Positions 1-64,000 of a stretch of 64,000 bases of DNA are shown here, piece by piece. The stretch is taken from assembly GCA_019745975.1 (NCBI GenBank), contig JAIESQ010000073.1:1-64000 (forward strand), in the 5' to 3' direction. How positions within the stretch are numbered: position 1 is the first letter of the stretch; the number at the start of each line of letters is the position of its first letter. The notes beneath the pieces are model-generated. The model saw only the letters and a program-made list of their open reading frames with translations. It searched no databases and was not told where the DNA came from. Both the position numbers and the translations under genes were made by a program. The stretch is from Pirellulales bacterium. GTDB lineage: Bacteria > Planctomycetota > Planctomycetia > Pirellulales > JAEUIK01.

Positions 1-37
1 CTCGCAACCGCAGCTTGAGGGAAGAGCCGTTTTTCAT
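1..37 (-). CDS. Start of an unidentified gene cut by the left edge
   Basis: An ATG on the minus strand overlaps the stop of the upstream gene in an ATGA arrangement. The reading frame stays open to the window edge. The 12 visible residues (MKNGSSLKLRLR) are basic and would suit the n-region of a signal peptide, but this is only suggestive. The overlap implies translational coupling with the STN-domain gene. Too little is visible to name a function, and the frame could equally be incidental. Confidence 0.3.
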   Translation of the reverse strand, partial: MKNGSSLKLRLR

Positions 38-705
38 GGAATACCAGTTACCGACGATTTCTCAGAAAGTGCAGTCATGGAGATGACTTTGATCAAATCG
101 TCGATCGACTTGTCGGTCGCGATTCCCTCGACATCGTAGACGCGCACCTCGGGATGGCTCTCGGCGCCCTCTCGACTGGTGATCATGAGCACCTCGCCAT
201 CGACCAGGCAGGTCAGATCGAGCGGATCGAGCATGACCTGCAGCACGGTGTGCAGCGAGACGTTGGCGAGGCTGCAGGTCACGGGCGTGTCGGCGGTAAT
301 GCCCGCCTCCTCGAGCGCATCGTGCTGGAGCTTGATGGGAATCTGATGCAAGTCGCACAAGAATCCGACCACATCGGATAGCGGTGTCTCGACGAAGTCG
401 ACCGATGTCGACTTGGCTAGCTCGCGGCGGATGTTGAGCTCAGCTTGTTGCAACCGCGTGCTGAGTTGCGCGACCGGATCGTCGACGACGCCTTGCGTGC
501 CAACGTCAACTGTTACGGTTACGGGCACGGCCGCCGCGGCAGGTGCGGAGGGAATCGCAGGTGCGGCGGGAGGCGCTGCTTCGGCCGGAGCTGCCGGCGC
601 CGCGGGGCGCGCGGGGGTCTCTTGGAACGGTTCCTGCGCCCGAGCCCAGGCGATCCCGAACAGCAAGAGCGCCGACAACACAACGAAGCGAACGCGCGCG
701 ACCAT
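34..705 (-). CDS. Exported secretin/TonB short N-terminal (STN)-domain-like protein
   Basis: The protein has 223 residues. The start is the second in-frame ATG, which has a strong GGGGAGG ribosome site five bases upstream and opens directly onto a signal peptide (VRFVVLSALLLFGIAWARA). A Pro/Ala-rich linker follows. A C-terminal domain of about 110 residues then has the pattern of planctomycete STN-like proteins: a 'VDFVETPLSDVV' strand-helix, an 'ITADTPVTCSL' strand, 'HTVLQVMLDPLDLTC' and 'LMITS'. Such domains occur in secretins and TonB-dependent receptors, but the role of the stand-alone planctomycete versions is unknown. The end (SVTGIP) comes soon after the domain, so the protein may be short compared with relatives that carry a further C-terminal region. 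The domain call is by pattern only. Confidence 0.7.
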   Translation of the reverse strand: MVARVRFVVLSALLLFGIAWARAQEPFQETPARPAAPAAPAEAAPPAAPAIPSAPAAAAVPVTVTVDVGTQGVVDDPVAQLSTRLQQAELNIRRELAKSTSVDFVETPLSDVVGFLCDLHQIPIKLQHDALEEAGITADTPVTCSLANVSLHTVLQVMLDPLDLTCLVDGEVLMITSREGAESHPEVRVYDVEGIATDKSIDDLIKVISMTALSEKSSVTGIP

Positions 706-1291
706 GACGACCTCCCCTCTCGATGAAACCAGTTGCCGACGACGCATCGGCGGCGTGCAACAAGCGACGGCCCCAACCGCGCCGCGTCGACGATTCGCAC
801 GAAGAACTTGTGGCCCGTGGTTCCGAACACCGGCCCGTGCTCTCGTGAGACTACCGATGCGGCACGGCGAAAGTCAATTTCTTTCACGGCGGTTTTGGCT
901 GAATGCTGGGTGCAGTGCGAGCTCCGCGAACAGTACGGCAATCACCGGAAAGCCAACGCCGATCAATGCCGCCATGACCGCCTGCGTCCGCTCGCATCGC
1001 AGTTAGGGCGATGCGGGCGAGAGGGCAGCCGATGTGCCGCAAGTGCGGCGCAGGTGACAACTTGCGTAACTTCCAGCTCTGCTTGACTTTGGGCTATGCC
1101 ACGCATACTATGGCCTCCTCCCCCGAACCGTTGACCTACCTACCACGTCAGTTAGAGTTCACTGAGGGGCTTATGTGCGGAGCCAGTTTCGACGATTAGT
1201 CGAACTGAGCCGGCTCGCGATAACATCGTTGGTCATGGCGGGCCGCAGGTCTCTTGCGGCCTAAATTTTGCGCTCGCGAAAACTAGACTAG
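706..1291. other. Intergenic region without a supported gene
   Basis: No reading frame here has convincing protein-like composition plus a ribosome site. The region separates the minus-strand STN gene from the plus-strand DUF6941-like gene and must hold both upstream regions. Base composition shifts from GC-rich to more AT-rich towards 1100-1290. A hairpin with a T-rich tail near its right end is listed separately. Confidence 0.6.
1241..1269 (+). terminator. Terminator-like hairpin with T-rich tail
   Basis: A perfect 7-bp stem (GGCCGCA at 1241-1247, TGCGGCC at 1255-1261) with a 7-base loop is followed by TAAATTTT. The shape fits a weak intrinsic terminator on the plus strand, but no plus-strand gene was recognised upstream. 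It lies about 20 bases before the DUF6941-like gene and could instead be part of its leader. Confidence 0.3.
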
Positions 1292-1702
1292 ATGGAACTG
1301 CAATACGCACTCTTGGCACTGAATGCAGAACAGATGCCGGGCGGCAGGCTGCATATTTTTGGTGGGGACTTCGATGTTATTGGAGTGCCAACCCTGCCTG
1401 CAGTAGTGCCTCCGTTCTACATCGTTGCAAAGTTGAGGGTACAACCAGACGAAGTTGGTAAGGACCACAAGCTTGAAGTTGTTTTGAAAGCTCCAGGTGA
1501 GGAGCCAAGAACAGTTGGCAGTGTACCGCTTAACACCGTTCGGAATGAGTACGCCCCAGGTAAGTCGTCTGGGTCAACTGTAATCATTCAAGTCGGTATG
1601 GCATTCGAGAAGGCGGGGGACCATGTTTTTCGGTTGGTCGTAGATGGCGCTGAAATGGGAAGCGTTTCGCTGCTTTTGACAGTCGGTTCGGGAGAGAAAT
1701 GA
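1292..1702 (+). CDS. DUF6941-like protein
   Basis: The protein has 136 residues and no signal peptide or membrane segment. The opening 'MELQYALLALNAEQMPGGRLHIFGGDFDVI' region resembles what I recall of the DUF6941 family, small beta-rich proteins of unknown function. Several short strands follow (FYIVAKLRV, KLEVVLKAP, VFRLVVDGAEMGSVSLLLTV), consistent with an all-beta fold. The stop overlaps the next ATG by four bases, so the two genes are probably coupled. Its codons use visibly more A and T in third positions than flanking genes, which suggests horizontal acquisition. The family name is from memory of the N-terminal pattern. Confidence 0.6.
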   Translation: MELQYALLALNAEQMPGGRLHIFGGDFDVIGVPTLPAVVPPFYIVAKLRVQPDEVGKDHKLEVVLKAPGEEPRTVGSVPLNTVRNEYAPGKSSGSTVIIQVGMAFEKAGDHVFRLVVDGAEMGSVSLLLTVGSGEK

Positions 1703-1992
1703 TGCGACTCGATCAATATCGCGCGGCCACAACCGCCTCTGCATTCATGGCCGGCATCATTTTCGTTCAGGCACGTCAATTAAGTGAGTCCGCGGTTACG
1801 TTCGGTTTCGTGGGTGAATCCAATTCGGCGAGCCAGGATGATCGAGTTGCTAGGGGATTGCGCGCAATTGGGCAATCGCTCGAAGAAGATGTGCTTTCGC
1901 CCGAAGCAGTGGCGGACTTCAATCGGGCGATTGCCTCCGATCTAGCGCAGCCGACGCTTGAGCCTCAACTTTTGCCAGAATGGCAAGGTTGA
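1699..1992 (+). CDS. Small protein of unknown function
   Basis: A 97-residue protein whose ATG overlaps the stop of the preceding DUF6941-like gene (ATGA). A weakly hydrophobic N-terminal stretch (ATTASAFMAGIIFVQA) is followed by a polar, helix-prone region (DRVARGLRAIGQSLEEDVLSP). No family was recognised. The coupling to its neighbour and the close GNAT gene (20-base gap) suggest one transcription unit. It shares the lower GC of this patch. The frame is supported by the overlap and continuity rather than by homology. Confidence 0.5.
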   Translation: MMRLDQYRAATTASAFMAGIIFVQARQLSESAVTFGFVGESNSASQDDRVARGLRAIGQSLEEDVLSPEAVADFNRAIASDLAQPTLEPQLLPEWQG

Positions 1993-2012
1993 TCTTGGAC
2001 TGACGCAATCTC

Positions 2013-2561
2013 ATGCCGCCGTTGCTATTTGCGCAGACATTTGCCGAGCACTTGTTAGCGGAAGTAGCCCATCTCGATTTCGGCGACGACGTATTCGGCC
2101 GGACTGCGGGCAATTGGATTGCTGGCGGACCTCATGCAATGGAGAGCGCACTGCAATCTATGCGGGACAAAGGGACCACGACTTGGCTGTATCGGCTGGG
2201 GGACGCCAGCATCCTAGGGTTCGGTTCCTTGGGTCCGGCTAACTGGCGAATTGACAATCGCCGTCAGGAAATTGTCATCATTCCTCACCTCGGGATTCAG
2301 GTGCAATTTCAGGGCGGCCCTGCCGGTGTGCCCTCGCATGGCAAGTATTCCCGCTTGTTGCTGCGAGACTTAATTGCGAGAGCAAGGGCCTTTGACATCG
2401 AGAAACGTCCATTTCTTGGCCTATACGTTCATGAAAGCAACCACAAGGCTCGCGACCTTTACGAGAAGATGGGCTTCGTCCCAATCGGCCAACTGAACGA
2501 TGAAGGCTATCAGCGAATGCTGCTCAAGCTCGTGAACCCAGGCGGTGCATCGCTGGTCTGA
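2013..2561 (+). CDS. GNAT-family N-acetyltransferase
   Basis: This 182-residue protein has the order expected of a GNAT fold. A central beta strand (QEIVIIPHLGIQVQF) leads to a Gly-rich segment and helix (GKYSRLLLRDLIARA), the acetyl-CoA-binding region. 'LGLYVHESNHKARDLYEKMGF' follows, the classic N-x-x-A-x-x-x-Y-x-x-x-GF motif. It would transfer an acetyl group from acetyl-CoA to an unknown amine. It closes the low-GC three-gene patch and is probably co-transcribed with the two genes upstream. The substrate cannot be inferred, and a role as a toxin or resistance factor is open. Confidence 0.85.
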   Translation: MPPLLFAQTFAEHLLAEVAHLDFGDDVFGRTAGNWIAGGPHAMESALQSMRDKGTTTWLYRLGDASILGFGSLGPANWRIDNRRQEIVIIPHLGIQVQFQGGPAGVPSHGKYSRLLLRDLIARARAFDIEKRPFLGLYVHESNHKARDLYEKMGFVPIGQLNDEGYQRMLLKLVNPGGASLV

Positions 2562-2566
2562 TATTT

Positions 2567-2590
2567 GGGTTCGATTTCCCGTCTCTCCGC
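2567..2590 (+). other. tRNA-Ser 3'-end-like fragment, possible attachment-site remnant
   Basis: The bases GGGTTCGATTTCCCG followed by TCTCTCCG resemble a T-arm plus the 3' acceptor strand of a serine tRNA. The T-loop TTCGATT is present, but the stem has a mismatch and two G-U pairs, as if one T were inserted. The rest of a tRNA is absent upstream, where the GNAT gene ends. It could be a decayed integration site for the patch at 1.3-2.6 kb, or chance. Confidence 0.25.
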
Positions 2591-2900
2591 TAGCGAGACC
2601 GCTTAGCGATTCTCACGAGTAACTGCTGCTGGCCGACGCGGAAGCCGGGCACGTCCGGGAAGGTTCGGCCGACGCCCGCTGCGATGGATGCCTTAGCCGG
2701 CCACGTGTGGAGCTTGACAAGTTGTTTGATGCGTGCTCGCGTAGGTCGCACACAAGATTCAGCCACTACTTTACGGATTCGATGCGCCATGCGATCGGTG
2801 ATTTCGATACAAGGTCGCCCCGGCGTTTCCCACGAGACCAAAAGTCAAGAATACGAGGGGGACCGTCAGGGCCATTCGCTGTTTCAAGCTAGGCCGATTG

Positions 2901-2986
2901 GGGTGCCATGCTCCACGCTTGCCTGGGCATGCACGAAGTCGTCGCCGCATGCCCACTTCGGAGTACCTTCAGTGGGCATGGCACCC
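2901..2986. repeat. Nested inverted repeat, dispersed-element type
   Basis: The outer arms GGGTGCCATGC (2901-2911) and GCATGGCACCC (2976-2986) are perfect inverted repeats of 11 bp. Inside lies a second perfect pair, GGGCATGC (2925-2932) and GCATGCCC (2948-2955). The whole could fold as a hairpin on a hairpin in DNA or RNA. It lies in non-coding DNA and looks like a miniature mobile or REP-like element. No transposase is nearby. Confidence 0.7.
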
Positions 2987-3190
2987 GACTTTCTGTCTCA
3001 TCCAGATTGACGAAGTGCGCAGCTCTGGGGGGATCGTGCTCTTGCGGGAGCGTGCGGGCCGGCGTAATCGTGCCTGGCGGTGCATTCGGCCTGAACCCAC
3101 CGTCGACCTGGATTGGCGGTAAATTGAATGGTATAGGAAGGATGGTAAATTTAAGCCGTCCCGCCTGAACTCCCTACCCATCCGGCTTTT

Positions 3191-5194
3191 ATGCACTCCC
3201 AAAGCCCGCGCGTGGCGGCAATCGCCGCCCTATTGGTCTTTCTGCAGTACCTGCCCGCGGCAGCGGGCGAGCGGCTGGCCGAAGCCAGCGGCAGGCTGGT
3301 GGCGGCGGCGCCCAACGAAGCCGCGGCCTATCGTGCGCTCGACGTCGCGACGATCGCCAAAGCAGCCGATGAAGTCGATCGCCTGGCCGCCGAAGTTGCT
3401 CCCGACGAAGAGGCGCGCAACGGGGCCGACATCCTGGCAGCGCTTGAACAAATCCTTGACGCCAAGCGCCAAATCGACGACACGCTGACCGCGACACTCG
3501 CGCTGCGAGGCCAGTTCGTCGAGCTGGCTGCCTCGCCCGACGATCGCCAGGCCCTGAGCAACTACTTGAGCACGGTCTCGCAACTGATCGATCTTTCGGG
3601 ACGGCTGCGCCATCTGCTCTCCGACGCTTTGAATCGCGCCTGTGCGCAGCTCGCAGGAGATTCGACGGCGCTGGCTTCATTGGCCGAAACGCTGATCGAG
3701 CACCACTCGGCGATCGGGGCGTTTGTGTTTGCCTCGCGGATCTCGGCGGCGGCCACGGAGCGCGGGCGCGCCCCCAGTCCAGAGTTGATTTCGCTGACGC
3801 TGCGCCTTGTGGCCGAAAACGGTTCGGTCGAACTGTTGCCGCACGTGGCCCGGGCGATTCGCTCGCGCCGTTTTCCGCCGGCGCTCGTGTTGCAAGCGAT
3901 TGAGACGGTCGTGGCGGTGGGCATTCCGCAGGCGCCCCGCGCAGGGCAAGACGCCGCGCTCCCCAAGCCGGCGATCACGCCGCGCGAAATGTTGGCGGCG
4001 ATCACGGCCATCGACTCCAGCCAGCTCGACGATCAACAGCTCGCGCGCCGCACCGAGCTGACCGGGCTGTTGGCGCGGTGGAGCAAGTCGGGCCTGCCCG
4101 ACGACAGCTATCGATTGGGGACACTCGAAGTGCGCCCGGGCGACTGGCTATTGATGCGCAATCCATCGCCGTACAACCTGTTCACCGACCTGGCGCCGGG
4201 CTTGTTCACGCACGTTGGCGTGGCGGCCGTGGAAACGGGGCGCGACGGCGTGCGGCGGATGGTGCTGGTCGATCTGCCGGAACGCGGCTCGTCGATTCCG
4301 GCGACGAATCTCGACGTGTTTGTGCAGCGGACGTTGCACTACGTGTTGCTGCGGCATCCCGATCCGGCGGTCGCGGCGCGGATGGGGGGAGTGGCCGCGT
4401 CGATCATCGGCAACCCCAGCGAGTTCGACTTGAACTTTCGCACCCAGCGCGTGGCCGAGCTGCGCGGGCAGGCGTTAGCCGGCCGGAAGATCAAGACTTA
4501 TTGCGCTGGCTTGCTGCTGTTGTGCGCGCAAGAGACGAGCGCGCCGCGCGAAGAGTTCTTTCCCGTGACCGAATTTCAGGCGGGGGGCCGCACGGCGGAG
4601 AACCTGGCCACGCTGGGGATCACGGTCGGCGATCAGTTCGTGTCGCCGACGGGGGCGCTGTTCTCGACGCGGCTCGAGCTGGCCGGCCGTCGCGAAGCGA
4701 TGTACGAACCGATGCGCGAGATCGAAGAAGCGGTCTACGATCACTTCTCGCGGCAACTGGCGGCCGAAAAACTGAATCCGTCATCCACCTGGACGCAATC
4801 GTTGCGCGTCAAGCTGGCGCAGGCGTCGAAGGTCACGCCGCTGTTGGGGCAAGCGCTGGCCAGCGTGAATGACGTCAGTCCCGATCTTGACCTGGTGGCG
4901 GCCGCGCGGACCGCCGCCGTGGTCGAAACGCTCGATGAAGTGGCCCAGGGGGCGAGCCAGCAGTTCGCGGCTGCCCGCGACGCGATCCGCGGTGGCCCGC
5001 TGGAAGAGCGCGGGGGCGGGCTGTCGCGTCAGGAGATGGACGATATTCGCCTTTATCGGCGCCGGCACCGCGACCTGGCGGCGCGCTGGGATAGCGGCCA
5101 GCTCACGAGCCGCGCGCTACGCGAGGCGCTGGTGGCGCACTATGTGAAATCGGGCCGCGCCGCGATCGATCAGAAGTTCTTTTCCGCCGAGTAG
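3191..5194 (+). CDS. Exported YiiX/YebB-like (permuted NlpC/P60) hydrolase
   Basis: A 667-residue protein with an N-terminal signal peptide (AAIAALLVFLQYLPAAAG). Residues 30-300 are helical and unassigned. The central part carries the permuted papain-like pattern of the YiiX/YebB family: 'RPGDWLL' near 315, 'FTHVGVAAV' with candidate His341, and 'KTYCAGLLLLC' with candidate nucleophile Cys438. The C-terminal 150 residues are again helical. Members of this superfamily act on amide or thioester bonds in cell walls or lipids, but the substrate here is unknown. The protein is much longer than minimal YiiX proteins of about 200 residues because of both flanking regions. It sits alone between repeat-rich gaps. 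Confidence 0.75.
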   Translation: MHSQSPRVAAIAALLVFLQYLPAAAGERLAEASGRLVAAAPNEAAAYRALDVATIAKAADEVDRLAAEVAPDEEARNGADILAALEQILDAKRQIDDTLTATLALRGQFVELAASPDDRQALSNYLSTVSQLIDLSGRLRHLLSDALNRACAQLAGDSTALASLAETLIEHHSAIGAFVFASRISAAATERGRAPSPELISLTLRLVAENGSVELLPHVARAIRSRRFPPALVLQAIETVVAVGIPQAPRAGQDAALPKPAITPREMLAAITAIDSSQLDDQQLARRTELTGLLARWSKSGLPDDSYRLGTLEVRPGDWLLMRNPSPYNLFTDLAPGLFTHVGVAAVETGRDGVRRMVLVDLPERGSSIPATNLDVFVQRTLHYVLLRHPDPAVAARMGGVAASIIGNPSEFDLNFRTQRVAELRGQALAGRKIKTYCAGLLLLCAQETSAPREEFFPVTEFQAGGRTAENLATLGITVGDQFVSPTGALFSTRLELAGRREAMYEPMREIEEAVYDHFSRQLAAEKLNPSSTWTQSLRVKLAQASKVTPLLGQALASVNDVSPDLDLVAAARTAAVVETLDEVAQGASQQFAAARDAIRGGPLEERGGGLSRQEMDDIRLYRRRHRDLAARWDSGQLTSRALREALVAHYVKSGRAAIDQKFFSAE

Positions 5195-5222
5195 GCAGCG
5201 ACGATCGTCGCGAGAAACACGA

Positions 5223-5300
5223 GGGGGACAGGTACATGTTTTCGGCCGACGTGAGTTGGCAAGGAATATCCTTGGCGAGCCGAAAAATGTACCAGTCCCC
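5223..5300. repeat. Inverted repeat with GGGGACAGGTACAT-type arms
   Basis: The left arm GGGGACAGGTACATGTTTTCGG and the right arm CCGAAAAATGTACCAGTCCCC are near-perfect inverted copies (one indel, one mismatch). About 35 bases separate them. The element fills the gap between the YiiX-like gene and the oxidoreductase gene and could form a long hairpin. Its arm sequence resembles intergenic repeats I recall from planctomycete genomes, from memory and not searched. Confidence 0.7.
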
Positions 5301-5407
5301 GACTTCGGCGTTCTCCCACTGATGATTTCGCGTCGGCGCGCGGTTTGTGGTTAAATGCCGCCAGCGCCGTGCTTGGTCCGTCTCGTCACTTGGCAGGAGG
5401 TTGCCGG

Positions 5408-6721
5408 ATGAACGCCACGACCCGCAGAGTGTTCGTGAAATCGGTCGGAGTCTCGGCCGCGGCCCTGGCCCTGGCGGCTCGGCAAAGCAGGGCCGCCGAA
5501 GGAGAGCGGCTCGTCGTGGGGGTGATCGGCCCTGGCGGCATGGGGAGCAATCACCTGCGGCTGCTGGTTGAGCGCAACGACGTCACGGTGGCCTATGTCT
5601 GCGATGTCGATCGCGAGCGCCTGGCGGCGGCCGCCAAGACGGTTACCGACAAGACAGGACGCGCGCCGCAAGCGGTTGGCGACCTGCGGCAGGTGCTCGA
5701 CGACCGAACCGTCGATGCGGTGTTTATCGCCACGCCCGATCATTGGCACGCGCCGGCCGCGATCCTGGCGCTCGATGCCGGCAAGCACGTGTATGTCGAG
5801 AAGCCGTGCTGCCACAACATCCGCGAAGGGCGGCTGATGATCGAAGCGGTCCGCCGCTCGGGCAAGACGCTGCAGGTCGGCACGCAAAGTCGGAGCACCG
5901 CCACCGTGCAAGAGGGAATCGAGCGCGTGCGCGAGGGAGAGATCGGCGACGTGCTGGTCGCCAAAGCGTGGAACAGTCAGCAGCGGCGTTCGATCGGGCA
6001 CGGCCAGCCGAGCGAGCCGCCGGTGAACCTCGACTTCGACACCTGGACGGGCCCGGCGCCGCGCGTGCCGTATCGACCGAACCTGCTGCCGGGCATCTGG
6101 CGGTGGTGGTACGACTTCGGTTGCGGCGACATTGGCAACGACGGGGTGCATGACATCGACGTCGCCTGCTGGGGGCTCGGGGCGACGACGCATCCCTCGC
6201 GGGCGTCGTGCATTGGCGGCAAGTGCTTCTTCGACGATGATCAACAGTTCCCCGACACGCAGTATGCCGTGTTCGAGTACGCGCCGAGCGAGCCGGGGGG
6301 GCGGCCCAAGCAACTGGTGTTCGAGCAGCGCATCTGGTCGCCGTATGTGCAAGACGGCTACGAGAATGGCGCCGCGTTCTATGGCACCAAGGGGATGATG
6401 ATCATCGGTCACACCAAGGGCTGGAAGTTGTACGGCCCGAAGAATCAGCTCATCGCCGAACAGACGATCGAGATCGACTTGCCGAACCATCACCAGAACT
6501 TCTTCGACTGCGTGCGCGGCCGTGCGACGCAGCCGAACGCCGATTGCGTGGCGGGGCATCTGGCGGCCACGCTCGTGCACCTGGCGAACATCAGCGCTCG
6601 CGTGGGGCGCACGCTGGCGTTCGATCCGGCGACCGAGACGATTGCCGGCGACGACCAGGCGGCCGCCCTGGTGCGGCGCCAGTATCACGCCGGGCACTGG
6701 TCGGTGCCGAAGAACGTGTGA
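5408..6721 (+). CDS. Gfo/Idh/MocA family oxidoreductase, exported
   Basis: The chosen ATG has AGGAGG seven bases upstream, and a longer frame from 5345 lacks one. The 437-residue product begins with a signal-like stretch (TTRRVFVKSVGVSAAALALAA). The n-region holds two arginines followed by VF, resembling a twin-arginine signal, as is common in planctomycete members. The Rossmann motif GPGGMG is at 41-46, 'ATPDHWHAP' at 109-116 and EKP at 131-133, the NAD(P) and catalytic-lysine signature of the family. 'GCGDIGNDGVHDIDVACW' in the C-terminal half holds the conserved dehydrogenase histidine. It probably oxidises or reduces a sugar or polyol derivative. The substrate is unknown. Confidence 0.92.
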   Translation: MNATTRRVFVKSVGVSAAALALAARQSRAAEGERLVVGVIGPGGMGSNHLRLLVERNDVTVAYVCDVDRERLAAAAKTVTDKTGRAPQAVGDLRQVLDDRTVDAVFIATPDHWHAPAAILALDAGKHVYVEKPCCHNIREGRLMIEAVRRSGKTLQVGTQSRSTATVQEGIERVREGEIGDVLVAKAWNSQQRRSIGHGQPSEPPVNLDFDTWTGPAPRVPYRPNLLPGIWRWWYDFGCGDIGNDGVHDIDVACWGLGATTHPSRASCIGGKCFFDDDQQFPDTQYAVFEYAPSEPGGRPKQLVFEQRIWSPYVQDGYENGAAFYGTKGMMIIGHTKGWKLYGPKNQLIAEQTIEIDLPNHHQNFFDCVRGRATQPNADCVAGHLAATLVHLANISARVGRTLAFDPATETIAGDDQAAALVRRQYHAGHWSVPKNV

Positions 6722-6738
6722 AGCGCGCGAGCGCTACG

Positions 6739-8715
6739 CTAGCGCCCTTCGAGCATCCGGCGGCGGCCGACGGCCGCCAGCGTCGCGACATAGCGCCAGG
6801 TGACCGCGATGGCCACCAACGCCATCGCGCCCAGGATCACCCAGCGCACGAGGGGCCGTCGCTGGGTGTCGGGAAGCCCCTGGGCCAGATCGCGATCGGC
6901 GCGCACCACGGTAAAGATGCCGATCAGCATCTCTTCCCACGATTGATCACCCCAGTGCACGGTGGCCGTGGGGTCCGGGTTCGAGGGGTTGCCGGCCGAA
7001 TTGTCGAAGTGGGCGACGCAGTGGATCACGGTCCCCTGGGGCAACCGCCGCGGTTCGGCCAGCAGGTAGCTGTGCTGCCAGTTGAAGTCGTACTTCGGCA
7101 CGTCGAGCAGAATCTCGCGACGGCCATCAGGCCAGAGCGCTTCGTAGCGGAACGACTTGCCGCGCAGGTGCATGTGCGGCCGAAAGAGCAGCAGATCGAC
7201 GTCGGTGGGCACGCGATAGTCGACCGCGACTTCGTGATTGGCGGCGCCCGGGGGGATTTCCATGTCGATCGCGGCGGGCATCACGCTCAGCACGCGCCCG
7301 CTGACCTGTTGCGGGTCGGCAAACACCAGGCCGATCGAGCTGCGATCGGATTGCGCGACGCCGTTGGGCGTGTAGTGCATCTCGAAGGAGATGTGCGAGC
7401 CGGCCGGCACGCGCAGCGCGCAGCCCGGGGGCATGATCCACGGATCGCCGCCGGGGTTGTAGCCCCCCAAGAGATCGATGCCGCCGTTGAGCCGCAGCTT
7501 CGTGAGATCTCCCGGCGGATGAAAGTAAACGGTGACGTGATGCACGACCGCATAGTTGCCGGGCCGCCCTTCGGTGGCGCGAATCCACTTGTCTTCTTTG
7601 AAGCCAGGGTCAACGTGGAACCACTGATATTCGACGGTCCCCTCGGCCGGCACGTCGACCGGTTGTTGGCTCATGTGGACGATCTGATCAGGCGTGCCAA
7701 TGCGCCAACCACTGGTCGCGAGGCGCTGGGGCGGGAGCGTGGCAAGATCACCCTGCGGCGCGCTGGCATCGACCCAGGCAAGAATCTTTGCCCGTTCGTC
7801 GGCCGTGAGCGTGGGATCGTTTGAGAAGCGGCCGTATTCGGGGCTGGCATGCCAGGGTGGCATCCGCCCTTCGCCGACGACTTCGCCGATGGTGTCGGCC
7901 CAGCCGGCGACTTCGGCGTACTCCAATAGCGCGAAGGGAGCGAGCTGACCGGGTTGATGGCAGATTTGGCAGCGGTGGGCAAAGATCGACGCGATGTCAC
8001 CGGCCCAAGTGGGTGAGTTGGCGGCGGCTTCGCCTGCGGCTGTTCGTGCTCGGCCGATGAAGCAGCCAGGCGCAGCGGTCACCGGTTGCGAAACTTCGCG
8101 GCCAGCAAGCAGTTCGTCGAGCGCGGCGGCCAGGTCGTGGCGCGTGGGGGCGGGGCGCTGAAAGCCGATGCCGTACTGATCGTCGATCCGTCCCCGATAA
8201 CGGATGCGGCGCTCGCGGTCGAGCACGAACACTTCGGGCGTGCGCACAGCGGCGAACTGGTCGGCGACGGCGTGCGTGGGGTCCTTCAGCATGGGGAAAC
8301 TGATTTGATGGTTACGGGCGTGCTGGGCGACCTCGGAGTTCGAGTCCTGAGAATTCGAATTGATGGCCAGAAAGCCGACGCCACGCGGCTGATAGCGCGA
8401 GGCGAGATCGAGCAGCCGCGGCACGTAGAGGTTGGCCAGCGGGCATTCGGTGCCCAGGAAGGCGACGACCACGAGTTGGGAGTCGCGCAGCTCGGAGAGC
8501 GCGTGCTCGACGCCGCGCGGATCGCGCAGCGTGAAGTCGGCGACTTGTCGGCCGAGCGAGGCGGCCGTATCGGGGGTCGCCGTCTCGGCTGTCGGCGCGT
8601 TCGTTGCTGGCGCGTTGGTTGGTAGCGTATCGGCCGCCGCTATGACAGCGGGCCAGCACGCCGGCAGGGCGACGACAAGGCAGTAGATTTTGAGGTGCAA
8701 CAGCGGTCGCATCAA
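6739..8715 (-). CDS. Redoxin, cytochrome c and copper-monooxygenase-like fusion protein
   Basis: A 658-residue exported protein combining three modules. After a signal peptide (1-27), residues 55-205 form an AhpC/TSA-type redoxin with a single cysteine in 'FLGTECPLAN' (Cys91). A haem c motif CQICH (249-253) with a later 'RMPPWH' resembles the planctomycete cytochrome segment. The C-terminal half resembles a type II copper ascorbate-dependent monooxygenase (PHM-like): 'VVHHVTVYFHP', 'RPHMHLRG' and 'WEEMLIG' match the His-His, His-X-His and Met copper ligands. One membrane helix near the C-terminus (VILGAMALVAIAVTW) may anchor it. A secreted redox enzyme is likely, but the substrate cannot be told. 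It converges on the oxidoreductase gene with 17 bases between. Confidence 0.88.
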   Translation of the reverse strand: MMRPLLHLKIYCLVVALPACWPAVIAAADTLPTNAPATNAPTAETATPDTAASLGRQVADFTLRDPRGVEHALSELRDSQLVVVAFLGTECPLANLYVPRLLDLASRYQPRGVGFLAINSNSQDSNSEVAQHARNHQISFPMLKDPTHAVADQFAAVRTPEVFVLDRERRIRYRGRIDDQYGIGFQRPAPTRHDLAAALDELLAGREVSQPVTAAPGCFIGRARTAAGEAAANSPTWAGDIASIFAHRCQICHQPGQLAPFALLEYAEVAGWADTIGEVVGEGRMPPWHASPEYGRFSNDPTLTADERAKILAWVDASAPQGDLATLPPQRLATSGWRIGTPDQIVHMSQQPVDVPAEGTVEYQWFHVDPGFKEDKWIRATEGRPGNYAVVHHVTVYFHPPGDLTKLRLNGGIDLLGGYNPGGDPWIMPPGCALRVPAGSHISFEMHYTPNGVAQSDRSSIGLVFADPQQVSGRVLSVMPAAIDMEIPPGAANHEVAVDYRVPTDVDLLLFRPHMHLRGKSFRYEALWPDGRREILLDVPKYDFNWQHSYLLAEPRRLPQGTVIHCVAHFDNSAGNPSNPDPTATVHWGDQSWEEMLIGIFTVVRADRDLAQGLPDTQRRPLVRWVILGAMALVAIAVTWRYVATLAAVGRRRMLEGR

Positions 8716-8788
8716 TTCATGCTAACTGCTACGCAAATGCCTGCCCAGCAAGTGTGAAGAATCGAATGATCACGACGGTTCGGCGATC

Positions 8789-8844
8789 GTGGCGCGGCCA
8801 TCCTGGGCGTGTTCGCGATGGGCTGGAAGCCCAGGCCTAGGTGG
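8789..8844. repeat. Decayed copy of the GTGGCACGGCCA dispersed repeat
   Basis: This stretch begins GTGGCGCGGCCATCCTGG and runs on to ATGGGCTGGAAGCCCAGG. It matches the outer arms of the composite element at 48418-48586 (GTGGCACGGCCATCTTGG and CATGGGCTGGAAGCCCATG), with several substitutions and without the inner insert. It sits between two divergent genes and could be a hairpin-forming intergenic element. It takes up part of the space available for their promoters. Confidence 0.65.
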
Positions 8845-8929
8845 CTCGGCGGGTTGGAAATAGGGAGCCGCGCCGGTATGCTCTGGATCGCGAGAATGGC
8901 GATGACAAGGACCACTGCAGAGACACCCC

Positions 8930-10141
8930 ATGCGACCAACTCGTTGGATCTTGCCATGTTGTCTGGCCACGTCGTTGATCGCGGCGTCGAGCGTTGCCCT
9001 GGGGGCCGAGGCCTCGTCGGACAAGCTCGTGATGGCCGTGAAGGCGGTCGGACACAATGCCCAAGGCAACGCGGCGGCAGCGGCGGCGGTCGCGGAGCTT
9101 TCGCAGGCTTCGGTCGACACGCTGCCTCGGCTGCTGGCGGCGATCGACGATGCCAATCCATTGGCGGCCAATTTGCTGGCCGGCGCCGTCGAAGCAATTT
9201 GCGATCGCCAACTGGCCGGCGGCGGCAAACTGCCTGTCGCAGTGCTCGAAAAATACGTGCTCGACACGGCGCATCAGGCTCGCTCACGGCGCTTGGCCTA
9301 CGAGCTCCTCTTACGGGTCGATGCGAGCGCGGCGGATCGCTTGATCCCCGGCTTGCTCAACGATGTGGGGCTCGAGTTTCGCCGTGACGCCGTGGCCCGG
9401 TTGATCACCGCGGGAGAAGCCGACGCGAAAGCCGAGAAGGCCGACGCGGCGAAAGCCACGTTTGCCAAGGCGCTCACCGCCGCGCGCGATCTCGATCAGG
9501 TCAAGCTGCTGGCCGAGAAGCTCAAACAACTAGGCAGTCCGATCGATCTGCCGACGCACTTTGGCCTGGTCCTCGAGTGGCAGGCGATCGGCCCGTTCGA
9601 CAACACCGACATGAAAAGTTTCGATACCGTCTATCCGCCGGAGGAAAAGGTCGATTTGACGGCGAGCTATCCCGGCCCGCCGGGCGCCAACGGCAAGCCG
9701 ACGCAACTGCGCTGGAAGCCCGTTTATAGCAGCGAAGACTTGGGGCTCGTCGATTTGAACAAGGGGCTCACCAAGGCCAACGACGTGGTCGGCTACGTGG
9801 CGTGCCAGTTCGACTCGGACAAGGAACAGGACGTCGACTTGCGATTGGCCACCGTCAACGCCAACAAGATCTGGCTCAACGGCAAGCTGCTGGCCGTCAA
9901 CGAGGTGTATCACGCCGGCAACGAGTTTGATCAATATGTCGCCGCGGGGCGCTTGAAGAAGGGCCCGAACGTCATCCTGCTAAAGATTCTGCAGAACAAG
10001 CAGCCGGAGACTTGGGCGCAAGATTGGAGTTTTCAGTTCCGCGTGTGCGACAAGATCGGCACGGCGGTGCTGGCGAAGAACCGGCCGCCGCGCCGCCCAG
10101 CGACGACGGGCGAACAGGCTTCGGCCGCGGCGCTGCGGTGA
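8930..10141 (+). CDS. Exported HEAT-like helical repeat protein with C-terminal beta domain
   Basis: A 403-residue protein with a signal peptide (MRPTRWILPCCLATSLIAASSVALGA). Residues 30-200 are Ala/Leu-rich helices in pairs ('ASVDTLPRLLAAIDDANPLA', 'SRRLAYELLLRVDAS'), in the style of HEAT-type repeats. The C-terminal half is beta-rich, with 'VLEWQAIGPFDN', 'DVVGYVACQFDS' and 'VNANKIWLNGKLLAVNEVY'. That pattern resembles galactose-binding-like domains in planctomycete exported proteins. No catalytic residues are evident, so a binding or scaffold role outside the cytoplasm is plausible. It is followed closely by the PQQ-propeller gene. Confidence 0.65.
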   Translation: MRPTRWILPCCLATSLIAASSVALGAEASSDKLVMAVKAVGHNAQGNAAAAAAVAELSQASVDTLPRLLAAIDDANPLAANLLAGAVEAICDRQLAGGGKLPVAVLEKYVLDTAHQARSRRLAYELLLRVDASAADRLIPGLLNDVGLEFRRDAVARLITAGEADAKAEKADAAKATFAKALTAARDLDQVKLLAEKLKQLGSPIDLPTHFGLVLEWQAIGPFDNTDMKSFDTVYPPEEKVDLTASYPGPPGANGKPTQLRWKPVYSSEDLGLVDLNKGLTKANDVVGYVACQFDSDKEQDVDLRLATVNANKIWLNGKLLAVNEVYHAGNEFDQYVAAGRLKKGPNVILLKILQNKQPETWAQDWSFQFRVCDKIGTAVLAKNRPPRRPATTGEQASAAALR

Positions 10142-10260
10142 GCATCCAGCTTTGTAAAGTTATCGTTTTCGACCGCAACACTCTTACGAGATCTCGTCGA
10201 TGGATTCGCTTCGATTCCAGGCCAAAGAATTTGCCGCTCGCGACCAGAGATTGACGAAGG

Positions 10261-10289
10261 CACTGCTGGACAAGCCAGCAGTGGCACCC
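10261..10289. repeat. Perfect hairpin repeat upstream of the PQQ-propeller gene
   Basis: CACTGCTGG and CCAGCAGTG (10261-10283) form a perfect 9-bp stem with the loop ACAAG, followed by GCACCC. This looks like an intergenic repeat element. An open frame from 10200 runs through it, which is why a later start is preferred for the propeller gene. Confidence 0.6.
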
Positions 10290-10301
10290 CAGCGACGATG
10301 G

Positions 10302-11507
10302 GTGCGCGAGCGGTTTGCGATGGCCCTGTCGCTGTCGCTCCTAGCGGGGCTGGCCAGCGGCGCCGACTGGCTCCACTTCCGTGGTAGCGACACCAGCGGC
10401 GTTTCCACCGAAGCGGGGTTGCCCACCACCTGGTCGGCTACGGAAAACGTCGCCTGGCAGACGGCCTTGCCGGGCCGCGGCGTGTCGAGCCCGATCGTCG
10501 TCGGGGGCAAGGTGATCGTCACCAGCAGCAGCGGCTTCCGCGATGACAAGCTGCACGTCGTGTGTGTCGACGCCGGCAGCGGCCAGATCGAATGGCATCG
10601 CCAGTTTTGGGCCACCGGGCGTTCGCTGCACCATCCGACCAGTTCTAACGCCGCGCCCAGCCCCACCAGCGACGGCCGCAGGGTGTACGCCTTCTTCTCA
10701 TCGAACGACCTGGTGTGCATTGATCTCGACGGTACCGTGCGCTGGGTGCGCGGACTGACATACGACTTTCCGACTGCCGTGAACGACGTTGGCATGTCGA
10801 GCTCGCCCGTCGTCGTCGACGATACGGTGATCGTGCAGGTCGAGTGCAAGGGAGATTCGTTCTCGACCGGCATCGACGCCAAGACAGGCGAAACCCACTG
10901 GCAACTTCCGCGCTTGAAGGAGATGAACTGGTGCTCGCCGGCGCTCATGCCCTTGGGCGACGGTCGCCAGGCCGTGCTCCTGCAGTCGCCCGATCGGCTG
11001 ACGGCGCACGATCCGCGCACTGGCAAGGAGCTGTGGGCGCACGTCGAGGCGTGCTCGAGCATTCCGTCGGCCACGGCCGATAAGAACCTGGTGCTCGTCC
11101 CGGCGGCTGGGCTGACGGCGCTGCGGGCCGGTGCGTCGGGCACGCCTGAGGTATTGTGGAAAGAGAATCGCCTGGCGCCGGGTAACTCCAGCCCGGTAAC
11201 GCATGGCGAGCGGGTCTATGTGATCAATCGGGGTGGCGTGCTGGTGGCCGGCAACTTGAGCGATGGCGACGTCGCCGCGCAACTGCGACTCGGTGGCTCG
11301 TTCTGGGCGACGCCGATCGTGGCCGGCGATCACCTCTACGCTGCCAACGAAGCAGGCGTTACCTATGTCGTCAAACTCGGCGACAAGCCGGAGATCGTCG
11401 CCAAGAACGAGCTGGGCGAGCCGGTGCTCGGCACGCCGGCCGTCGGCGGCGGCGCGCTCTTCATTCGCTCGGATGGCAATCTGTGGAAGATCGCGGGCGG
11501 CAAGTGA
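10302..11507 (+). CDS. Exported PQQ-binding-like beta-propeller protein
   Basis: The protein has 401 residues. The start is the GTG at 10302, giving 'RERFAMALSLSLLAGLASGA' as signal peptide; an ATG at 10320 is an alternative. The open frame goes back to an ATG at 10200 but would run through a perfect hairpin repeat. The mature protein has the repeating blade pattern of PQQ-like propellers: 'DWLHFRGSDTSG' at the N-terminus, then 'VVCVDAGSGQIEWH', 'VCIDLDGTVRWVRG' and 'LTAHDPRTGKELWAHV'. Planctomycetes encode many such exported propellers. Whether this one binds PQQ is unknown, and most act as binding or assembly proteins. Its stop overlaps the aroA start. Confidence 0.88.
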   Translation: MRERFAMALSLSLLAGLASGADWLHFRGSDTSGVSTEAGLPTTWSATENVAWQTALPGRGVSSPIVVGGKVIVTSSSGFRDDKLHVVCVDAGSGQIEWHRQFWATGRSLHHPTSSNAAPSPTSDGRRVYAFFSSNDLVCIDLDGTVRWVRGLTYDFPTAVNDVGMSSSPVVVDDTVIVQVECKGDSFSTGIDAKTGETHWQLPRLKEMNWCSPALMPLGDGRQAVLLQSPDRLTAHDPRTGKELWAHVEACSSIPSATADKNLVLVPAAGLTALRAGASGTPEVLWKENRLAPGNSSPVTHGERVYVINRGGVLVAGNLSDGDVAAQLRLGGSFWATPIVAGDHLYAANEAGVTYVVKLGDKPEIVAKNELGEPVLGTPAVGGGALFIRSDGNLWKIAGGK

Positions 11508-12898
11508 GCGGCGAGGGCGCGCAGCCATCGTCGCGCGATTCAGCTTCGTCAGCGCCCGCGGAGCGCTCAGCAGTCAGGCCGTGGCACGCCACGCCCGAGG
11601 AAATCGAAATCCGCCCGTGCGGCGCGTTGCGCGGCAGCGTGCGGCCCCCCGGTTCCAAGTCGCTCACCAACCGTGCGCTGGTCTGCGCGGCGCTGGCCAA
11701 GGGGCGGTCAATTCTCACGGGCGCGTTGGATAGCGAAGACACGCGCGTGATGTTCGAGGCACTCGGCCAGTTGGGCATCGCACTGGCGCTCGATCCGGCG
11801 GAGCGCGTGATTACCGTGACGGGCTGCACGGGCAAGCTGCCGGCCACGCGGGCCGAAGTATTCGTCGACAACAGCGGCACCACGGCCCGCTTTCTGGCGG
11901 CCGTGCTCACACTCGGGCAGGGGATCTACCGGCTCGACGGCGCGCCGCGGATGCGCGAGCGGCCCATACAAGACCTGGTCGACGCGCTGCGGGCGCTGGG
12001 GGCCAACGTGTCGAGCGATCAAGAGACCGGCTGCCCACCGCTGTTGGTGCGCGCCGCCGGGCTCGACGGCGGCGTGGCCCACGTGCGCGGCGATATCAGC
12101 AGCCAGTTCTTGAGCGGGCTGTTGTTGGCCGCCCCCTATGCCCGTCAGCCGGTCGATCTCGTCGTCGAAGGCGAGCTGGTTTCGAAACCGTACGTGACGA
12201 TGACCTTGGCTGTGATGCGCGAATTTGGCGTCGAGGTACGGGCGGAGTGCTTTACGCGGTTCGAGGTTCCTAACGATCGACCCTACCAGGGACGCGAGTA
12301 CGCGATCGAGCCCGACGCTTCGGCGGCGAGCTACTTTTTCGCGGCGGCGGCGATCACCGGGGGCGAGGTGCGCGTCGAAGGACTTTCGCGCGCGAGCCTG
12401 CAAGGAGACGTCGCCTTCGTCGAGTTGCTCGAGCAGATGGGCTGCCAGGTGCGGCACGAGGTCGACGCGATCACGGTGCGCGGTGCGGCACTGGCGGGCG
12501 GCAAGCTGCGTGGCATCACCTGCGACATGAACGCGATCAGCGACACGGTGCAAACCCTCTCGGCTGTGGCTCTGTTTGCCGACGGGCCGACGACGATCAC
12601 CGGCGTGCCGCACATCCGTCATAAAGAAACCGATCGCCTGGCGGCGCTAGCCACGGAGCTGCGCAAGTTCGGCGCCGAAGTCGACGAACGGCCCGACGGG
12701 TTGCGGATCGTACCGCCGCAGAAGGCCAATGCGTTGCATGGCGCGGCGATCGACACCTATCGCGATCACCGCATGGCGATGAGCCTGGCGCTGGTGGGGT
12801 TGCGTGTGCCGGGGGTGACGATCCGCGACCCCGGCTGCGTGGCCAAGACCTATCCCGAGTATTTCGACGATTTGATGACGCTGGTCGCGGGGTCGTAG
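11504..12898 (+). CDS. aroA: 3-phosphoshikimate 1-carboxyvinyltransferase (EPSP synthase)
   Basis: The 464-residue product catalyses transfer of enolpyruvate from PEP to shikimate-3-phosphate, the sixth step of the shikimate pathway, in the cytoplasm. Class signatures are clear: 'PPGSKSLTNRALV' with the phosphate-binding lysine, 'DNSGTTARFL', 'DISSQFLSGLLLAAPYA', 'IRHKETDRL' and 'YRDHRMAMSLALVG'. The GTG start overlaps the propeller gene stop by four bases (GTGA). An in-frame ATG at 11483 would give seven more residues. The first 35 residues precede the family's usual start and are poorly conserved in character, so the true start could be further in. Coupling to a secreted propeller protein is odd and probably coincidental. 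Confidence 0.96.
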   Translation: MSGEGAQPSSRDSASSAPAERSAVRPWHATPEEIEIRPCGALRGSVRPPGSKSLTNRALVCAALAKGRSILTGALDSEDTRVMFEALGQLGIALALDPAERVITVTGCTGKLPATRAEVFVDNSGTTARFLAAVLTLGQGIYRLDGAPRMRERPIQDLVDALRALGANVSSDQETGCPPLLVRAAGLDGGVAHVRGDISSQFLSGLLLAAPYARQPVDLVVEGELVSKPYVTMTLAVMREFGVEVRAECFTRFEVPNDRPYQGREYAIEPDASAASYFFAAAAITGGEVRVEGLSRASLQGDVAFVELLEQMGCQVRHEVDAITVRGAALAGGKLRGITCDMNAISDTVQTLSAVALFADGPTTITGVPHIRHKETDRLAALATELRKFGAEVDERPDGLRIVPPQKANALHGAAIDTYRDHRMAMSLALVGLRVPGVTIRDPGCVAKTYPEYFDDLMTLVAGS

Positions 12899-12915
12899 TC
12901 GGAAAGGGCGCTCTT

Positions 12916-13005
12916 GTAGGGTGTGCGCAGCACACCAGTGCTTGCGACACGGATACACAATTCGTGATCCATCACGTCAGGACTGGTGTGTTTCACGCGT
13001 CCTGC
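12916..13005. repeat. GTAGGGTGTGCGCAGCACACC dispersed repeat, partly decayed
   Basis: The left arm begins GTAGGGTGTGCGCAGCACAC, as in the copies at 28018 and 48460. The right arm, GGTGTGTTTCACGCGTCCTGC, has diverged from the intact GTGCGTTTCACGCACCCTAC. The element fills the gap after aroA and its right end reaches into the 3' end of the convergent STM3941-like gene, so it may contribute that protein's last residues. Confidence 0.7.
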
Positions 13006-13565
13006 GAGGGGCCCGAGTCGCCTGGTTGGCCGTATTTAGCAAACTCGGCACCCACGAGCCCGACCAAGTCATCGAACTTGATCGCCAGGCCGTTGGCGGA
13101 AATGTTGATCGGGCTGCCGGTCATCCGATAACTGGCCGAATTGAGCAGGCGACGAATGAACCCGAGCCGTTCGATATACTGCTGCGGATTGGCAAGCTCA
13201 ATCGTAAGCATCCGTTGGCCAGCAATCGTGGTGACGGACAGGCCGACGATATCACGCCACGAGACACGACCCACGGCCGCGGCATTCGAGTTGTCGACAA
13301 TTCCCTGCTGGTCGATGACCAAGCCCGGCTTCGTATCGATGAACTTCATTGCCGAATAAATGGCGCAAGCACCGAAGAACAACACGCCCGCAACGGCCAC
13401 TGCTTGCACGCTAAGAGGGTTGTAGCGTTGCTGCTCGGAGGCGTAGCTCCACATCCAAATGCTGATCGCGACGAAGGCAATCGACCCGAACAGGAGTAGC
13501 AGTATCTTCCCCTTGCTTAGCGGAATGGCGATGGCTTCGTGTGCGTCATAGTCCGGAATTGTCAT
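12993..13565 (-). CDS. STM3941-like membrane protein
   Basis: The start ATG at 13565 has GGGGAAG upstream; an 18-residue longer frame lacks support. The 190-residue product has two hydrophobic segments (ILLLLFGSIAFVAISIWMW and VQAVAVAGVLFFGACAIYSAM). A soluble domain follows with 'GLVIDQQGIVDNSNAAAVG' and 'VSWRDIVGLSVTTIAGQRML'. This layout matches what is known as the STM3941 family, membrane proteins of unknown role with a PH-like C-terminal part. The last few codons fall inside a decayed intergenic repeat, so the C-terminus (GDSGPSQDA) may not be original. Confidence 0.7.
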   Translation of the reverse strand: MTIPDYDAHEAIAIPLSKGKILLLLFGSIAFVAISIWMWSYASEQQRYNPLSVQAVAVAGVLFFGACAIYSAMKFIDTKPGLVIDQQGIVDNSNAAAVGRVSWRDIVGLSVTTIAGQRMLTIELANPQQYIERLGFIRRLLNSASYRMTGSPINISANGLAIKFDDLVGLVGAEFAKYGQPGDSGPSQDA

Positions 13566-13718
13566 CGCTTCCCCAAAGTGAATTCCCCAACTCAATCGCT
13601 GGATTCTTGAACGTTGCAAATCGCCTGGCGGCTATATTGAACGGCGCGCCCTCATTCTTGGCGCAGCGTCGTGGCGTTTCAAGCAATCGGCGGTGAATGT
13701 CTCGAAGGGATCGGGCGC

Positions 13719-14936
13719 ATGAGGAGCTTGCTGCGAGCGTGCCTGACAATCGGCGGTTGCCTGGCGATGCCATCATGCTGGACTGCGGCTGAGGAGCCTT
13801 CGCGCGAGGCGGCCGAACCTGACGTATTGATGATCGCGCGGCCAGCCGACGCTGGCCCCAGTCCACAATGCGTCGCCATCTCAACCGACGGCAAGCTGGT
13901 GGCCGCGGGCTTTGGCGGGGGAACCAACGGCCGCTTTCCGCTGGAACCGCGCGGCGGCGGCGTAGCGATCTACGACCGTGAAGCTGGCAAGCGACTGCAC
14001 TTCGCACCTGAATATGGCGACGTCATCCAGTTGCAGTTCTCGGGAGACGGGCATTCGCTCATTTACACGCGCCTGTACACGCCGGGGGATTCGATCGACG
14101 ACAACCGCGTGGTCGTAATCGATGTCGCGACCGGCAAAGAGCGGCAGCATTGGGAGGTCGATCAAGTGGCGGCATCCGTGGCGGGCAATCTGCTCGCCAT
14201 GCGCCGCGCGCGGGGGATCGAAGTTTACGACATCGAGAATCTGACCAGGCGACACGAGCTCGATGTGAGGTCGGCGCGTGTCATCGCGCTCTCGCCCGAC
14301 GCACGCCTGCTGGCGACGATCGTCGCGACGCGAAGCGATCCCGAATTGCAATTGATCGAGCTGTCGAGCGGCACGGTGTTGCACTCCGCGAGCAAGCCCG
14401 AGTTGCGTATGGTGCTGGCGTTGGTCTGGTCGCGCGACGGCACGCTACTGGCGACCGGCCACGCCGGGGGTGGCGCCACGCTCTGGAGCGCGAGCGACCT
14501 GACAGCGAGGCATACGTTTGCCGTCGAGACCGCGGCCCACGTGCGGCCAGTATTCGCGCCCGGTGGCGATGCCTTGTGGTTGTTCTCCCAGCCAGTGCAG
14601 GGCATGCGCTGGACGTACGACCAGGGCGCCGCCAGCGGATTCAAGTTCGAAAACGCTCGAACTGAAACGGATTGCGACGCCTGGTCGTTCGGTGTGACCG
14701 ACTTCGAGCCGCGCGCGCATTGGCGCTTTGTCGACGCGAGTTTTCGCACCTGGTACGCGCGGTTTGGTCGGTCGAACGGGTGGCCCGAATACAATCCGAC
14801 TCGATTTGCCATGTCCGTCGATGGTCGCTACGTCGTGGCCGGCTGCCATGGGGCGGCGCTGTACGATCTTGCTTCAGGCAAGCTGGTACAGCAGTTCAGC
14901 CCGCCTGAGCAACCGCCGGCTGCCGAGCAAAAGTGA
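13719..14936 (+). CDS. Exported WD40-like beta-propeller protein
   Basis: The ATG at 13719 gives a 405-residue product with a signal peptide (MRSLLRACLTIGGCLAM). The body has repeated blade-like segments: 'CVAISTDGKLVAAGFGGG', 'VIALSPDARLLATIV', 'ALVWSRDGTLLATGHAGG', 'RFAMSVDGRYVVAGC'. Each has the S-x-D-G-x-x-L/V-A pattern of WD40 blades, with weak or absent WD dipeptides. This suggests a six- to seven-bladed exported propeller for protein binding. No enzymatic residues are evident. Its 3' end overlaps the convergent epimerase gene by 41 bases. Confidence 0.78.
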   Translation: MRSLLRACLTIGGCLAMPSCWTAAEEPSREAAEPDVLMIARPADAGPSPQCVAISTDGKLVAAGFGGGTNGRFPLEPRGGGVAIYDREAGKRLHFAPEYGDVIQLQFSGDGHSLIYTRLYTPGDSIDDNRVVVIDVATGKERQHWEVDQVAASVAGNLLAMRRARGIEVYDIENLTRRHELDVRSARVIALSPDARLLATIVATRSDPELQLIELSSGTVLHSASKPELRMVLALVWSRDGTLLATGHAGGGATLWSASDLTARHTFAVETAAHVRPVFAPGGDALWLFSQPVQGMRWTYDQGAASGFKFENARTETDCDAWSFGVTDFEPRAHWRFVDASFRTWYARFGRSNGWPEYNPTRFAMSVDGRYVVAGCHGAALYDLASGKLVQQFSPPEQPPAAEQK

Positions 14937-15915
14937 TTGTCGGGTCGCGTGCGTCGCCACCGGCACGCAAGCGCGCCACCAGTTCGTCGATGGCCGGACC
15001 GAGCGTCGGATAGCGGAACTCGAAGCCGGCATCGACCAATCGTTTAGGTACCACGCGCCGACTCTTGATCACGAGCTCCGTCTCGGTACGCAAGAAAAAC
15101 GAGCCGACTTCGAGCATCCACTGCTCCGCCGGCAGCCCGACGCGGACGCCGCACGCCCGGCGAAATTCGGCCATCATGGCGCGATTCGGGATTGGAGAGG
15201 GGGCGACGACGTTCACAGGGCCGCCGATTTCTTCATGCGCGAGCAGCCATTCGACCGCGCGGCAGAAGTCGACCTCGTGAATCCAGGAGACGTACTGCCG
15301 GCCGCCGGCCATCGCGCCGCCAAGCCGTAAGCGTGTCAGTCGCCACAGCACTTGAAAGACCGTGCCGCGCTCGAGCCCCAGCACCATGCCCAGTCGCAGC
15401 GCAACTTTTCGCGTGCCGGGCGTGGGAGCGGCTGCGAAAGTCTGTTCCCAGGTTTGTGCCACGCGCACGGAGAACTCGTCCTTAGCCGCCGGCGTGCCGC
15501 CGATTTCACCGCGCTCCTCGGTCATCGCCCATTCGAAGGAGTGTTTGTAGATCGTGGCAGTGCTGGAGTTGAGCCAGACGGTAGGCGGCTGCTGGCAGGC
15601 GGCGATCGCTTCGCCGAGCACTTGCGTCGAGCGCACGCGCGAGGCCATGATCTCGCGGCGATTGCGTTCGTGGTAGCGGCAATTGACCGAGCGGCCGGCG
15701 AGATTCACCACGGCCGCGGCACCGTCGAGCTCGCGGTGCCACGCGCCGAGATTCGCGCCATCCCAGAACACGGTGCAGGCAGCGCCGGGCACGGTTTCGT
15801 TGCGGCGCGAGAGGACAACAACTTCCCAGCCGCGCTCGGCCAGCCACGGGGCGAGCAACCGCCCCAAGAAGCCGGCCCCGCCAGGGAGGACGAGTTTGCG
15901 CGTGGATGCAGGCAT
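14896..15915 (-). CDS. TIGR01777 family NAD(P)-dependent epimerase/oxidoreductase
   Basis: The ATG at 15915 (GGGGAG upstream) gives 339 residues that start directly with the Rossmann fold. 'LPGGAGFLGRLLAPWL' is the GxxGxxG nucleotide-binding loop. 'VVNLAGRSVNCRY' and 'VWLNSSTATIYKH' match the catalytic region of the atypical SDR TIGR01777 family, including Tyr in the usual YxxxK area (AIYKHS). 'QYVSWIHEVDFCRAV' and a DUF1731-like C-terminal block ('LPAEQWMLEVGSFFLRTETELVIKS', in part) complete the family pattern. Some relatives, such as SULA/YfcH-type proteins, have unclear roles. The substrate is unknown. It overlaps the WD40-like gene tail to tail. Confidence 0.9.
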   Translation of the reverse strand: MPASTRKLVLPGGAGFLGRLLAPWLAERGWEVVVLSRRNETVPGAACTVFWDGANLGAWHRELDGAAAVVNLAGRSVNCRYHERNRREIMASRVRSTQVLGEAIAACQQPPTVWLNSSTATIYKHSFEWAMTEERGEIGGTPAAKDEFSVRVAQTWEQTFAAAPTPGTRKVALRLGMVLGLERGTVFQVLWRLTRLRLGGAMAGGRQYVSWIHEVDFCRAVEWLLAHEEIGGPVNVVAPSPIPNRAMMAEFRRACGVRVGLPAEQWMLEVGSFFLRTETELVIKSRRVVPKRLVDAGFEFRYPTLGPAIDELVARLRAGGDARDPTITFARQPAVAQAG

Positions 15916-16173
15916 GATCTTCGTCTCCCCGTGCGGAGCCAGTGCTCGACGTGTTGCGATCAGGTCACCGAGAGCAGAACCGCAAGCGCATCGGGACGGA
16001 CAACCGTTTTCATGAATGGGGATTTGCGAATCGTGCCGCGGTGCCAGCAAGGCCTTTATACTGGCCGACTTGGGCAAGCGTTTGTCGGCCGTGTCGATTC
16101 ACGATAAGCTAGATTTACCGAGGTGTCGGCCGGCCGGCGCTCAGTCAAATCGCTTCCTTCGTGGACGGATTCT

Positions 16174-17382
16174 GTGCCCTATTCTCGACAGCCACGAGCG
16201 ACGACTCTGGGGATCGTGATCGCCGTCGTGCTTGCCTGGGGGTGTTCGTACGCACGCGCCGCCGTGGTCGTGCTGGCGAATCGCGCCTCGCAGCCGGTGC
16301 GCTGCGAGATCACCAGCCTGGCGGGCCCCCAGGAGCACACGATTGCCCGCGGCGATCTGATCTGCGTGCCCGTTTCGGCGCGGGATGAGTCGCGAATCGC
16401 GTTTGAGGCGGACGGCAGCGCTGTCGGCTATCACCTCGATCCGAACGCCTGTTACTACTTTTTCGACACTTCGTTGGGCGGGCTCAATCTGCAGAAGATC
16501 GGCTACAGCGAGGAGGCCAGCACGCCCCCGTTGGACGATGCCCCGGCCACGCAATGGGAGAAGGTGGGCAAAAAGCTGCCGCGCGTCTCCAAGATCCCGG
16601 TGAAGCTACTGGCCGACGACGAAGAGCGGATGGTGGCGAAAGCCTGGCAGGATCGGCTGCGGGCGCGGCTCGAAGCAGCATCCGCGATTTTCGAGCGTAC
16701 GTGCCGGATTCGCTTCGAAGTCGTCGCTTTTGACACCTGGGATTCGGACGATCGCATCACCGATTTCAATCGTTCGATGGTCGAGTTCGAGGCCGAGGTG
16801 CCCCCCGCGCCGGCGCGCCTGGTGATCGGGTTTACCAGCCAATACTCACCGATGACCGGCCAGACCAAGGTCGGGGGGACGCGGGCGGCGTTCTATCCGT
16901 ATGTCCTGGTGCGCGAGTGGTCGCAGCATTACACCGAGGCCGAGCGGCTCGAGATGCTGGTGCACGAGCTAGGGCATTATCTGGGTGCGGTCCACAGCCC
17001 CGAGACTACCTCGGTGATGCGGCCGGTGCTGGGCGATCGCCAGGCTCGGCTGCGCAGTTTTCGCATCGGCTTCGATCCGCTCAACGCCCTGGCCATGTAC
17101 CTGGTCGGGGAAGAATACCGGATTCGCGGCAACATCCGGCGGCTGATCGAATTGAGCCCCGCCACGCGGCTGCAGTTGCGCAGCATCTATCAGGAGATCG
17201 GCCGCGCGATCCCGAACGATCCGGCCTCGGCTCAGTACATCTCGCTGCTAGGCAATTTGCCGGCGGCCACGCAGCACACCGGTTTGCGTCCCGTCGTGCC
17301 CGAAGCGGGGGCCGCGGCGAGCGAACCTGTGGACAGCGGCGGGAGCGTGCTGTTGCGACCGTTGCGCGGCGCCAACAAGTAA
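16174..17382 (+). CDS. Exported metzincin-type zinc metalloprotease
   Basis: The GTG at 16174 gives a normal signal peptide (ATTLGIVIAVVLAWGCSYARA); a GTG at 16123 would extend it by 17 residues. In the 402-residue product, 'HELGHYLGAVH' is the full metzincin zinc site HExxHxxGxxH with His264, His268, His274 and catalytic Glu265. 'SVMRP' eight residues later supplies the Met-turn (Met282). The N-terminal 130 residues form a small beta domain (VVVLANRASQPVRCEI) that could be a prodomain or binding module. It probably cleaves proteins outside the cytoplasm. No subfamily (astacin, ADAM, MMP) was recognised. Confidence 0.82.
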   Translation: MPYSRQPRATTLGIVIAVVLAWGCSYARAAVVVLANRASQPVRCEITSLAGPQEHTIARGDLICVPVSARDESRIAFEADGSAVGYHLDPNACYYFFDTSLGGLNLQKIGYSEEASTPPLDDAPATQWEKVGKKLPRVSKIPVKLLADDEERMVAKAWQDRLRARLEAASAIFERTCRIRFEVVAFDTWDSDDRITDFNRSMVEFEAEVPPAPARLVIGFTSQYSPMTGQTKVGGTRAAFYPYVLVREWSQHYTEAERLEMLVHELGHYLGAVHSPETTSVMRPVLGDRQARLRSFRIGFDPLNALAMYLVGEEYRIRGNIRRLIELSPATRLQLRSIYQEIGRAIPNDPASAQYISLLGNLPAATQHTGLRPVVPEAGAAASEPVDSGGSVLLRPLRGANK

Positions 17383-17422
17383 ACGGGCTCGGGCTACGCA
17401 CGACCCGCGCGCGCGGGCTTGG

Positions 17423-18841
17423 CTAGCGGTTGAACGTGAAGCCCAGGTTGACGCCCTGCACCCACACGTCTTGGTCGTTGTACTTGCGGACCCCCAAGTG
17501 CGGCAGCGTGTAGTCGATCATGCTGCTGGGTCGCGCCAGGTAGTTGACGTAGGTGCCGGTCCAGCCGAGCGTCACGTAGAACGTGCTCGTGACCTGGTAG
17601 TTGAAGTTCACACGCGCTTCGACCAGCGGACTGAACTCCGTGCGGTGGAGAATGTTGTTGAAGCGCATCGGGGTGCGAATCAATGGTGTGTTCGTCGCCT
17701 GACCTTGCAACGTATCTAGCGGCAACAACGACAAGCCGGTACCGACGATGCCCGTCTGGTTGACCGTCTGCATGTTGATGCCAGGCATGAAGCGCCATTC
17801 GGTCGAGGCGATCAGCCGTTCCATTTGTCGAAAGTAACGGAAGCCGATCTGCGGCCCCAGGATGTTGTTGCGGGCCAGGTTCAGCAGTTCGGTGCGATTG
17901 AAGATGCCGCCGCTGCCTGAGAAGCTGAATGCCTCGGTGAACTTGAAGAAGCGGATACCGAACAACACGTCGAGGTTCCCCCCGAAGTGGAACTGATCGA
18001 AGCGGTAGAACGGGCTCAGTTCATAGCTCTTGATGAACGAACGATTCTGATACTGAAAGCTGGTGTAGACATTGGCTAGCCGGAAGGTGTCGTTCCAGTC
18101 GATGAAGCTGCTGACCGAGATTTTGTCTTGCGGGCGATCGTAGATCACGCCGTTGCCGTTCAGATCGGCCCAGCGACCGAAAATGAAGTTCGAATTAAGG
18201 TCGTTGTCACCGGCCAGCGTGTCATTGCTGAACTGGTTGATGAAGCCATCAAGCCGGCCGATCGGCACGCCGAACGGGGCGACGAGAATGAACTGTCCGT
18301 TCTGAAAGCCCGCCACCTGCTGCGGCTCGAACGTTTGCACCGTGTCGCGAAACAGCACTTCGACGTGGTCGGCGCGCACCGTTTGCGAGGCCGAGCGCAT
18401 GTCGGTGATGCTTCCCAACCAGCCCCAGTTCTTGCCGACGTAGCCGAATTCGTAGCGCTGGCCCGGCGCGCCGCGCGAGCGGAGCTGACTGGTGTCGAGC
18501 GAGTTAATGCCGGTCTTGAATTCGCCAAACTGGTTCGGAACGCCGGCGGTCTGGTTGGGCTCGAATTCTTGCGGCGCGAAGTCAGGGGCACCGATCGGCA
18601 CCGTGTCGGGGGCGCTGGTCCACCAGAACAACTGATCGAACTGAAAGAACAAGCCACGATTGGGCCTGGGGTAGCCGCTGAGCGGCGACTCGACCGGCGA
18701 CCACGGCCGGAACTTCCGCGGGAACTCGTCGTACATCAGCGGGTTGATGGGGACGGGGTCCTCGGCGGCGCGGCCCGGGACGGCCAGTCCCAGGGCCAGC
18801 AGCGCCGATAGCAGCCACCGTTTGCTCCAGTCACGCAACAT
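17423..18841 (-). CDS. BBP7-family outer-membrane beta-barrel protein
   Basis: The ATG at 18841 gives 472 residues with a signal peptide (WLLSALLALGLAVPGRAA). The mature protein alternates aromatic and polar strands: 'RGLFFQFDQLFWWTSAP', 'FDQFHFGGNLDVLFGIRFF', 'TSTFYVTLGWTGTYVNYLA', ending 'WVQGVNLGFTFNR'. The pattern and N-terminal 'FQFDQLFWW' match the BBP7 family of planctomycete outer-membrane barrels. It is expected to sit in the outer membrane, as porin or structural protein; the ligand is unknown. It converges on the metzincin gene with 40 bases between. Confidence 0.85.
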   Translation of the reverse strand: MLRDWSKRWLLSALLALGLAVPGRAAEDPVPINPLMYDEFPRKFRPWSPVESPLSGYPRPNRGLFFQFDQLFWWTSAPDTVPIGAPDFAPQEFEPNQTAGVPNQFGEFKTGINSLDTSQLRSRGAPGQRYEFGYVGKNWGWLGSITDMRSASQTVRADHVEVLFRDTVQTFEPQQVAGFQNGQFILVAPFGVPIGRLDGFINQFSNDTLAGDNDLNSNFIFGRWADLNGNGVIYDRPQDKISVSSFIDWNDTFRLANVYTSFQYQNRSFIKSYELSPFYRFDQFHFGGNLDVLFGIRFFKFTEAFSFSGSGGIFNRTELLNLARNNILGPQIGFRYFRQMERLIASTEWRFMPGINMQTVNQTGIVGTGLSLLPLDTLQGQATNTPLIRTPMRFNNILHRTEFSPLVEARVNFNYQVTSTFYVTLGWTGTYVNYLARPSSMIDYTLPHLGVRKYNDQDVWVQGVNLGFTFNR

Positions 18842-19627
18842 CGTTTTGTTCCCAAGCAGGCTCGGATTCCCCCCGGGACAGCGCGCGTCCGCACAGACTT
18901 GCGCCGCCACGAAGCTACTGCGTGCGGGTAGTATCGGTTCTGCGGAAGATGCTAGTTGAGTAAGAACGGCAAGCCTTGCCGGAAATGCCGCTTATGCCGC
19001 CGTGTTGATAGCAGTCTGGCGTGCATCACTTACTGAGGTGCGAAACGGCGGCAACCCGCGCTGCGAAGGGGCTTTAGAATCTCCCCTGCGCGCCTCCTGG
19101 CGACGAGACGTCCACTGCTATGCCTGCACGCTGGCAGTGCCAGAGCCGTTGCGGTGCCTTGTAACGGGAAGATGGGCGCGCAATTCGGCAAGGGGCTTAG
19201 GGTACCGTGCGCGCAAAAAAACCCCTGCAGGCGGGGCAGGGACCTGCAAGGGCGTGAAAGCGACTTGCGCCGCTTCCACAGGTCTAGTCTAACAGCCGCT
19301 ATCGCTCGGGCAAGACTTCCCCGCTGGTTTTTTGGCAGGCGCAGGTGCTTACCGCCGGCCGTGTTACACGGCACGTCGTTGAGGCGTTTACATCGAGATC
19401 GTGGTCGTCAGCCGGATGAAACAATTTACCGTTAGAACGAACCGCGTAGGACTGATTCTGAAGTGGCAAAGCGGCGTTCGTGGTTAATGGCTGAAAGCTA
19501 GCCACTACCCGTTCGTGCGGCCGTTTGCCGGGCTGCTGGTCGAGGCGTAAGATCGGGGTGCGGTCGCTGGCAGACCTCTTCCCGCATTTTCTCTGGTTGC
19601 GGCAGCACGAACCCGTGGAGCGGCACG
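18842..19627. other. Long intergenic region containing an orphan minus-strand terminator
   Basis: This 786-base gap lies between two divergent genes (BBP7 barrel leftwards, TraB-like rightwards). No open frame looks protein-coding. The only strong signal is an intrinsic terminator on the minus strand at 19215-19252 with no gene upstream of it. A non-coding RNA on the minus strand between about 19250 and 19600 is possible. I tested tmRNA, RNase P RNA and SRP RNA core motifs by eye without a match. Confidence 0.5.
19215..19252 (-). terminator. Strong intrinsic terminator without an assigned gene
   Basis: Read on the minus strand, CCCTTGCAGG and CCTGCAGGGG form a 10-bp stem (one G-U pair) with an 11-base loop, followed directly by seven T's and then GCGC. 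This is a textbook Rho-independent terminator. The nearest minus-strand coding gene upstream is more than 3 kb away past plus-strand genes, so it must end an unannotated transcript or block antisense transcription. Confidence 0.7.
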
Positions 19628-20797
19628 ATGTCGAGTCGCACGTTTCGACCCTGGGCGCTGGCGTTGGGGGTCGTTGTCTATTTGTGGATGCTCGCGGGTG
19701 TAAGTTGGGCCGACGAGCCCGCCACAGCGAGCATGGAGCACCCCGACCATGCGGCGTCTGCTCCCGCACAGCCACGATTCTTGCGTGTCACGCGCGATGA
19801 CGAAGGGGACGCGGTCGCCCTAGAAACGGCGATCGTCCGCTACGTGCCGCGCGGCGCGTCGGACCCCGCGCCGCAGGTTGTCGAGCGACAAACCGAGCGA
19901 TCAGGCGGCGCTGCGCCGGCGGACGCAGACAGTGCCGCCACCAAGCCGGCCGAGGAACTTGAAGCTTTCGCGCCGCCGGCCGACCTCGTCGTCGATTTGA
20001 TCGGCGCGGTACACATTGGCGAGCGCGCCTACTACGAGCAGATCAACCGCGAATTCAAGAACTACGAGGTCGTGCTCTACGAGCTCGTGGCCCCGCCCGG
20101 CACGCGCATTCCCAAAGGGGGGGCCGCCAGCGCGCATCCCGTGGCGATGCTGCAAGGCGGAATGAAGTCGATGCTGGGGCTCGAGTCGCAAACTGAGCTT
20201 GTCGACTATCAGGCCGAGAATCTTGTGCATGCCGATATGTCGCCCGAGGAGCTCAACCGCTCGATGGAAGCCCGCGGCGACGGATTCATGGCCATGTTCT
20301 TTCGCATGTTGGGGCAGAGCATCGCGCAGCAAGCCCGCGATCAGGTGTTGCGGCAAAGCGGCGCGAAGCTGCCGCGTCGGGCGTCGCAGACCGATCTCTT
20401 GGCGGCGCTATTGAACCCCAATCGCGGCGCGGGCGGACTGAAGCAGATGTTGGCCGACCAATTCGAGAACATGGAAGAGACGATGCGCGCGCTCGAAGGC
20501 CCGCAGGGGAGCTCCCTGATCTCCGAGCGCAACAAGGTGGCGCTTGCCGAGCTGCGCAAGCAGGTGCAGGAGGGTAAACGCCGCATCGCCGTTTTCTATG
20601 GAGCGGGCCACTTGCCCGATCTCGAACGGCGGCTGCTCGACGACCACGGTCTGAAGCGATCCGCAGAGCGCTGGCTGCAGGCTTGGGATCTGAAGGCGGC
20701 TTCGCGGCCCGCCGACGACGCCGACAAACAGCCTGCCGACGCGCAAGCGCCAGACGGAGCCGCCGAGGCGGAGTCGACTGCGTCGCCGGGCAGGTAA
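19628..20797 (+). CDS. Exported TraB/GumN-like family protein
   Basis: The 389-residue protein starts with a signal peptide (ALALGVVVYLWMLAGVSWA). After a 90-residue low-complexity linker, the TraB-like fold appears: 'DLIGAVHIGERAYYEQI' is the GxxH-type motif, followed by 'EVVLYELVAP'. Near the C-terminus 'IAVFYGAGHLPDLERRL' is the second conserved GxGH motif. Members of the TraB/PrgY/GumN/Tiki superfamily are putative metalloproteases or peptide-binding proteins. The paired Gly-His motifs are kept here. The region past residue 350 is an Asp/Ala-rich tail. The role in this organism is unknown. Confidence 0.8.
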   Translation: MSSRTFRPWALALGVVVYLWMLAGVSWADEPATASMEHPDHAASAPAQPRFLRVTRDDEGDAVALETAIVRYVPRGASDPAPQVVERQTERSGGAAPADADSAATKPAEELEAFAPPADLVVDLIGAVHIGERAYYEQINREFKNYEVVLYELVAPPGTRIPKGGAASAHPVAMLQGGMKSMLGLESQTELVDYQAENLVHADMSPEELNRSMEARGDGFMAMFFRMLGQSIAQQARDQVLRQSGAKLPRRASQTDLLAALLNPNRGAGGLKQMLADQFENMEETMRALEGPQGSSLISERNKVALAELRKQVQEGKRRIAVFYGAGHLPDLERRLLDDHGLKRSAERWLQAWDLKAASRPADDADKQPADAQAPDGAAEAESTASPGR

Positions 20798-20893
20798 CCG
20801 CGCCCACTGCCAATTTCGCAAGCGCGTCGCTTGGGCGTGGCATCACCCGGCGCGACGACAAGCGATACCACCTTAGCGCGAGGAGAACCGACG

Positions 20894-21982
20894 ATGGTCC
20901 GCGTTCGCGTTTTCGATTCCCGCGGCGAGCTCGTTGGCCCGGTCGAGAGCCCCAAGGTCGAACTAAGCGACGACCAATGGCGGCAGCGGCTCACCCCGCA
21001 GCAATTCGAGGTGCTCCGCAGCAAGGGGACCGAGCGCCCCTTCTGCGGCACGTTGCTCGATAATAAGCAGCAAGGGGTTTACACCTGCGCCGGTTGTGGG
21101 CTGCCGCTGTTCAGCAGTGACGCCAAGTTCAACTCGGGGACTGGCTGGCCGAGCTTCTTTCAGCCCATCGCCAACGAGAACGTTGCCACCGAACATGACG
21201 ACAGCCACGGGATGCGCCGCACCGAGATTCTTTGCGCGCGTTGCGACGGGCATCTCGGGCACGTCTTCGACGACGGGCCGCGCCCGACCGGGCTGCGGTT
21301 CTGCCTCAACTCCGAGTCGCTGAACTTCACGCCGAGCGAACAGCTCGCCTCGCTGGCCGATCCGATTCTGGAAAGCGTCGCGGCCGCGAGACAGCCGGCA
21401 GCCAGCGGCCACAACCCGAAAGCCGGCCCGTCAGCCGCCGAGGAAATAGCTGTCTTCGCCGGGGGCTGCTTCTGGTGTACCGAAGCGGCTTTCGCCCAGC
21501 TCGCTGGCGTGCTCGACGTTGAAAGCGGTTATGCCGGGGGCACGGCCGAAACCGCCAACTACGAGGATGTTTGCACCGGGCAGACGGGGCACGCCGAAGC
21601 GATTCGCATCCGTTACAACCCGGCGACGATCAGCTTCGCGCAGTTGCTCGATGTCTTCTTCGACGCCCACGACCCCACGCAGCTCAATCGCCAGGGAAAC
21701 GACGTCGGCACGCAGTATCGCTCGGCGATTCTCTTTGCCGATGAGCCACAGCGGCGCGCGGCCGAGGCGAAGATCGCCGAGCTCGCCGCGGCCCGCGCGT
21801 TTCCGCGGCCGATCGTCACGACACTTGAACCGCTGGCGGCGTTTTACCCAGCGGAGGAATACCATCAGGATTACGCGGAGAAGAACCCCAATCAGCCGTA
21901 CGTGCGTTACCACTCGTTGCCCAAGGCGTGCGCCGTCCGCGAGAAGCACCCCGAACTGATGCGCGGCGCCGCCAGCCATTGA
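20894..21982 (+). CDS. msrBA: Bifunctional methionine sulfoxide reductase, MsrB-MsrA fusion
   Basis: The ATG at 20894 has AGGAGA eight bases upstream. The 362-residue protein reduces methionine sulfoxide in both stereo forms and repairs oxidised proteins. Residues 10-150 are MsrB: zinc cysteines in 'CAGCGLPLF' and '[10 protein letters not shown]', and catalytic Cys137 in 'RFCLNSESL'. Residues 180-355 are MsrA: catalytic Cys192 in '[12 protein letters not shown]', followed by '[18 protein letters not shown]' and '[10 protein letters not shown]'. No signal peptide is visible, so it is cytoplasmic. The MsrB-first order differs from the MsrA-MsrB order of PilB-type fusions. The DinB-like gene follows after 20 bases, so the two may be co-transcribed. 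Confidence 0.95.
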
Positions 21983-22002
21983 TCAATTCAAAGAGCCCTG
22001 CC

Positions 22003-22524
22003 ATGAGTGTCGTCGCTGCCTGCGGCCATGAATTCGAGCGCCATCGCCGGCTGATCGAACGCGCGGTTACGCCCTTGACCGACGAGGAGCTCTTCCGGCA
22101 CCCAGCACCCTCGGTCAATTCGCTGGCCTTGATCGTCAAGCACCTGGCGGGCAATCTGGCGTCGCGCTGGAGCGACTTCTTGACGAGCGACGGCGACAAG
22201 CCCTCGCGCGACCGCGACAACGAGTTCGTCATTATGGCCGCCGACACCCGCGTTAACCTGATGGCCGGCTGGGATCGCGCGTGGTCGATCGTCGGGCAAA
22301 CACTCGTGAGCCTGAGCGATGCCGATCTCGATCGCGAGATCACGATCCGCGGCGAGCCGCACACCGTACTGCAAGCGCTGTTGCGCGGCGTGTCGCACAC
22401 GGCTTATCACGCCGGGCAGGTGCTCTATGTCACACGGCTGCTGCGACCCGATGCGCCCTGGCTGACGATCGCGCCGGGCCAAAGCCGGCAGCATGGCGCG
22501 GGGCGCTATCTCCAACAAAGCTAA
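22003..22524 (+). CDS. DinB-superfamily (DUF1572-like) protein
   Basis: A 173-residue, mostly helical protein. His in 'HEFERHRRLIERAV', in 'LIVKHLAGNLASRW' and in 'LLRGVSHTAYHAGQVLYV' are spaced like the three metal-binding histidines of the DinB four-helix bundle. The middle block resembles DUF1572. These proteins are putative metal-dependent transferases, some using bacillithiol, with unknown substrates in most cases. The ATG lies 20 bases after the Msr stop. The final codons overlap the convergent PEP-CTERM gene by four bases. Confidence 0.8.
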   Translation: MSVVAACGHEFERHRRLIERAVTPLTDEELFRHPAPSVNSLALIVKHLAGNLASRWSDFLTSDGDKPSRDRDNEFVIMAADTRVNLMAGWDRAWSIVGQTLVSLSDADLDREITIRGEPHTVLQALLRGVSHTAYHAGQVLYVTRLLRPDAPWLTIAPGQSRQHGAGRYLQQS

Positions 22525-23495
22525 GGTGCCCGCGCCGTCGGTGATCGAGCCCGGCGGCCACCTGCCACGAGCACGCACAGTCCCAGTCCACCGGAAAGCA
22601 GAAGGCGGAGCGATCGTGGTTCGGGAACGGACGCCGTGGCAACGGTAAGGTTGTCGGAGTAAATCGTCGGCGAAAGCGTGTAATACGTCGTGTAGAACAG
22701 CGGATAGTCGGTCAAGCTGGCAACGCCGCCCGTGACGCCGATGGCAGTCCTCAGATCGTTGGCGACGGTCGTATCGTTGAGCCCGAGCGACGGATCGCTG
22801 GTGAACTCGATCTGCAGTTCCGACTTCGAGCCGATTGGCGCCGTGGCGACGATCGACAGGTTCCATAAGTTGGCATGCTGTAGATCTCCGGCTCCTGCTG
22901 ACAGCGATGTGAAAGGATCGGTCGGATAGACTTCCATCGAGAACGAGAGCCCGTAGGAGTACTGATACGTGCCTGGGTCGACTGCAAAAGGGTCGATGGC
23001 GGTGCCGGCTCCGATTGAGGGGTCGCCGGCTTTGGTATTGCCCTCAGCAAGCAGCGTGAACACGCCTTTGCTATTGAGAACGCCGCCGTAGCCTTTGGCG
23101 GCATCGGTGACAGACTCGGTGTAAATTCCGGTAGGGTATTTGTTGTCGGGGTTAACCAAGGGCTTCTCCAGATCGCGGAAGCCAACCACTGGGGCAACCT
23201 TTTGATTTTTTCCGCCGGGGAGCGGGACCGTGATGAACTCGCTCTTGTAGACGTTGGGAGCCTTAGTCGGGTCGGGATAGTTCGTCGAGGTTGTCGCGTT
23301 CACCTGCCCTTTCGACGCGCTGTAGGCGTAGACCGAAAAGGTGCTGGCGGCTGGATCGGCGTTACTGGGGCCAATCAAAAACTTCGTACTGGCCGTGATG
23401 CTCCCGGCCCGGGCGGCAGAGCCCACCAAACAAACGACGGCGACGAGAGCAAGAGCTCGCCAGATGCGAGCGCGATAGAGACATTGGACACGCAT
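22521..23495 (-). CDS. PEP-CTERM sorting-domain exported protein
   Basis: The 324-residue protein has an N-terminal signal peptide (IWRALALVAVVCLVGSAARA) and a C-terminal 'VPEPRSLRLLLSGGLGL' hydrophobic stretch with a basic end (GGRRAR), the layout of PEP-CTERM proteins cleaved by an exosortase. The region between is beta-rich, Ser/Thr/Gly-rich and unassigned. It is expected to be exported and possibly processed and glycosylated. No enzymatic motif is visible, and no exosortase gene is in the window. Confidence 0.75.
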   Translation of the reverse strand: MRVQCLYRARIWRALALVAVVCLVGSAARAGSITASTKFLIGPSNADPAASTFSVYAYSASKGQVNATTSTNYPDPTKAPNVYKSEFITVPLPGGKNQKVAPVVGFRDLEKPLVNPDNKYPTGIYTESVTDAAKGYGGVLNSKGVFTLLAEGNTKAGDPSIGAGTAIDPFAVDPGTYQYSYGLSFSMEVYPTDPFTSLSAGAGDLQHANLWNLSIVATAPIGSKSELQIEFTSDPSLGLNDTTVANDLRTAIGVTGGVASLTDYPLFYTTYYTLSPTIYSDNLTVATASVPEPRSLRLLLSGGLGLCVLVAGGRRARSPTARAP

Positions 23496-23714
23496 GACGC
23501 CAGCCTCCTAGCAGTTATTGCAACTCGTTAGCACACCTCCCAGCAACGCGTCTGCACAATGCCTATCCTATGTTCCCCAGGCGACATCAAGAGAATAGCG
23601 CTGGGCAGACGCACGGGTCAAGAATTATTTCACGCCCGCCGTCCGTGGGATTACTTACGGCGGTGACTCTCTAAAGTCGCCTTCATGCGACAGACGGCTT
23701 CGCGCCGCGGATGG

Positions 23715-24005
23715 CTACTTCTTCTTCACTCCTGGAAACGCGTATCCGCAATCGCAGACCGCGCGTCGGGCGGCCACCTCGCGGCGGCACTTGGGGCATT
23801 TTTTCTGCCACATGTTTCGCGGCGCTGCGGCTTTGGCCTCGGCCTCGCGGCGCGCCTTGGCACGCTCGTCGATCACCACCGCCGCGCGCGAAGCCGCGCA
23901 CTGTGGGTGGATCCCCGTACTCGAATACGTCGCCTTGCCGCACACCGGGCAGCACGGGCGGGGTGGAGTCGGCGCGATCAACGCCTCGGGCTTGCTGTTG
24001 CTCAT
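23715..24005 (-). CDS. Small double zinc-ribbon protein
   Basis: A 96-residue protein with CPVCG near the N-terminus plus a later 'HPQC', and a C-terminal ribbon 'CPKCRREVAARRAVCDCGY', giving two potential zinc sites. A Lys/Ala/Glu-rich helix separates them. The final GVKKK is basic, which would suit nucleic-acid or ribosome contact. No named family was recognised. It lies downstream of the RRM gene on the same strand, separated by a terminator-like hairpin. Confidence 0.75.
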   Translation of the reverse strand: MSNSKPEALIAPTPPRPCCPVCGKATYSSTGIHPQCAASRAAVVIDERAKARREAEAKAAAPRNMWQKKCPKCRREVAARRAVCDCGYAFPGVKKK

Positions 24006-24036
24006 GGGGTCGCGCTCCGTGGGGGTGGAAACAGGA

Positions 24037-24062
24037 AAGGCCGCCCCGGGCGGAGCGGCCTT
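24037..24062 (-). terminator. Terminator-like hairpin after the RRM gene
   Basis: AAGGCCGC (24037-24044) and GCGGCCTT (24055-24062) form an 8-bp stem with a GC-rich loop. On the minus strand it is followed by TTTCCTGTTT, a weak T-tract. It sits 16 bases after the RRM gene stop and before the zinc-ribbon gene, so it probably reduces read-through between them. Confidence 0.6.
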
Positions 24063-24077
24063 CGCGAGCCCTGATGC

Positions 24078-24374
24078 TTAGTAGCGGCGACCTCGAAAAC
24101 CACCGCCACCACCGCCGCTGCGCTCGGCGCGCGGCTTGGCTTCGTTGACGGTCAGTGGTCGGCCGCCGTTATCGGTGCCGTGCAACTGCTGGATTGCGGT
24201 CTGGGCATCGGCCTCGTTTTCCATTTCCACGAAACCGAAGCCCTTGCTGCGGCCGGTGTCGCGATCTTGAATCACCTCGGCGCTGCGGACCTGCCCGATG
24301 GCCTCAAACAGCTTCGCTAGCTCGGCGTTGGTTACCGAATAACCCAAATTGCCGACGTACAATTTCTTTCCCAT
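24078..24374 (-). CDS. RRM-type RNA-binding protein
   Basis: A 98-residue protein made of one RNA recognition motif and a short Gly/Arg tail. RNP2 'LYVGNL' is at 5-10 and RNP1 'KGFGFVEM' at 44-51, both with the aromatic residues that stack on RNA. The tail 'ERSGGGGGGFRGRRY' resembles RGG boxes. Bacterial single-RRM proteins of this size, common in cyanobacteria and planctomycetes, often respond to cold. The 200-base gap upstream could hold a long 5' leader that controls it, but nothing there was identified. Confidence 0.93.
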   Translation of the reverse strand: MGKKLYVGNLGYSVTNAELAKLFEAIGQVRSAEVIQDRDTGRSKGFGFVEMENEADAQTAIQQLHGTDNGGRPLTVNEAKPRAERSGGGGGGFRGRRY

Positions 24375-24582
24375 GCGATTCTCCCAACGGCATACTCAAA
24401 AGGCCCAACGTCGCTTCCGGGGCCTAGCGAAAGAGGCTGAACTGTCAGCCCGGCAGGTGGGAAGTACGAATGAGAAGTAGCCCAAACAGAATCTGGGCAG
24501 CGAGAGCTCAGCCGGCGACCAACCGCATGCATTGTATCCGATCGCCGGGCAGTTGTCTTGATGCCCCTCGGCCACCGGGTAT

Positions 24583-25152
24583 TTAGCTAGCAGATTGCCG
24601 TAGCAAGGCAATAAAGACCTTCAAAAGCGGCGTATTGTCGTGCCAGGTGCGGCCAGTGACCAGGTTGCCGTCGACCACGGTCGGCTCGTTGACGTAGGTG
24701 GCGCCCCCTTGCTGGGCGTCGAGCGCGCACTTGGCGACGGTCGTCACCCGCCGGCCGCGAAGGCAATCGGCGGCCGTGAGAATCTCGATCCCATGGCAAA
24801 CCGCGCACACCGGTTTGCCGGTCTCGAAGAAATGTCGCGTGATGCGCAGCAAGTCGGCATCGTAGCGCAAGTACTCCGGTGCCCGCCCACCCGAGAGAAA
24901 CAGCCCGGCGTAATCTTCGGCCCGCACATCGCGAAAGGCGATCGTCGCGCGAATGTGATAGCCGGGGCGCTCCTGGGTGATGTCCCAAGGCGGATCGGCC
25001 CCCGGCGGAACTTCGTGAAGCACGCCGTGGTAGAGCCGCGCCTCGGGCCCGGCCACGTCGACCTCGTAGCCATCCTCCGGCAAGCGGAAGATCGGGTACA
25101 TCGTGTCGAGCACTTCGGTCGCGTCGCCAATCGGCAGGAGGATTCTCGGCAT
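24583..25152 (-). CDS. DJ-1/PfpI family protein
   Basis: A 189-residue cytoplasmic protein with the class I glutamine amidotransferase-like fold. 'GLFLSGGRAPEYLRYD' precedes the nucleophile elbow 'AVCHGIEIL' with Cys119, followed by His120. Members include proteases, deglycases and chaperones, so the exact reaction cannot be set. It lies 18 bases downstream of the squalene-cyclase-repeat gene on the same strand and is probably co-transcribed. Confidence 0.92.
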   Translation of the reverse strand: MPRILLPIGDATEVLDTMYPIFRLPEDGYEVDVAGPEARLYHGVLHEVPPGADPPWDITQERPGYHIRATIAFRDVRAEDYAGLFLSGGRAPEYLRYDADLLRITRHFFETGKPVCAVCHGIEILTAADCLRGRRVTTVAKCALDAQQGGATYVNEPTVVDGNLVTGRTWHDNTPLLKVFIALLRQSAS

Positions 25153-25170
25153 GTCGTGCCGTACTTCTCG

Positions 25171-26304
25171 CTACTTCGCTTCGCGTGGCCGGCAGTACGA
25201 CAGCACCACGAGCGCGTAGCTGGTCACCAGGTTCGGGTCTCCCTCCATCCAGCGGTTGTTCTGGTTGGTCCACGCGCCGCTGGCTTGCTGGCGACTGGCG
25301 AGCTCCTCTGCGAGTTCCTTGCGCCAGTCGTGCTTGCCGCCGGCCTCGTCTTCGAAGTAGTCGATCCCCGCGGCGTCGAGCGCGCGAGCGAACATGTAGA
25401 AGTAGTAATACAAGCCCGAATCCCCTATGCCGGGGTTCTCTTTGAGGTCGTAGTGCTTCTTGAGCCAATCGACGGCGGCCTTGACGCGGATGTCGTCGGC
25501 CTTGAGCCCCGCGTAGATGAAGCTCTTGAAGCCGGCGTAGCTCATCGTGCCGTAGCTGCGCAGCCCACCATCGGGATTCTCGCGCGCGGCGCTGGCGCCG
25601 CCGGCGGCCACGGTATAAAAGAAGCCGCCGTCGGGGTTCTTGGCAGCCAACGGCGCGGTGTTGTACTGCGACTCATAGTTCTGGCAGCGCGAAACAAAGA
25701 CAATCGCTTTCTTGATGGCTTCGTCGTTGGCGTCGGCGCCCAGGTCGTGCAAAGCGTCGATCAAGAAGCTGGTGTTCGACAGATCGGGCCGGCCACCGCG
25801 TCCGTAGCCCGAGCCACCGTAGTTGAGGCTCGCAGGGTCTTGCCCTTCGCCTTCGTCGACCTGCACTTCGCGGACGTAACGTTCGGCGCCTTTGAGCAGC
25901 TTGTCGTAGCGGCCATCCTTGTTGGCGGCGACGAGGGCCTGCACGATCACGCACGTTTCGTAGTTGGGGATTCGCGAGCCGTTGGCGTACAACCCGCCAT
26001 CTTCGCGCACGAAGCCCTCGAGGTACTTCAAGCTCGTGGCGACGAGCGGATCGTCGGGGGTGCGGCCCGTGCGGATCAGGGCGGTAGCCGCCAGGGCGGT
26101 GATGGCGGGCCCGAGCTGCGCGCTGACAGAGCCATCGGCGCCTTGGGCCTCGCGCAAGTACTGTACGCCGCGATCAACGGTTTGTTGATAGAGCTTGGCG
26201 TCGGGGCCAAGCTTGTCGGCGCGAGCCGGCACCACGATCGCCAGTGCCACGACGGCGGTGATGACAGAAACGCTTGTCAGTCGAGCAAGCAAGGTCATCG
26301 ACAT
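25171..26304 (-). CDS. Exported prenyltransferase/squalene-cyclase-repeat protein
   Basis: The ATG at 26304 (or 26298) follows a GAGAG-type site and leads to a signal peptide (LARLTSVSVITAVVALAIVVPARA). The 377-residue product has repeats of the alpha-alpha toroid type: 'YLREAQGADGSVSAQLG', 'YLEGFVREDGGLYANG', 'NPDGGLRSYGTMSYAGF'. These are the QxxDGxW/G-like repeats of terpene cyclase and prenyltransferase folds. The acidic DxDD catalytic motif of squalene-hopene cyclase is not visible, so a non-cyclase binding role is likely. It stands between the DUF1501 gene and the DJ-1 gene. Confidence 0.82.
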   Translation of the reverse strand: MSMTLLARLTSVSVITAVVALAIVVPARADKLGPDAKLYQQTVDRGVQYLREAQGADGSVSAQLGPAITALAATALIRTGRTPDDPLVATSLKYLEGFVREDGGLYANGSRIPNYETCVIVQALVAANKDGRYDKLLKGAERYVREVQVDEGEGQDPASLNYGGSGYGRGGRPDLSNTSFLIDALHDLGADANDEAIKKAIVFVSRCQNYESQYNTAPLAAKNPDGGFFYTVAAGGASAARENPDGGLRSYGTMSYAGFKSFIYAGLKADDIRVKAAVDWLKKHYDLKENPGIGDSGLYYYFYMFARALDAAGIDYFEDEAGGKHDWRKELAEELASRQQASGAWTNQNNRWMEGDPNLVTSYALVVLSYCRPREAK

Positions 26305-26503
26305 CTCTCGGAAGAGGGTGATTGATTCGCGAAATAGCCAGCGCAGCGTGTGCAGCAATTCGGGGGGAGGCTGAGTCGGGCGACCTTCATTACACAACGC
26401 GGCCAGACGGTTGAATAGTAGCACCCGGTGTGCCGCTGCCGCCGCGACGAAAAAACCGCCGCGCGCGGCGAATCGTTGATCGCGCTGGCGACGAGCTGCG
26501 CCG

Positions 26504-27982
26504 TTACGCCAGCAGCTCGCGCACCACGCGGGCCGGCTCCACGCCCGTCAGCCGCTGATCGAGCCCCTGGTAGCGGAACGTGAACCGCTCGTGGTCGAAG
26601 CCCAAGAGGTGCAGCACCGTGGCGTGGAAATCGTGGATGTGCACCGGATCGCGGACGATGTTGTAGGAGAAGTCGTCGGTCTCGCCGTAGATCTGGCCGC
26701 CGCGGCTGCCGCCGCCGGCCATCCACATGGTGAAGCAGCGCGGGTGATGGTCGCGGCCGTAGTTCTCGTGGCTCAAGCCCCCTTGCGAGTAGATCGTGCG
26801 GCCGAACTCACCCCCCCAGATCACCAGCGTTTCGTCGAACAGCCCGCGGCGCTTGAGGTCTTGAATCAGGCCCCAGCAGGGCTGATCGGCATCGCGGCAC
26901 TGATCGGGCAAGCGGCCCGCGACGTTGCCGTGCGTGTCCCAATTGTTGTGGTACATCTGCACGAAGCGGACACCGCGCTCCACCAACCGGCGCGCCAAGA
27001 GGACCGTATGCGCGAAGGAGCCGGGTTTCTTGACCTCGGGCCCGTAGAGGTTGAGCGTGTCCTCGGTTTCGTGCGACAAGTCGACCAGCTCCGGCACGCT
27101 CGATTGCATGCGGAACGCCAGCTCGTATTGCTCGATGCGGGTGTTTGTTTCGGGATCGCCGACGGCCTGGTAGTTCAATTCGTTGAGCTGCCGCAGGCCG
27201 TCGAGCGTGCGGCGGCGCACCTGGCTCGGAACTCCCGGTGGATTGTTGATGTAGAGAATGGGGTCGCCACCGCTGCGGAACGACACGCCGGCGTGCTCGC
27301 CTGGCAAGTAGCCGGCCGACCAGAGCCGCGCGCTGATCGCTTGCACCTGTTCGGTATTCGTGGGCTTGGCGACCAGCACGACAAACGTCGGCAAGTCTTG
27401 ATTCATCGAGCCCAGCCCGTACGATGCCCACGCACCCAGGCAGGGGCGACCGGTAACCTGGTTACCGGTCTGCATGTAGCTGATGGCCGGTTCGTGATTG
27501 ATGGCCTCGGTGTGCATGCTGCGGATGAAGCACATGTCGTCGACCATCCGCGCGGTGTACGGCAGTAGCTCGCTCACCCACATGCCCGAGCGGCCGTGTT
27601 GGGCGAACTTGAACTTCGAGGGGGCGATTGGGAAGCGGGCCTGTCCCGAGGTCATCGTGGTGAGCCGCTGTCCCATGCGGACCGAGTCGGGGAGGTCCTT
27701 GTCGTACCAGTCGCCCATTACAGGCTTGTAGTCGTAGAGGTCCATCTGCGCGGGCCCGCCGACCATATGCAGATAGATAACGTGACGGGCCTTGGGGGCG
27801 AAGTGCGTCAGTTCGCGCGGGACGGTCGACTCGCCGGAGTTCAAGGTCGCGCCGCGCGCCAATCCACCCCACAGCGACGGCCCCACGAGCGAAGCGAGTG
27901 CCGCGCCGCCCAGCAGGTTCCCTCCTTGGGCGAAGAAATGCCGCCGAGTGAGATCGCGGACGAATTCTTGTCGAGGGTCCAT
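26504..27982 (-). CDS. DUF1501 domain-containing exported protein
   Basis: The ATG at 27982 gives 492 residues beginning 'DPRQEFVRDLTRRHFFAQGG', a twin-arginine-like signal typical of the family. An upstream ATG at 28075 would only translate the dispersed repeat and is rejected. The body has the alkaline-phosphatase-like fold pattern of DUF1501: 'VIYLHMVGGPAQMDLYDYKP', 'LVIWGGEFGRTI', 'GRDHHPRCFTMWMAGGG' and 'HDFHATVLHLLG'. These hold Asp and His positions suited to metal binding. DUF1501 proteins pair with DUF1553 proteins across planctomycetes. The function is thought to be sulfatase- or phosphatase-like but is unproven. Confidence 0.93.
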   Translation of the reverse strand: MDPRQEFVRDLTRRHFFAQGGNLLGGAALASLVGPSLWGGLARGATLNSGESTVPRELTHFAPKARHVIYLHMVGGPAQMDLYDYKPVMGDWYDKDLPDSVRMGQRLTTMTSGQARFPIAPSKFKFAQHGRSGMWVSELLPYTARMVDDMCFIRSMHTEAINHEPAISYMQTGNQVTGRPCLGAWASYGLGSMNQDLPTFVVLVAKPTNTEQVQAISARLWSAGYLPGEHAGVSFRSGGDPILYINNPPGVPSQVRRRTLDGLRQLNELNYQAVGDPETNTRIEQYELAFRMQSSVPELVDLSHETEDTLNLYGPEVKKPGSFAHTVLLARRLVERGVRFVQMYHNNWDTHGNVAGRLPDQCRDADQPCWGLIQDLKRRGLFDETLVIWGGEFGRTIYSQGGLSHENYGRDHHPRCFTMWMAGGGSRGGQIYGETDDFSYNIVRDPVHIHDFHATVLHLLGFDHERFTFRYQGLDQRLTGVEPARVVRELLA

Positions 27983-28017
27983 GGCCTTTATCTCTCGCGA
28001 AGCCTGGTTTCTTGACT

Positions 28018-28080
28018 GTAGGGTGTGCGAAGCACACCAACACACCTCTGGCAACTCGTGGTGCGTTTCACGCACCCTAC
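28018..28080. repeat. Intact GTAGGGTGTGCG...CACGCACCCTAC dispersed repeat
   Basis: The left end GTAGGGTGTGCGAAGCACACC and the right end GGTGCGTTTCACGCACCCTAC are inverted copies. Each arm also contains its own small palindrome. The element sits exactly between the DUF1553 and DUF1501 genes. It supplies the TAG stop of the DUF1553 gene (28077-28079) and an out-of-place upstream ATG for the DUF1501 gene. Copies are at 12916 and 48460. Confidence 0.85.
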
Positions 28081-31000
28081 TTATTCAACACCTCGTCCAG
28101 GTTCATCAGTTCGTTGGCCAACATGGTGTAGGCCGCCAGGGTGGCTCCGTCGAGGGCTTCGTCGCGCTTCGACTCGCCTGTGGCGACGAGCGCCTTGGCG
28201 TCGTCGGGGTGGGCGGCGTAGTAGCTCAACAAGTCGGCCAGCGACGCCGCGACGACGGCTACCTCTTCGGTTTTGAGCGGTCGGGCCGTCAGGCGGCGCG
28301 CGAGCCAATCGAGCCGACTGCTCGCCGCTTCGCCCCCCTCTTTCATCGCTCGCTCGGCCAGATGCCGGGCTGCTTCAACAAACTGCGGGTCGTTCAGGGT
28401 CACCAGTGCCTGCAGCGGCGTGTTCGTGCGCTCGCGGCGGGTCGTGCAGACCTCGCGAGCCGGCGCGTTCATGATGTCCATCGAGGCCGGCGGCGCCGCC
28501 CGTTTCCAGATCGTGTACATGCTGCGGCGGTAGAGCGATTCGCCGTGGTCCTGCTGATAGTTGCGGGTGTTCGATCCGATCATGGCGACGGCTTCCCAGA
28601 CTCCTTCGGGCTGGTAGGGCTTGACGCTCGGACCGCCGATTTTTGGCGACAACAATCCGCTAACGGCCAGGGCGTAGTCGCGCACCATCTCGGCATCCAT
28701 GCGGAACCGCGGCCCGCGTGAGAGCAGCCGGTTCTGCGGGTCCTTCTCGATTTTCTCTGGCGTGGCCAGCGCGCTTTGGCGGTAGACCGCCGAGGTGACC
28801 AGCAGTTTATAAAGCCGTTTCACGTCCCAGCCCGACTCGCGGAACTCGACCGCCAGCCAATCGAGCAACTCGGGATGCGAAGGCAATTCACCGCTGACGC
28901 CGAAGTCGCCCGCGGTGCGCACGAGTCCCGTGCCGAACAGTTCTTGCCAGCAGCGGTTCACGGTCACCCGCGCGGTCATCGGATGCTCGGCAGTAAGCAG
29001 CCACTTGGCCAGGCCGAGGCGGTTGCGTGGCAGATCGTCGGCCATGGGCGGAAACATGCTCGGCGTCGCCGGCCGTACTTCGTCGCGGCGTTTGTCGTAG
29101 TCGCCGCGGAAAAGGACGTAGGCCATGGCCGGATCGCCCTTTTCGTGCATCACGTGAGCGATTGTACCGCGCTGTTGAATCGCGGCCTTCTCCTGTTCGA
29201 GTTTCGCGACCGTGGCGCCGGCTTCCTGAAACGGAGCGTCGAGCGCGTTGAGCCACCACTCGTAGAGTTCCTGAGTTTCCGCCTCGGCCCGCTCGGCCGC
29301 AGGCTTCGTCGCCAGATACAGGGCGCGCGTGGCTGCCGCCAGGTGGATCGCTTCGGCGGGCGTGAGTGCCCGTTTGTAGAGCCGCAAGTCTTGCAGCACC
29401 AGACCGGTCACTTGTTGCCCCGAGTGTCGCTGCCCGACTTTGAAGGGCACCTCGGTGTGGATCGAGCTGCGGAGCTTGTTCACCGTGGCTTCGGTCGGCT
29501 GCTGGACACCGTTAAAGTAGATCTTGAGCCCCTCAGCGCCGCTCGAGCCGTCGTAGGTCACCAGGACGTGCGTCCAGCGGTTGGCTTCGAGCATTGTTTT
29601 GGTATGCGATTTGAGCGCGTCGTCGGGCCATTTGTGAACCAGGTGCGAGGCGACGCGGCCCTGTTCCAGCCACACATCCCAACCGCGGTACTCGTGTTCG
29701 TTGTCCATCCGCGCTACGAGGCTCCCCATCTGATTGGGGTCGGTCACCTTGACCCAGGCCGCGCAGCTAAACACCTGGTCTTTCTCGAAGTCGCCCACAT
29801 CGGCCAGCGCCACGCTTCCCGGAGGCGCCACGGGAACTTGACCGGCCACATGCCCCGGCTCAAAGACCAACGATTCGACGGGCACTTGCCGTGTCTCGCC
29901 GTTGACCTGTACTTCAAGCGCCGCACCGGCGCTCTCGGCCAGACCCGCCCGCGCGCACAGATCCTGCTCGGGGACGAGCGCCACGACGGCATTCATATCG
30001 GCCGCGGCGAGCCAGGCATCGAAATCGGCGCGGGCCAGTTGCCGGCGCTCGTCAAGCCTGCCGCGGGCCGCGGCGATTTCACCTGGCAGCGCTTCCCAGC
30101 GCGAGCGGTCGGCCTCTTGCGGAACCGGCACCACCGGCGGCGTGTCCTTGATGTTGCCGTCCATGGCGTTCTGCGTGGTGTTATTGAAGAAGGCTGACAG
30201 CGAATAAAACTCCTTCTGCGAGAGCGGGTCGAATTTGTGGTCGTGGCACACTCCGCAGCCGGCGGTTGTCCCCAGCCAGACCAGCGAGGTCGTCTCGGTG
30301 CGGTCGCGGGCGTACAACACCAGATACTCCTCGGCGATCGCGCCCCCTTCGTTCGTGGTGATGTTGCAGCGGTTGAAGCCCGAGGCAACTTGTTGATCGA
30401 GCGTGCCGCCAGGCAGCAGATCGCCGGCCAATTGCTCAATCGTGAACTGGTCGAAAGGCAGGTTGCGATTGAACGCCGAGATGACCCAGTCGCGATACGA
30501 CCACATCTCGCGGAAGTTGTCGAAATGAATTCCGTGCGTGTCGGCATAGCGGGCCAGATCGAGCCAGTAGCGGGCGCGATGCTCTCCCCAGGCTGGGCTC
30601 GCCATCAGGCGATCAACGAGCTTTTCGTAGGCGTCGGGCGCTCGATCCGCGACAAACTCTTCGACGAGCGCCGGCTCGGGGGGAAGGCCGGTCAGATCGA
30701 GGCTCAAGCGGCGCGCCAGCGTGCGGCGATCGGCCTCCGGCGCCGGCTTGAGGCCCGCCGCCTCTAGCTTTGCCAAAACGAACTGATCGATGGGTGTCCG
30801 CACCCAGGCCTGGTCGGACACGGCCGGCAGTGGGGGGCGCACGGGGGCGATTAGCGACCAGTGTGGCTCGTACTCGGCTCCGGCCGAGACCCAACGAACC
30901 AAGAGCTCGATTTCCTCGGGCTTGAGCTCGCGATGCGACGTGGCGGGGGGCATCCGCTCCTCCGGGTCGGTCGACCGCAGGCGGCGGATCATCTCGCTGG

Positions 31001-31301
31001 ATTCGACGTCGCCGGGAACGATCGCCCCGGCGCTGACGGCGTCGTCGTGTCGATCGAGGCGCAGACCAGCCTTGCGGGCGGCGCTATCCGGTCCATGGCA
31101 TTGAAAGCAGTTATGCGACAGGATCGGGCGAACGTCGCGGTTGTAGCGCGGTGTCTCGGTGGGCTGGTTGTCGGCCGAACGAGCTTGCGGGGCTATCAGC
31201 AGGCAGCAGCCGAGCGCCGCGGCGGTGGCCAGTCGTTGGATTCGGGCCCAGAAGCGACGTCGAGCATTTCGCGGTTCGAGAGGGTTGGCGCGCCCGTTCA
31301 T
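28077..31301 (-). CDS. DUF1553/DUF1549 planctomycete cytochrome-type protein with LamG insert
   Basis: A 1074-residue exported protein (signal peptide ATAAALGCCLLIAPQARS). The order is PSCyt1 with haem-type 'CFQCHGP' near residue 65, then DUF1549 (PSCyt2) with 'YWLDLARYADTHG', 'FTIEQLAGDLLPGGT' and a second CGVCHDH. A concanavalin-like LamG segment follows at about 490-640 ('WTHVLVTYDGSS', 'LKIYFNG'), then DUF1553 ('LGLAKWLLTAEHPMTARVTVNR'). Such proteins are abundant in planctomycetes and are tied to polysaccharide use, with a predicted periplasmic redox role. It is upstream of the partner DUF1501 gene. The stop codon is inside a dispersed repeat. Confidence 0.93.
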   Translation of the reverse strand: MNGRANPLEPRNARRRFWARIQRLATAAALGCCLLIAPQARSADNQPTETPRYNRDVRPILSHNCFQCHGPDSAARKAGLRLDRHDDAVSAGAIVPGDVESSEMIRRLRSTDPEERMPPATSHRELKPEEIELLVRWVSAGAEYEPHWSLIAPVRPPLPAVSDQAWVRTPIDQFVLAKLEAAGLKPAPEADRRTLARRLSLDLTGLPPEPALVEEFVADRAPDAYEKLVDRLMASPAWGEHRARYWLDLARYADTHGIHFDNFREMWSYRDWVISAFNRNLPFDQFTIEQLAGDLLPGGTLDQQVASGFNRCNITTNEGGAIAEEYLVLYARDRTETTSLVWLGTTAGCGVCHDHKFDPLSQKEFYSLSAFFNNTTQNAMDGNIKDTPPVVPVPQEADRSRWEALPGEIAAARGRLDERRQLARADFDAWLAAADMNAVVALVPEQDLCARAGLAESAGAALEVQVNGETRQVPVESLVFEPGHVAGQVPVAPPGSVALADVGDFEKDQVFSCAAWVKVTDPNQMGSLVARMDNEHEYRGWDVWLEQGRVASHLVHKWPDDALKSHTKTMLEANRWTHVLVTYDGSSGAEGLKIYFNGVQQPTEATVNKLRSSIHTEVPFKVGQRHSGQQVTGLVLQDLRLYKRALTPAEAIHLAAATRALYLATKPAAERAEAETQELYEWWLNALDAPFQEAGATVAKLEQEKAAIQQRGTIAHVMHEKGDPAMAYVLFRGDYDKRRDEVRPATPSMFPPMADDLPRNRLGLAKWLLTAEHPMTARVTVNRCWQELFGTGLVRTAGDFGVSGELPSHPELLDWLAVEFRESGWDVKRLYKLLVTSAVYRQSALATPEKIEKDPQNRLLSRGPRFRMDAEMVRDYALAVSGLLSPKIGGPSVKPYQPEGVWEAVAMIGSNTRNYQQDHGESLYRRSMYTIWKRAAPPASMDIMNAPAREVCTTRRERTNTPLQALVTLNDPQFVEAARHLAERAMKEGGEAASSRLDWLARRLTARPLKTEEVAVVAASLADLLSYYAAHPDDAKALVATGESKRDEALDGATLAAYTMLANELMNLDEVLNK

Positions 31302-31718
31302 GATTCCTGCCTGTCGTAACGGTACTGGGACTTGCTAGCAGTAAGCTGCGGCCGGCGTTTCGACCGCGGACTGCCCGAGCGGTCACCTTGGCAGCCGATC
31401 CGGATGCCTCCGGTGACGGCAGCCAAACTTGCGGTGGGAAAATCGGAACTCTGGCGGCGGGACGTCCGGCCACTAGAGCAATCCCTAGCGGCGGGCGATA
31501 GCTTCGATCTTAACGAACTGGCTGGCCCAGAAACAAGCAAAAACCGGGGGCAAACAGTGGGGGTGGCAGTCTTTACGACGGTAGCATTCAACAGGTCCGC
31601 CAGAAAAAACCCGCGGAACCTTTTCATTACTCTCGTGTTAGAATCCGGGGCAGCCGTCGGGCTGCGCATGCGGTCTTTCAAGCGGTCGCCTTAACTCTCG
31701 TCATCTAGGGCCATCGCC
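31302..31718. other. Divergent intergenic region, nothing recognised
   Basis: This 417-base gap separates the minus-strand DUF1553 gene from the plus-strand pseudopilin gene and must hold both promoters. Open frames within it overlap in antisense and have no protein-like features. No clear sigma-70 promoter, operator or RNA motif was found by eye. A purine-rich stretch near 31535-31570 (AAACCGGGGGCAAACAGTGGGGG) is notable but unexplained. Confidence 0.5.
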
Positions 31719-32282
31719 ATGCGTCGTATCCATCCTTTGGGTCCGCGTCGCGGGTTTACGCTCGTCGAATTGCTGGTCGTGATTGGCATTATCGGGATGC
31801 TGATCGCGATGTTGATGCCGGCGGTGCAATGGTCGCGGGAGCGATCACGGTCGACCAACTGCATGTCGAACTTGCGGCAGATCGGCATCGCCATGTTCAT
31901 GTACGTCGACCAGCAAGGCTCGCGAGGGGTCTTCCCGTACGCGGCCCAGTTGCCTTCGCTCACCCCGACCCGGCCCGGCTTGCAGAAAGTGCTGGCGCAA
32001 CACATCGAGGGGAGCCGCGAAGCTTTCCACTGTCCGTCGGATTTTGGCGACGGCGATCAACTGGCCAGCTACTACGAACGGGAAGGGATCAGCTACGAGT
32101 ATCCGATGACGCGCGTCGAGGGAAAGACGCGTCCGCAATTGATGTCCGACCGCGACGGCAACGAGGACCGTTCGAGTTCCGACGTCTGGTTACTGTACGA
32201 CTTTGATCCGTTTCACGGCCAAGAAAAGCAGATGGGCTCGCGCAATTATTTATGCCTTGACGGGCACGTGGCGCCGTTTTGA
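31719..32282 (+). CDS. DUF1559-like pseudopilin with prepilin N-terminal motif
   Basis: The 187-residue protein begins '[27 protein letters not shown]', a class III prepilin signal: prepilin peptidase would cut after Gly and methylate Phe. The C-terminal '[11 protein letters not shown]' matches the H-x9-DG-type end seen in planctomycete pilin-like proteins. It is expected to assemble in a type II secretion or pilus-like structure in the cell envelope. It is shorter than typical DUF1559 proteins (about 300 residues). A type II secretion F gene lies about 3 kb away but in another unit. Confidence 0.88.
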
Positions 32283-32355
32283 CGACCCTGGAGCGCGCCA
32301 CCGATTGTCGTCCCGCTGGCCGCCGCGAAAGTCGCGCATCCTGCTGTTGGAGACC

Positions 32356-33168
32356 ATGACGATGGGCCGTAGCCTTTCCGACAATCGTCCCCGCACTCCC
32401 CGCTTCAAAAGCAAGTCGGGCACGGCGGTACCAGGCCAAGGAGGCAAGGGCAAGCTGCTGCTGGCCGGCGTCGTGATGGCTTCGTTTGTGGGCGGCGGTT
32501 GGGCTTTTTGGCACTATCGCCCTGATCCGCAACTGCTTAAGGTGCGCGAGATGCGGGTCGCGCTGGAACAACTCCGCGATCAACCTGGCCTGACCGACGA
32601 TCAGCGCCGTGCGCAGTGGGAAGGTTTCATGCAGGAGGTCGAGAAGCTCTCCCCAGAGCAGCGGCAGGCTTTACGCGAAGAGCGTGAAATGGAGCGCGAA
32701 AAGTACTTCGACGAGCAGCTCAAGCAGTTCTTCGCCCTCTCGCCAACGGAGCAGCGTGCCCGCCTGGATAAGCAGATCGACGAAATGGAGAAATGGCGCA
32801 AGGAGCGCGAACAGCGCCGCCGCGAACGTGAGGCCAGCGGGCAAAGTGGCGACCGGCGCGGAGACCGTGACGGTCGACGCGGCGGCCCCGGCGGACCGGG
32901 CGGTCCAGGGGGTGGCCCGCGGGGTGGCGGCCCAGGAGGCGGCTCACCGAGCGCCATAGCACAAGGCGGCGGCGGACGGCCGGGGGGCGACGGTGGCTGG
33001 CGCGGCGGTTGGCGCAATGCGACTCCCGAGCAGCGCAACGAGTGGCGCCGCAACCGCCTCGATAGCAGTTCCCCAGAGTCGCGTGGGATGCGGGCCGAGT
33101 ACCGCCGCATGATGCAAGAGCGCCGTGAGCAGCGGGGGCTGTCGAACAATGGCCGGGGCTGGTTCTAG
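32356..33168 (+). CDS. Single-pass membrane protein with EQR-rich coiled region and Gly/Arg tail
   Basis: The ATG at 32356 has GGAG upstream; the frame is open further back but lacks a site. The 270-residue product has one membrane helix (KLLLAGVVMASFVGGGWAFW) at about 35-54. A charged helix follows with LTxxQ-like steps 'LTDDQRRAQ', 'LSPEQRQALREE' and 'LSPTEQRARLDKQI'. Residues 155-215 are Gly/Arg/Pro-rich (GGPGGPGGPGGG), and 'ATPEQRNEWRRNRLD' ends it. The steps resemble the LTxxQ motifs of Spy/CpxP and some DUF3106-like proteins. The same motif surrounds the tail of the kinase at 59-62 kb. The function is unknown. Confidence 0.7.
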   Translation: MTMGRSLSDNRPRTPRFKSKSGTAVPGQGGKGKLLLAGVVMASFVGGGWAFWHYRPDPQLLKVREMRVALEQLRDQPGLTDDQRRAQWEGFMQEVEKLSPEQRQALREEREMEREKYFDEQLKQFFALSPTEQRARLDKQIDEMEKWRKEREQRRREREASGQSGDRRGDRDGRRGGPGGPGGPGGGPRGGGPGGGSPSAIAQGGGGRPGGDGGWRGGWRNATPEQRNEWRRNRLDSSSPESRGMRAEYRRMMQERREQRGLSNNGRGWF

Positions 33169-34014
33169 CCCGCATTTCTCACCAGCCATCTGCTACGCGG
33201 AGCCCAAGTCGTTGGATGGCGGCGTCGCCGGGTGCGTCTCGATCCTCAACGTATGAGCCAATACGCTTCCGGTCGATCCACACTCTGCTTCTTGCCATCC
33301 AAGCACTTAACTCCGCTCGCGACGAAGTTGGTGAGAAATGCGGGCTAGACGGCCGTGCGACGCCAGCCAGTCGGGATTTCGGCAACCCGGGTAATGGCTG
33401 CGTTTGTGAAATTCTTTTCGCGAATTTTCTTGACGGAAACCGTCTGCATCGCTAATTATACGCAAAGTCTGTGTATTAAGCGGCAATATCAGGTGGTGCT
33501 ACTGCGTGATTTTTAGCCCCCAGCCCGGGAAAAGTCCGGCATGGGCGGTTTGGCGTGAGGCGACGCTAATGATCACCAACTTCTCGGCCTGCTCTGGCCA
33601 TGTTAGCGCGCCTTGTTGATAGTTCGCCGCAAGGTTTCGTCGTTTGCTACGCGACTATTCCGACGGTGAGCTTTAGTCGAGTTTCTTCGATTCATCTGTG
33701 ACGCTTTGCTGAGCTGTGCTTGCCAGCAAGTCGGCTCCTGGGGTGGTACGACGGCGTCCGAATTGCTCAGACAGCGCTAGCGCGGCCATTCTTCGCCGAG
33801 CGCTCTCCCGTTTGTTGGTGCATGCGCCAGTGACATCGTCGCCGGCTGTTCATCACCAAGTCGGCGCTGAGATCCCTTGGGCTGCGGCGGCCACACGCTC
33901 GCCGATGACGCCGCTGGTGTGTCAGCGCGGATTCGCTTGATGAATTGGTGACGCAACGCCTGCACGTTGAGTCTGCTTCCGCAATTGAGAACACGATCTG
34001 CAACGAGGAGTCTC
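33169..34014. other. Long intergenic region with a promoter-like AT-rich patch
   Basis: No protein-like open frame was found in these 846 bases. An AT-rich stretch at 33405-33480 stands out against the GC-rich surroundings. It contains TTGACG (33430) followed about 17-20 bases later by TAATTATAC. That could be a sigma-70-type promoter for a long leader or a small RNA, about 550 bases before the PEP-CTERM pair. The remainder gave no recognised motif. Confidence 0.45.
33430..33461 (+). promoter_or_regulatory. Possible sigma-70-like promoter in a long gap
   Basis: TTGACG matches the -35 consensus in five of six positions. TAATTATAC begins 17 bases after it, with TTATAC 20 bases after; neither is a good -10 at ideal spacing. 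It points right towards the PEP-CTERM genes. Support is by eye only. Confidence 0.25.
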
Positions 34015-34716
34015 ATGAACTCAATGTCTAAGTATTTCCTGGGCTGTCTTGTGCTGTGCTGCGCCTCGACCGCGTCGGCCCAGCAGTCGGCCTCGGAACC
34101 GATCGATGTGACCGTCGTCTTTGGTCAGCCGGTCGAGATGAAGTTCCCCAACGATTTCGATCTGATTCACGACAAGGTGATCACTTTCGAGGGCTCGGTC
34201 GCGAACCTCGACTCTAAAGCCGGCACGACGCTGCAACTGAGATTCGATTGGCTCGACCCGCGCGGTCGGGTTCCGGAACACAAGTTCAGCGAGCCGATCT
34301 TTGTCGACTTGGGACCCGGCGAGACGCGCGGCGTATTCCAGTCGCTTACGATCCCGTTTTGTCCACCGCTTGTGAGCTTGGATCTCCAACTGACTGGCAA
34401 GGGAGGGGACGACGAACACGACGACGGGCACCACGACGACGGGAACGGAGGAGACGACGACGATGATGACGGAGACCATGGCCGTGGAAGGCAGTTTCAA
34501 CTTTTTAGTCTGCACTCGGATCACGGCGATGACGGCAAGGATGACGACAAAGATGGTGACGACAACTGGCGCAATCTGGGGCCGGTTCACGTCGTGGGCG
34601 TGTTCACCCACACGTGCGTCGTGCCAGAGCCAGGCACGTGGGTGTTGTTGGCCAGCGGCCTGACGGGCCTGTTGGGCGTAGCTCACCGTCGGCGACGCGG
34701 GTCAGGGACTGCCTGA
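34015..34716 (+). CDS. PEP-CTERM protein with Asp/His-rich insert
   Basis: The ATG at 34015 follows GAGGAG at ideal distance. The 233-residue product has a signal peptide (KYFLGCLVLCCASTASA) and a C-terminal 'VPEPGTWVLLASGLTGLLG' with a basic end (HRRRRG), so exosortase processing is expected. It is a close paralog of the next protein ('SEPIDVTVVFGQPVEMKFPN', 'LTIPFCPPLVSLDLQL'). It differs by an insert of about 65 residues near 140-200, rich in Asp, His and Gly, that could bind metal ions. Function unknown. Confidence 0.82.
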   Translation: MNSMSKYFLGCLVLCCASTASAQQSASEPIDVTVVFGQPVEMKFPNDFDLIHDKVITFEGSVANLDSKAGTTLQLRFDWLDPRGRVPEHKFSEPIFVDLGPGETRGVFQSLTIPFCPPLVSLDLQLTGKGGDDEHDDGHHDDGNGGDDDDDDGDHGRGRQFQLFSLHSDHGDDGKDDDKDGDDNWRNLGPVHVVGVFTHTCVVPEPGTWVLLASGLTGLLGVAHRRRRGSGTA

Positions 34717-34884
34717 AGGTTTTCAAGAGGGGCGCGCTGATTCGGCAATTGGGTTGCCGATGACGCAGCGAGTGAGTGAGCGCGAAATCGGTTCGCGTTG
34801 CGATCGGAACAGCGGGCACGTAGCGATTAACAAATTCGGATTGCTTCCACTCATAGTGAATCAAGTATTCCAAGGAGGAGTCTC

Positions 34885-35397
34885 ATGAACGCCACTTCCA
34901 AGCTATTCGTTGCCGGCATTGTCGCGTTGTTGTGCGTTTCAACGGCATCTGCCCAGAACGCGGGTTCGGAGCCGATCGACTTGATTCTCGTGCAGGACCA
35001 GCCGATCACGCTCTACTTTCCGAATGACTTCGACCTGGTTCGCGACAAGATCATCAGTTTCACGGGCACCCTGCAGAACCTCAACCCAACCGGTGCCCCG
35101 TCGTTCGTCGATCTGTTCTTCGATTGGATCGATCCGCGCGTCCCCGGGCAGGTTCAGAACAGCCCCATCGTTCCGTTTGATCTCGCGCCGGGCGAAACTA
35201 AGCAAATCTCTCCGACGTTTACGATTCCGTTTTGCCCCCCGCAAGTGAGCCTTGACCTGCGGGTGGCCGGCGGGCCGGTTCAAGTCTTGGGCACGCTCGA
35301 GCACATCTGCGTTCCAGAGCCCGGCACCTGGGCGATGCTCGGCTGCGGGTTGGCAGGAGTTGTGGGCCTGGCCTATCGGCGTCGTCGTCAGAAGTAG
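34885..35397 (+). CDS. PEP-CTERM protein, paralog without the acidic insert
   Basis: A 170-residue protein with the same ribosome-site leader (GGAGTCTCATGAA) as the upstream paralog. It has a signal peptide (KLFVAGIVALLCVSTASA), a beta-rich body with 'SEPIDLILVQDQPITLYFPN' and 'FTIPFCPPQVSLDLRV', and 'VPEPGTWAMLGCGLAGVVG' before RRRRQK. It lacks the Asp/His-rich segment. The pair most likely arose by tandem duplication of the gene and leader. A strong terminator follows. Confidence 0.85.
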   Translation: MNATSKLFVAGIVALLCVSTASAQNAGSEPIDLILVQDQPITLYFPNDFDLVRDKIISFTGTLQNLNPTGAPSFVDLFFDWIDPRVPGQVQNSPIVPFDLAPGETKQISPTFTIPFCPPQVSLDLRVAGGPVQVLGTLEHICVPEPGTWAMLGCGLAGVVGLAYRRRRQK

Positions 35398-35431
35398 CCC
35401 AGCAGCGCGCTCCCCGTGACAAGCAATATCG

Positions 35432-35474
35432 AGCGGCGCCGGCGCCTTATGAGTCGGCGCCGCTCGGTTTGTTC
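35432..35474 (+). terminator. Intrinsic terminator after the PEP-CTERM pair
   Basis: GAGCGGCGCCG (35432-35442) and CGGCGCCGCTC (35456-35466) form a perfect 11-bp stem with a 13-base loop, followed by GGTTTGTT. It lies 34 bases after the second PEP-CTERM gene and 18 bases before the end of the convergent secretion gene, so it probably ends the PEP-CTERM transcript. Confidence 0.75.
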
Positions 35475-35491
35475 TGGCGTTCTTGCGCGAT

Positions 35492-36538
35492 TCAGATCTC
35501 GTCCAGCAGGCCGTTAATGGTGCCGACGTAGTACATGAACAGGCGGATGACGACCGCCGCGATCAACAGCGCCACACCAGCCCACACGGCAAAGCCCGCC
35601 AGCATTGTCAGAGTAGTTAGCGCGCGGCGGGCATGCTCCTCGTACTGCGTTGAGAGCAGCCGCATGGTTTCGGGCAAGCGGCCGCTGCCTTCGCCGACTT
35701 CGAGCGCGTCGAGAAAGTCGGCCGGAAAGACGCGCGTATCGGCCAGCGCCTCGCTGATCTCGCGCCCGCGCTGCACATCGCTAACCACCCGCTCGCTTTG
35801 TTCGGCGAAGGTGCGGCTGTGCGTGCTGCGCAGCGACAGCGGCAACGCGCGCTTGAGCGGCATGCCAGTATCGAGCGTCAACTGCAGCGACCAGGCCAAG
35901 CGCGACAATGCCAACGTGCGCAGCGACGCGCCCAACACGGGAATCGCCCATAACAAGCGTTCAAACGGCCCGGCCCAGAACCTGCTGCGCAACAGCGCGC
36001 GAATCGTGAGCCAGCCGCCGACGCAGATCGCAGCCACGGTTAGGAAATAGATCGCCGCGCCACGATTGCCCGAGAGTCCCAGTCCCAGCACGTCGAGCGG
36101 TTTCCCACCGGTCGACGTGGCGATGATGCCCAGAATCCAAATCAGGAACCCGACGATCGCAATGGCCGCAACCAACTGCGTCAACGGCCAGGCGATGGCT
36201 GCCAGAAAACTCCGCCGCAGCCGCAACTGCGATTCGTAATGCTCGGCGAGCCGCCGTAGCACCTCGGGCACTTGCCCCGTCTCTTCGCCAACAGAAATCA
36301 TCTCGTGCACAAGGGGGGGGAAGAACTTGCCCGTATCTGCCAGGCTGTCGGCGAGCGTGCGACCACGACCGAGGTCGATGGCGATCTGATCGAGGCGGCG
36401 GGCGAGCGGCCGACTGGCGCGGCCCGACGCCTCGCGCGCCAACACGCGGCGGATGTCGAGTCCGGTTTCGAGCGCTAGTCCGACACGGCGGCACAGCGCG
36501 CCGAGTTCGCCGAGAGCAATCCGCGGTTGGCCGAACAT
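35492..36538 (-). CDS. Type II secretion system F family protein
   Basis: The ATG at 36538 gives 348 residues beginning 'FGQPRIALGELGALCRRVGL'. Two T2SSF domains are visible, each a helical cytoplasmic part and membrane segments: 'LARRLDQIAIDLGRGRTLAD' then 'WPLTQLVAAIAIVGFLIWIL', and 'SRLAWSLQLTLDTGMPLKRA' then 'AGFAVWAGVALLIAAVVIRLF'. GspF/PilC proteins form the inner-membrane platform of type II secretion or type IV pilus machines. No other machine gene is adjacent, so this is an orphan or a distant part of a scattered system. Confidence 0.92.
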   Translation of the reverse strand: MFGQPRIALGELGALCRRVGLALETGLDIRRVLAREASGRASRPLARRLDQIAIDLGRGRTLADSLADTGKFFPPLVHEMISVGEETGQVPEVLRRLAEHYESQLRLRRSFLAAIAWPLTQLVAAIAIVGFLIWILGIIATSTGGKPLDVLGLGLSGNRGAAIYFLTVAAICVGGWLTIRALLRSRFWAGPFERLLWAIPVLGASLRTLALSRLAWSLQLTLDTGMPLKRALPLSLRSTHSRTFAEQSERVVSDVQRGREISEALADTRVFPADFLDALEVGEGSGRLPETMRLLSTQYEEHARRALTTLTMLAGFAVWAGVALLIAAVVIRLFMYYVGTINGLLDEI

Positions 36539-36948
36539 CGCAGGTTCGCGCGCAGGCGCCTCGTCAGTTGGCTGCGAGAGAGAAGAGCTGTTCCGAAGAA
36601 AGACCGAGCAACCTATCGTACGCCCGATCGGCGCTCGCCGACAGGTCGTTGACTTGGATGGTCGGTCTGGCTGACTCCTAGCCTGTTGGCAAGTGGCCAC
36701 CATCGTCGACGCGCTTGATTCGCTACTGCCGCTCCCGACCGGGGCCGCCGACTAGAAATTCTATGTCCACCAGAGGGGGTACCGCCCCGGCTAGGCGTCT
36801 CCGGAACGGCGTGCGGGTCGGGAGTCCAGCCGTTGTGTTCTGTCCCCGGGCAGCTACTTGACGGGTCTGGCTGGCGACTCTAGGTTAGTATGTCACTTTC
36901 GAATGCTGGGGAAGCCATCTATCGCTGCTACTTATTCGCAGCCGCGCT
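36539..36948. other. Intergenic region upstream of the LysR-gltBD unit
   Basis: This 410-base gap separates divergent genes. No coding frame is convincing. It likely contains the promoter of the LysR-gltBD transcription unit; one candidate is listed separately. A LysR regulator would be expected to bind a dyad of T-N11-A type here, but none was picked out with confidence. A GC-rich palindrome, GGGGGTACCGCCCC, near 36775-36790 could be a hairpin. Confidence 0.45.
36858..36886 (+). promoter_or_regulatory. Candidate promoter of the LysR-gltBD unit
   Basis: TTGACG (36858-36863) is followed after 17 bases by TAGGTT (36881-36886), a weak -10. The distance to the LysR start codon is 62 bases. The -35 match and spacing are good, the -10 match is partial. 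Confidence 0.35.
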
Positions 36949-37995
36949 ATGCATATCAAGTCGCTCAAAGTGTTTTGCGATGTCGTCAGACGGCGCAGTT
37001 TTTCGCGTGCCGCGCGCGAAAACGAGCTCTCGCAGTCGGGGGCCAGTCAGCTCGTGCAACAGCTCGAAGAGCGGCTAGGGGTCAAACTGATTGACCGCTC
37101 GAAGCGTCCCTTCGTGCTCACGCCTGAGGGAGAGGTCTTTTACGACGGCTGCCGCGCGCTCGTCGAGCGCTACGACGCCCTGGAAGATCGCGTCCGGACC
37201 CTGCACGAAGAGGTCGAGGGGCGCGTCCGCGTGGCTTCGATCTACTCGGTTGGTCTGCACCACATGAACCGGCACATTCAGGGGTTTCTAAGCCGGTACC
37301 CCAAGTCCAACGTGCGTCTGGAATATCTGCATCCCCACCGGGTATACGAAGCGGTCGAGGGAGACACCGCAGACTTGGGTCTGGTGAGCTATCCGAAGGC
37401 CTCGCGCACGATCCGCGCGATCCGCTGGCGCGATGAACCGATGGCTCTGGTCTGCTCGCCGCGGCATCGGTTGGCCGGCCGGGCGAAGGTGCCGCTCGAA
37501 GAGTTGCACGGCGAGAACGTCGTCAGCTTCGACAGCGACCTGACGATTCGCCGCGAGATCGATGCCGTGCTCTTGGCGCATCGCGTTGAGGTGCGCGTCG
37601 CCATGGAATTCGACAACATCGAGACGATCAAGCGGGCGATCGAAATCGACGCCGGCGTGGCCCTGCTGCCGATTCCGACCGTCGCGCGCGAGGCCGAAGC
37701 GGGCACGCTGGTCGTCGTGCCGCTCTCGAGCGACGAGCTCGTGCGGCCGCTGGGGATTATTTTCCGCCGGGGCAAGCAACTTTCGAGCACGGCGCGGCGG
37801 TTCATCGAGCTCTTGCAGGCGGAAGAAGGCCAGGCCGAGCAGTCAACTGCGTTAGCCTGCGACGCGCCAATGAGCGCTCACAGCGGCGGTCATAACGGTG
37901 CACGCAACGGCGCGCACAACGGTTCTCACCATGATGATCCCGCCGGCGCCGTTCGCGCGGCCGTCGGGGTAACGGACGACGACGGTCGGTCGTGA
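36949..37995 (+). CDS. LysR-family transcriptional regulator next to gltBD
   Basis: A 348-residue DNA-binding regulator. The N-terminal winged helix-turn-helix is clear: '[18 protein letters not shown]', '[18 protein letters not shown]', '[10 protein letters not shown]'. A helical linker leads to the substrate-binding domain (about 92-300) that senses a small effector. The tail from about 308 is unusual: '[19 protein letters not shown]', rich in Asn, Gly and His. It lies 61 bases upstream of gltB on the same strand, so it is likely co-transcribed and may control glutamate synthase, as GltC does in Bacillus. That role is an inference from position only. Confidence 0.92.
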
Positions 37996-38056
37996 CGAGC
38001 GACCCGGCCGCAACCTGTCGGACAATTCGCTACGAATCAGCTTAGGTAGACTTGCC

Positions 38057-42764
<4,708 letters not shown>

Positions 42765-42772
<8 letters not shown>

Positions 42773-44252
42773 TGTGCGGGGGTTTCTCAAGTACAAGCGC
42801 GACCACTTTCACAAGGAGCCGGTCGCCGAGCGGCTGAAGCACTACCGTGAATTCCTCGAAGTGCTGCCGGCCGACGAACTGCAGCGCCAAGGCGCCCGCT
42901 GCATGGATTGCGGCGTGCCGTTCTGTCACACCGGCTGCCCGCTGGGAAACATCATTCCCGACTTCAACGATCTGGTGTATCGCGACCACTGGCGCGAGGC
43001 GCTCGCGCGGCTGCACGCCACCAACAATTTTCCTGAGTTCACCGGCCGCGTTTGCCCCGCGCCGTGCGAAGCGGCCTGCGTGCTGGGCATCAACGAAGAC
43101 CCGGTGGCCATCAAGTCGATCGAAATGTCGATCGCCGACCGCGGCTTCGACGAAGGGTGGATCGTGCCCGAGCCACCGGCCGCGCGTACCGGCAAGCGCG
43201 TGGCGGTGATCGGCAGCGGGCCCGCCGGCCTGGCCGCCGCACAGCAACTTAATCGCTCGGGGCACTGGGTCACCGTGTTCGAGCGGGCTGATCGCCCGGG
43301 CGGCTTACTGATGTACGGCATTCCCGACTTCAAGCTCGAGAAATGGCGCGTCTGGCGGCGCGTCGAACAGATGAAGGCCGAAGGAGTTGTTTTCGAGACG
43401 GGCGCCAACGTCGGCTTCAATGTTGCGGTCGAAGACTTGCGTCGTGACTACGACGCGACCTTGTTCTGCATTGGCTCGACTGCGCCGCGCGATCTGCCGA
43501 TCCCCGGCCGCGAGTTGCCCGGCGTGCACTTCGCGATGGAGTTCCTGCCGCAGCAGAACCAGCGGAATCAGGGGGACGAAATCCCCGGCGAGGTGTCGAT
43601 CCTGGCGACCGGCAAGGACGTGATCATCATCGGCGGCGGTGATACCGGCAGCGACTGCACTGGCACGTCGAACCGTCACGGTGCGCGGAGCGTCACGCAA
43701 TTCGAGCTGTTGCCCAAGCCGGCCGACCTGGGGGACTTTCCTCGTCGCACTGAGCGCCCCGCGAACACCCCTTGGCCGCTGTGGCCGGTGATCCTGCGCA
43801 CCAGCACTTCGCACGAAGAAGGGTGCGATCGCCATTGGAGCCTCGCTACCAAGGAATTTCGCGCCGACGAACAAGGTCGGCTCACGGGTCTGCGCACGAT
43901 CGAGATCGAGTGGATCGGCTCAGGCAATCCGCCGTACAAGGAGATCTCCGGCACCGAGCGCGACTGGCCCTGCCAGCTCGTGCTGTTGGCGATGGGATTC
44001 TTGGGTCCCGAGCGCGGCGGCGCCATCGAGCAATTCGGCCTGGAGCTCGACCAGCGCGGCAATATCAAGGCCGGCGCCGATTATCAAGCGAGCGTGCCGG
44101 GCGTGTTTGCCGCCGGCGATGCCCGGCGTGGCCAATCGCTGGTCGTCTGGGCGATTCACGAAGGGCGCGAAGCGGCCCGCAATGTCGATCGCTACTTGAT
44201 GGGCACGAGCAACCTGCCGAGCGTGAACGCGGGAGATTACGCGTATCAATAA
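42765..44252 (+). CDS. gltD: Glutamate synthase, small subunit
   Basis: The GTG at 42765 overlaps the gltB stop by eight bases and has GAGGAGG at ideal distance inside gltB, so translation is coupled. The 495-residue product transfers electrons from NAD(P)H to GltB through FAD and 4Fe-4S clusters. N-terminal cysteines in '[17 protein letters not shown]' and '[13 protein letters not shown]' hold the clusters. '[15 protein letters not shown]' binds FAD and '[12 protein letters not shown]' binds the nicotinamide nucleotide. '[19 protein letters not shown]' is the usual end motif. Length and order match the family. Confidence 0.98.
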
Positions 44253-44318
44253 AGCGTCTCGATTGCCGAGGAACTATGGCCTACTCGGCGATATAGGAAC
44301 TCGAAGCGAAGTCCCGGT

Positions 44319-44678
44319 TTATTCGAGTGGCAGGTAACATACCTGATCTCGGAGTTCGCTGGCATCGCAGGTCTCGTCAATCAGCAGCAGATCGTCAATA
44401 ACGCGGCTGACGAGCGCGTCGCCGCGAAGCAAGAGCACACCTGGCATGTCCAGACCTCTCGCGATACGGTCCCATGCGTAAGCGGGCAGCGTGCGAAAAT
44501 CCCGAGAGATCACAATCCGACCGTTGTCAGCCGCCCAAGCTAATACGCTGTCGTCAGATTGACTGCTGAGCCCAACGTCAATGGCGCGGACGAGATCAAA
44601 CGGCCTGTGGCGGAGCAGGCTACGAATGAAATTCGTGCTCAGGTTCTCATCCGCCAGAAATCGCAGCGTGGCCGCTAT
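44319..44678 (-). CDS. DUF5615-like PIN-fold protein (toxin-like) with non-canonical start
   Basis: The open frame encodes 'LRFLADENLS' followed by 'FDLVRAIDVGLSSQSDD', 'SVLAWAADNGRIVISRDFRT' and 'QVCYLPLE', the full DUF5615 pattern with PIN-like Asp residues (DEN, DD, SRD). No ATG, GTG or TTG exists at the expected start. An ATA at 44678 lies seven bases after GGAGG and overlaps the DUF433 stop (ATAG). An ACG at 44669 stands where relatives have the ATG before LRFLADEN. From the ATA the product has 119 residues. DUF5615 proteins pair with DUF433 antitoxins as putative RNase toxins. Either a rare start is used or the gene is being lost. Confidence 0.75.
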   Translation of the reverse strand: MAATLRFLADENLSTNFIRSLLRHRPFDLVRAIDVGLSSQSDDSVLAWAADNGRIVISRDFRTLPAYAWDRIARGLDMPGVLLLRGDALVSRVIDDLLLIDETCDASELRDQVCYLPLE

Positions 44679-45007
44679 TGGGGGGCCTCCGAGCGCCGTG
44701 CCCGGAGCCTCGCGCGCAAGCCGGCTTGCTTTCCAGCCGCCTCGACTTTCCGGACAACTTCTTCAACCGCAGCACTTCCGTCAGCCAAATATGCCGAAAG
44801 TTCATCCGGATGCCTGAGCATCCAGGCGATCACCGCATAGACGTCGGCTAGCGCCAAGCTCGGAAATTGCTCGACGATCTGCTCAGGCGTAGCGCCACCG
44901 TTCCACTCGATTGCCAACACATCGAGCGTCAAGCGCGAGTCGCCAATCCGCGCCACGCCATGGGCATCGAGCTTGATAGGAATCGTCTCGACCGGTTCGG
45001 TGGTCAT
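44675..45007 (-). CDS. DUF433 domain protein, antitoxin-like
   Basis: A 110-residue protein with 'ARIGDSRLTLDVLAIEWNGG' and 'TPEQIVEQFPSLALADVYAVIAW', the signature helices of DUF433. These small proteins resemble winged-helix antitoxins and are normally encoded directly upstream of DUF5615 PIN-like toxins, as here. The C-terminal Arg-rich helix (GLRARLRARRSEAPQ) is unusual in its charge. The TAG stop overlaps the putative ATA start of the next gene. Confidence 0.9.
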   Translation of the reverse strand: MTTEPVETIPIKLDAHGVARIGDSRLTLDVLAIEWNGGATPEQIVEQFPSLALADVYAVIAWMLRHPDELSAYLADGSAAVEEVVRKVEAAGKQAGLRARLRARRSEAPQ

Positions 45008-45098
45008 GGAAGCCGCCAGGACAGTGTCGCTACCGTTAAGCCGTCATAGCTATTGTACCGCGCGGATCGCGCGTCGGCTCATGCTGGCGCGCCGGCCT

Positions 45099-45269
45099 TT
45101 AAGCCGCCCGCTTCTTCTCTTGGCGGGCCGGCGGCCGCTCGAGTTTGAGCGTCGGCAGGTTGGCCAGCGTGCGTTCGATCCGCTCGTTCAATTCGTCGAG
45201 CAGACGGAGCACTTCGTCTTGGCGGCTTTCGATATCGATCGCCGTGCTGACCGGTTGCGACTGGCTCAT
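45099..45269 (-). CDS. Small coiled-coil protein of unknown function
   Basis: A 56-residue protein starting 'SQSQPVSTAIDIESRQDEVL'. The middle 'LRLLDELNERIERTLANL' has heptad-like leucines, so a short coiled coil is likely, and the end 'PPARQEKKRAA' is basic. A longer frame to 45383 is open but adds Arg-rich sequence without a ribosome site. No family recognised. It lies downstream of the GTPase upstream region on the opposite strand. Confidence 0.5.
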   Translation of the reverse strand: MSQSQPVSTAIDIESRQDEVLRLLDELNERIERTLANLPTLKLERPPARQEKKRAA

Positions 45270-45631
45270 GGGTGCAGGTTCCTGGAGGCCATGGTGTGCC
45301 AAGGGCCGCAGCAGGCTGCGACTGGCAACAGATATCCGAATCTCTTGCACCGGGCATCGGCTAGCCTCGGCGCGCGGATTCAACGTTGGTCGCCAGTCCC
45401 CTCAGGTCGCAATAAGCTGGGCAGAGCTTGCTGCCTAACGAACCTGGCGCGGCCGGCTGCCGGCGGCCAGCGGGCGTTCGGTCTTGCGCGAGCGCCACGG
45501 TTTAAACAACGCGCGGCGCCCGCCCACGCCTGCTGTTCGTCAGAAAATGCAAAAGTTAAACTCAAGTCGCCGCGCGATTCCGTCGCGACAAACAGTCTTG
45601 ATGGGCGCCGCCACCGCGAGCGGCAAGCACG
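45270..45631. other. Intergenic region, nothing recognised
   Basis: This gap separates the small minus-strand coiled-coil gene from the plus-strand GTPase gene. Short frames run through it on both strands but end without homology. No clear promoter, repeat or terminator was identified. A GC palindrome, GGCCGGCTGCCGGCGGCC, near 45450 could form a hairpin. Confidence 0.45.
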
Positions 45632-46624
45632 ATGGCCGCCAATCTCACTCCGCAGTATCTGAAGGCCGAAGAAGCCTACCGCCGCGCCGCCAGCACCGAG
45701 GAGGAGCTGCGCGCGCTAGAGATCATGCTGCGCGAGATGCCGAAGCATAAGAGCTCGGAGAAACTCCAGGCCGATCTCAAGCACAAGATCAGCCGCGCCA
45801 AACATGAGCTGGAAGCCGAGCGCAAGCAGGGGCGTCGCGGCCACGCCGTGCGCATTCCCCGGCAGGGGGCCGGAACCGCGATCCTGCTGGGCGGACCGAA
45901 CGTCGGCAAAAGCAGCTTGTTGCGCGCGCTGACACGGGCCACGCCAGAGGTCGCGCCCTATCCTTTCACTACGCGCACCCCCTTGCCGGGGATGATGCCT
46001 TGGGAAGACGTCAGCGTGCAATTGATCGACACGCCGCCGATCACGGCCGACGTGCTCGAGCCGTACATGCTGGGGCTGATCCGCGGGGCCGACCTGGCGC
46101 TCCTGCTGGTTGATCTGGGAAGCGACGACGGGATCGAGGCCCTGCAGGCGGTGCTCGATCGACTCGCGGCGACCAAGACGCGGCTGGCCCGCGAGTCGTC
46201 GCTCGATCCCGACGACGTCGGGTTGTCGTACACGCGGACGTTTGTGGTTCCCAACAAGATCGACCTGCCCGACGCGACCGTGCGGCTCGAGTTACTGCAC
46301 GAGTTGCTGCCGCTCGACTTTCCCGAGCACGTGATTTCGGCCGAGCATGGGACCGGGCTCGAAGCCCTGCGCGCGGCGATCTTCGCGGCGCTGGGCGTCG
46401 TGCGGGTGTACACGAAGTTGCCAACGCACAAGGAGCCCGACATGGAGCGCCCCTTCACGGTCCGGATCGGCAGCACGGTGCTCGACGTCGCCGAGCAGGT
46501 GCACAAGGACTTCGTGGAGAAGTTCAAGTTTGCCCGCGTATGGGGTACGCACGTCCACCCCGGCACGGTCGTCAAGGCGGATCACGTGGTGGCCGATCGC
46601 GACATCGTCGAATTGCACATGTAA
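45632..46624 (+). CDS. TGS-domain GTPase of the Obg/DRG type
   Basis: A 330-residue GTPase. A helical N-terminal arm (1-75, charged, 'KHKISRAKHELEAERKQGRRGH') precedes the G domain: Walker A 'GGPNVGKSS' (about 88-95), switch region 'YPFTTRTPLPGMM', G3 'DTPP', and G4 'NKID' near 208. The C-terminal 70 residues form a TGS domain ('PFTVRIGSTVLDVAEQVHKDF', in part). The layout matches eukaryal and archaeal DRG proteins more than Obg or YchF, since neither the Obg fold nor the YchF coiled coil is present. It probably interacts with ribosomes. Function in bacteria is unclear. Confidence 0.88.
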   Translation: MAANLTPQYLKAEEAYRRAASTEEELRALEIMLREMPKHKSSEKLQADLKHKISRAKHELEAERKQGRRGHAVRIPRQGAGTAILLGGPNVGKSSLLRALTRATPEVAPYPFTTRTPLPGMMPWEDVSVQLIDTPPITADVLEPYMLGLIRGADLALLLVDLGSDDGIEALQAVLDRLAATKTRLARESSLDPDDVGLSYTRTFVVPNKIDLPDATVRLELLHELLPLDFPEHVISAEHGTGLEALRAAIFAALGVVRVYTKLPTHKEPDMERPFTVRIGSTVLDVAEQVHKDFVEKFKFARVWGTHVHPGTVVKADHVVADRDIVELHM

Positions 46625-46682
46625 GCCCGGTCACTCGTCGGTCGCTGGGCGACAAGCTCTTTTCAAACGAAATCGCACGCGT

Positions 46683-48407
46683 ATGAACAACAGCGACGTT
46701 GCCGCCGCTTTCGACGAATTGGGCGACTTGCTCGAATTTCAAGGGGCCAATCCTTTTCGCGTGCGGGCCTACCGCAACGCCGCCCGCACGCTCAAGGACC
46801 TGGGCGAGCCGCTGGCCAAAATCGCCACCGACCCGGCCCGCAAGCTTACCGACATTGCGGGCATCGGCGATGACCTGGCCGAAAAGATCGGCGTGTTGTT
46901 GTCGACCGGCTCGCTGCCGCAGTTGGAAGAACTGCGGGCGCAAACCCCCGCCAGCGTGCTGGCCCTGATGCGTATTCCCGGGCTGGGGCCCAAGAAGGCG
47001 GCCGTGCTCTTCAACGAGCTGAAGATCCAATCGCTCGACCAGTTGCGCGCCGCGTGCGAAGCCCACCGGGTGCAAGAGCTCAAGGGCTTCGGCAAGAAGA
47101 CCGAAGAGACGATCCTGGCCGGTTTGCCGTTGGCCAGCCAGGCCGAGGTGCGGATGTACTGGGCCGAGGCGGACGAAGTGGCCCAAGAAATCCTGCGGCA
47201 ACTGCGGATGTGCAAGAGCGTCGAACAGTTGGAAATCGCCGGCAGCTACCGGCGGGGGCGGGAAACGGTCGGCGATCTCGACGTGCTGGCGGTCTCGTCG
47301 CAGCCGGGCGAAGTGATGGACGCGTTCGCGGCGCTCGAAGGGCGCGAAGCCACGCTTGCGCGCGGCGACACTCGCATGGCGATCCGCGTGGCGCGCGGCC
47401 TGCAAGTCGATCTGCGAGTGGTGCCGGCCGAATCGTTTGGCGCGGCGCTACAGTACTTCACGGGATCGAAGGCCCACAACGTCATCCTGCGCAGCATGGC
47501 CAAGGATCGCGGTCTGAAGATCAACGAGTATGGTGTCTACCGCGGTGAAAAGCGGATCGCCGGTGAAACCGAGGAAGAAGTCTACGCCACGCTCGATTTG
47601 CCCTGGTTTCCCCCCGAGCTGCGCGAGGCCCGCCAGGAGTTCCAGTGGGCTGCCGAGGGCAAATTGCCGAAGCTGATCGAGCTGGCAGACATTCGCGGCG
47701 ACCTGCACATGCACACGACCGACACCGACGGGCGGGCCACGCTCGACGAAATGGTGGCCGCGGCACGCCGGCGCGGCCTGAAGTACATCGCCATCACCGA
47801 CCACTCGAAACGCGTCACCATGGCGCGCGGGCTCGACGGCGCGCGGCTTCATCAGCAATGGGACGAGATCGAACGCCGCAACGCCAAGCTCGACGGCTTT
47901 CGGGTGCTCAAGGGGGTCGAGGTCGACATTCTGGAAAAAGGCGGGCTCGACCTCGCGGACGACGTGCTGGTGCGGGCCGACTGGGTTGTCGCTAGCGTGC
48001 ATTACGGACAGAACCAGCCGCGCGAGCAAATCACCAAGCGGATCGTCGAGGCGCTCGAGAACCCGTACGTGTCGGCGATTGCGCATCCCACCGGGCGGTT
48101 GATCAACCGCCGCAAAGCGTACGAGGTTGATCTTGAGGCGGTATTTCAAGCGGCCCGTGAGCACGGCAAGTTACTGGAGCTCAATGCCAATCCGGCCAGG
48201 CTCGATCTCGACGACGTGGCCTGCGCCGCCGCCAAGCGGCACGGCATCCCGATCGTGATCTCGACCGATGCCCATAGCACCGAACAACTGGGGGTGATGC
48301 GATATGGGATCATCCAGGCGCGGCGGGGCGGGCTCACCAAGGCCGACGTGGCCAACACGCGGAGCTGGCCCGAAATGAAAAAGCTGATCGGGCGGAAGGG
48401 CGCGTAG
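46683..48407 (+). CDS. polX: DNA polymerase/3'-5' exonuclease PolX
   Basis: The 574-residue protein combines a family X polymerase with a PHP exonuclease. Residues 1-320: helix-hairpin-helix segments ('LTDIAGIGDDLAEKIG', 'LMRIPGLGPKKAAVLFNEL'), and the nucleotidyltransferase motif 'GSYRRGRETVGDLDVLAV' with the catalytic Asp pair, plus 'VDLRVVP' with the third. Residues 335-570: PHP domain with 'DLHMHTTDTDG' (from 340), 'AITDHSK', 'VASVHYG' and 'ISTDAHS', the metal-binding histidines and aspartates. It fills gaps in base-excision repair. The gene starts 58 bases after the GTPase gene and may be in the same unit. Confidence 0.97.
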   Translation: MNNSDVAAAFDELGDLLEFQGANPFRVRAYRNAARTLKDLGEPLAKIATDPARKLTDIAGIGDDLAEKIGVLLSTGSLPQLEELRAQTPASVLALMRIPGLGPKKAAVLFNELKIQSLDQLRAACEAHRVQELKGFGKKTEETILAGLPLASQAEVRMYWAEADEVAQEILRQLRMCKSVEQLEIAGSYRRGRETVGDLDVLAVSSQPGEVMDAFAALEGREATLARGDTRMAIRVARGLQVDLRVVPAESFGAALQYFTGSKAHNVILRSMAKDRGLKINEYGVYRGEKRIAGETEEEVYATLDLPWFPPELREARQEFQWAAEGKLPKLIELADIRGDLHMHTTDTDGRATLDEMVAAARRRGLKYIAITDHSKRVTMARGLDGARLHQQWDEIERRNAKLDGFRVLKGVEVDILEKGGLDLADDVLVRADWVVASVHYGQNQPREQITKRIVEALENPYVSAIAHPTGRLINRRKAYEVDLEAVFQAAREHGKLLELNANPARLDLDDVACAAAKRHGIPIVISTDAHSTEQLGVMRYGIIQARRGGLTKADVANTRSWPEMKKLIGRKGA

Positions 48408-48417
48408 CGGCGAAATC

Positions 48418-48586
48418 GTGGCACGGCCATCTTGGCCGTGTTAGTCATGGCTGGAACTCGTAGGGTGTGCGCAGCACACCAGTGTTTTGTCGCGAGATGC
48501 TCGCACGGCCGCTGAATAAACGTGGAATAGAGCTGGTGCGTTTCACGCACCCTACAGTTTCATGGGCTGGAAGCCCATGCCACGGC
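48418..48586. repeat. Composite dispersed repeat: one palindromic element inside another
   Basis: The outer element begins GTGGCACGGCCATCTTGGCC (48418) and ends CATGGGCTGGAAGCCCATGC plus CACGGC (48561-48586). Between its halves lies a complete copy of a second family, GTAGGGTGTGCGCAGCACAC to CACGCACCCTAC (48460-48555). The outer element without insert is at 8789-8844, and the inner family also occurs alone at 12916 and 28018. This looks like insertion of one element into another. It lies between polX and the MFS gene. Confidence 0.8.
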
Positions 48587-48716
48587 TTCTGACCTTAGCA
48601 CCGCTGATTTGACGCCTGCGCGGTGCCACCCCACAATGGCCGCACGAATTGGGCCGCTTGGGAGTGGCGCGGCTTGCGCGCCATCGCCCACACGCTCGTG
48701 GGGAAGGAAGCACTTG

Positions 48717-50072
48717 ATGTCGAAACGCGCCGCGTATGCGCTGGCGGTCTTGTTTGCCGTCAACACGCTGAACTTTTTTGACCGGCAGATTCTGGGGGCG
48801 GTCGGGCAGCCGATCGCCGACGAATGGAAACTGACCGACACGCAGCTCGGCTGGCTGGGCACTTCGTTCATTCTGCTCTATGCGGTCGTGGGGTTGCCGT
48901 TCGGCTTCCTGGCCGATCGCGCGAACCGCGCCCGCATTCTGGCGGTCGGGGTCTTCTTCTGGAGTCTGCTGACCGCCGCCTCGGGCTTCGCGCGGGGCTA
49001 TTGGCAGTTGTTCGGATTGCGGATGGGAGTCGGCGTCGGCGAGGCGAGCTGCGCGCCGGCCGCCTCGTCGCTGTTGGGCGACTATTTTCCGGCCAGAGTG
49101 CGCGCGCGGGCGATGTCGGTCTTCATGATGGGGCTGCCGATTGGCATCGCGACCAGCTTTGCCGTCAGCGGAACGATCGCCAAGGAATATGGTTGGCGGA
49201 GCGCGCTGTTTGTCGCGATCGTGCCGGGGGTACTGTGCGCGTTCGCCGCGCTGTTTTTGCACGAGCCGGCGCGCGGCGGCAGCGAGGTACACGCCGTGGC
49301 GTCGCGGCGCCGCGAAGGGTGGGCCTTCATGCTGGTGCTTTCCACCCCCACAATGCGCTGGATCATCGCCTCGGGGGCCCTGCACAATTTCAATATGTAC
49401 GCGATCGGCTCATTCATCGCGCCGTTCCTCACGCGCACGCACGGACAGGACGTGAAGACCGCTGGCCTGATCGCCGCCTTTTGCTACGGACTGATCGGCG
49501 TGCCGGGATTATTGCTCGGCGGTTTCGTCGGCGATGCCCTGCATCATCGTCGGCCCAATGGTCGCCTGCTGATCGGCGCGACTTGTTTGGCGCTGTCCGT
49601 GCCGATGGTCTATCTGGCAATCGGGCGCCCCGGCGGCGACACGCTCGGATTCCTGATATTCATGAGCGCCGGTTGCGGGCTGATGTACACGTACTATTCG
49701 ACGGTCTATTCGTCGATTCAGGACGTCATCGAGCCGGCCCTGCGCGGAACCGCGATGGCACTCTATTTCTTTGCGATGTACGTGTTCGGCGCGGCGCTGG
49801 GGCCCGTGGCGACTGGCTGGCTGAGCGAAACGCTCACCAGGCATTACGCTGAACTGGCAGGCGTCACGCAGTTCACGCCCGAAAACCTCTTGCCCCACCG
49901 CGCGGCAGGGTTGCACGCGGCCATGTACGTGATTCCGATTCTGAACATTGCGCTGGCGGTGGTGTTGGCTGCTGCGTCGCGCACCGTGGGAGCCGACGCC
50001 GAGCGACTTAATCACTGGATGCGAAACGCGGCGACCGACGAACCGGATTTAGTCACGGCCGCCGCGAGCTAA
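48717..50072 (+). CDS. Major facilitator superfamily transporter
   Basis: The ATG at 48717 has AAGGAAG upstream. The 451-residue product has about 12 membrane segments. '[20 protein letters not shown]' in helix 1 and the loop motif '[13 protein letters not shown]' (G-x-x-x-D-R-x-x-R variant) mark the family. '[20 protein letters not shown]' is typical of the Spinster-like/hexuronate-type branch. The substrate is unknown; sphingolipid-like, sugar-acid or organic-anion transport are all possible for such proteins. The 3' end overlaps the convergent aminotransferase by four bases. Confidence 0.93.
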
Positions 50073-51331
50073 ATCGAGCTGCTCGTGGCGTACACCCCAT
50101 TGGCCGCGGCCAGGCTCGCGCCGTGCGCGAACTTGTAGCCTTGCTCCGCCAGAATCTGCTCCAGCGCGCCCAGGAAGGTAATCACGCTCGTGGCCCGCGA
50201 GCCGTGCCCCATCAGCCCGATGCGCCACACCTTGCCTTTGAAATCGCCGAGCCCGCCGCCGATCTCGATACCGAACCGCTCGAGCAGGGCCGTGCGCACC
50301 GCCGCGTCGTTCACCCCGTCGGGCACGCGCACGGCGTTGAGCATCGGCAGCAAGTGCCCCTCGGCGGCCGCGTAAGTGATGCCCATCGCCGCCAGCCCGG
50401 CCCGCAGCGCTTGGTGATTGAGCGCATGGCGGGCGTAGCAGTGCTCAAGCCCTTCCTCGTGCACGAGCCGTAGCGCCTCGTAGAGGGCATAGGTCATGTT
50501 GATCGGCGCCGTGTGATGGTAGACGCGCTCACTCCCCCAGTACTTGGCCAGCATCGAGACATCGAGATACCAGCTCGCGACCCTGGTCTGGCGGCCCAGC
50601 ACGACCTCCATCGCCCGCGGGCCGAACGAGACCGGGGCCAGTCCCGGCGGGCAGCTCAGGCACTTCTGCGTGCCCGAGTAAATGGCGTCGATCTCCCAGC
50701 GATCGACTTCGACCGGCACGCCGCCGAGCGACGTCACGGCATCCACCAACAAGAGCGCGCCGGCATCGTGCACGAGGTTGGCGATTTCGGGGATCGGCTG
50801 CCAGGCCCCGGTTGAGGTCTCGGCCATCACGATGCCTACCACTTTGGGTCGAGCCAGCGCCAGGGCGTCTTTCAGATGCGAAGGATCGAACACCTCGCCC
50901 CAGGGGCGATCGACTTTGGTCACCCGCGCGCCGGCGCGCTGGGCAACGTCGACCATGCGGCCGCCGAACACTCCGTTGACGCATACCAGCATCGAATCGC
51001 CCGGCTCGATCAGGTTGACGACGGTCGCTTCCATACCGGCCGAGCCGGTGCCGCTGATCGCCAGGGTCATCTCGTTGGTGGTCGAGAAGAGCCGGCGCAG
51101 CATCTGCTGCATCTCGTTCATCAACTTCAAGTAGTAGGGGTCGAGATGGCCGACCGTCGGCGCGGCCAGCGCCTGCAGCACGCGCGGATGGACGGGGCTG
51201 GGACCAGGGCCCAACAGCAACCTCAGCGGTGGTTCGAGCGGCGGCGCGGCGGCAGTGCTCTCCGTGGTGGCCGCTGCCAACTTGTTGGCAGTTGCGGGGG
51301 CGAATTTCGTGGCCGGTGCGTTGGCGGTCAT
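50069..51331 (-). CDS. Alanine-glyoxylate-type class V aminotransferase
   Basis: A 420-residue PLP enzyme. After an Ala/Thr-rich 33-residue start, which may be too long, the family pattern begins: '[18 protein letters not shown]', '[16 protein letters not shown]', '[13 protein letters not shown]' (Asp197 for the PLP nitrogen) and '[16 protein letters not shown]' with Lys223 for the PLP Schiff base. Likely substrates are alanine or serine with glyoxylate, by similarity to AGXT/serine-glyoxylate enzymes. It lies downstream of the isochorismatase-like gene on the same strand, separated by a double-hairpin element. Confidence 0.93.
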
Positions 51332-51367
51332 TGGTGTGCGAAGACTCGAGTCAGGGAATCGAAATTC

Positions 51368-51423
51368 TGTAGCCGGCCTCAGAGAGGCCGGTCTTTTTTC
51401 CGGGGTCGGTGACCCCGGCTACA
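51368..51423. repeat. Double-hairpin palindromic element with T-run
   Basis: TGTAGCC (51368-51374) and GGCTACA (51417-51423) are the outer inverted ends. Inside are two perfect hairpins: CCGGCCTC/GAGGCCGG (51373-51391, loop AGA) and CCGGGGTC/GACCCCGG (51400-51418, loop GGT). Six T's (51394-51399) lie between. On the plus strand the first hairpin plus T-run is a good terminator. It sits between two minus-strand genes, so it may be a mobile repeat with terminator activity. Confidence 0.75.
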
Positions 51424-51438
51424 ACTCGTAAACGTGTG

Positions 51439-52032
51439 CTAGGCGTCGGGCCCCGTTTCGCGCACCAGCTTGCTGATTTCTTTGAACTCGGGGGCGGCCG
51501 AATCCTGGCACCACTCGAACATGGCGGCCTCGACGGTGGTGAGCACCACGCCAGCCGATTCCATCCGGCGCAGCGCCGTCTGGTAGTCGATGGCATATCG
51601 CGAACCGACGGCGTCGACCGGCAAGTACACGCGGTAGCCAGCCGCCAACAGGTCGTAGGCCGATTGCTGAATGCAGACATGCGCTTCCATGCCAGCCAGG
51701 CAGACGCGGTTGATTCCCTGCTCGGCAAGCTGCCTGCTGACTCCCCGGCAGCCGGCCGAACTGAACGCGGTCTTGGCTTCGCACGGCCCGACGAGTTCTG
51801 CCAGTTCGGCGACGGTGCCGCCGAGCCCTTGCGGATATTGCTCGGTCCCCAGCACTGGCACACCCAGCAGCTTGGCGGCCCGCACGAACCGGCCGACGTT
51901 CCAGATCAACCGCTGGTGGCCCGGCAGCAGGCGGACGAGTTTCTCTTGAACGTCGACGACTAACAGCGCCGTGTCGTCGCGCGACATCAGTTCGGGGCTG
52001 CGGACGGCCGCCTCGGCGGATGCTTCCTTCAT
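51439..52032 (-). CDS. Isochorismatase-like cysteine hydrolase
   Basis: A 197-residue protein with the catalytic triad of the superfamily: Asp27 in 'ALLVVDVQEKL', Lys87 in 'CEAKTAFSS' and Cys120 in 'LAGMEAHVCIQQS'. The last motif includes the usual non-proline cis peptide region. Members hydrolyse amides such as nicotinamide or other small compounds; the precise substrate is open. Met16 is an alternative start. The stop lies just right of the double-hairpin element. Confidence 0.93.
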   Translation of the reverse strand: MKEASAEAAVRSPELMSRDDTALLVVDVQEKLVRLLPGHQRLIWNVGRFVRAAKLLGVPVLGTEQYPQGLGGTVAELAELVGPCEAKTAFSSAGCRGVSRQLAEQGINRVCLAGMEAHVCIQQSAYDLLAAGYRVYLPVDAVGSRYAIDYQTALRRMESAGVVLTTVEAAMFEWCQDSAAPEFKEISKLVRETGPDA

Positions 52033-52141
52033 ACGCCGATCATAGCCGATTCGCCGGCCCGAACGCCATGAGGGCAGCAGACCAGATGCCTCAGCCTGGT
52101 TCCGGCACGACCGTCGAGCACTTCCGGACCGCGCGGGGCGT

Positions 52142-54025
52142 TCAGGCTAGCGCGGCGGCTAGGCGGGCGTCGAGCACGGCTTGTATCGAGGGCGCTAGCG
52201 GATACTCGCGCTGGAGGCGTTCGACCTTCTCGCGGAATTCGCCGACCACTTGGGGGTTGATGGCCTGCAGTCGCTGGACCAAGCCCATCAGCACGAAGCG
52301 TGGCGTCGCGTTGGCGGCTTCGCGCAGGCAAAGCTCGAGAGTTCCTTGCAGCATCTCGCGCTCGCCATTGAGGAAGTCGGGGCGCGCGCCGTCGAGCTGG
52401 CAGGCGGTTGCGGCCAGCAACTGTTCGAGTCGCAACTGATAGTCGCTGAAATTGCTGTCCGTCGGCACGCGATACCAGGGCGCCGCGTCGATCGACTGCA
52501 CGCCAGCTCGGTGCTGCAGATCGTCAAGCATCTGGCGCGCTAACTCGGTGAATGCCTGTTCGGGCCACTCGAGATCGACGAGCGTTTCGCTACTGTCGAG
52601 CACCGTGGCGTCGATGGTGCGAATCAATCGCAGCGACAAGGTTGGGCTCGCTGCCGTCGCGTCGAGATGGGTGACCACGACGTAGTCGGCCGCCGGCTCG
52701 TCATGCCGGGCGTTTTCGGCGGCCAACTCGGTCGGCCAGGGCTTGGCGGCCAACACCAGCCCACCTCCGTGGCCGTGCACGAAGGGTTGCAGCACGATAC
52801 TCCGTCCGTCGGTGCGCAAGTGAAACTGCTCGCCGAGAAACAGCGACAGGGCCCTGGTGATTCGCCCGGCAGTGTCGGCCAGTTGCGGTCCCGCCGCCGC
52901 GCTTGCGCCTCGGTTCGCACTGCCGCCGAGGAAGGCAACCAAGACCGCGTTCTCGTCTTTCCTGGGGAGTAATTCGGCGGCCGTTACTTGATCGAGCCAC
53001 AGTGGGCACGCCATGCGCAACGTGGCGACCGTCGGCGCTGGCTGCGGCTCCACCGCCCGAGCGCGAGCCCGCGCCGAAGCGATCTGCGTGTCCCAATACA
53101 ACAAGGCCTGCTGGTAGTCGGGGCGCTGCAGCGCGTAGAGCTGGTTCAATAGTGCGCGGGCGTGATCGAAGCGGCCGAGATCGAAGTTGGCCTTGATGAG
53201 ATTGATGCCGACTTCCAGCCCGTGCTGTTCCGGAACAAACCGGGGCGCGGCACGCTTGAGCAGTTCGACGAGGTAACCATGATTTCCCAAGTCTCCACTA
53301 AGCTGCATCAGCAGCTCGGCCGGCAGCGATGCACCGGCCAGCTCGAGCGCTTCGTCATAGAGGCGCAGGGCCTCGGCCGAGTTCTGCCGCTCCAAGGCGG
53401 CACGCGCCAGCCAGAGCCGGGCCCGCCAGCTACCAGGCAACGCTGCCAGCGCCTTGAGCGCTTGCTCGACGCCGAGGTCGCCGCGGCGTTCTCGGGCCAG
53501 CGACAAGAACCACGCGACTCCATTTTCCTGATTCGGATCAAGTTCCAAGGCGCGCCACAAGGTAGCGTCGGCCCGAGCCGTTTCACCGCGCTCTTCGTAG
53601 ACCTTGGCCAAGTTGGTAAGTACGTAGGCGTCGTCTCCGTGTTGCCGCGTTTGCTGGGCCAGAGTGTGCTCGGCGTCGGACAGGCGCTGAAGCTGGAGGT
53701 AGATCACTCCTAGCAACGTCGCGGCGCGTGGCGTCGTCGGCTCAAGCTCGCGGAGCTGTTCGGCAAATGGCAGAACCTCGACAACGAAGCCGTCGTGCAG
53801 GGCGCCGACGATCATCTCGTACAGTTGATCGGGGTCTTGCCGGACGGCCGCGAGATTCTCGAGCAGGACCCTGTCGCCCCAGTCTTGCCGCGTGATGGCA
53901 TGTTCGCGGCCGTAGCTGTCGTAGACGCGCACCAATTCGGCCACGTCAGCGTCGTTGAGCGCGGTGCACTCAACCGTGGATGCGCGATCGGTTCTTCGCT
54001 TGAACAGTTTTGTCAGCAGTTTCAT
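52142..54025 (-). CDS. TPR-repeat protein
   Basis: A 627-residue protein with no signal peptide; the first residues (MKLLTKLFKRRTDR) are basic. Residues 80-300 contain TPR-like helix pairs: 'TLLGVIYLQLQRLSDAEHTL', 'YVLTNLAKVYEERGETARAD', 'LYDEALELAGASLPAELLMQ'. The segment 'WRALELDPNQENG' shows the consensus Pro in the turn. The remaining half is an unassigned alpha/beta region (340-480) and a helical end. A protein-protein scaffold in the cytoplasm is likely. The leader region of the divergent lipoprotein gene lies next to it. Confidence 0.75.
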   Translation of the reverse strand: MKLLTKLFKRRTDRASTVECTALNDADVAELVRVYDSYGREHAITRQDWGDRVLLENLAAVRQDPDQLYEMIVGALHDGFVVEVLPFAEQLRELEPTTPRAATLLGVIYLQLQRLSDAEHTLAQQTRQHGDDAYVLTNLAKVYEERGETARADATLWRALELDPNQENGVAWFLSLARERRGDLGVEQALKALAALPGSWRARLWLARAALERQNSAEALRLYDEALELAGASLPAELLMQLSGDLGNHGYLVELLKRAAPRFVPEQHGLEVGINLIKANFDLGRFDHARALLNQLYALQRPDYQQALLYWDTQIASARARARAVEPQPAPTVATLRMACPLWLDQVTAAELLPRKDENAVLVAFLGGSANRGASAAAGPQLADTAGRITRALSLFLGEQFHLRTDGRSIVLQPFVHGHGGGLVLAAKPWPTELAAENARHDEPAADYVVVTHLDATAASPTLSLRLIRTIDATVLDSSETLVDLEWPEQAFTELARQMLDDLQHRAGVQSIDAAPWYRVPTDSNFSDYQLRLEQLLAATACQLDGARPDFLNGEREMLQGTLELCLREAANATPRFVLMGLVQRLQAINPQVVGEFREKVERLQREYPLAPSIQAVLDARLAAALA

Positions 54026-54318
54026 GGCTTGGACCTCCGGCCGAAGTCAATTCTAGGTCACGATTTGAGTCGCCCCGAGGCTGCCGGCGCACAGTCAAAT
54101 TCGTATTGGGAGGTTTGCATAGTTCGGGCGGATCAAGCGCCCACAACCGCCGCCAAAGCCGGATTTGCTAGCACCCCAGCGTGGAAGCTGCTCTTGCCGC
54201 GCAGTGTCTCAATCGCGACACTCCGCGGCGCTCCTCTCTCGGGCGGTCGCCCGCGATGGATCGAGGTTCGCGTTCCCCTCGCAATACCGACGTCCACCAC
54301 CCAGGTGGGTCCGCCTGC

Positions 54319-55026
54319 ATGCGCTACGTTGCATTGGCCTGGCTTGTCGTACTTTGCGGCTGTGCCCGTTGGCACGCGCCGCCTGGTCCTGCCTGCGCGA
54401 CCCAGCAGCCGGGACAAGTGTTTGTACCTTGCCAGGACAGCGAGTTCGTTTACAAGCAAGTGGCCGACGTCGTCGACGACTACTTCCGCATTCAAGAAGA
54501 AGAGCACGTGCGCGTGATCGGCGATACAGCCATCGAGGGGCGCATCGACACATATCCCGTGGTGGGAGCGACGCTCTTGGAACCCTGGCGGCGCGACACA
54601 GCCGGCTATGAGCGTTTGGAGAGTACCTTCCAGACGACGCGCCGCTTCGCGCGCGTGCGGATCATCCCTTCGCCGGGCGGACATCTCGTCGAATTCGCCG
54701 TGTATAAGGAGCTCGAAGACCTGCTCAAACCCGAGCGTGCCACCGCCGGTGCCGCGACGTTTCGCAACGACAGTTCGGTCGCGCGCTACAACGAGCCTGT
54801 GCTCGATCAAGCGGTGACCGCGGGCTGGATCGGCCAAGGGCGTGATGCCGATCTCGAAAGCCGGATGGTCGCCAACCTGGCACGCAAGATGGGGCCGGTT
54901 GGCGTCGTGCCCGCGATGCCGCGGCAGGTGTCGCCGAGCGCGGCGGGGCCGGCCTACGAATCCGAGTACGGCTTACCGTCGACGGAGTCCTTACCTCCGC
55001 AGGCGTTGCCCTTGCCGCCGCCGTAG
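54319..55026 (+). CDS. Lipoprotein of unknown function
   Basis: The ATG at 54319 gives 235 residues beginning 'RYVALAWLVVLCGCARWH'. The LCGC sequence is a lipobox, so lipid attachment at the second Cys (about 15) is likely and the protein is membrane-anchored. The body has an alpha/beta part ('FVYKQVADVVDDYFRIQEEE', 'RIDTYPVVGATLLEP', 'RVRIIPSPGGHLVEFAV') and ends in a Pro-rich tail (PPQALPLPPP). No family was recognised. A frame upstream to 54181 is open but would remove the signal from the N-terminus. Confidence 0.72.
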   Translation: MRYVALAWLVVLCGCARWHAPPGPACATQQPGQVFVPCQDSEFVYKQVADVVDDYFRIQEEEHVRVIGDTAIEGRIDTYPVVGATLLEPWRRDTAGYERLESTFQTTRRFARVRIIPSPGGHLVEFAVYKELEDLLKPERATAGAATFRNDSSVARYNEPVLDQAVTAGWIGQGRDADLESRMVANLARKMGPVGVVPAMPRQVSPSAAGPAYESEYGLPSTESLPPQALPLPPP

Positions 55027-55041
55027 GTGCGCTCGAGAAGC

Positions 55042-55938
55042 TCAAGTAGCTGGCGACGCTTCGCCGCTGGTACGAACCGTATGCGTAGCAGCGGGTGATC
55101 CATGCTGCCCTGGCGCGAAGGAGGCGGCTGGCCTAGTTAGTGAAGCTGGCGACGCGGCGGTCGGCTCCAGGGCTGCCGGCAACTTCAGCGTGAAGGCTGT
55201 GCCGCGGCCCAGCGTGCTTTCGACGCGGATGCGGCCGCGATGCGCTTCGATGATCTCGCGGCAAGCCGACAGCCCCAGGCCCGTGCCCCCCTTGCCCGTC
55301 GCATCAGGCCCGCGCTTCGTCGAGAAGAAGGGATCGAAGATGCGCCGCAACACCTCGGGCGCGATCCCGGTGCCGGTGTCGCGCACCACCAGGTCGACCA
55401 TCTGGTTGGCTTCGTCGAAGAGCAGCTTGATGATCACACGGCCGCCGTCGGGCATCGCCTGGCGGGCGTTGACGAGCAGGTTGACGAGCACTTGTTGAAT
55501 CTGATTGCCGCGGACCAATGCCGGCGGGGCCTCTTGAAACTGCCGTTCGACCGAGACGCGATACTTGGCCAGTTCGCGCTCCAAGAGCAACAAGGTATCG
55601 TCGACCAGTTGCCGCAGGTCGGTCGGCTCGAACGCGTCGGAGCGATTGCGCGCCATGCCCAGGATCGTGCTGGTGATCCGCGCTGCGCGTGTGCCGGCGT
55701 CGAGGATTTTCGCAAAGGCGCGATCGCGCGTGGCGGCGTCCTGATGGCGCAGCCCGAGCTTGGCGTAGTTGATGATCGTCATCAGCACGTTGTTGAATTC
55801 GTGCGTTGTCGTGCTGGTCAGTTCGCCGATGGCGGTGAGACGCTGGGCGCGGGCCAATTGCTCCTTGAGGAGCTCGACCTGCCGTTGGGGGCTTAACGCG
55901 TCGTCAGCGGGCAAATCGTGCATGACCGGAGAATCCAC
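55042..55938 (-). CDS. Sensor histidine kinase without a visible sensor domain
   Basis: A 298-residue cytoplasmic kinase. A short helical lead ('RQVELLKEQLARAQRLTAIG') precedes the H-box 'ELTSTTTHEFNNVL' with phospho-acceptor His46. The ATPase part has the N-box 'QVLVNLLVNARQAMPDGG', the D-box 'DTGTGIAPEVLRRIFDPFF' and the G-box 'GKGGTGLGLSACREI'. The type resembles NtrB-like kinases. No PAS, HAMP or membrane segment is present, and no response regulator is adjacent, so the input and partner are unknown. The C-terminal 40 residues are Ala/Thr-rich. Confidence 0.93.
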   Translation of the reverse strand: MDSPVMHDLPADDALSPQRQVELLKEQLARAQRLTAIGELTSTTTHEFNNVLMTIINYAKLGLRHQDAATRDRAFAKILDAGTRAARITSTILGMARNRSDAFEPTDLRQLVDDTLLLLERELAKYRVSVERQFQEAPPALVRGNQIQQVLVNLLVNARQAMPDGGRVIIKLLFDEANQMVDLVVRDTGTGIAPEVLRRIFDPFFSTKRGPDATGKGGTGLGLSACREIIEAHRGRIRVESTLGRGTAFTLKLPAALEPTAASPASLTRPAASFAPGQHGSPAATHTVRTSGEASPAT

Positions 55939-56191
55939 GATCGTTGGCAGAGTGCAGACGGAAGTCGGGGCACTCCGCCCCGTTTGCCTTGCTTAACTAT
56001 TGGCGGGCTGATGGCGGGCTGAGCGGTTACCGCGCGACTACGGTATCGTCGCATTGGCGTAGGCAACTAAAGCGCTTGTACCTATAATCCCGCGCCGCAC
56101 TGGACGATCTTGTTTGACAATCGGCCCGGCTGCGCGACTGGCCCCAAGGATGGGGAGAAGGCTTCCGCTGGCGGAACCTGGAGAAGCTGGG

Positions 56192-56452
56192 ATGCACACA
56201 GTCGACTTGCTCGAAGAGGCGCTCATCGCCGCCGAGCGGCTTGGCTACGAGCCGCGTCACGAATGGCTAGGAGGGACCGGCGGCGGTTGCTGTCAGTACA
56301 ACGGCCGGAAATGGCTGTTCATCGACCTGGCCCTGACTCCCGCCGAACAGCTTGCACAGGTGCTTGAAGGGCTGCGGGTCGATCCTCTCCTGGGGCGGTG
56401 CGAGATTTCGCGCGAGCTGGCTCGCGCACTCAATCTGCGGAAGAGTGCTTGA
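56192..56452 (+). CDS. Small conserved-type protein of unknown function
   Basis: The ATG at 56192 has GGAGAAG upstream and gives 86 residues starting 'HTVDLLEEALIAAERLGYEP'. The pattern 'RHEWLGGTGGGCCQYNGRKW' followed by 'LFIDLALTPAEQLAQVL' looks like a small alpha/beta domain that I recall from other planctomycetes, without a known function. Two adjacent Cys (GGCCQ) in the glycine-rich turn are notable. It stands alone between divergent or convergent neighbours. Confidence 0.65.
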   Translation: MHTVDLLEEALIAAERLGYEPRHEWLGGTGGGCCQYNGRKWLFIDLALTPAEQLAQVLEGLRVDPLLGRCEISRELARALNLRKSA

Positions 56453-56594
56453 GCTCTCCCCACGCCGCGATGAAAAAGGCCAACAAGGCGTCGCACTTTG
56501 GTCTCCGCCTTGTGGCCCACGTGGCAAACCGGCTTCGCGGCGCCGATCTGCTGATGCATCGTCGCCCTACCGCGGTTTGAGTTCGACTTGCCGT

Positions 56595-57089
56595 TTAGCG
56601 ATCGTTGGCGGCCAGTTGACCGATCGTCGAGCGATTTGTGGTTGTCGCCGCACGGCGCTGCCGATCACGCGTCTGGGCCAGGCGACGATCCTTCGCCGCG
56701 GCGCGGCGCGCCGCGAGCTCTTGGCGCCGCTGCTGCCGCAAGCTCACCTTGTGCAGGCGGGCTGTTTCCGCCGCGGCCGCCTGATCCTCGAGCTGTTTGG
56801 CGTAGGCCTGTTGTTGGCGCAGGTACTCCAATTGCATCGCCATCTGGTAAGCCAGTTGCGATTGCTGATAGTAGTTCTGCGCCGCCGATGATCCGCCATA
56901 GTAGGGATACACCGGCACGATCCCGGTTGTCGTGGTCGGCGTGCCGATGGTCGGCGTTCCCATCGTGGGCGTTCCCATCGACCCGCCTTGGCATCCGCCG
57001 CTGGGTCCACGCTGCGCCTGGGCGGCATCGACCCAGTTCAACATCGCCAGCGCGATGGCGAGTTGAAGCGTGTATTGAGTCGCTCTCAT
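56595..57089 (-). CDS. Exported Gln/Arg-rich protein with MGTPT repeats
   Basis: The ATG at 57089 follows GGAGG at six bases. The 164-residue product has a signal peptide (YTLQLAIALAMLNWVDAAQA). The mature start carries tandem repeats 'MGTPTMGTPTIGTPTT', then a Tyr/Gly segment (VYPYYGGSS), a long Gln/Ala helix ('YQMAMQLEYLRQQQAYAKQL') and a basic C-terminus ('QRRQELAARRAAAKDRRLAQ'). This is low-complexity sequence with no recognisable domain. The ribosome site and signal peptide support that it is real. Confidence 0.65.
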   Translation of the reverse strand: MRATQYTLQLAIALAMLNWVDAAQAQRGPSGGCQGGSMGTPTMGTPTIGTPTTTTGIVPVYPYYGGSSAAQNYYQQSQLAYQMAMQLEYLRQQQAYAKQLEDQAAAAETARLHKVSLRQQRRQELAARRAAAKDRRLAQTRDRQRRAATTTNRSTIGQLAANDR

Positions 57090-57226
57090 CTCGGACCTCC
57101 TCCGTTCTCGTTGCATCAGAAATGGAAACAGGCGACGCGACGTAAGCTCACTCACGTCGTAAGGTCATATGCCGCGTCGCCGCACGATCCTGTGTTAAGG
57201 ATGTTCGCCCCTGACGCCCGCGCGGT

Positions 57227-58129
57227 TTAGCGGCGGTATCCCGGTCGCGGGCCAAAATGTCCGCGCGACACGGCAAGCTCGCCCGACAAGCTGCCGACGC
57301 TCACGGTCGTCCCCGCGGCGATCGCGGCCGCCGTGTCCGCGGGTAACTGCACTTCGTCGTCGGTGGGGTCGGTCGAAAACACGACCTTGCCGGCGCCGTT
57401 GGAGTCGGTCGTTAGCTGGCCGATTACCGTGCTGCCGACCGTAACATCCAAAACGCTGTCGGCCGCCATGCCCGTCACCTTGACGATCAGCTCGGTCTCG
57501 GTGGCGAACGTGCGCACGCCGGCCAACCCATGGGCGGACGCGTTGCTCGCATCCGTCAGGACGGCTGCGAGTCCGCCGGCCTGCCCAGTCGCACAGGTTA
57601 GCGGCTGCTTGGTAAGCGCGCCGCTCATCGGGCCAACCGCGACGGCCGTGCCGACTGCCACGTCGGTCGGAAAGTCGTCAGGGAGCGATTGCTCGTCTCC
57701 GCGCGGATTGTTTGCGAGCACGAGCTTGCCGACGCCACTGGTATCGGTCGTGATCTGGCCGACGACCGTGTCGCCCAAGGTAACGTCGAGCGTCGCGTTT
57801 GGTTCGGCCCCCCGAACGATCACGGCGAACCGCGTGTGATCGCCGACCGAGTGATACGACACCGTGGCGCTTGCGCCGGTCGTGTCGTCGCTCAACTGAG
57901 TGCCGAGTAACGTCGCTTGCGCGGCAACTGGCGCAGCACTCGGGGCGGAGAATGACGGGCCGCGGCCGCCAAGTCCCGTGGCAACCAGCGGCGGAGGTCC
58001 GCCCGGCGGCGGCTGGTGCGACAAACCAGCCGGACCGGCTCCAAAGCCATGGGCCGACAGCAGGCTGCGATCTTCGAGCATTTCCAAGCGTCGCGCTAGA
58101 GAGGCCAGAACGTGAGGGCGCAGTGACAT
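57227..58129 (-). CDS. Exported two-repeat beta protein with LEDRSLLSA-type signature
   Basis: The ATG at 58129 gives 300 residues. The N-terminus 'LARRLEMLEDRSLLSAHG' is the LE-x-LEDR-x-LLSA signature found at the start of many large exported planctomycete proteins. After a Pro/Gly linker there are two tandem copies of one beta domain of about 80-95 residues: 'TLDVTLGDTVVGQITTDTSG...GKLVL' and 'VLDVTVGSTVIGQLTTDSNG...GKVVF' (fragments). Each ends near 'AVGPMSGAL' and 'SVGSLSGEL'. Internal duplication is therefore clear. Adhesion or surface location is an inference only. Confidence 0.78.
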   Translation of the reverse strand: MSLRPHVLASLARRLEMLEDRSLLSAHGFGAGPAGLSHQPPPGGPPPLVATGLGGRGPSFSAPSAAPVAAQATLLGTQLSDDTTGASATVSYHSVGDHTRFAVIVRGAEPNATLDVTLGDTVVGQITTDTSGVGKLVLANNPRGDEQSLPDDFPTDVAVGTAVAVGPMSGALTKQPLTCATGQAGGLAAVLTDASNASAHGLAGVRTFATETELIVKVTGMAADSVLDVTVGSTVIGQLTTDSNGAGKVVFSTDPTDDEVQLPADTAAAIAAGTTVSVGSLSGELAVSRGHFGPRPGYRR

Positions 58130-58541
58130 CGAGTAGTTCCTCCCAGGAATCCTCAACCGCCCAGCGGGTAGAGCCCCCCCACCGAGCATGACTGGCCTCG
58201 CGGAGCCGGCCACGATGGGATTGCAGTTCCGGCGGCTTGTGAAGCCATGCAATCCGAAGAGCTGGGCCGTTCCCCATAGCTCCTAGTAACGCCCCGCCCT
58301 AGAAACCGCCGCGCAATTTGCAAAAAACTGGAAATCGTCACTTCGTGCGCTACAGATCGAAAAGAAGAGCCGTGCCGAAAGACTATTCGGTCCCTTCGCG
58401 GCGGGTTGTGCCGGTTTCGGTTACCCTTGAAGTGGGGGCAACCCGAACATGCACTTTCCGCAAGGCAAGATTTGCACGGCCTGCGCCCAACGCTTGTTGC
58501 CGCCAGGGTAAGACCTCCGCGACCTCACTTGGCACCGCATC
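58130..58541. other. Intergenic region upstream of the sigma factor-kinase operon
   Basis: This 412-base gap separates divergent genes. Frames run through it without protein-like features. It must carry the promoter of the sigma factor gene; an ECF-type -35 (AAC) was not found with confidence. An A-rich stretch TGCAAAAAACTGGAAA occurs near 58319. Confidence 0.45.
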
Positions 58542-59177
58542 ATGAATCGTTGCAGCGTGGACGATAGCACGTGTCGACTCTCGCCCGAGCAACTGCTCGA
58601 GCTTGCCCAGCGTGGCGATCAGGCAGCGCTCGGCTCGCTGTTGTCGATGTACCGTCGTTACCTGGCGCTGTTGGCCCGGGCGCAGATCAATCGCCGCTTG
58701 CAGGGAAAGGTCGACGCGTCGGACCTCGCCCAGGAAACGCTCCTCGAAGCGCATCGGCACTTCGGCATCTTCCGCGGGACAAGCGAAGCCGCCTTCGCCG
58801 CCTGGTTGCGAAACATATTGGCCGGTCTGGTGGCTAATCACGTGCGTCGCTTTCTGGGGACGCAGTGCCGCGACGCCCGGCTGGAGCGCTCGCTGGCTGT
58901 GGAAATCGACAACACCTCGTGCGCGATCGGCCGCGGCGTGGCCGCCGCGATCCCCACGCCGAGCGAGCAAGCAGTCAAGCGCGAGGCCTCGCGGCTGTTG
59001 GCCGATGCCTTGGAACTGCTGCCGGAACATTACCGGCAAGTGATTCTGCTGCGGCACATCGACGAACTGTCGTTTGCCGAGGTCGCGGCGCAAATGGGGC
59101 GCAGCGTCGATAGCGTCGAAAAACTCTGGGTACGAGCGCTCGGTCGTTTGCGCAAGTCGCTGGGAGCAGGACGATGA
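58542..59177 (+). CDS. ECF-type sigma-70 family RNA polymerase sigma factor
   Basis: A 211-residue sigma factor with two domains. Region 2: 'LLELAQRGDQAALGSLLSMY' and 'DLAQETLLEAHRHFGIFRG' fit the core-binding and -10 recognition helices. Region 4: 'LLPEHYRQVILLRHIDELSF' and 'VAAQMGRSVDSVEKLWVRAL' is the -35 helix-turn-helix. It starts with a Cys-containing N-terminus. Its stop overlaps the start of the kinase gene (ATGA), so both are made together. The pairing with a Ser/Thr kinase is common in planctomycetes and suggests that the kinase controls the sigma factor. No anti-sigma factor is present. Confidence 0.93.
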   Translation: MNRCSVDDSTCRLSPEQLLELAQRGDQAALGSLLSMYRRYLALLARAQINRRLQGKVDASDLAQETLLEAHRHFGIFRGTSEAAFAAWLRNILAGLVANHVRRFLGTQCRDARLERSLAVEIDNTSCAIGRGVAAAIPTPSEQAVKREASRLLADALELLPEHYRQVILLRHIDELSFAEVAAQMGRSVDSVEKLWVRALGRLRKSLGAGR

Positions 59178-62100
59178 GCATGACACGCCTGGGTTCATCA
59201 CGAGCCGCCGTACACGAGGCTTCCACCAGCGACGATCCTCGCCTGGTGCGCGCCGTGCGCGAGTATCAGGCTGCACTCGAGCAGGGCGCGCCACCGCCAC
59301 GCGATGAGTTTGTTGCTCGGTATCAGGAGATTGCGGCCGAGCTGGCCGAATGCCTCGACGCGCTCGAACTGGTGCACGTTGCCGCAGGTGGGATGCGTTC
59401 CCAAGCTAAAACCGTCACGACTTCGCCGGCCGACTCCTCCGAACATCAGTTGCCGCTCGGCGACTTTCGTATTGTCCGCGAGCTGGGCCGCGGCGGCATG
59501 GGAGTCGTCTACGAAGCCGTGCAGCTTTCACTCGGCCGCCGCGTGGCCCTGAAGGTGCTGCCGCTGGCCGCAGCCTTCGATGCCGTGCACCTCGAGCGTT
59601 TCAAGAACGAAGCCCACGCCGCTGCCCGGCTACACCACTCGAACATCGTCCCGGTGCATGCGGTGGGAAGCGAACGCGGTCTGCATTACTACGCGATGCA
59701 ACTGATCGATGGCTGTTCGCTGGCGACGGTCATCGAGCAACTGCGCATGGCTGCCGGGAAGCCGGCCCGCTGCGAACAAGCGACCAGTGTCTGGAGGCAT
59801 CGCAGCTCCGAGGCGACTGGCGCGGCACGGGACGCCGCGAAACGGCTGGGCACCGACGACAACACCTTGCGCTACCGGCCGGCCGCGGCTGGTGACGCTC
59901 TGGCGGCAAGCTCGATCGATGGTGATCCTCCATTGCCAGGCACGCCACCGTTTCCGGCCGCCGAAATCGACACATTAGGCATGGTCGGGCCGACGACCGT
60001 GCTGAGCGCGGCGCGCGGCGACACGGTACGTTATCAGCGGACCGTCGTCGGACTGATCCGGCAAGCCGCCTTGGCGCTAGCGCACGCCCATCAGTTCGGC
60101 GTGGTGCACCGCGACATCAAGCCGGCGAATCTGCTCCTGGACGCGCGCGGCAATTTGTGGGTAACCGACTTTGGGCTGGCCCAGTTGCAGACGGCCGGGC
60201 AGCTCACGCAAACGGGTGACATGCTGGGCACGCTGCGCTACATGAGCCCCGAGCAAGCGGCCGGCGACCGCGTGCTCTTGGATCATCGTACCGACATTTA
60301 TTCGCTCGGCGTTACGCTCTACGAATTGTTGACACTCGAGCCGGCGTTTGCCGACAGCCAGCGACAAGTCCTATTGCGTAAGATCATCGAGGACGATCCC
60401 CCCGCGCCGCGCGCACACGACGCCAAGATACCGCGCGAGCTCGAAACGATTGTTCTCAAGACCATCGCCAAGTCGCCGGCCGATCGTTATGCGACGGCGG
60501 AAGCCCTGGCCGACGATCTCCAGCGCTGGCTGGACGATCAACCGATCGTGGCCCGTCGCCCCACGCTGTTGGAACGTGCGGCCCGCTGGCGGCGGCGCCA
60601 TCGCGGTGTGATGCGCGCCGCAGTTGGGTTTCTGTTGCTGGCACTATTGGGCTTGCTGGTCAGCACCTTGCTGATCGCCCGCGAACACGCCGATACCAAG
60701 GCCGCCTTCGATCGCGAGATTCAGCAACGCGCGGCTGCCGAGGAGAGTTTTCGCCAGGCGCGAGCGGCAGTCGACGACTTTGCCCAGCTCGGCGAACAAG
60801 AGCTGGCCAATATGCCATCGATGCTCGGGTTGCGGCGGCGGATGCTCGAAACGGCGCTGGCCTACTATCAGAGCTTTCTCGAGCAGCGTGAAGACGATCC
60901 CACGATCCGCGCCGAGCTGGCGGCGACTTCTACTCGCGTCGCGCGAATGGTCGACGAACTAGCGCTGATCGAGGCATTCGCGCCGCTGATGCTGCTTAGC
61001 GAGGAAGCGGTGCAAGAAGAACTTGGCCTGAGCGACGAACAGATCGCGAAGATCGAGGCCGCGTTTTCCGCCTTGGATTCGGCCATTGATGAAGCGGAAA
61101 ATGATCTCGACGAGTCGGCCGACACCAGCGAGTTTTCTGGCCAAGCGCAGCTTGCCGGCGCCCGCGATACGATCGTGGCCCAGCTCGAACCGCAGCAGAA
61201 GTCGCGGCTCGATCAACTCGCCTTGCAGCAGCGCGGACCGTTTGCCTTTCGTGATCCAGCAGTCGTCAAGGCACTCCAGTTGACCGACGAACAACGCGAG
61301 CAGATCGCGAAGATCATCGAAGAAGAACGACCGCGCGGCCCCGGCCGCCCAGGGCATGGTCCGCGACGCGGGCAGTTCGATGGTCGCGGGGGCCCAGGTC
61401 GACCCGAGCTGCCGCGCGCGAATCCGGCGCCCGACGGCCCGCCAGGCGAAGCGCCGGGACTGGCGGATCCGGCAGCGCGACGTCGCCGACCTCGTGGCGC
61501 GCAACGCTTCGACGAGCGCCGCCGTGGCGATGGGCCGCGCGACTTCGACGGGCCACCACCTCCAGATCGCCCTGATGGTCCGCCGCATGAAGACGGTTCA
61601 CCTCCTCCAGACGGTAACCCGCGCCCGGATGGGCCCAGGGGTTTCGATGGTCCAGGACCCGACGGGCCACCGCCTCCGGATGGTCCGCGGCATCCTGTAG
61701 GCCAGCGTCCGGATGGCCCTCCTGACTTCGATGGTCCGTCGCCACTGGGCGGACCGCGTCCTGACGGACTACCGCATCCTGATGGTCCGCCACGACGTGG
61801 CGGTCCTCGGCGCCCGCCGGGCCCGCCAGGCGACGATTCGCAAGACTTCGATCAACCGCCGCCACTCGAGGGTCCTCCGCCAGACTGGGATGAGGGATTC
61901 GGGCCGGAACCTCGCGGCGACGGTGAGCGGCCGCACCGCGACTTCGCGCCGCACGGTCGCCGACCAGGGCCGCCAGGTGATGGCCCTCGGCCGCAGCGTG
62001 GGGACGGTCAGCCACCCGGCGAACCGCGCCCCGATGGACCACACGGTGGTCCGCCGCATGGCCCCGGCGAGCGCGGACCGCACGGTCGCGGACACGATCC

Positions 62101-62227
62101 CGACCAGCGGACGATCGAGCGCATCATGGAGGTGCTTACGCCCGAGCAGCGCGAAATCTGGAAGTCGATGATCGGCGAACCGCTGGACATGGGGCAATTC
62201 GGCCCACCGGATCACGGCCCCTTCTAG
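59174..62227 (+). CDS. Membrane Ser/Thr kinase with LTxxQ-like motifs and a long Pro/Gly/Asp-rich tail
   Basis: A 1017-residue protein. The kinase domain spans about 97-460: 'LGRGGMGVVYEA', Lys127 in 'VALKVL', 'VHRDIKPANL' with Asp314, and DFG at 332-334. An insert of about 95 residues (190-285) sits inside the domain, before the catalytic loop. A membrane helix ('AAVGFLLLALLGLLVSTLLI', near 483-502) puts the rest outside the cytoplasm. That part has helices with 'LGLSDEQIAKIEAAF' and 'LQLTDEQREQIAKIIEE', then a tail of about 255 residues rich in Pro, Gly, Asp and Arg, then 'EVLTPEQREIWKSMIG' at the very end. The tail could sense the envelope. It is coupled to the sigma factor. Confidence 0.9.
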   Translation: MSMTRLGSSRAAVHEASTSDDPRLVRAVREYQAALEQGAPPPRDEFVARYQEIAAELAECLDALELVHVAAGGMRSQAKTVTTSPADSSEHQLPLGDFRIVRELGRGGMGVVYEAVQLSLGRRVALKVLPLAAAFDAVHLERFKNEAHAAARLHHSNIVPVHAVGSERGLHYYAMQLIDGCSLATVIEQLRMAAGKPARCEQATSVWRHRSSEATGAARDAAKRLGTDDNTLRYRPAAAGDALAASSIDGDPPLPGTPPFPAAEIDTLGMVGPTTVLSAARGDTVRYQRTVVGLIRQAALALAHAHQFGVVHRDIKPANLLLDARGNLWVTDFGLAQLQTAGQLTQTGDMLGTLRYMSPEQAAGDRVLLDHRTDIYSLGVTLYELLTLEPAFADSQRQVLLRKIIEDDPPAPRAHDAKIPRELETIVLKTIAKSPADRYATAEALADDLQRWLDDQPIVARRPTLLERAARWRRRHRGVMRAAVGFLLLALLGLLVSTLLIAREHADTKAAFDREIQQRAAAEESFRQARAAVDDFAQLGEQELANMPSMLGLRRRMLETALAYYQSFLEQREDDPTIRAELAATSTRVARMVDELALIEAFAPLMLLSEEAVQEELGLSDEQIAKIEAAFSALDSAIDEAENDLDESADTSEFSGQAQLAGARDTIVAQLEPQQKSRLDQLALQQRGPFAFRDPAVVKALQLTDEQREQIAKIIEEERPRGPGRPGHGPRRGQFDGRGGPGRPELPRANPAPDGPPGEAPGLADPAARRRRPRGAQRFDERRRGDGPRDFDGPPPPDRPDGPPHEDGSPPPDGNPRPDGPRGFDGPGPDGPPPPDGPRHPVGQRPDGPPDFDGPSPLGGPRPDGLPHPDGPPRRGGPRRPPGPPGDDSQDFDQPPPLEGPPPDWDEGFGPEPRGDGERPHRDFAPHGRRPGPPGDGPRPQRGDGQPPGEPRPDGPHGGPPHGPGERGPHGRGHDPDQRTIERIMEVLTPEQREIWKSMIGEPLDMGQFGPPDHGPF

Positions 62228-62582
62228 CAACTCGGTGCGCTGCGACGATTCCCCCATCGTCGAGCGCACTGGGGCCACGTCGGCGGGCAATCGATGGCTG
62301 GCACGCGGCTGCGATGCGCATCGCTTGTCGGCCATCTCTACCCTGCTGGCAACCGAGCGGAGCGTTGTTTAACATAAGCTCCGCCGTAGCGGCCGTTGGC
62401 CCACGACGGCGTCGCGATTCCGCAAGGCTTGCACGTTCCGCGCGCCCCTGCCGTGCAATCTCGCCCCCGAGTCGTTCGGCGAATTTTGGCCCAGCCTCCT
62501 TTGCCGCCAGATGCCCCAGTGCTGGCCGTCTGGATGCGACAGTGGCCACCCTTGGGCGCTTCAACTTAGCTGAGGTTTTTGC
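62228..62582. other. Intergenic region, nothing recognised
   Basis: This 355-base gap lies between the kinase and pfaD, both on the plus strand. Open frames cross it without protein-like sequence. No terminator hairpin with T-run was seen after the kinase stop. The pfaD ribosome site (GAGG at 62572-62575) is the only signal noted. Confidence 0.45.
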
Positions 62583-64000
62583 ATGCAAGGTTGGTGGATC
62601 GCCGACAGTGAGGCGCCCAGCGTCGATCCGGGCGAGATTGCCCGCGCGATTGGTAGCGTCAACGAATCGCTGGTGCTGGTCGACGCGGGCGGGTACCTCG
62701 GTGTGGCGCGTGGCGGGACAAGTCTGTTTCGCGCCGCGCCCCCCGACGTGCCGGCCTATCGCATCGTGGCCTTCCTGCCGGAGACGCGCCTGGAGAGCCT
62801 CGGCGATCCGACCTTCTGCGCCGACCATGGCTTGCGCTATCCCTATGTCACGGGTGCCATGGCTAACGGCATCGGTTCGGCCGCCATCGTCGAGGCGATG
62901 GGGCAGGTCGGCATGCTGGGCTTCTTCGGCTCGGCGGGCTTGCCGGTCGACCGCGTCGAGCGCGAGATCGATCACATCCAGGCCACGCTCGGCGCGCGAC
63001 CCTACGGCATTAACCTGATTAACAACCCCGGCGAGCCGGACCTCGAGAACGCGATCGTCGATCTCTACCTGCGCAAAGGCGTGCGGTTGATCGAAGCTTC
63101 GGCGTTCCTGGCGCTCAGCTTGCCGCTGGTACGCTATCGCACGCATGGCATTCACCGCGACGCCAACGGGCGGATCGTTACGCCCAACCAGGTGATCGCC
63201 AAGGTATCGCGCGTCGAAGTGGCGACGAAGTTCTTTTCGCCTCCTCCCGACGATTTCCTGCAGAAGCTGCTGCAAGCGCGCGAGCTCACGCCGGAGCAGG
63301 TCGACCTGGCCCGGCACATCCCGGTGGCGCAGGATCTCACTGCCGAGGCCGACTCGGGGGGACACACCGACAACCGCCCTGCCATCACGATGATCCCCAC
63401 GCTGTTGGCGCTACGCGACCGGCTGCAGCAGCAGTTCGGCTATCAGCAGCGGCTGCGCGTCGGCGCCGGCGGCGGCGTCGGTTCGCCGGCCGCGGTATCG
63501 GCGGCATTGGCGATGGGAGCCGCTTACGTGCTGACCGGCACGATCAACCAAGCATGCGTCGAGTCGGGCACGTCGGACGCCGTGCGGGCGATGCTCGCCC
63601 AGGCCGAGCAGGCGGACGTGGCGATGGGCCCGGCGGGCGACATGTTCGAGATGGGCGTGAAGGTGCAAGTGCTCAAGCGTGGCACGCTGTTCGCCATGCG
63701 CGGCCAGAAACTCTACGACCTGTATCGTGAGTACAACTCCATCGAAGAGATTCCCGTTTCCGAACGGACGACGCTGGAGAAGCAAATCTTCCGCATGTCG
63801 CTCGAGGAAATATGGGGGCAAACCGCCGACTACTTCCAGCGCCGCGATCCACGGCAAGTCGAGCGCGCCAGCAAGGACCCGAAGCATAAGATGGCGCTGG
63901 TCTTTCGCTGGTACCTGGGGCAATCGTCGCGTTGGGCGATCACCGGAGAGCCGACGCGCCAAGCCGACTACCAAATTTGGTGCGGGCCGGCGATCGGCTC
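62583..64000 (+). CDS. pfaD: PfaD-like polyunsaturated fatty acid/polyketide synthase enoyl reductase (cut by right edge)
   Basis: The ATG at 62583 has GAGG seven bases upstream and an in-frame stop just before it (62571). The visible 472 residues start 'QGWWIADSEAPSVDPGEIA'. They carry the FMN-binding nitronate-monooxygenase-like barrel of PfaD: 'PYVTGAMANGIGSAAIVEAM', 'GFFGSAGLPVD', 'YGINLINNPGEP', 'RVGAGGGVGSPAAVSAAL' and 'AAYVLTGTINQACVESGTS', then the PfaD-specific C-terminal region 'RRDPRQVERASKDPKHKMAL'. PfaD reduces the enoyl intermediates of PUFA or related polyketide synthases in trans. The frame is open to the edge, so about 60-100 residues are probably missing. A PfaA/HglE-type synthase is expected beyond the window. 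Confidence 0.93.
   Translation, partial: MQGWWIADSEAPSVDPGEIARAIGSVNESLVLVDAGGYLGVARGGTSLFRAAPPDVPAYRIVAFLPETRLESLGDPTFCADHGLRYPYVTGAMANGIGSAAIVEAMGQVGMLGFFGSAGLPVDRVEREIDHIQATLGARPYGINLINNPGEPDLENAIVDLYLRKGVRLIEASAFLALSLPLVRYRTHGIHRDANGRIVTPNQVIAKVSRVEVATKFFSPPPDDFLQKLLQARELTPEQVDLARHIPVAQDLTAEADSGGHTDNRPAITMIPTLLALRDRLQQQFGYQQRLRVGAGGGVGSPAAVSAALAMGAAYVLTGTINQACVESGTSDAVRAMLAQAEQADVAMGPAGDMFEMGVKVQVLKRGTLFAMRGQKLYDLYREYNSIEEIPVSERTTLEKQIFRMSLEEIWGQTADYFQRRDPRQVERASKDPKHKMALVFRWYLGQSSRWAITGEPTRQADYQIWCGPAIG

Follow-up and report, generated by a model that had tools for sequence, protein, structure and literature searches.

The window, a stretch of 64,000 nucleotides from the 6.98-Mb genome of a Pirellulales bacterium, contains an intergenic region bordered by a BBP7 gene and a TraB/PrgY/gumN-like gene. 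On the minus strand of this region, positions 19252-19215 read as a 10-bp stem followed by T7. As the first-pass annotation had stated, this terminator has no coding gene upstream on its strand for more than 3 kb: the nearest minus-strand gene called by our own gene-calling script ends at 22521, 3.27 kb away, and none of the minus-strand open reading frames listed in the gap was picked as a gene. The hairpin alone is not evidence of an RNA gene, since a generic terminator scan of positions 15000-24000 gave 8 sites against 8.5 expected from shuffles; its significance rests on conservation in relatives. Searches of the window with Rfam 15 and for tRNAs returned no family at threshold and no tRNA, respectively.

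The minus-strand segment 19300-19213 is predicted to fold into two adjoining strong hairpins (-41.5 kcal/mol, z -3.75), and none of 200 shuffles was equally stable. A sigma70-type promoter search placed a -35 and a -10 box ahead of the first hairpin (Table 1), so positioned that the 5' end of the RNA is estimated at 7 nt past the -10 box. The promoter of the window copy is ordinary, with a score of 8 of 12. The -10 box, the hairpin and the loop are kept among the window copy and two relatives (L003 and L005), which together represent three genera, while the flanks have diverged.

Table 1. Features of the predicted small RNA locus and its neighbours (positions in the window)
Feature	Position	Strand	Basis
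Predicted small RNA, ~65 nt	19215..19279	-	promoter position, fold, family conservation
-35 box TTGCCC, spacer 16	19308..19313	-	sigma70-type promoter search
-10 box TAGACT	19286..19291	-	identical in L003 and L005, relatives from two other genera
5' hairpin GTGGAAGCG..CGCTTTCAC	19254..19279	-	fold
Terminator hairpin, 10 pairs including one G-T	19222..19252	-	sequence, fold; family covariation
Terminator 5' arm CCCTTGCAGG	19252-19243	-	window sequence
Conserved C-rich terminator loop TCCCTGCCCCG	19232..19242	-	invariant core in 16-sequence seed alignment
Terminator 3' arm CCTGCAGGGG	19231-19222	-	window sequence
T7 run	19215..19221	-	window sequence
GCGC immediately 3' of T-run, family feature	19211..19214	-	comparison of terminators
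TraB/PrgY/gumN-like gene, divergent neighbour	19628..20797	+	Pfam E 9e-5, 22.9 bits, below cut-off 26.8
BBP7 gene, downstream neighbour	17423..18841	-	Pfam PF07585, E 1.1e-8
Conserved promoter-like element, between RNA and BBP7 gene	18921..18991	-	12 occurrences

A BLAST search of 57 relatives with the DNA of the intergenic region gave repeated matches to the terminator, more than one in some genomes, and 16 sequences found with the window in this way formed a seed alignment. All 16 have GGTNCCTGCCCCGCCT in common, enclosed by a stem with covarying outer pairs; 91.3% of the stem cells are paired, and five of the ten pairs are changed on both sides. A covariance model of the terminator hairpin, built on loop-bearing sequences and referred to here as R1, matched all seven genomes of the window's family. 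Across the order, 104 of 296 genomes had matches, and these represent 68 of 121 genera; 82 of the 104 reach E <= 1e-5, and the remaining 22, whose best E lies above this value, may include false matches. In a phylum-wide sample, R1 matched nine of 292 genomes, five within the order and four outside it, and the latter (L060, L062, L063 and L064) were rejected as plain terminators without the loop. The exact family pattern occurs in 49 stretches among 84,980 named genomes, of which 48 are titled planctomycete and one (L067, JABMRB010000267.1) is filed under a Nealsonbacteria metagenome-assembled genome. The genes around the RNA in L067 are planctomycete-like and cluster with planctomycete loci, so the contig is probably misbinned. 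Metagenome-assembled genomes of Thermogutta are among those that carry the exact pattern, whereas viral contigs gave no match to it.

Within the window's own genome, R1 marked five places: the window copy, a tandem triple on one contig (C188) and a weaker copy on another (C55, 37 bits). The window RNA is thus one of four family genes, plus a weaker fifth. The triple (L131, 3780-4223) lies ahead of nuoA, and its copies have their own promoters, clear in two of the three. A longer tandem array was observed in another genome (L128, 2778-3957, on contig C364 of G015), with five copies that likewise have promoters of their own, one of them carrying a degenerate loop.

For further comparison, 77 sites were collected with a picking script that requires CTGCCCC, the stem and the T-run, so the constancy of the loop across these sites reflects their selection, and the model hits provide a less biased view. 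Among the model hits printed for the order, CTGCCCC is kept in 23 of 24, the exception being the degenerate copy of the G015 array. What remains of the loop in divergent members of the order is (N)NCUGCCCC, and the changes in its closing pairs are compensated. An alignment of 28 members has 97.8% of its terminator stem cells paired and both sides changed in seven of 13 pairs, and its covariation score was reached by none of 500 shuffles. The T-run is followed by GCGC in 46 of 70 family terminators, compared to four of 36 other strong terminators. Copies of the loop or its core also occur in the 5' hairpin of several members (L071, L125/L126, L129 and L130), which suggests that the loop serves more than termination.

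The promoter is also a recurrent property of the family. A sigma70-like promoter scoring at least 9 of 12 was found at the expected distance in 38 of 63 occurrences, compared to 3.4% of shuffles; one further occurrence, the 64th, lies too close to a contig end to be included. The spacer measures 16-17 nt in 47 of the 55 occurrences whose promoter scores at least 8, and in a second count 73 of the 77 sites have a score of at least 7. A CCC..GGG dyad abuts the -35 box in 22 of these 73 promoters (for instance in L096, L079, L044 and L128), against 0.45 expected from letter shuffles; the window copy lacks the strict dyad. Lying next to the -35 box in some members, the dyad is a possible operator and suggests that expression is regulated. 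Predicted RNAs were folded for the 57 of the 77 sites that have a promoter score of at least 8 within 60 nt, a set that includes the 28 aligned members. These RNAs measure 59-83 nt with a median of 70, and all 57 fold into at least two hairpins. Their 5' segments (54 distinct) are more stable than shuffles, with a mean z of -3.2, while the stem pairs and loops of the 5' hairpin vary between members, as tabulated by pair type without alignment.

With its predicted promoter, two hairpins, terminator, covariation, tandem paralogs and recurrence across Pirellulales, the locus very probably represents a stand-alone intergenic small RNA gene and a member of an order-wide family. The small RNA proposed in the first-pass annotation is well supported as a predicted gene. 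The other proposal of that annotation, an antisense leader originating in the TraB-like region, does not agree with the predicted promoter at 19313-19286. This promoter sets the RNA start outside the TraB-like gene, ~350 nt from its start codon (19628), and the RNA then extends away from the gene, with no called gene in its path. An antisense RNA or leader of the TraB-like gene would fit with the presence of such a gene as divergent neighbour at seven of the 77 sites, yet most members have other neighbours, and we consider this origin extremely improbable. Hardly more credible is a mere strong terminator, kept as DNA or present by chance, that lacks an RNA gene of its own. The chance-level result of the generic scan is in line with such a terminator, but the promoter, the 5' hairpin and the loop are all conserved, the element occurs in arrays, and copies of the loop are found beyond the terminator.

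A cis-acting leader or attenuator, in which the terminator would set read-through into the nuo operon, BBP7 or mrp, is improbable to a lesser degree. The downstream gene lies on the same strand at 49 of the 72 sites with a gene call, and several neighbours recur: counted as lower bounds, because the gene-calling script is crude and the loci often span only 1.5 kb, and with the three C188 copies entering as three sites, nuoA lies downstream on the same strand at 20 of the 77 sites, BBP7 at eight and an Mrp/NUBPL ATPase gene at five, while a divergent M20 peptidase gene occurs at 24. Representatives of these neighbours were checked by Pfam. Against a leader, the other 23 of the 72 sites have a downstream gene oriented oppositely to the RNA, the arrays are made of complete units, and an unsystematic look noticed no conserved alternative pairing. 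In addition, a conserved promoter-like element belonging to the BBP7 gene lies in the interval that separates this gene from the RNA. Read in the direction of BBP7, the element is TTCTTACTCAACT-N-ACCGATACTACC, and nine of its 12 occurrences have a same-sense gene with a signal-peptide-like start 16-82 nt downstream, the window's gene being the one that was checked as BBP7 by Pfam; the element probably represents a promoter common to BBP7-type genes. The strands of the neighbours and this element favour a stand-alone RNA over a leader, although the RNA may act as a leader at some loci. The most serious alternative, which we still hold to be unlikely, accepts the same small RNA but treats its loop as a protein-binding site, through which the RNA would titrate or guide an RNA-binding protein. 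Such a role would agree with an invariance that extends into the closing pairs, with the lack of enrichment of the loop complement at gene starts, with tandem copies that suit titration and with the seven CsrA-family genes of the window's genome. However, divergent members change the closing pairs with compensation while CUGCCCC stays constant, and no partner protein is known. CsrA itself was set aside as a partner, since its usual recognition motif, GGA, is absent from the conserved loop.

Our preferred reading, to which we assign a probability of roughly 0.8, is a stand-alone, Hfq-independent small RNA predicted to use its C-rich terminator loop for action in trans. A sigma70-type promoter would start an RNA of ~65 nt, which would consist of a sequence-variable 5' hairpin and a terminator hairpin with the fixed C-rich loop (N)NCUGCCCC. 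The action in trans, without Hfq and through the loop, is itself likely for the RNAs of the family. An Hfq search (PF17209) gave no match in the window's genome, whereas the control detected Hfq in five of 14 named genomes. With about even odds, the loop may pair with GGGGCAG-like G-rich sites in a restricted number of mRNAs, in analogy to RepG of Helicobacter pylori.

Target searches were directed at the loop complement. Near 840 gene starts in 1.2 Mb of one genome (G022), GGGGCAG had two hits and ranked 30th of 42 letter permutations. As it is not enriched near starts, a genome-wide anti-Shine-Dalgarno action was rejected and is not claimed as the general mode. Up to 800 nt downstream of the RNAs there were again two hits (rank 35 of 42), below the median of the permutations, and pairing with neighbouring genes was discarded on this basis. 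In 16 Thermoguttaceae-like genomes (an inferred name for one family of the order, f17), the pattern CGGGGCAGG-N2-10-ATG was matched 204 times and its reversed control 75 times; this excess was not counted as evidence, since 15 of the 30 matches inspected have frames of fewer than 40 codons. No recurring target was seen among these 30 of the 204 matches. They include a single recognised regulator, a Fur-family gene of G022, but in the orthologs of this gene the site forms part of the coding sequence, and the candidate was therefore discarded.

Tandem, multi-copy RNAs with C-rich loops are also represented by the LhrC sRNAs of Listeria, which belong to another phylum than the Pirellulales family. 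The C/U-rich terminator loop of RepG (HPnc5490) is described as the active part of that RNA, enough by itself to repress a target, and as pairing with a G-repeat in the mRNA leader (PMC8295292, in the part consulted). The Pirellulales family resembles it in having two hairpins, of which the terminator bears a C-rich loop; it differs in its CUGCCCC loop, its multiple copies and its phylum, and no G-repeat target was found for it. The best sub-threshold Rfam match of the window is sX13 (RF02232; full-length, E 0.076, 22.3 bits where the gathering score is 50), known from Xanthomonas as a structured, Hfq-independent sRNA with C-rich loops according to the consulted section of its report (PMC3771888). 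When 12 loci from other family members were searched up to E 1, the sX13 model did not match again. Moreover, sX13 has three C-rich loops whereas most family members have one, and its targets carry G-rich sites near starts, where no enrichment of the loop complement was seen in G022.

The CcsR or 'cuckoo' RNAs of Alphaproteobacteria (RF02791) are likewise multi-copy and tandem, with a conserved C-rich motif. Their motif is CCUCCUCCC, as given in the Rfam name, in contrast to the CUGCCCC of the Pirellulales family, and four of them arise by processing of a single operon that also holds a DUF1127 gene (PMC10253847, as far as the excerpt used describes them), whereas most of the Pirellulales copies have their own promoters. 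The RF02791 model did not match the window; among the 12 member loci it gave one CcsR1 match (22.6 bits against 65.3, E 0.22), which lies off the RNA. The Rhodopirellula-1 motif has been reported as a candidate structured RNA of Planctomycetes and is also listed for Proteobacteria (PMC2864571, from the portion consulted), a group in which the exact family pattern was not found among the named genomes searched; the motif and the family may be identical.

No report of this RNA was found in the open-licence literature, a scope that excludes subscription papers and supplements. Based on this result and on the lack of an Rfam match at threshold, we propose a new family of C-rich-loop sRNAs, with the reservation that it may be identical to the Rhodopirellula-1 motif. 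A far-reaching and rather doubtful extension would make the family a core post-transcriptional regulator of an Hfq-less order, with loop-only sRNAs, a CCC..GGG operator shared by many members beside the promoter and a CUGCCCC regulon for respiration and Fe-S supply; copies are located at the complex I operon or the Mrp/NUBPL gene in several families. Annotation of sRNAs is sparse in this part of the tree, and one review, in the part consulted, counts eight distinct sRNAs for the PVC group as a whole (PMC9029176). A family with a near-invariant loop, matched in 68 of 121 sampled genera of the order and present in a genome with no detectable Hfq, offers an entry into planctomycete post-transcriptional control, and the loop of the family provides a defined motif for tests in cultured relatives.

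Follow-up and report, generated by a model that had tools for sequence, protein, structure and literature searches.

The window, a stretch of 64,000 nucleotides from a Pirellulales bacterium, contains two overlapping genes on its forward strand. The first (58542..59177, +) encodes an ECF sigma factor of 211 amino acids, recognised from its open reading frame and by profile as a member of TIGR02984 (Sig-70_plancto1; score 214.8 bits, above the cut-off of 183.75), in which region 2.2 has the motif DASD. The second (59174..62227, +) encodes a membrane Ser/Thr kinase of 1017 amino acids, and its start overlaps the sigma stop by 4 nt (ATGA). A first-pass annotation of this DNA had already described the kinase as coupled to the sigma gene, and the sigma factor and the receptor kinase are probably a translationally coupled pair. 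Upstream of the sigma gene, on the other strand (57227-58252, -), lies a gene for a protein with an LEDRSLLS N-terminal motif and no Pfam match; similar proteins of the LExRxLLS type flank the relatives' loci L039, L040, L044, L094 and L095. The kinase gene is followed by a reading frame (62583-63998, +) with FabD helical-insert and NMO matches, which has a PfaD-like look (polyunsaturated fatty acid or polyketide type).

The cytoplasmic part of the kinase is conventional. The kinase domain (about residues 98-455; 59465..60538, +) is matched by the Pkinase profile with an E-value of 1.3e-39, and its catalytic motifs are intact (GRGGMG at residue 105, VALK at 124, HRDIKPAN at 312 and TDFGLA at 331). 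Hydropathy gives a single strong transmembrane segment at residues about 484-502 (60623..60679, +). The standard catalytic domain and membrane helix of the first-pass annotation are thus both there, and so apparently is the tail outside the cytoplasm, because the N flank of the transmembrane segment is rich in arginine. The ectodomain is predicted to extend outward to residue 1017, the end of the protein. It begins with a juxtamembrane helical linker (residues 524-597; 60743..60964, +) which, by comparison with relatives, is common to kinases of the TPR type.

The unusual part of the protein comes after this linker. The first-pass annotation had reported LTxxQ-like motifs in the tail, and these are indeed present: L[ST]xxQ is found three times (residues 619, 703 and 988) where shuffles of the ectodomain give an expectation of 0.10 (p=0.0002), or 0.19 if the low-complexity part is left out (p=0.0008). 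An alignment of the ectodomain with its relatives shows four motifs and not three, the fourth being LEPQQ at residue 671, which was absent from the earlier list and has its second Q conserved in 47 of 48 ectodomains. Together, alignment, profiles and a structural model outline a first Spy-like half, here called half A (residues 606-694; 60989..61255, +), with LSDEQ at 619 and LEPQQ at 671. Half B is split: its first part (residues 696-717; 61259..61324, +) has LTDEQ at 703 and is the best Pfam LTXXQ stretch, and its second part (residues 981-1006; 62114..62191, +) has the pattern LTPEQxxxWxxxxGxPL, in which Q, W and G are the same in 48/48. When the profiles of the two halves are compared with each other, they match with a probability of 96.7 (P 3.5e-10). 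Judged from the protein sequences, the ectodomain is best described as an internal duplication, two Spy-like halves with two LTxxQ-like motifs each.

Composition, alignment and model all identify the stretch between the two parts of half B (residues 718-980, 263 amino acids; 61325..62113, +) as a disordered insert rich in Pro, Gly, Arg and Asp (P 29%, G 21%, R 15%, D 12.5%). Motifs 3 and 4 enclose it, and it occupies the position of the central part of Spy. Across 51 related kinases it measures 27 to 263 amino acids (median 67), and the version in the window is the longest. The motifs had been taken as brackets around a low-complexity tail. The motifs themselves are real, but they do not flag a tail; they are built into a tandem of Spy-like halves, and the low-complexity stretch is a variable insert within half B that in some relatives has only 27 amino acids. 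It is worth noting that the C-terminal motif follows the insert in frame and is conserved in all 51 kinases, so that the reading frame across the repeat must be real.

How close this domain is to Spy depends on the method that is used. The LTXXQ profile (PF07813; cut-off 24.3) gives 25.8 bits for the isolated ectodomain but 21.0, below the cut-off, for the complete protein, and it is matched at E<=0.01 by 23/48 relatives. The Spy model PRK10455 matches weakly (8e-5, far below its cut-off). In a search of a profile of the 48 ectodomains against the PDB, the four best matches are all Spy entries, led by E. coli Spy with an E-value of 2.2e-6; half B spans both Spy motifs there, motifs 3 and 4 aligning with the two of Spy. 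The window's own ectodomain, used as a single-sequence query against PDB sequences, gave no match. AlphaFold models a compact relative as all helical with a pLDDT of 92.9, and for the window protein it assigns high confidence to the helices flanking the insert (values up to 98) and mostly less than 50 to the insert itself; in both models helices begin at the LTxxQ motifs. Foldseek comparison of these two models with the PDB returned nothing significant, and Spy is absent among the 50 matches listed, so the link to Spy is supported by profile matches and by the order of the motifs, and not by a comparison of folds. On these grounds the ectodomain is probably related to the chaperone Spy. Like Spy and CpxP (PF07813), it has LTxxQ motifs, is predicted to be helical and to lie outside the cytoplasm, and matches Spy by profile; unlike them, it has two halves in tandem, is fused to a kinase, and has an insert in place of the central part of Spy.

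Spy-like descent does not necessarily mean a Spy-like function. The tandem domain could be a helical device for pairing or spacing, with no sensing or client binding of its own, and the signal would then come from another protein. A predicted all-helical array next to a helical linker would suit such a role, as would the missing fold match and the fact that the module is shared by very different proteins. However, the positions that are invariant across the 48 ectodomains (Q, W and G, and also R) speak for the conservation of a particular structure or surface, and the module also exists in free exported proteins, two of them encoded directly after a kinase gene (L056 and L102). We regard a pure pairing device as rather improbable.

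CnrX is a Spy/CpxP-like sensor part that controls an ECF sigma factor in a metal-responsive system, acting upstream of the sigma factor, and it is natural to ask if the ectodomain is a metal sensor of this kind. The C-terminal 51 amino acids do match Metal_resist (PF13801) weakly, with an E-value of 0.0065, but the score of 17.1 is below the cut-off of 29.2. In the 48 ectodomains neither His nor Cys is conserved at any column (the best reach 21% for His and 6% for Cys), and the His content of the insert varies from 0 to 15% and is not conserved. The system thus differs from CnrX in having no conserved metal ligands and in having a kinase in place of an anti-sigma factor. The metal-sensor reading is unsupported and very improbable.

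Among relatives, a 124 amino acid region was matched in 37 of 58, and it was found in 12 further kinases of this first set. A profile of linker and module together found matches at E<=1e-25 in 47 of 397 genomes of the order, nearly all in kinase-sized frames; in a sample of the phylum, full-profile matches outside the order were confined to a single family of its class. The resulting set has 51 kinases including the one in the window, from Pirellulales and one sister family. An ECF sigma gene lies directly upstream in 47 of them, with the 4-nt overlap in 27 of these 47 pairs, so the layout of the window recurs in relatives. The four kinases outside this count are L095, which is cut by a contig end, and L044, L117 and L119, which have no adjoining sigma gene. 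A second collection, consisting partly of the same genomes, has 27 module kinases, 25 of them with a sigma gene. Distances among the kinases correlate with those among the sigma factors (Mantel r 0.80, equalled in 0/2000 permutations), a value to which shared species descent contributes. In a tree of kinase domains the 47 paired kinases fall on one side of a branch (support 100/99), with seven further kinases encoded in the window's genome on the other. A gapped-dyad search upstream of the 47 sigma genes found no shared promoter motif; counts were near those of shuffles and the patterns mostly GC-rich. With the LTXXQ match, the profile relation to Spy, the outside topology and the layout kept in relatives, none of the outcomes that the first-pass annotation had named as refuting its proposal was observed.

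The module is not restricted to kinases. Exported proteins of about 210-350 amino acids with signal-peptide-like N-termini carry it too, including one of 306 amino acids in the window's own genome (L065:4973-5893, C163), which is a candidate partner or target. An M56/BlaR1-type peptidase with PD40 repeats (L048:4889-8296) has two copies, possibly another use in signalling, and two giant Secretin_N proteins (L050:4444-8568 and L052:1806-6293) have the module near the N-terminus. It is also found in the CotH proteins of L055 and L058. Its presence in exported, M56/BlaR1-type and CotH proteins indicates that the module is an extracytoplasmic part. Genes for CotH, VTC or DUF4956 are neighbours of 14 of the 51 pairs, variously oriented in the same direction, divergently or convergently; loci with such CotH-VTC-DUF4956 neighbours include L058, L098, L100, L106, L108, L118, L126 and L131. 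When longer flanks were taken, 4 of 13 CotH proteins had the module (L058, L118/L213, L126/L214 and L100/L215) and the others did not. The window's own genome has no CotH or VTC match, so this link is limited to other lineages. In Gram-positives, Pel clusters are likewise accompanied by CotH and DUF4956, together with a polyphosphate polymerase (PMC7112168).

The usual ectodomains of planctomycete kinases are TPR and WD40 (PMC11032199). In the nearest module-less kinases the juxtamembrane linker is the same and leads into a stretch that looks like TPR repeats; an ECF gene accompanies most of these kinases as well, so the system in the window is an ectodomain swap in a known planctomycete design of ECF sigma factor and kinase. 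Kinase, juxtamembrane linker and upstream sigma gene are as in the pairs with TPR or WD40 kinases; the difference lies in the ectodomain, where a tandem Spy-like module interrupted by a disordered insert stands in place of TPR repeats. In a literature search made without most subscription journals and without figures, none of the papers found names this architecture.

Activation of a neighbouring ECF sigma factor by a Hanks kinase has been demonstrated for ECF43, where, as in the window, a membrane kinase adjoins the sigma gene (EcfP-PknT and EcfK-PknS; PMC13147305, PMC8103513). EcfP has lost the acidic DAED motif, and phosphorylation restores the charge. The sigma factor in the window differs in belonging to TIGR02984 and in retaining both Asp of DAED (as DASD), and the kinase ectodomain differs as well; the EcfP/PknT switch is therefore not simply applicable, and if the kinase acts on the sigma factor, another site or target is needed. 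The DxxD is kept in nearly all readable sigma factors of the relatives, with mostly S or A at the third position. This retention, with S or A and not a conserved phospho-residue where the Glu was lost, would also suit a kinase that does not regulate its neighbour at all, with other phosphorylation targets and genes that are merely co-expressed, as would the three module kinases with no adjoining sigma gene. Pairing in 47 of 51 cases with frequent 4-nt overlap, the ECF genes adjoining the TPR relatives, and the ECF43 precedent (PMC13147305) speak against this, and we consider it unlikely.

The reading that we prefer, with a probability of roughly 0.55, is a sigma-kinase pair in which a Spy-like receptor has replaced the TPR ectodomain, and in which ligand binding acts through the kinase and the sigma factor on envelope genes. 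The Spy-like domain would bind an envelope ligand, which may be an exposed segment of a protein or a polymer of the envelope, and binding would alter the pairing or activity of the kinase. The kinase would then switch on its partner sigma factor, or a protein holding it, and the sigma factor would drive envelope genes, in some lineages perhaps CotH-VTC-DUF4956. The place of the module, its conservation and its relatives suggest envelope sensing; phosphorylation of the sigma factor by the kinase and chaperone activity of the module are steps that we only infer. A bolder version, which we put forward tentatively, is that a chaperone-like module serves as the direct receptor of a kinase controlling an ECF sigma factor, binding exposed envelope proteins or a polymer and reporting envelope stress with neither an anti-sigma factor nor a protease cascade, and that the free exported and CotH modules are competing or regulated partners.

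For most of the dozens of kinases in planctomycetes the input is unknown, and here a conserved receptor domain is tied to one sigma factor. Module kinases are present in the cultured genera Stieleria, Roseiconus, Rhodopirellula and Aporhodopirellula, so that input and output can both be tested. If the preferred reading is true, the pair would add a case of kinase control of an ECF sigma factor without the charge switch of ECF43.
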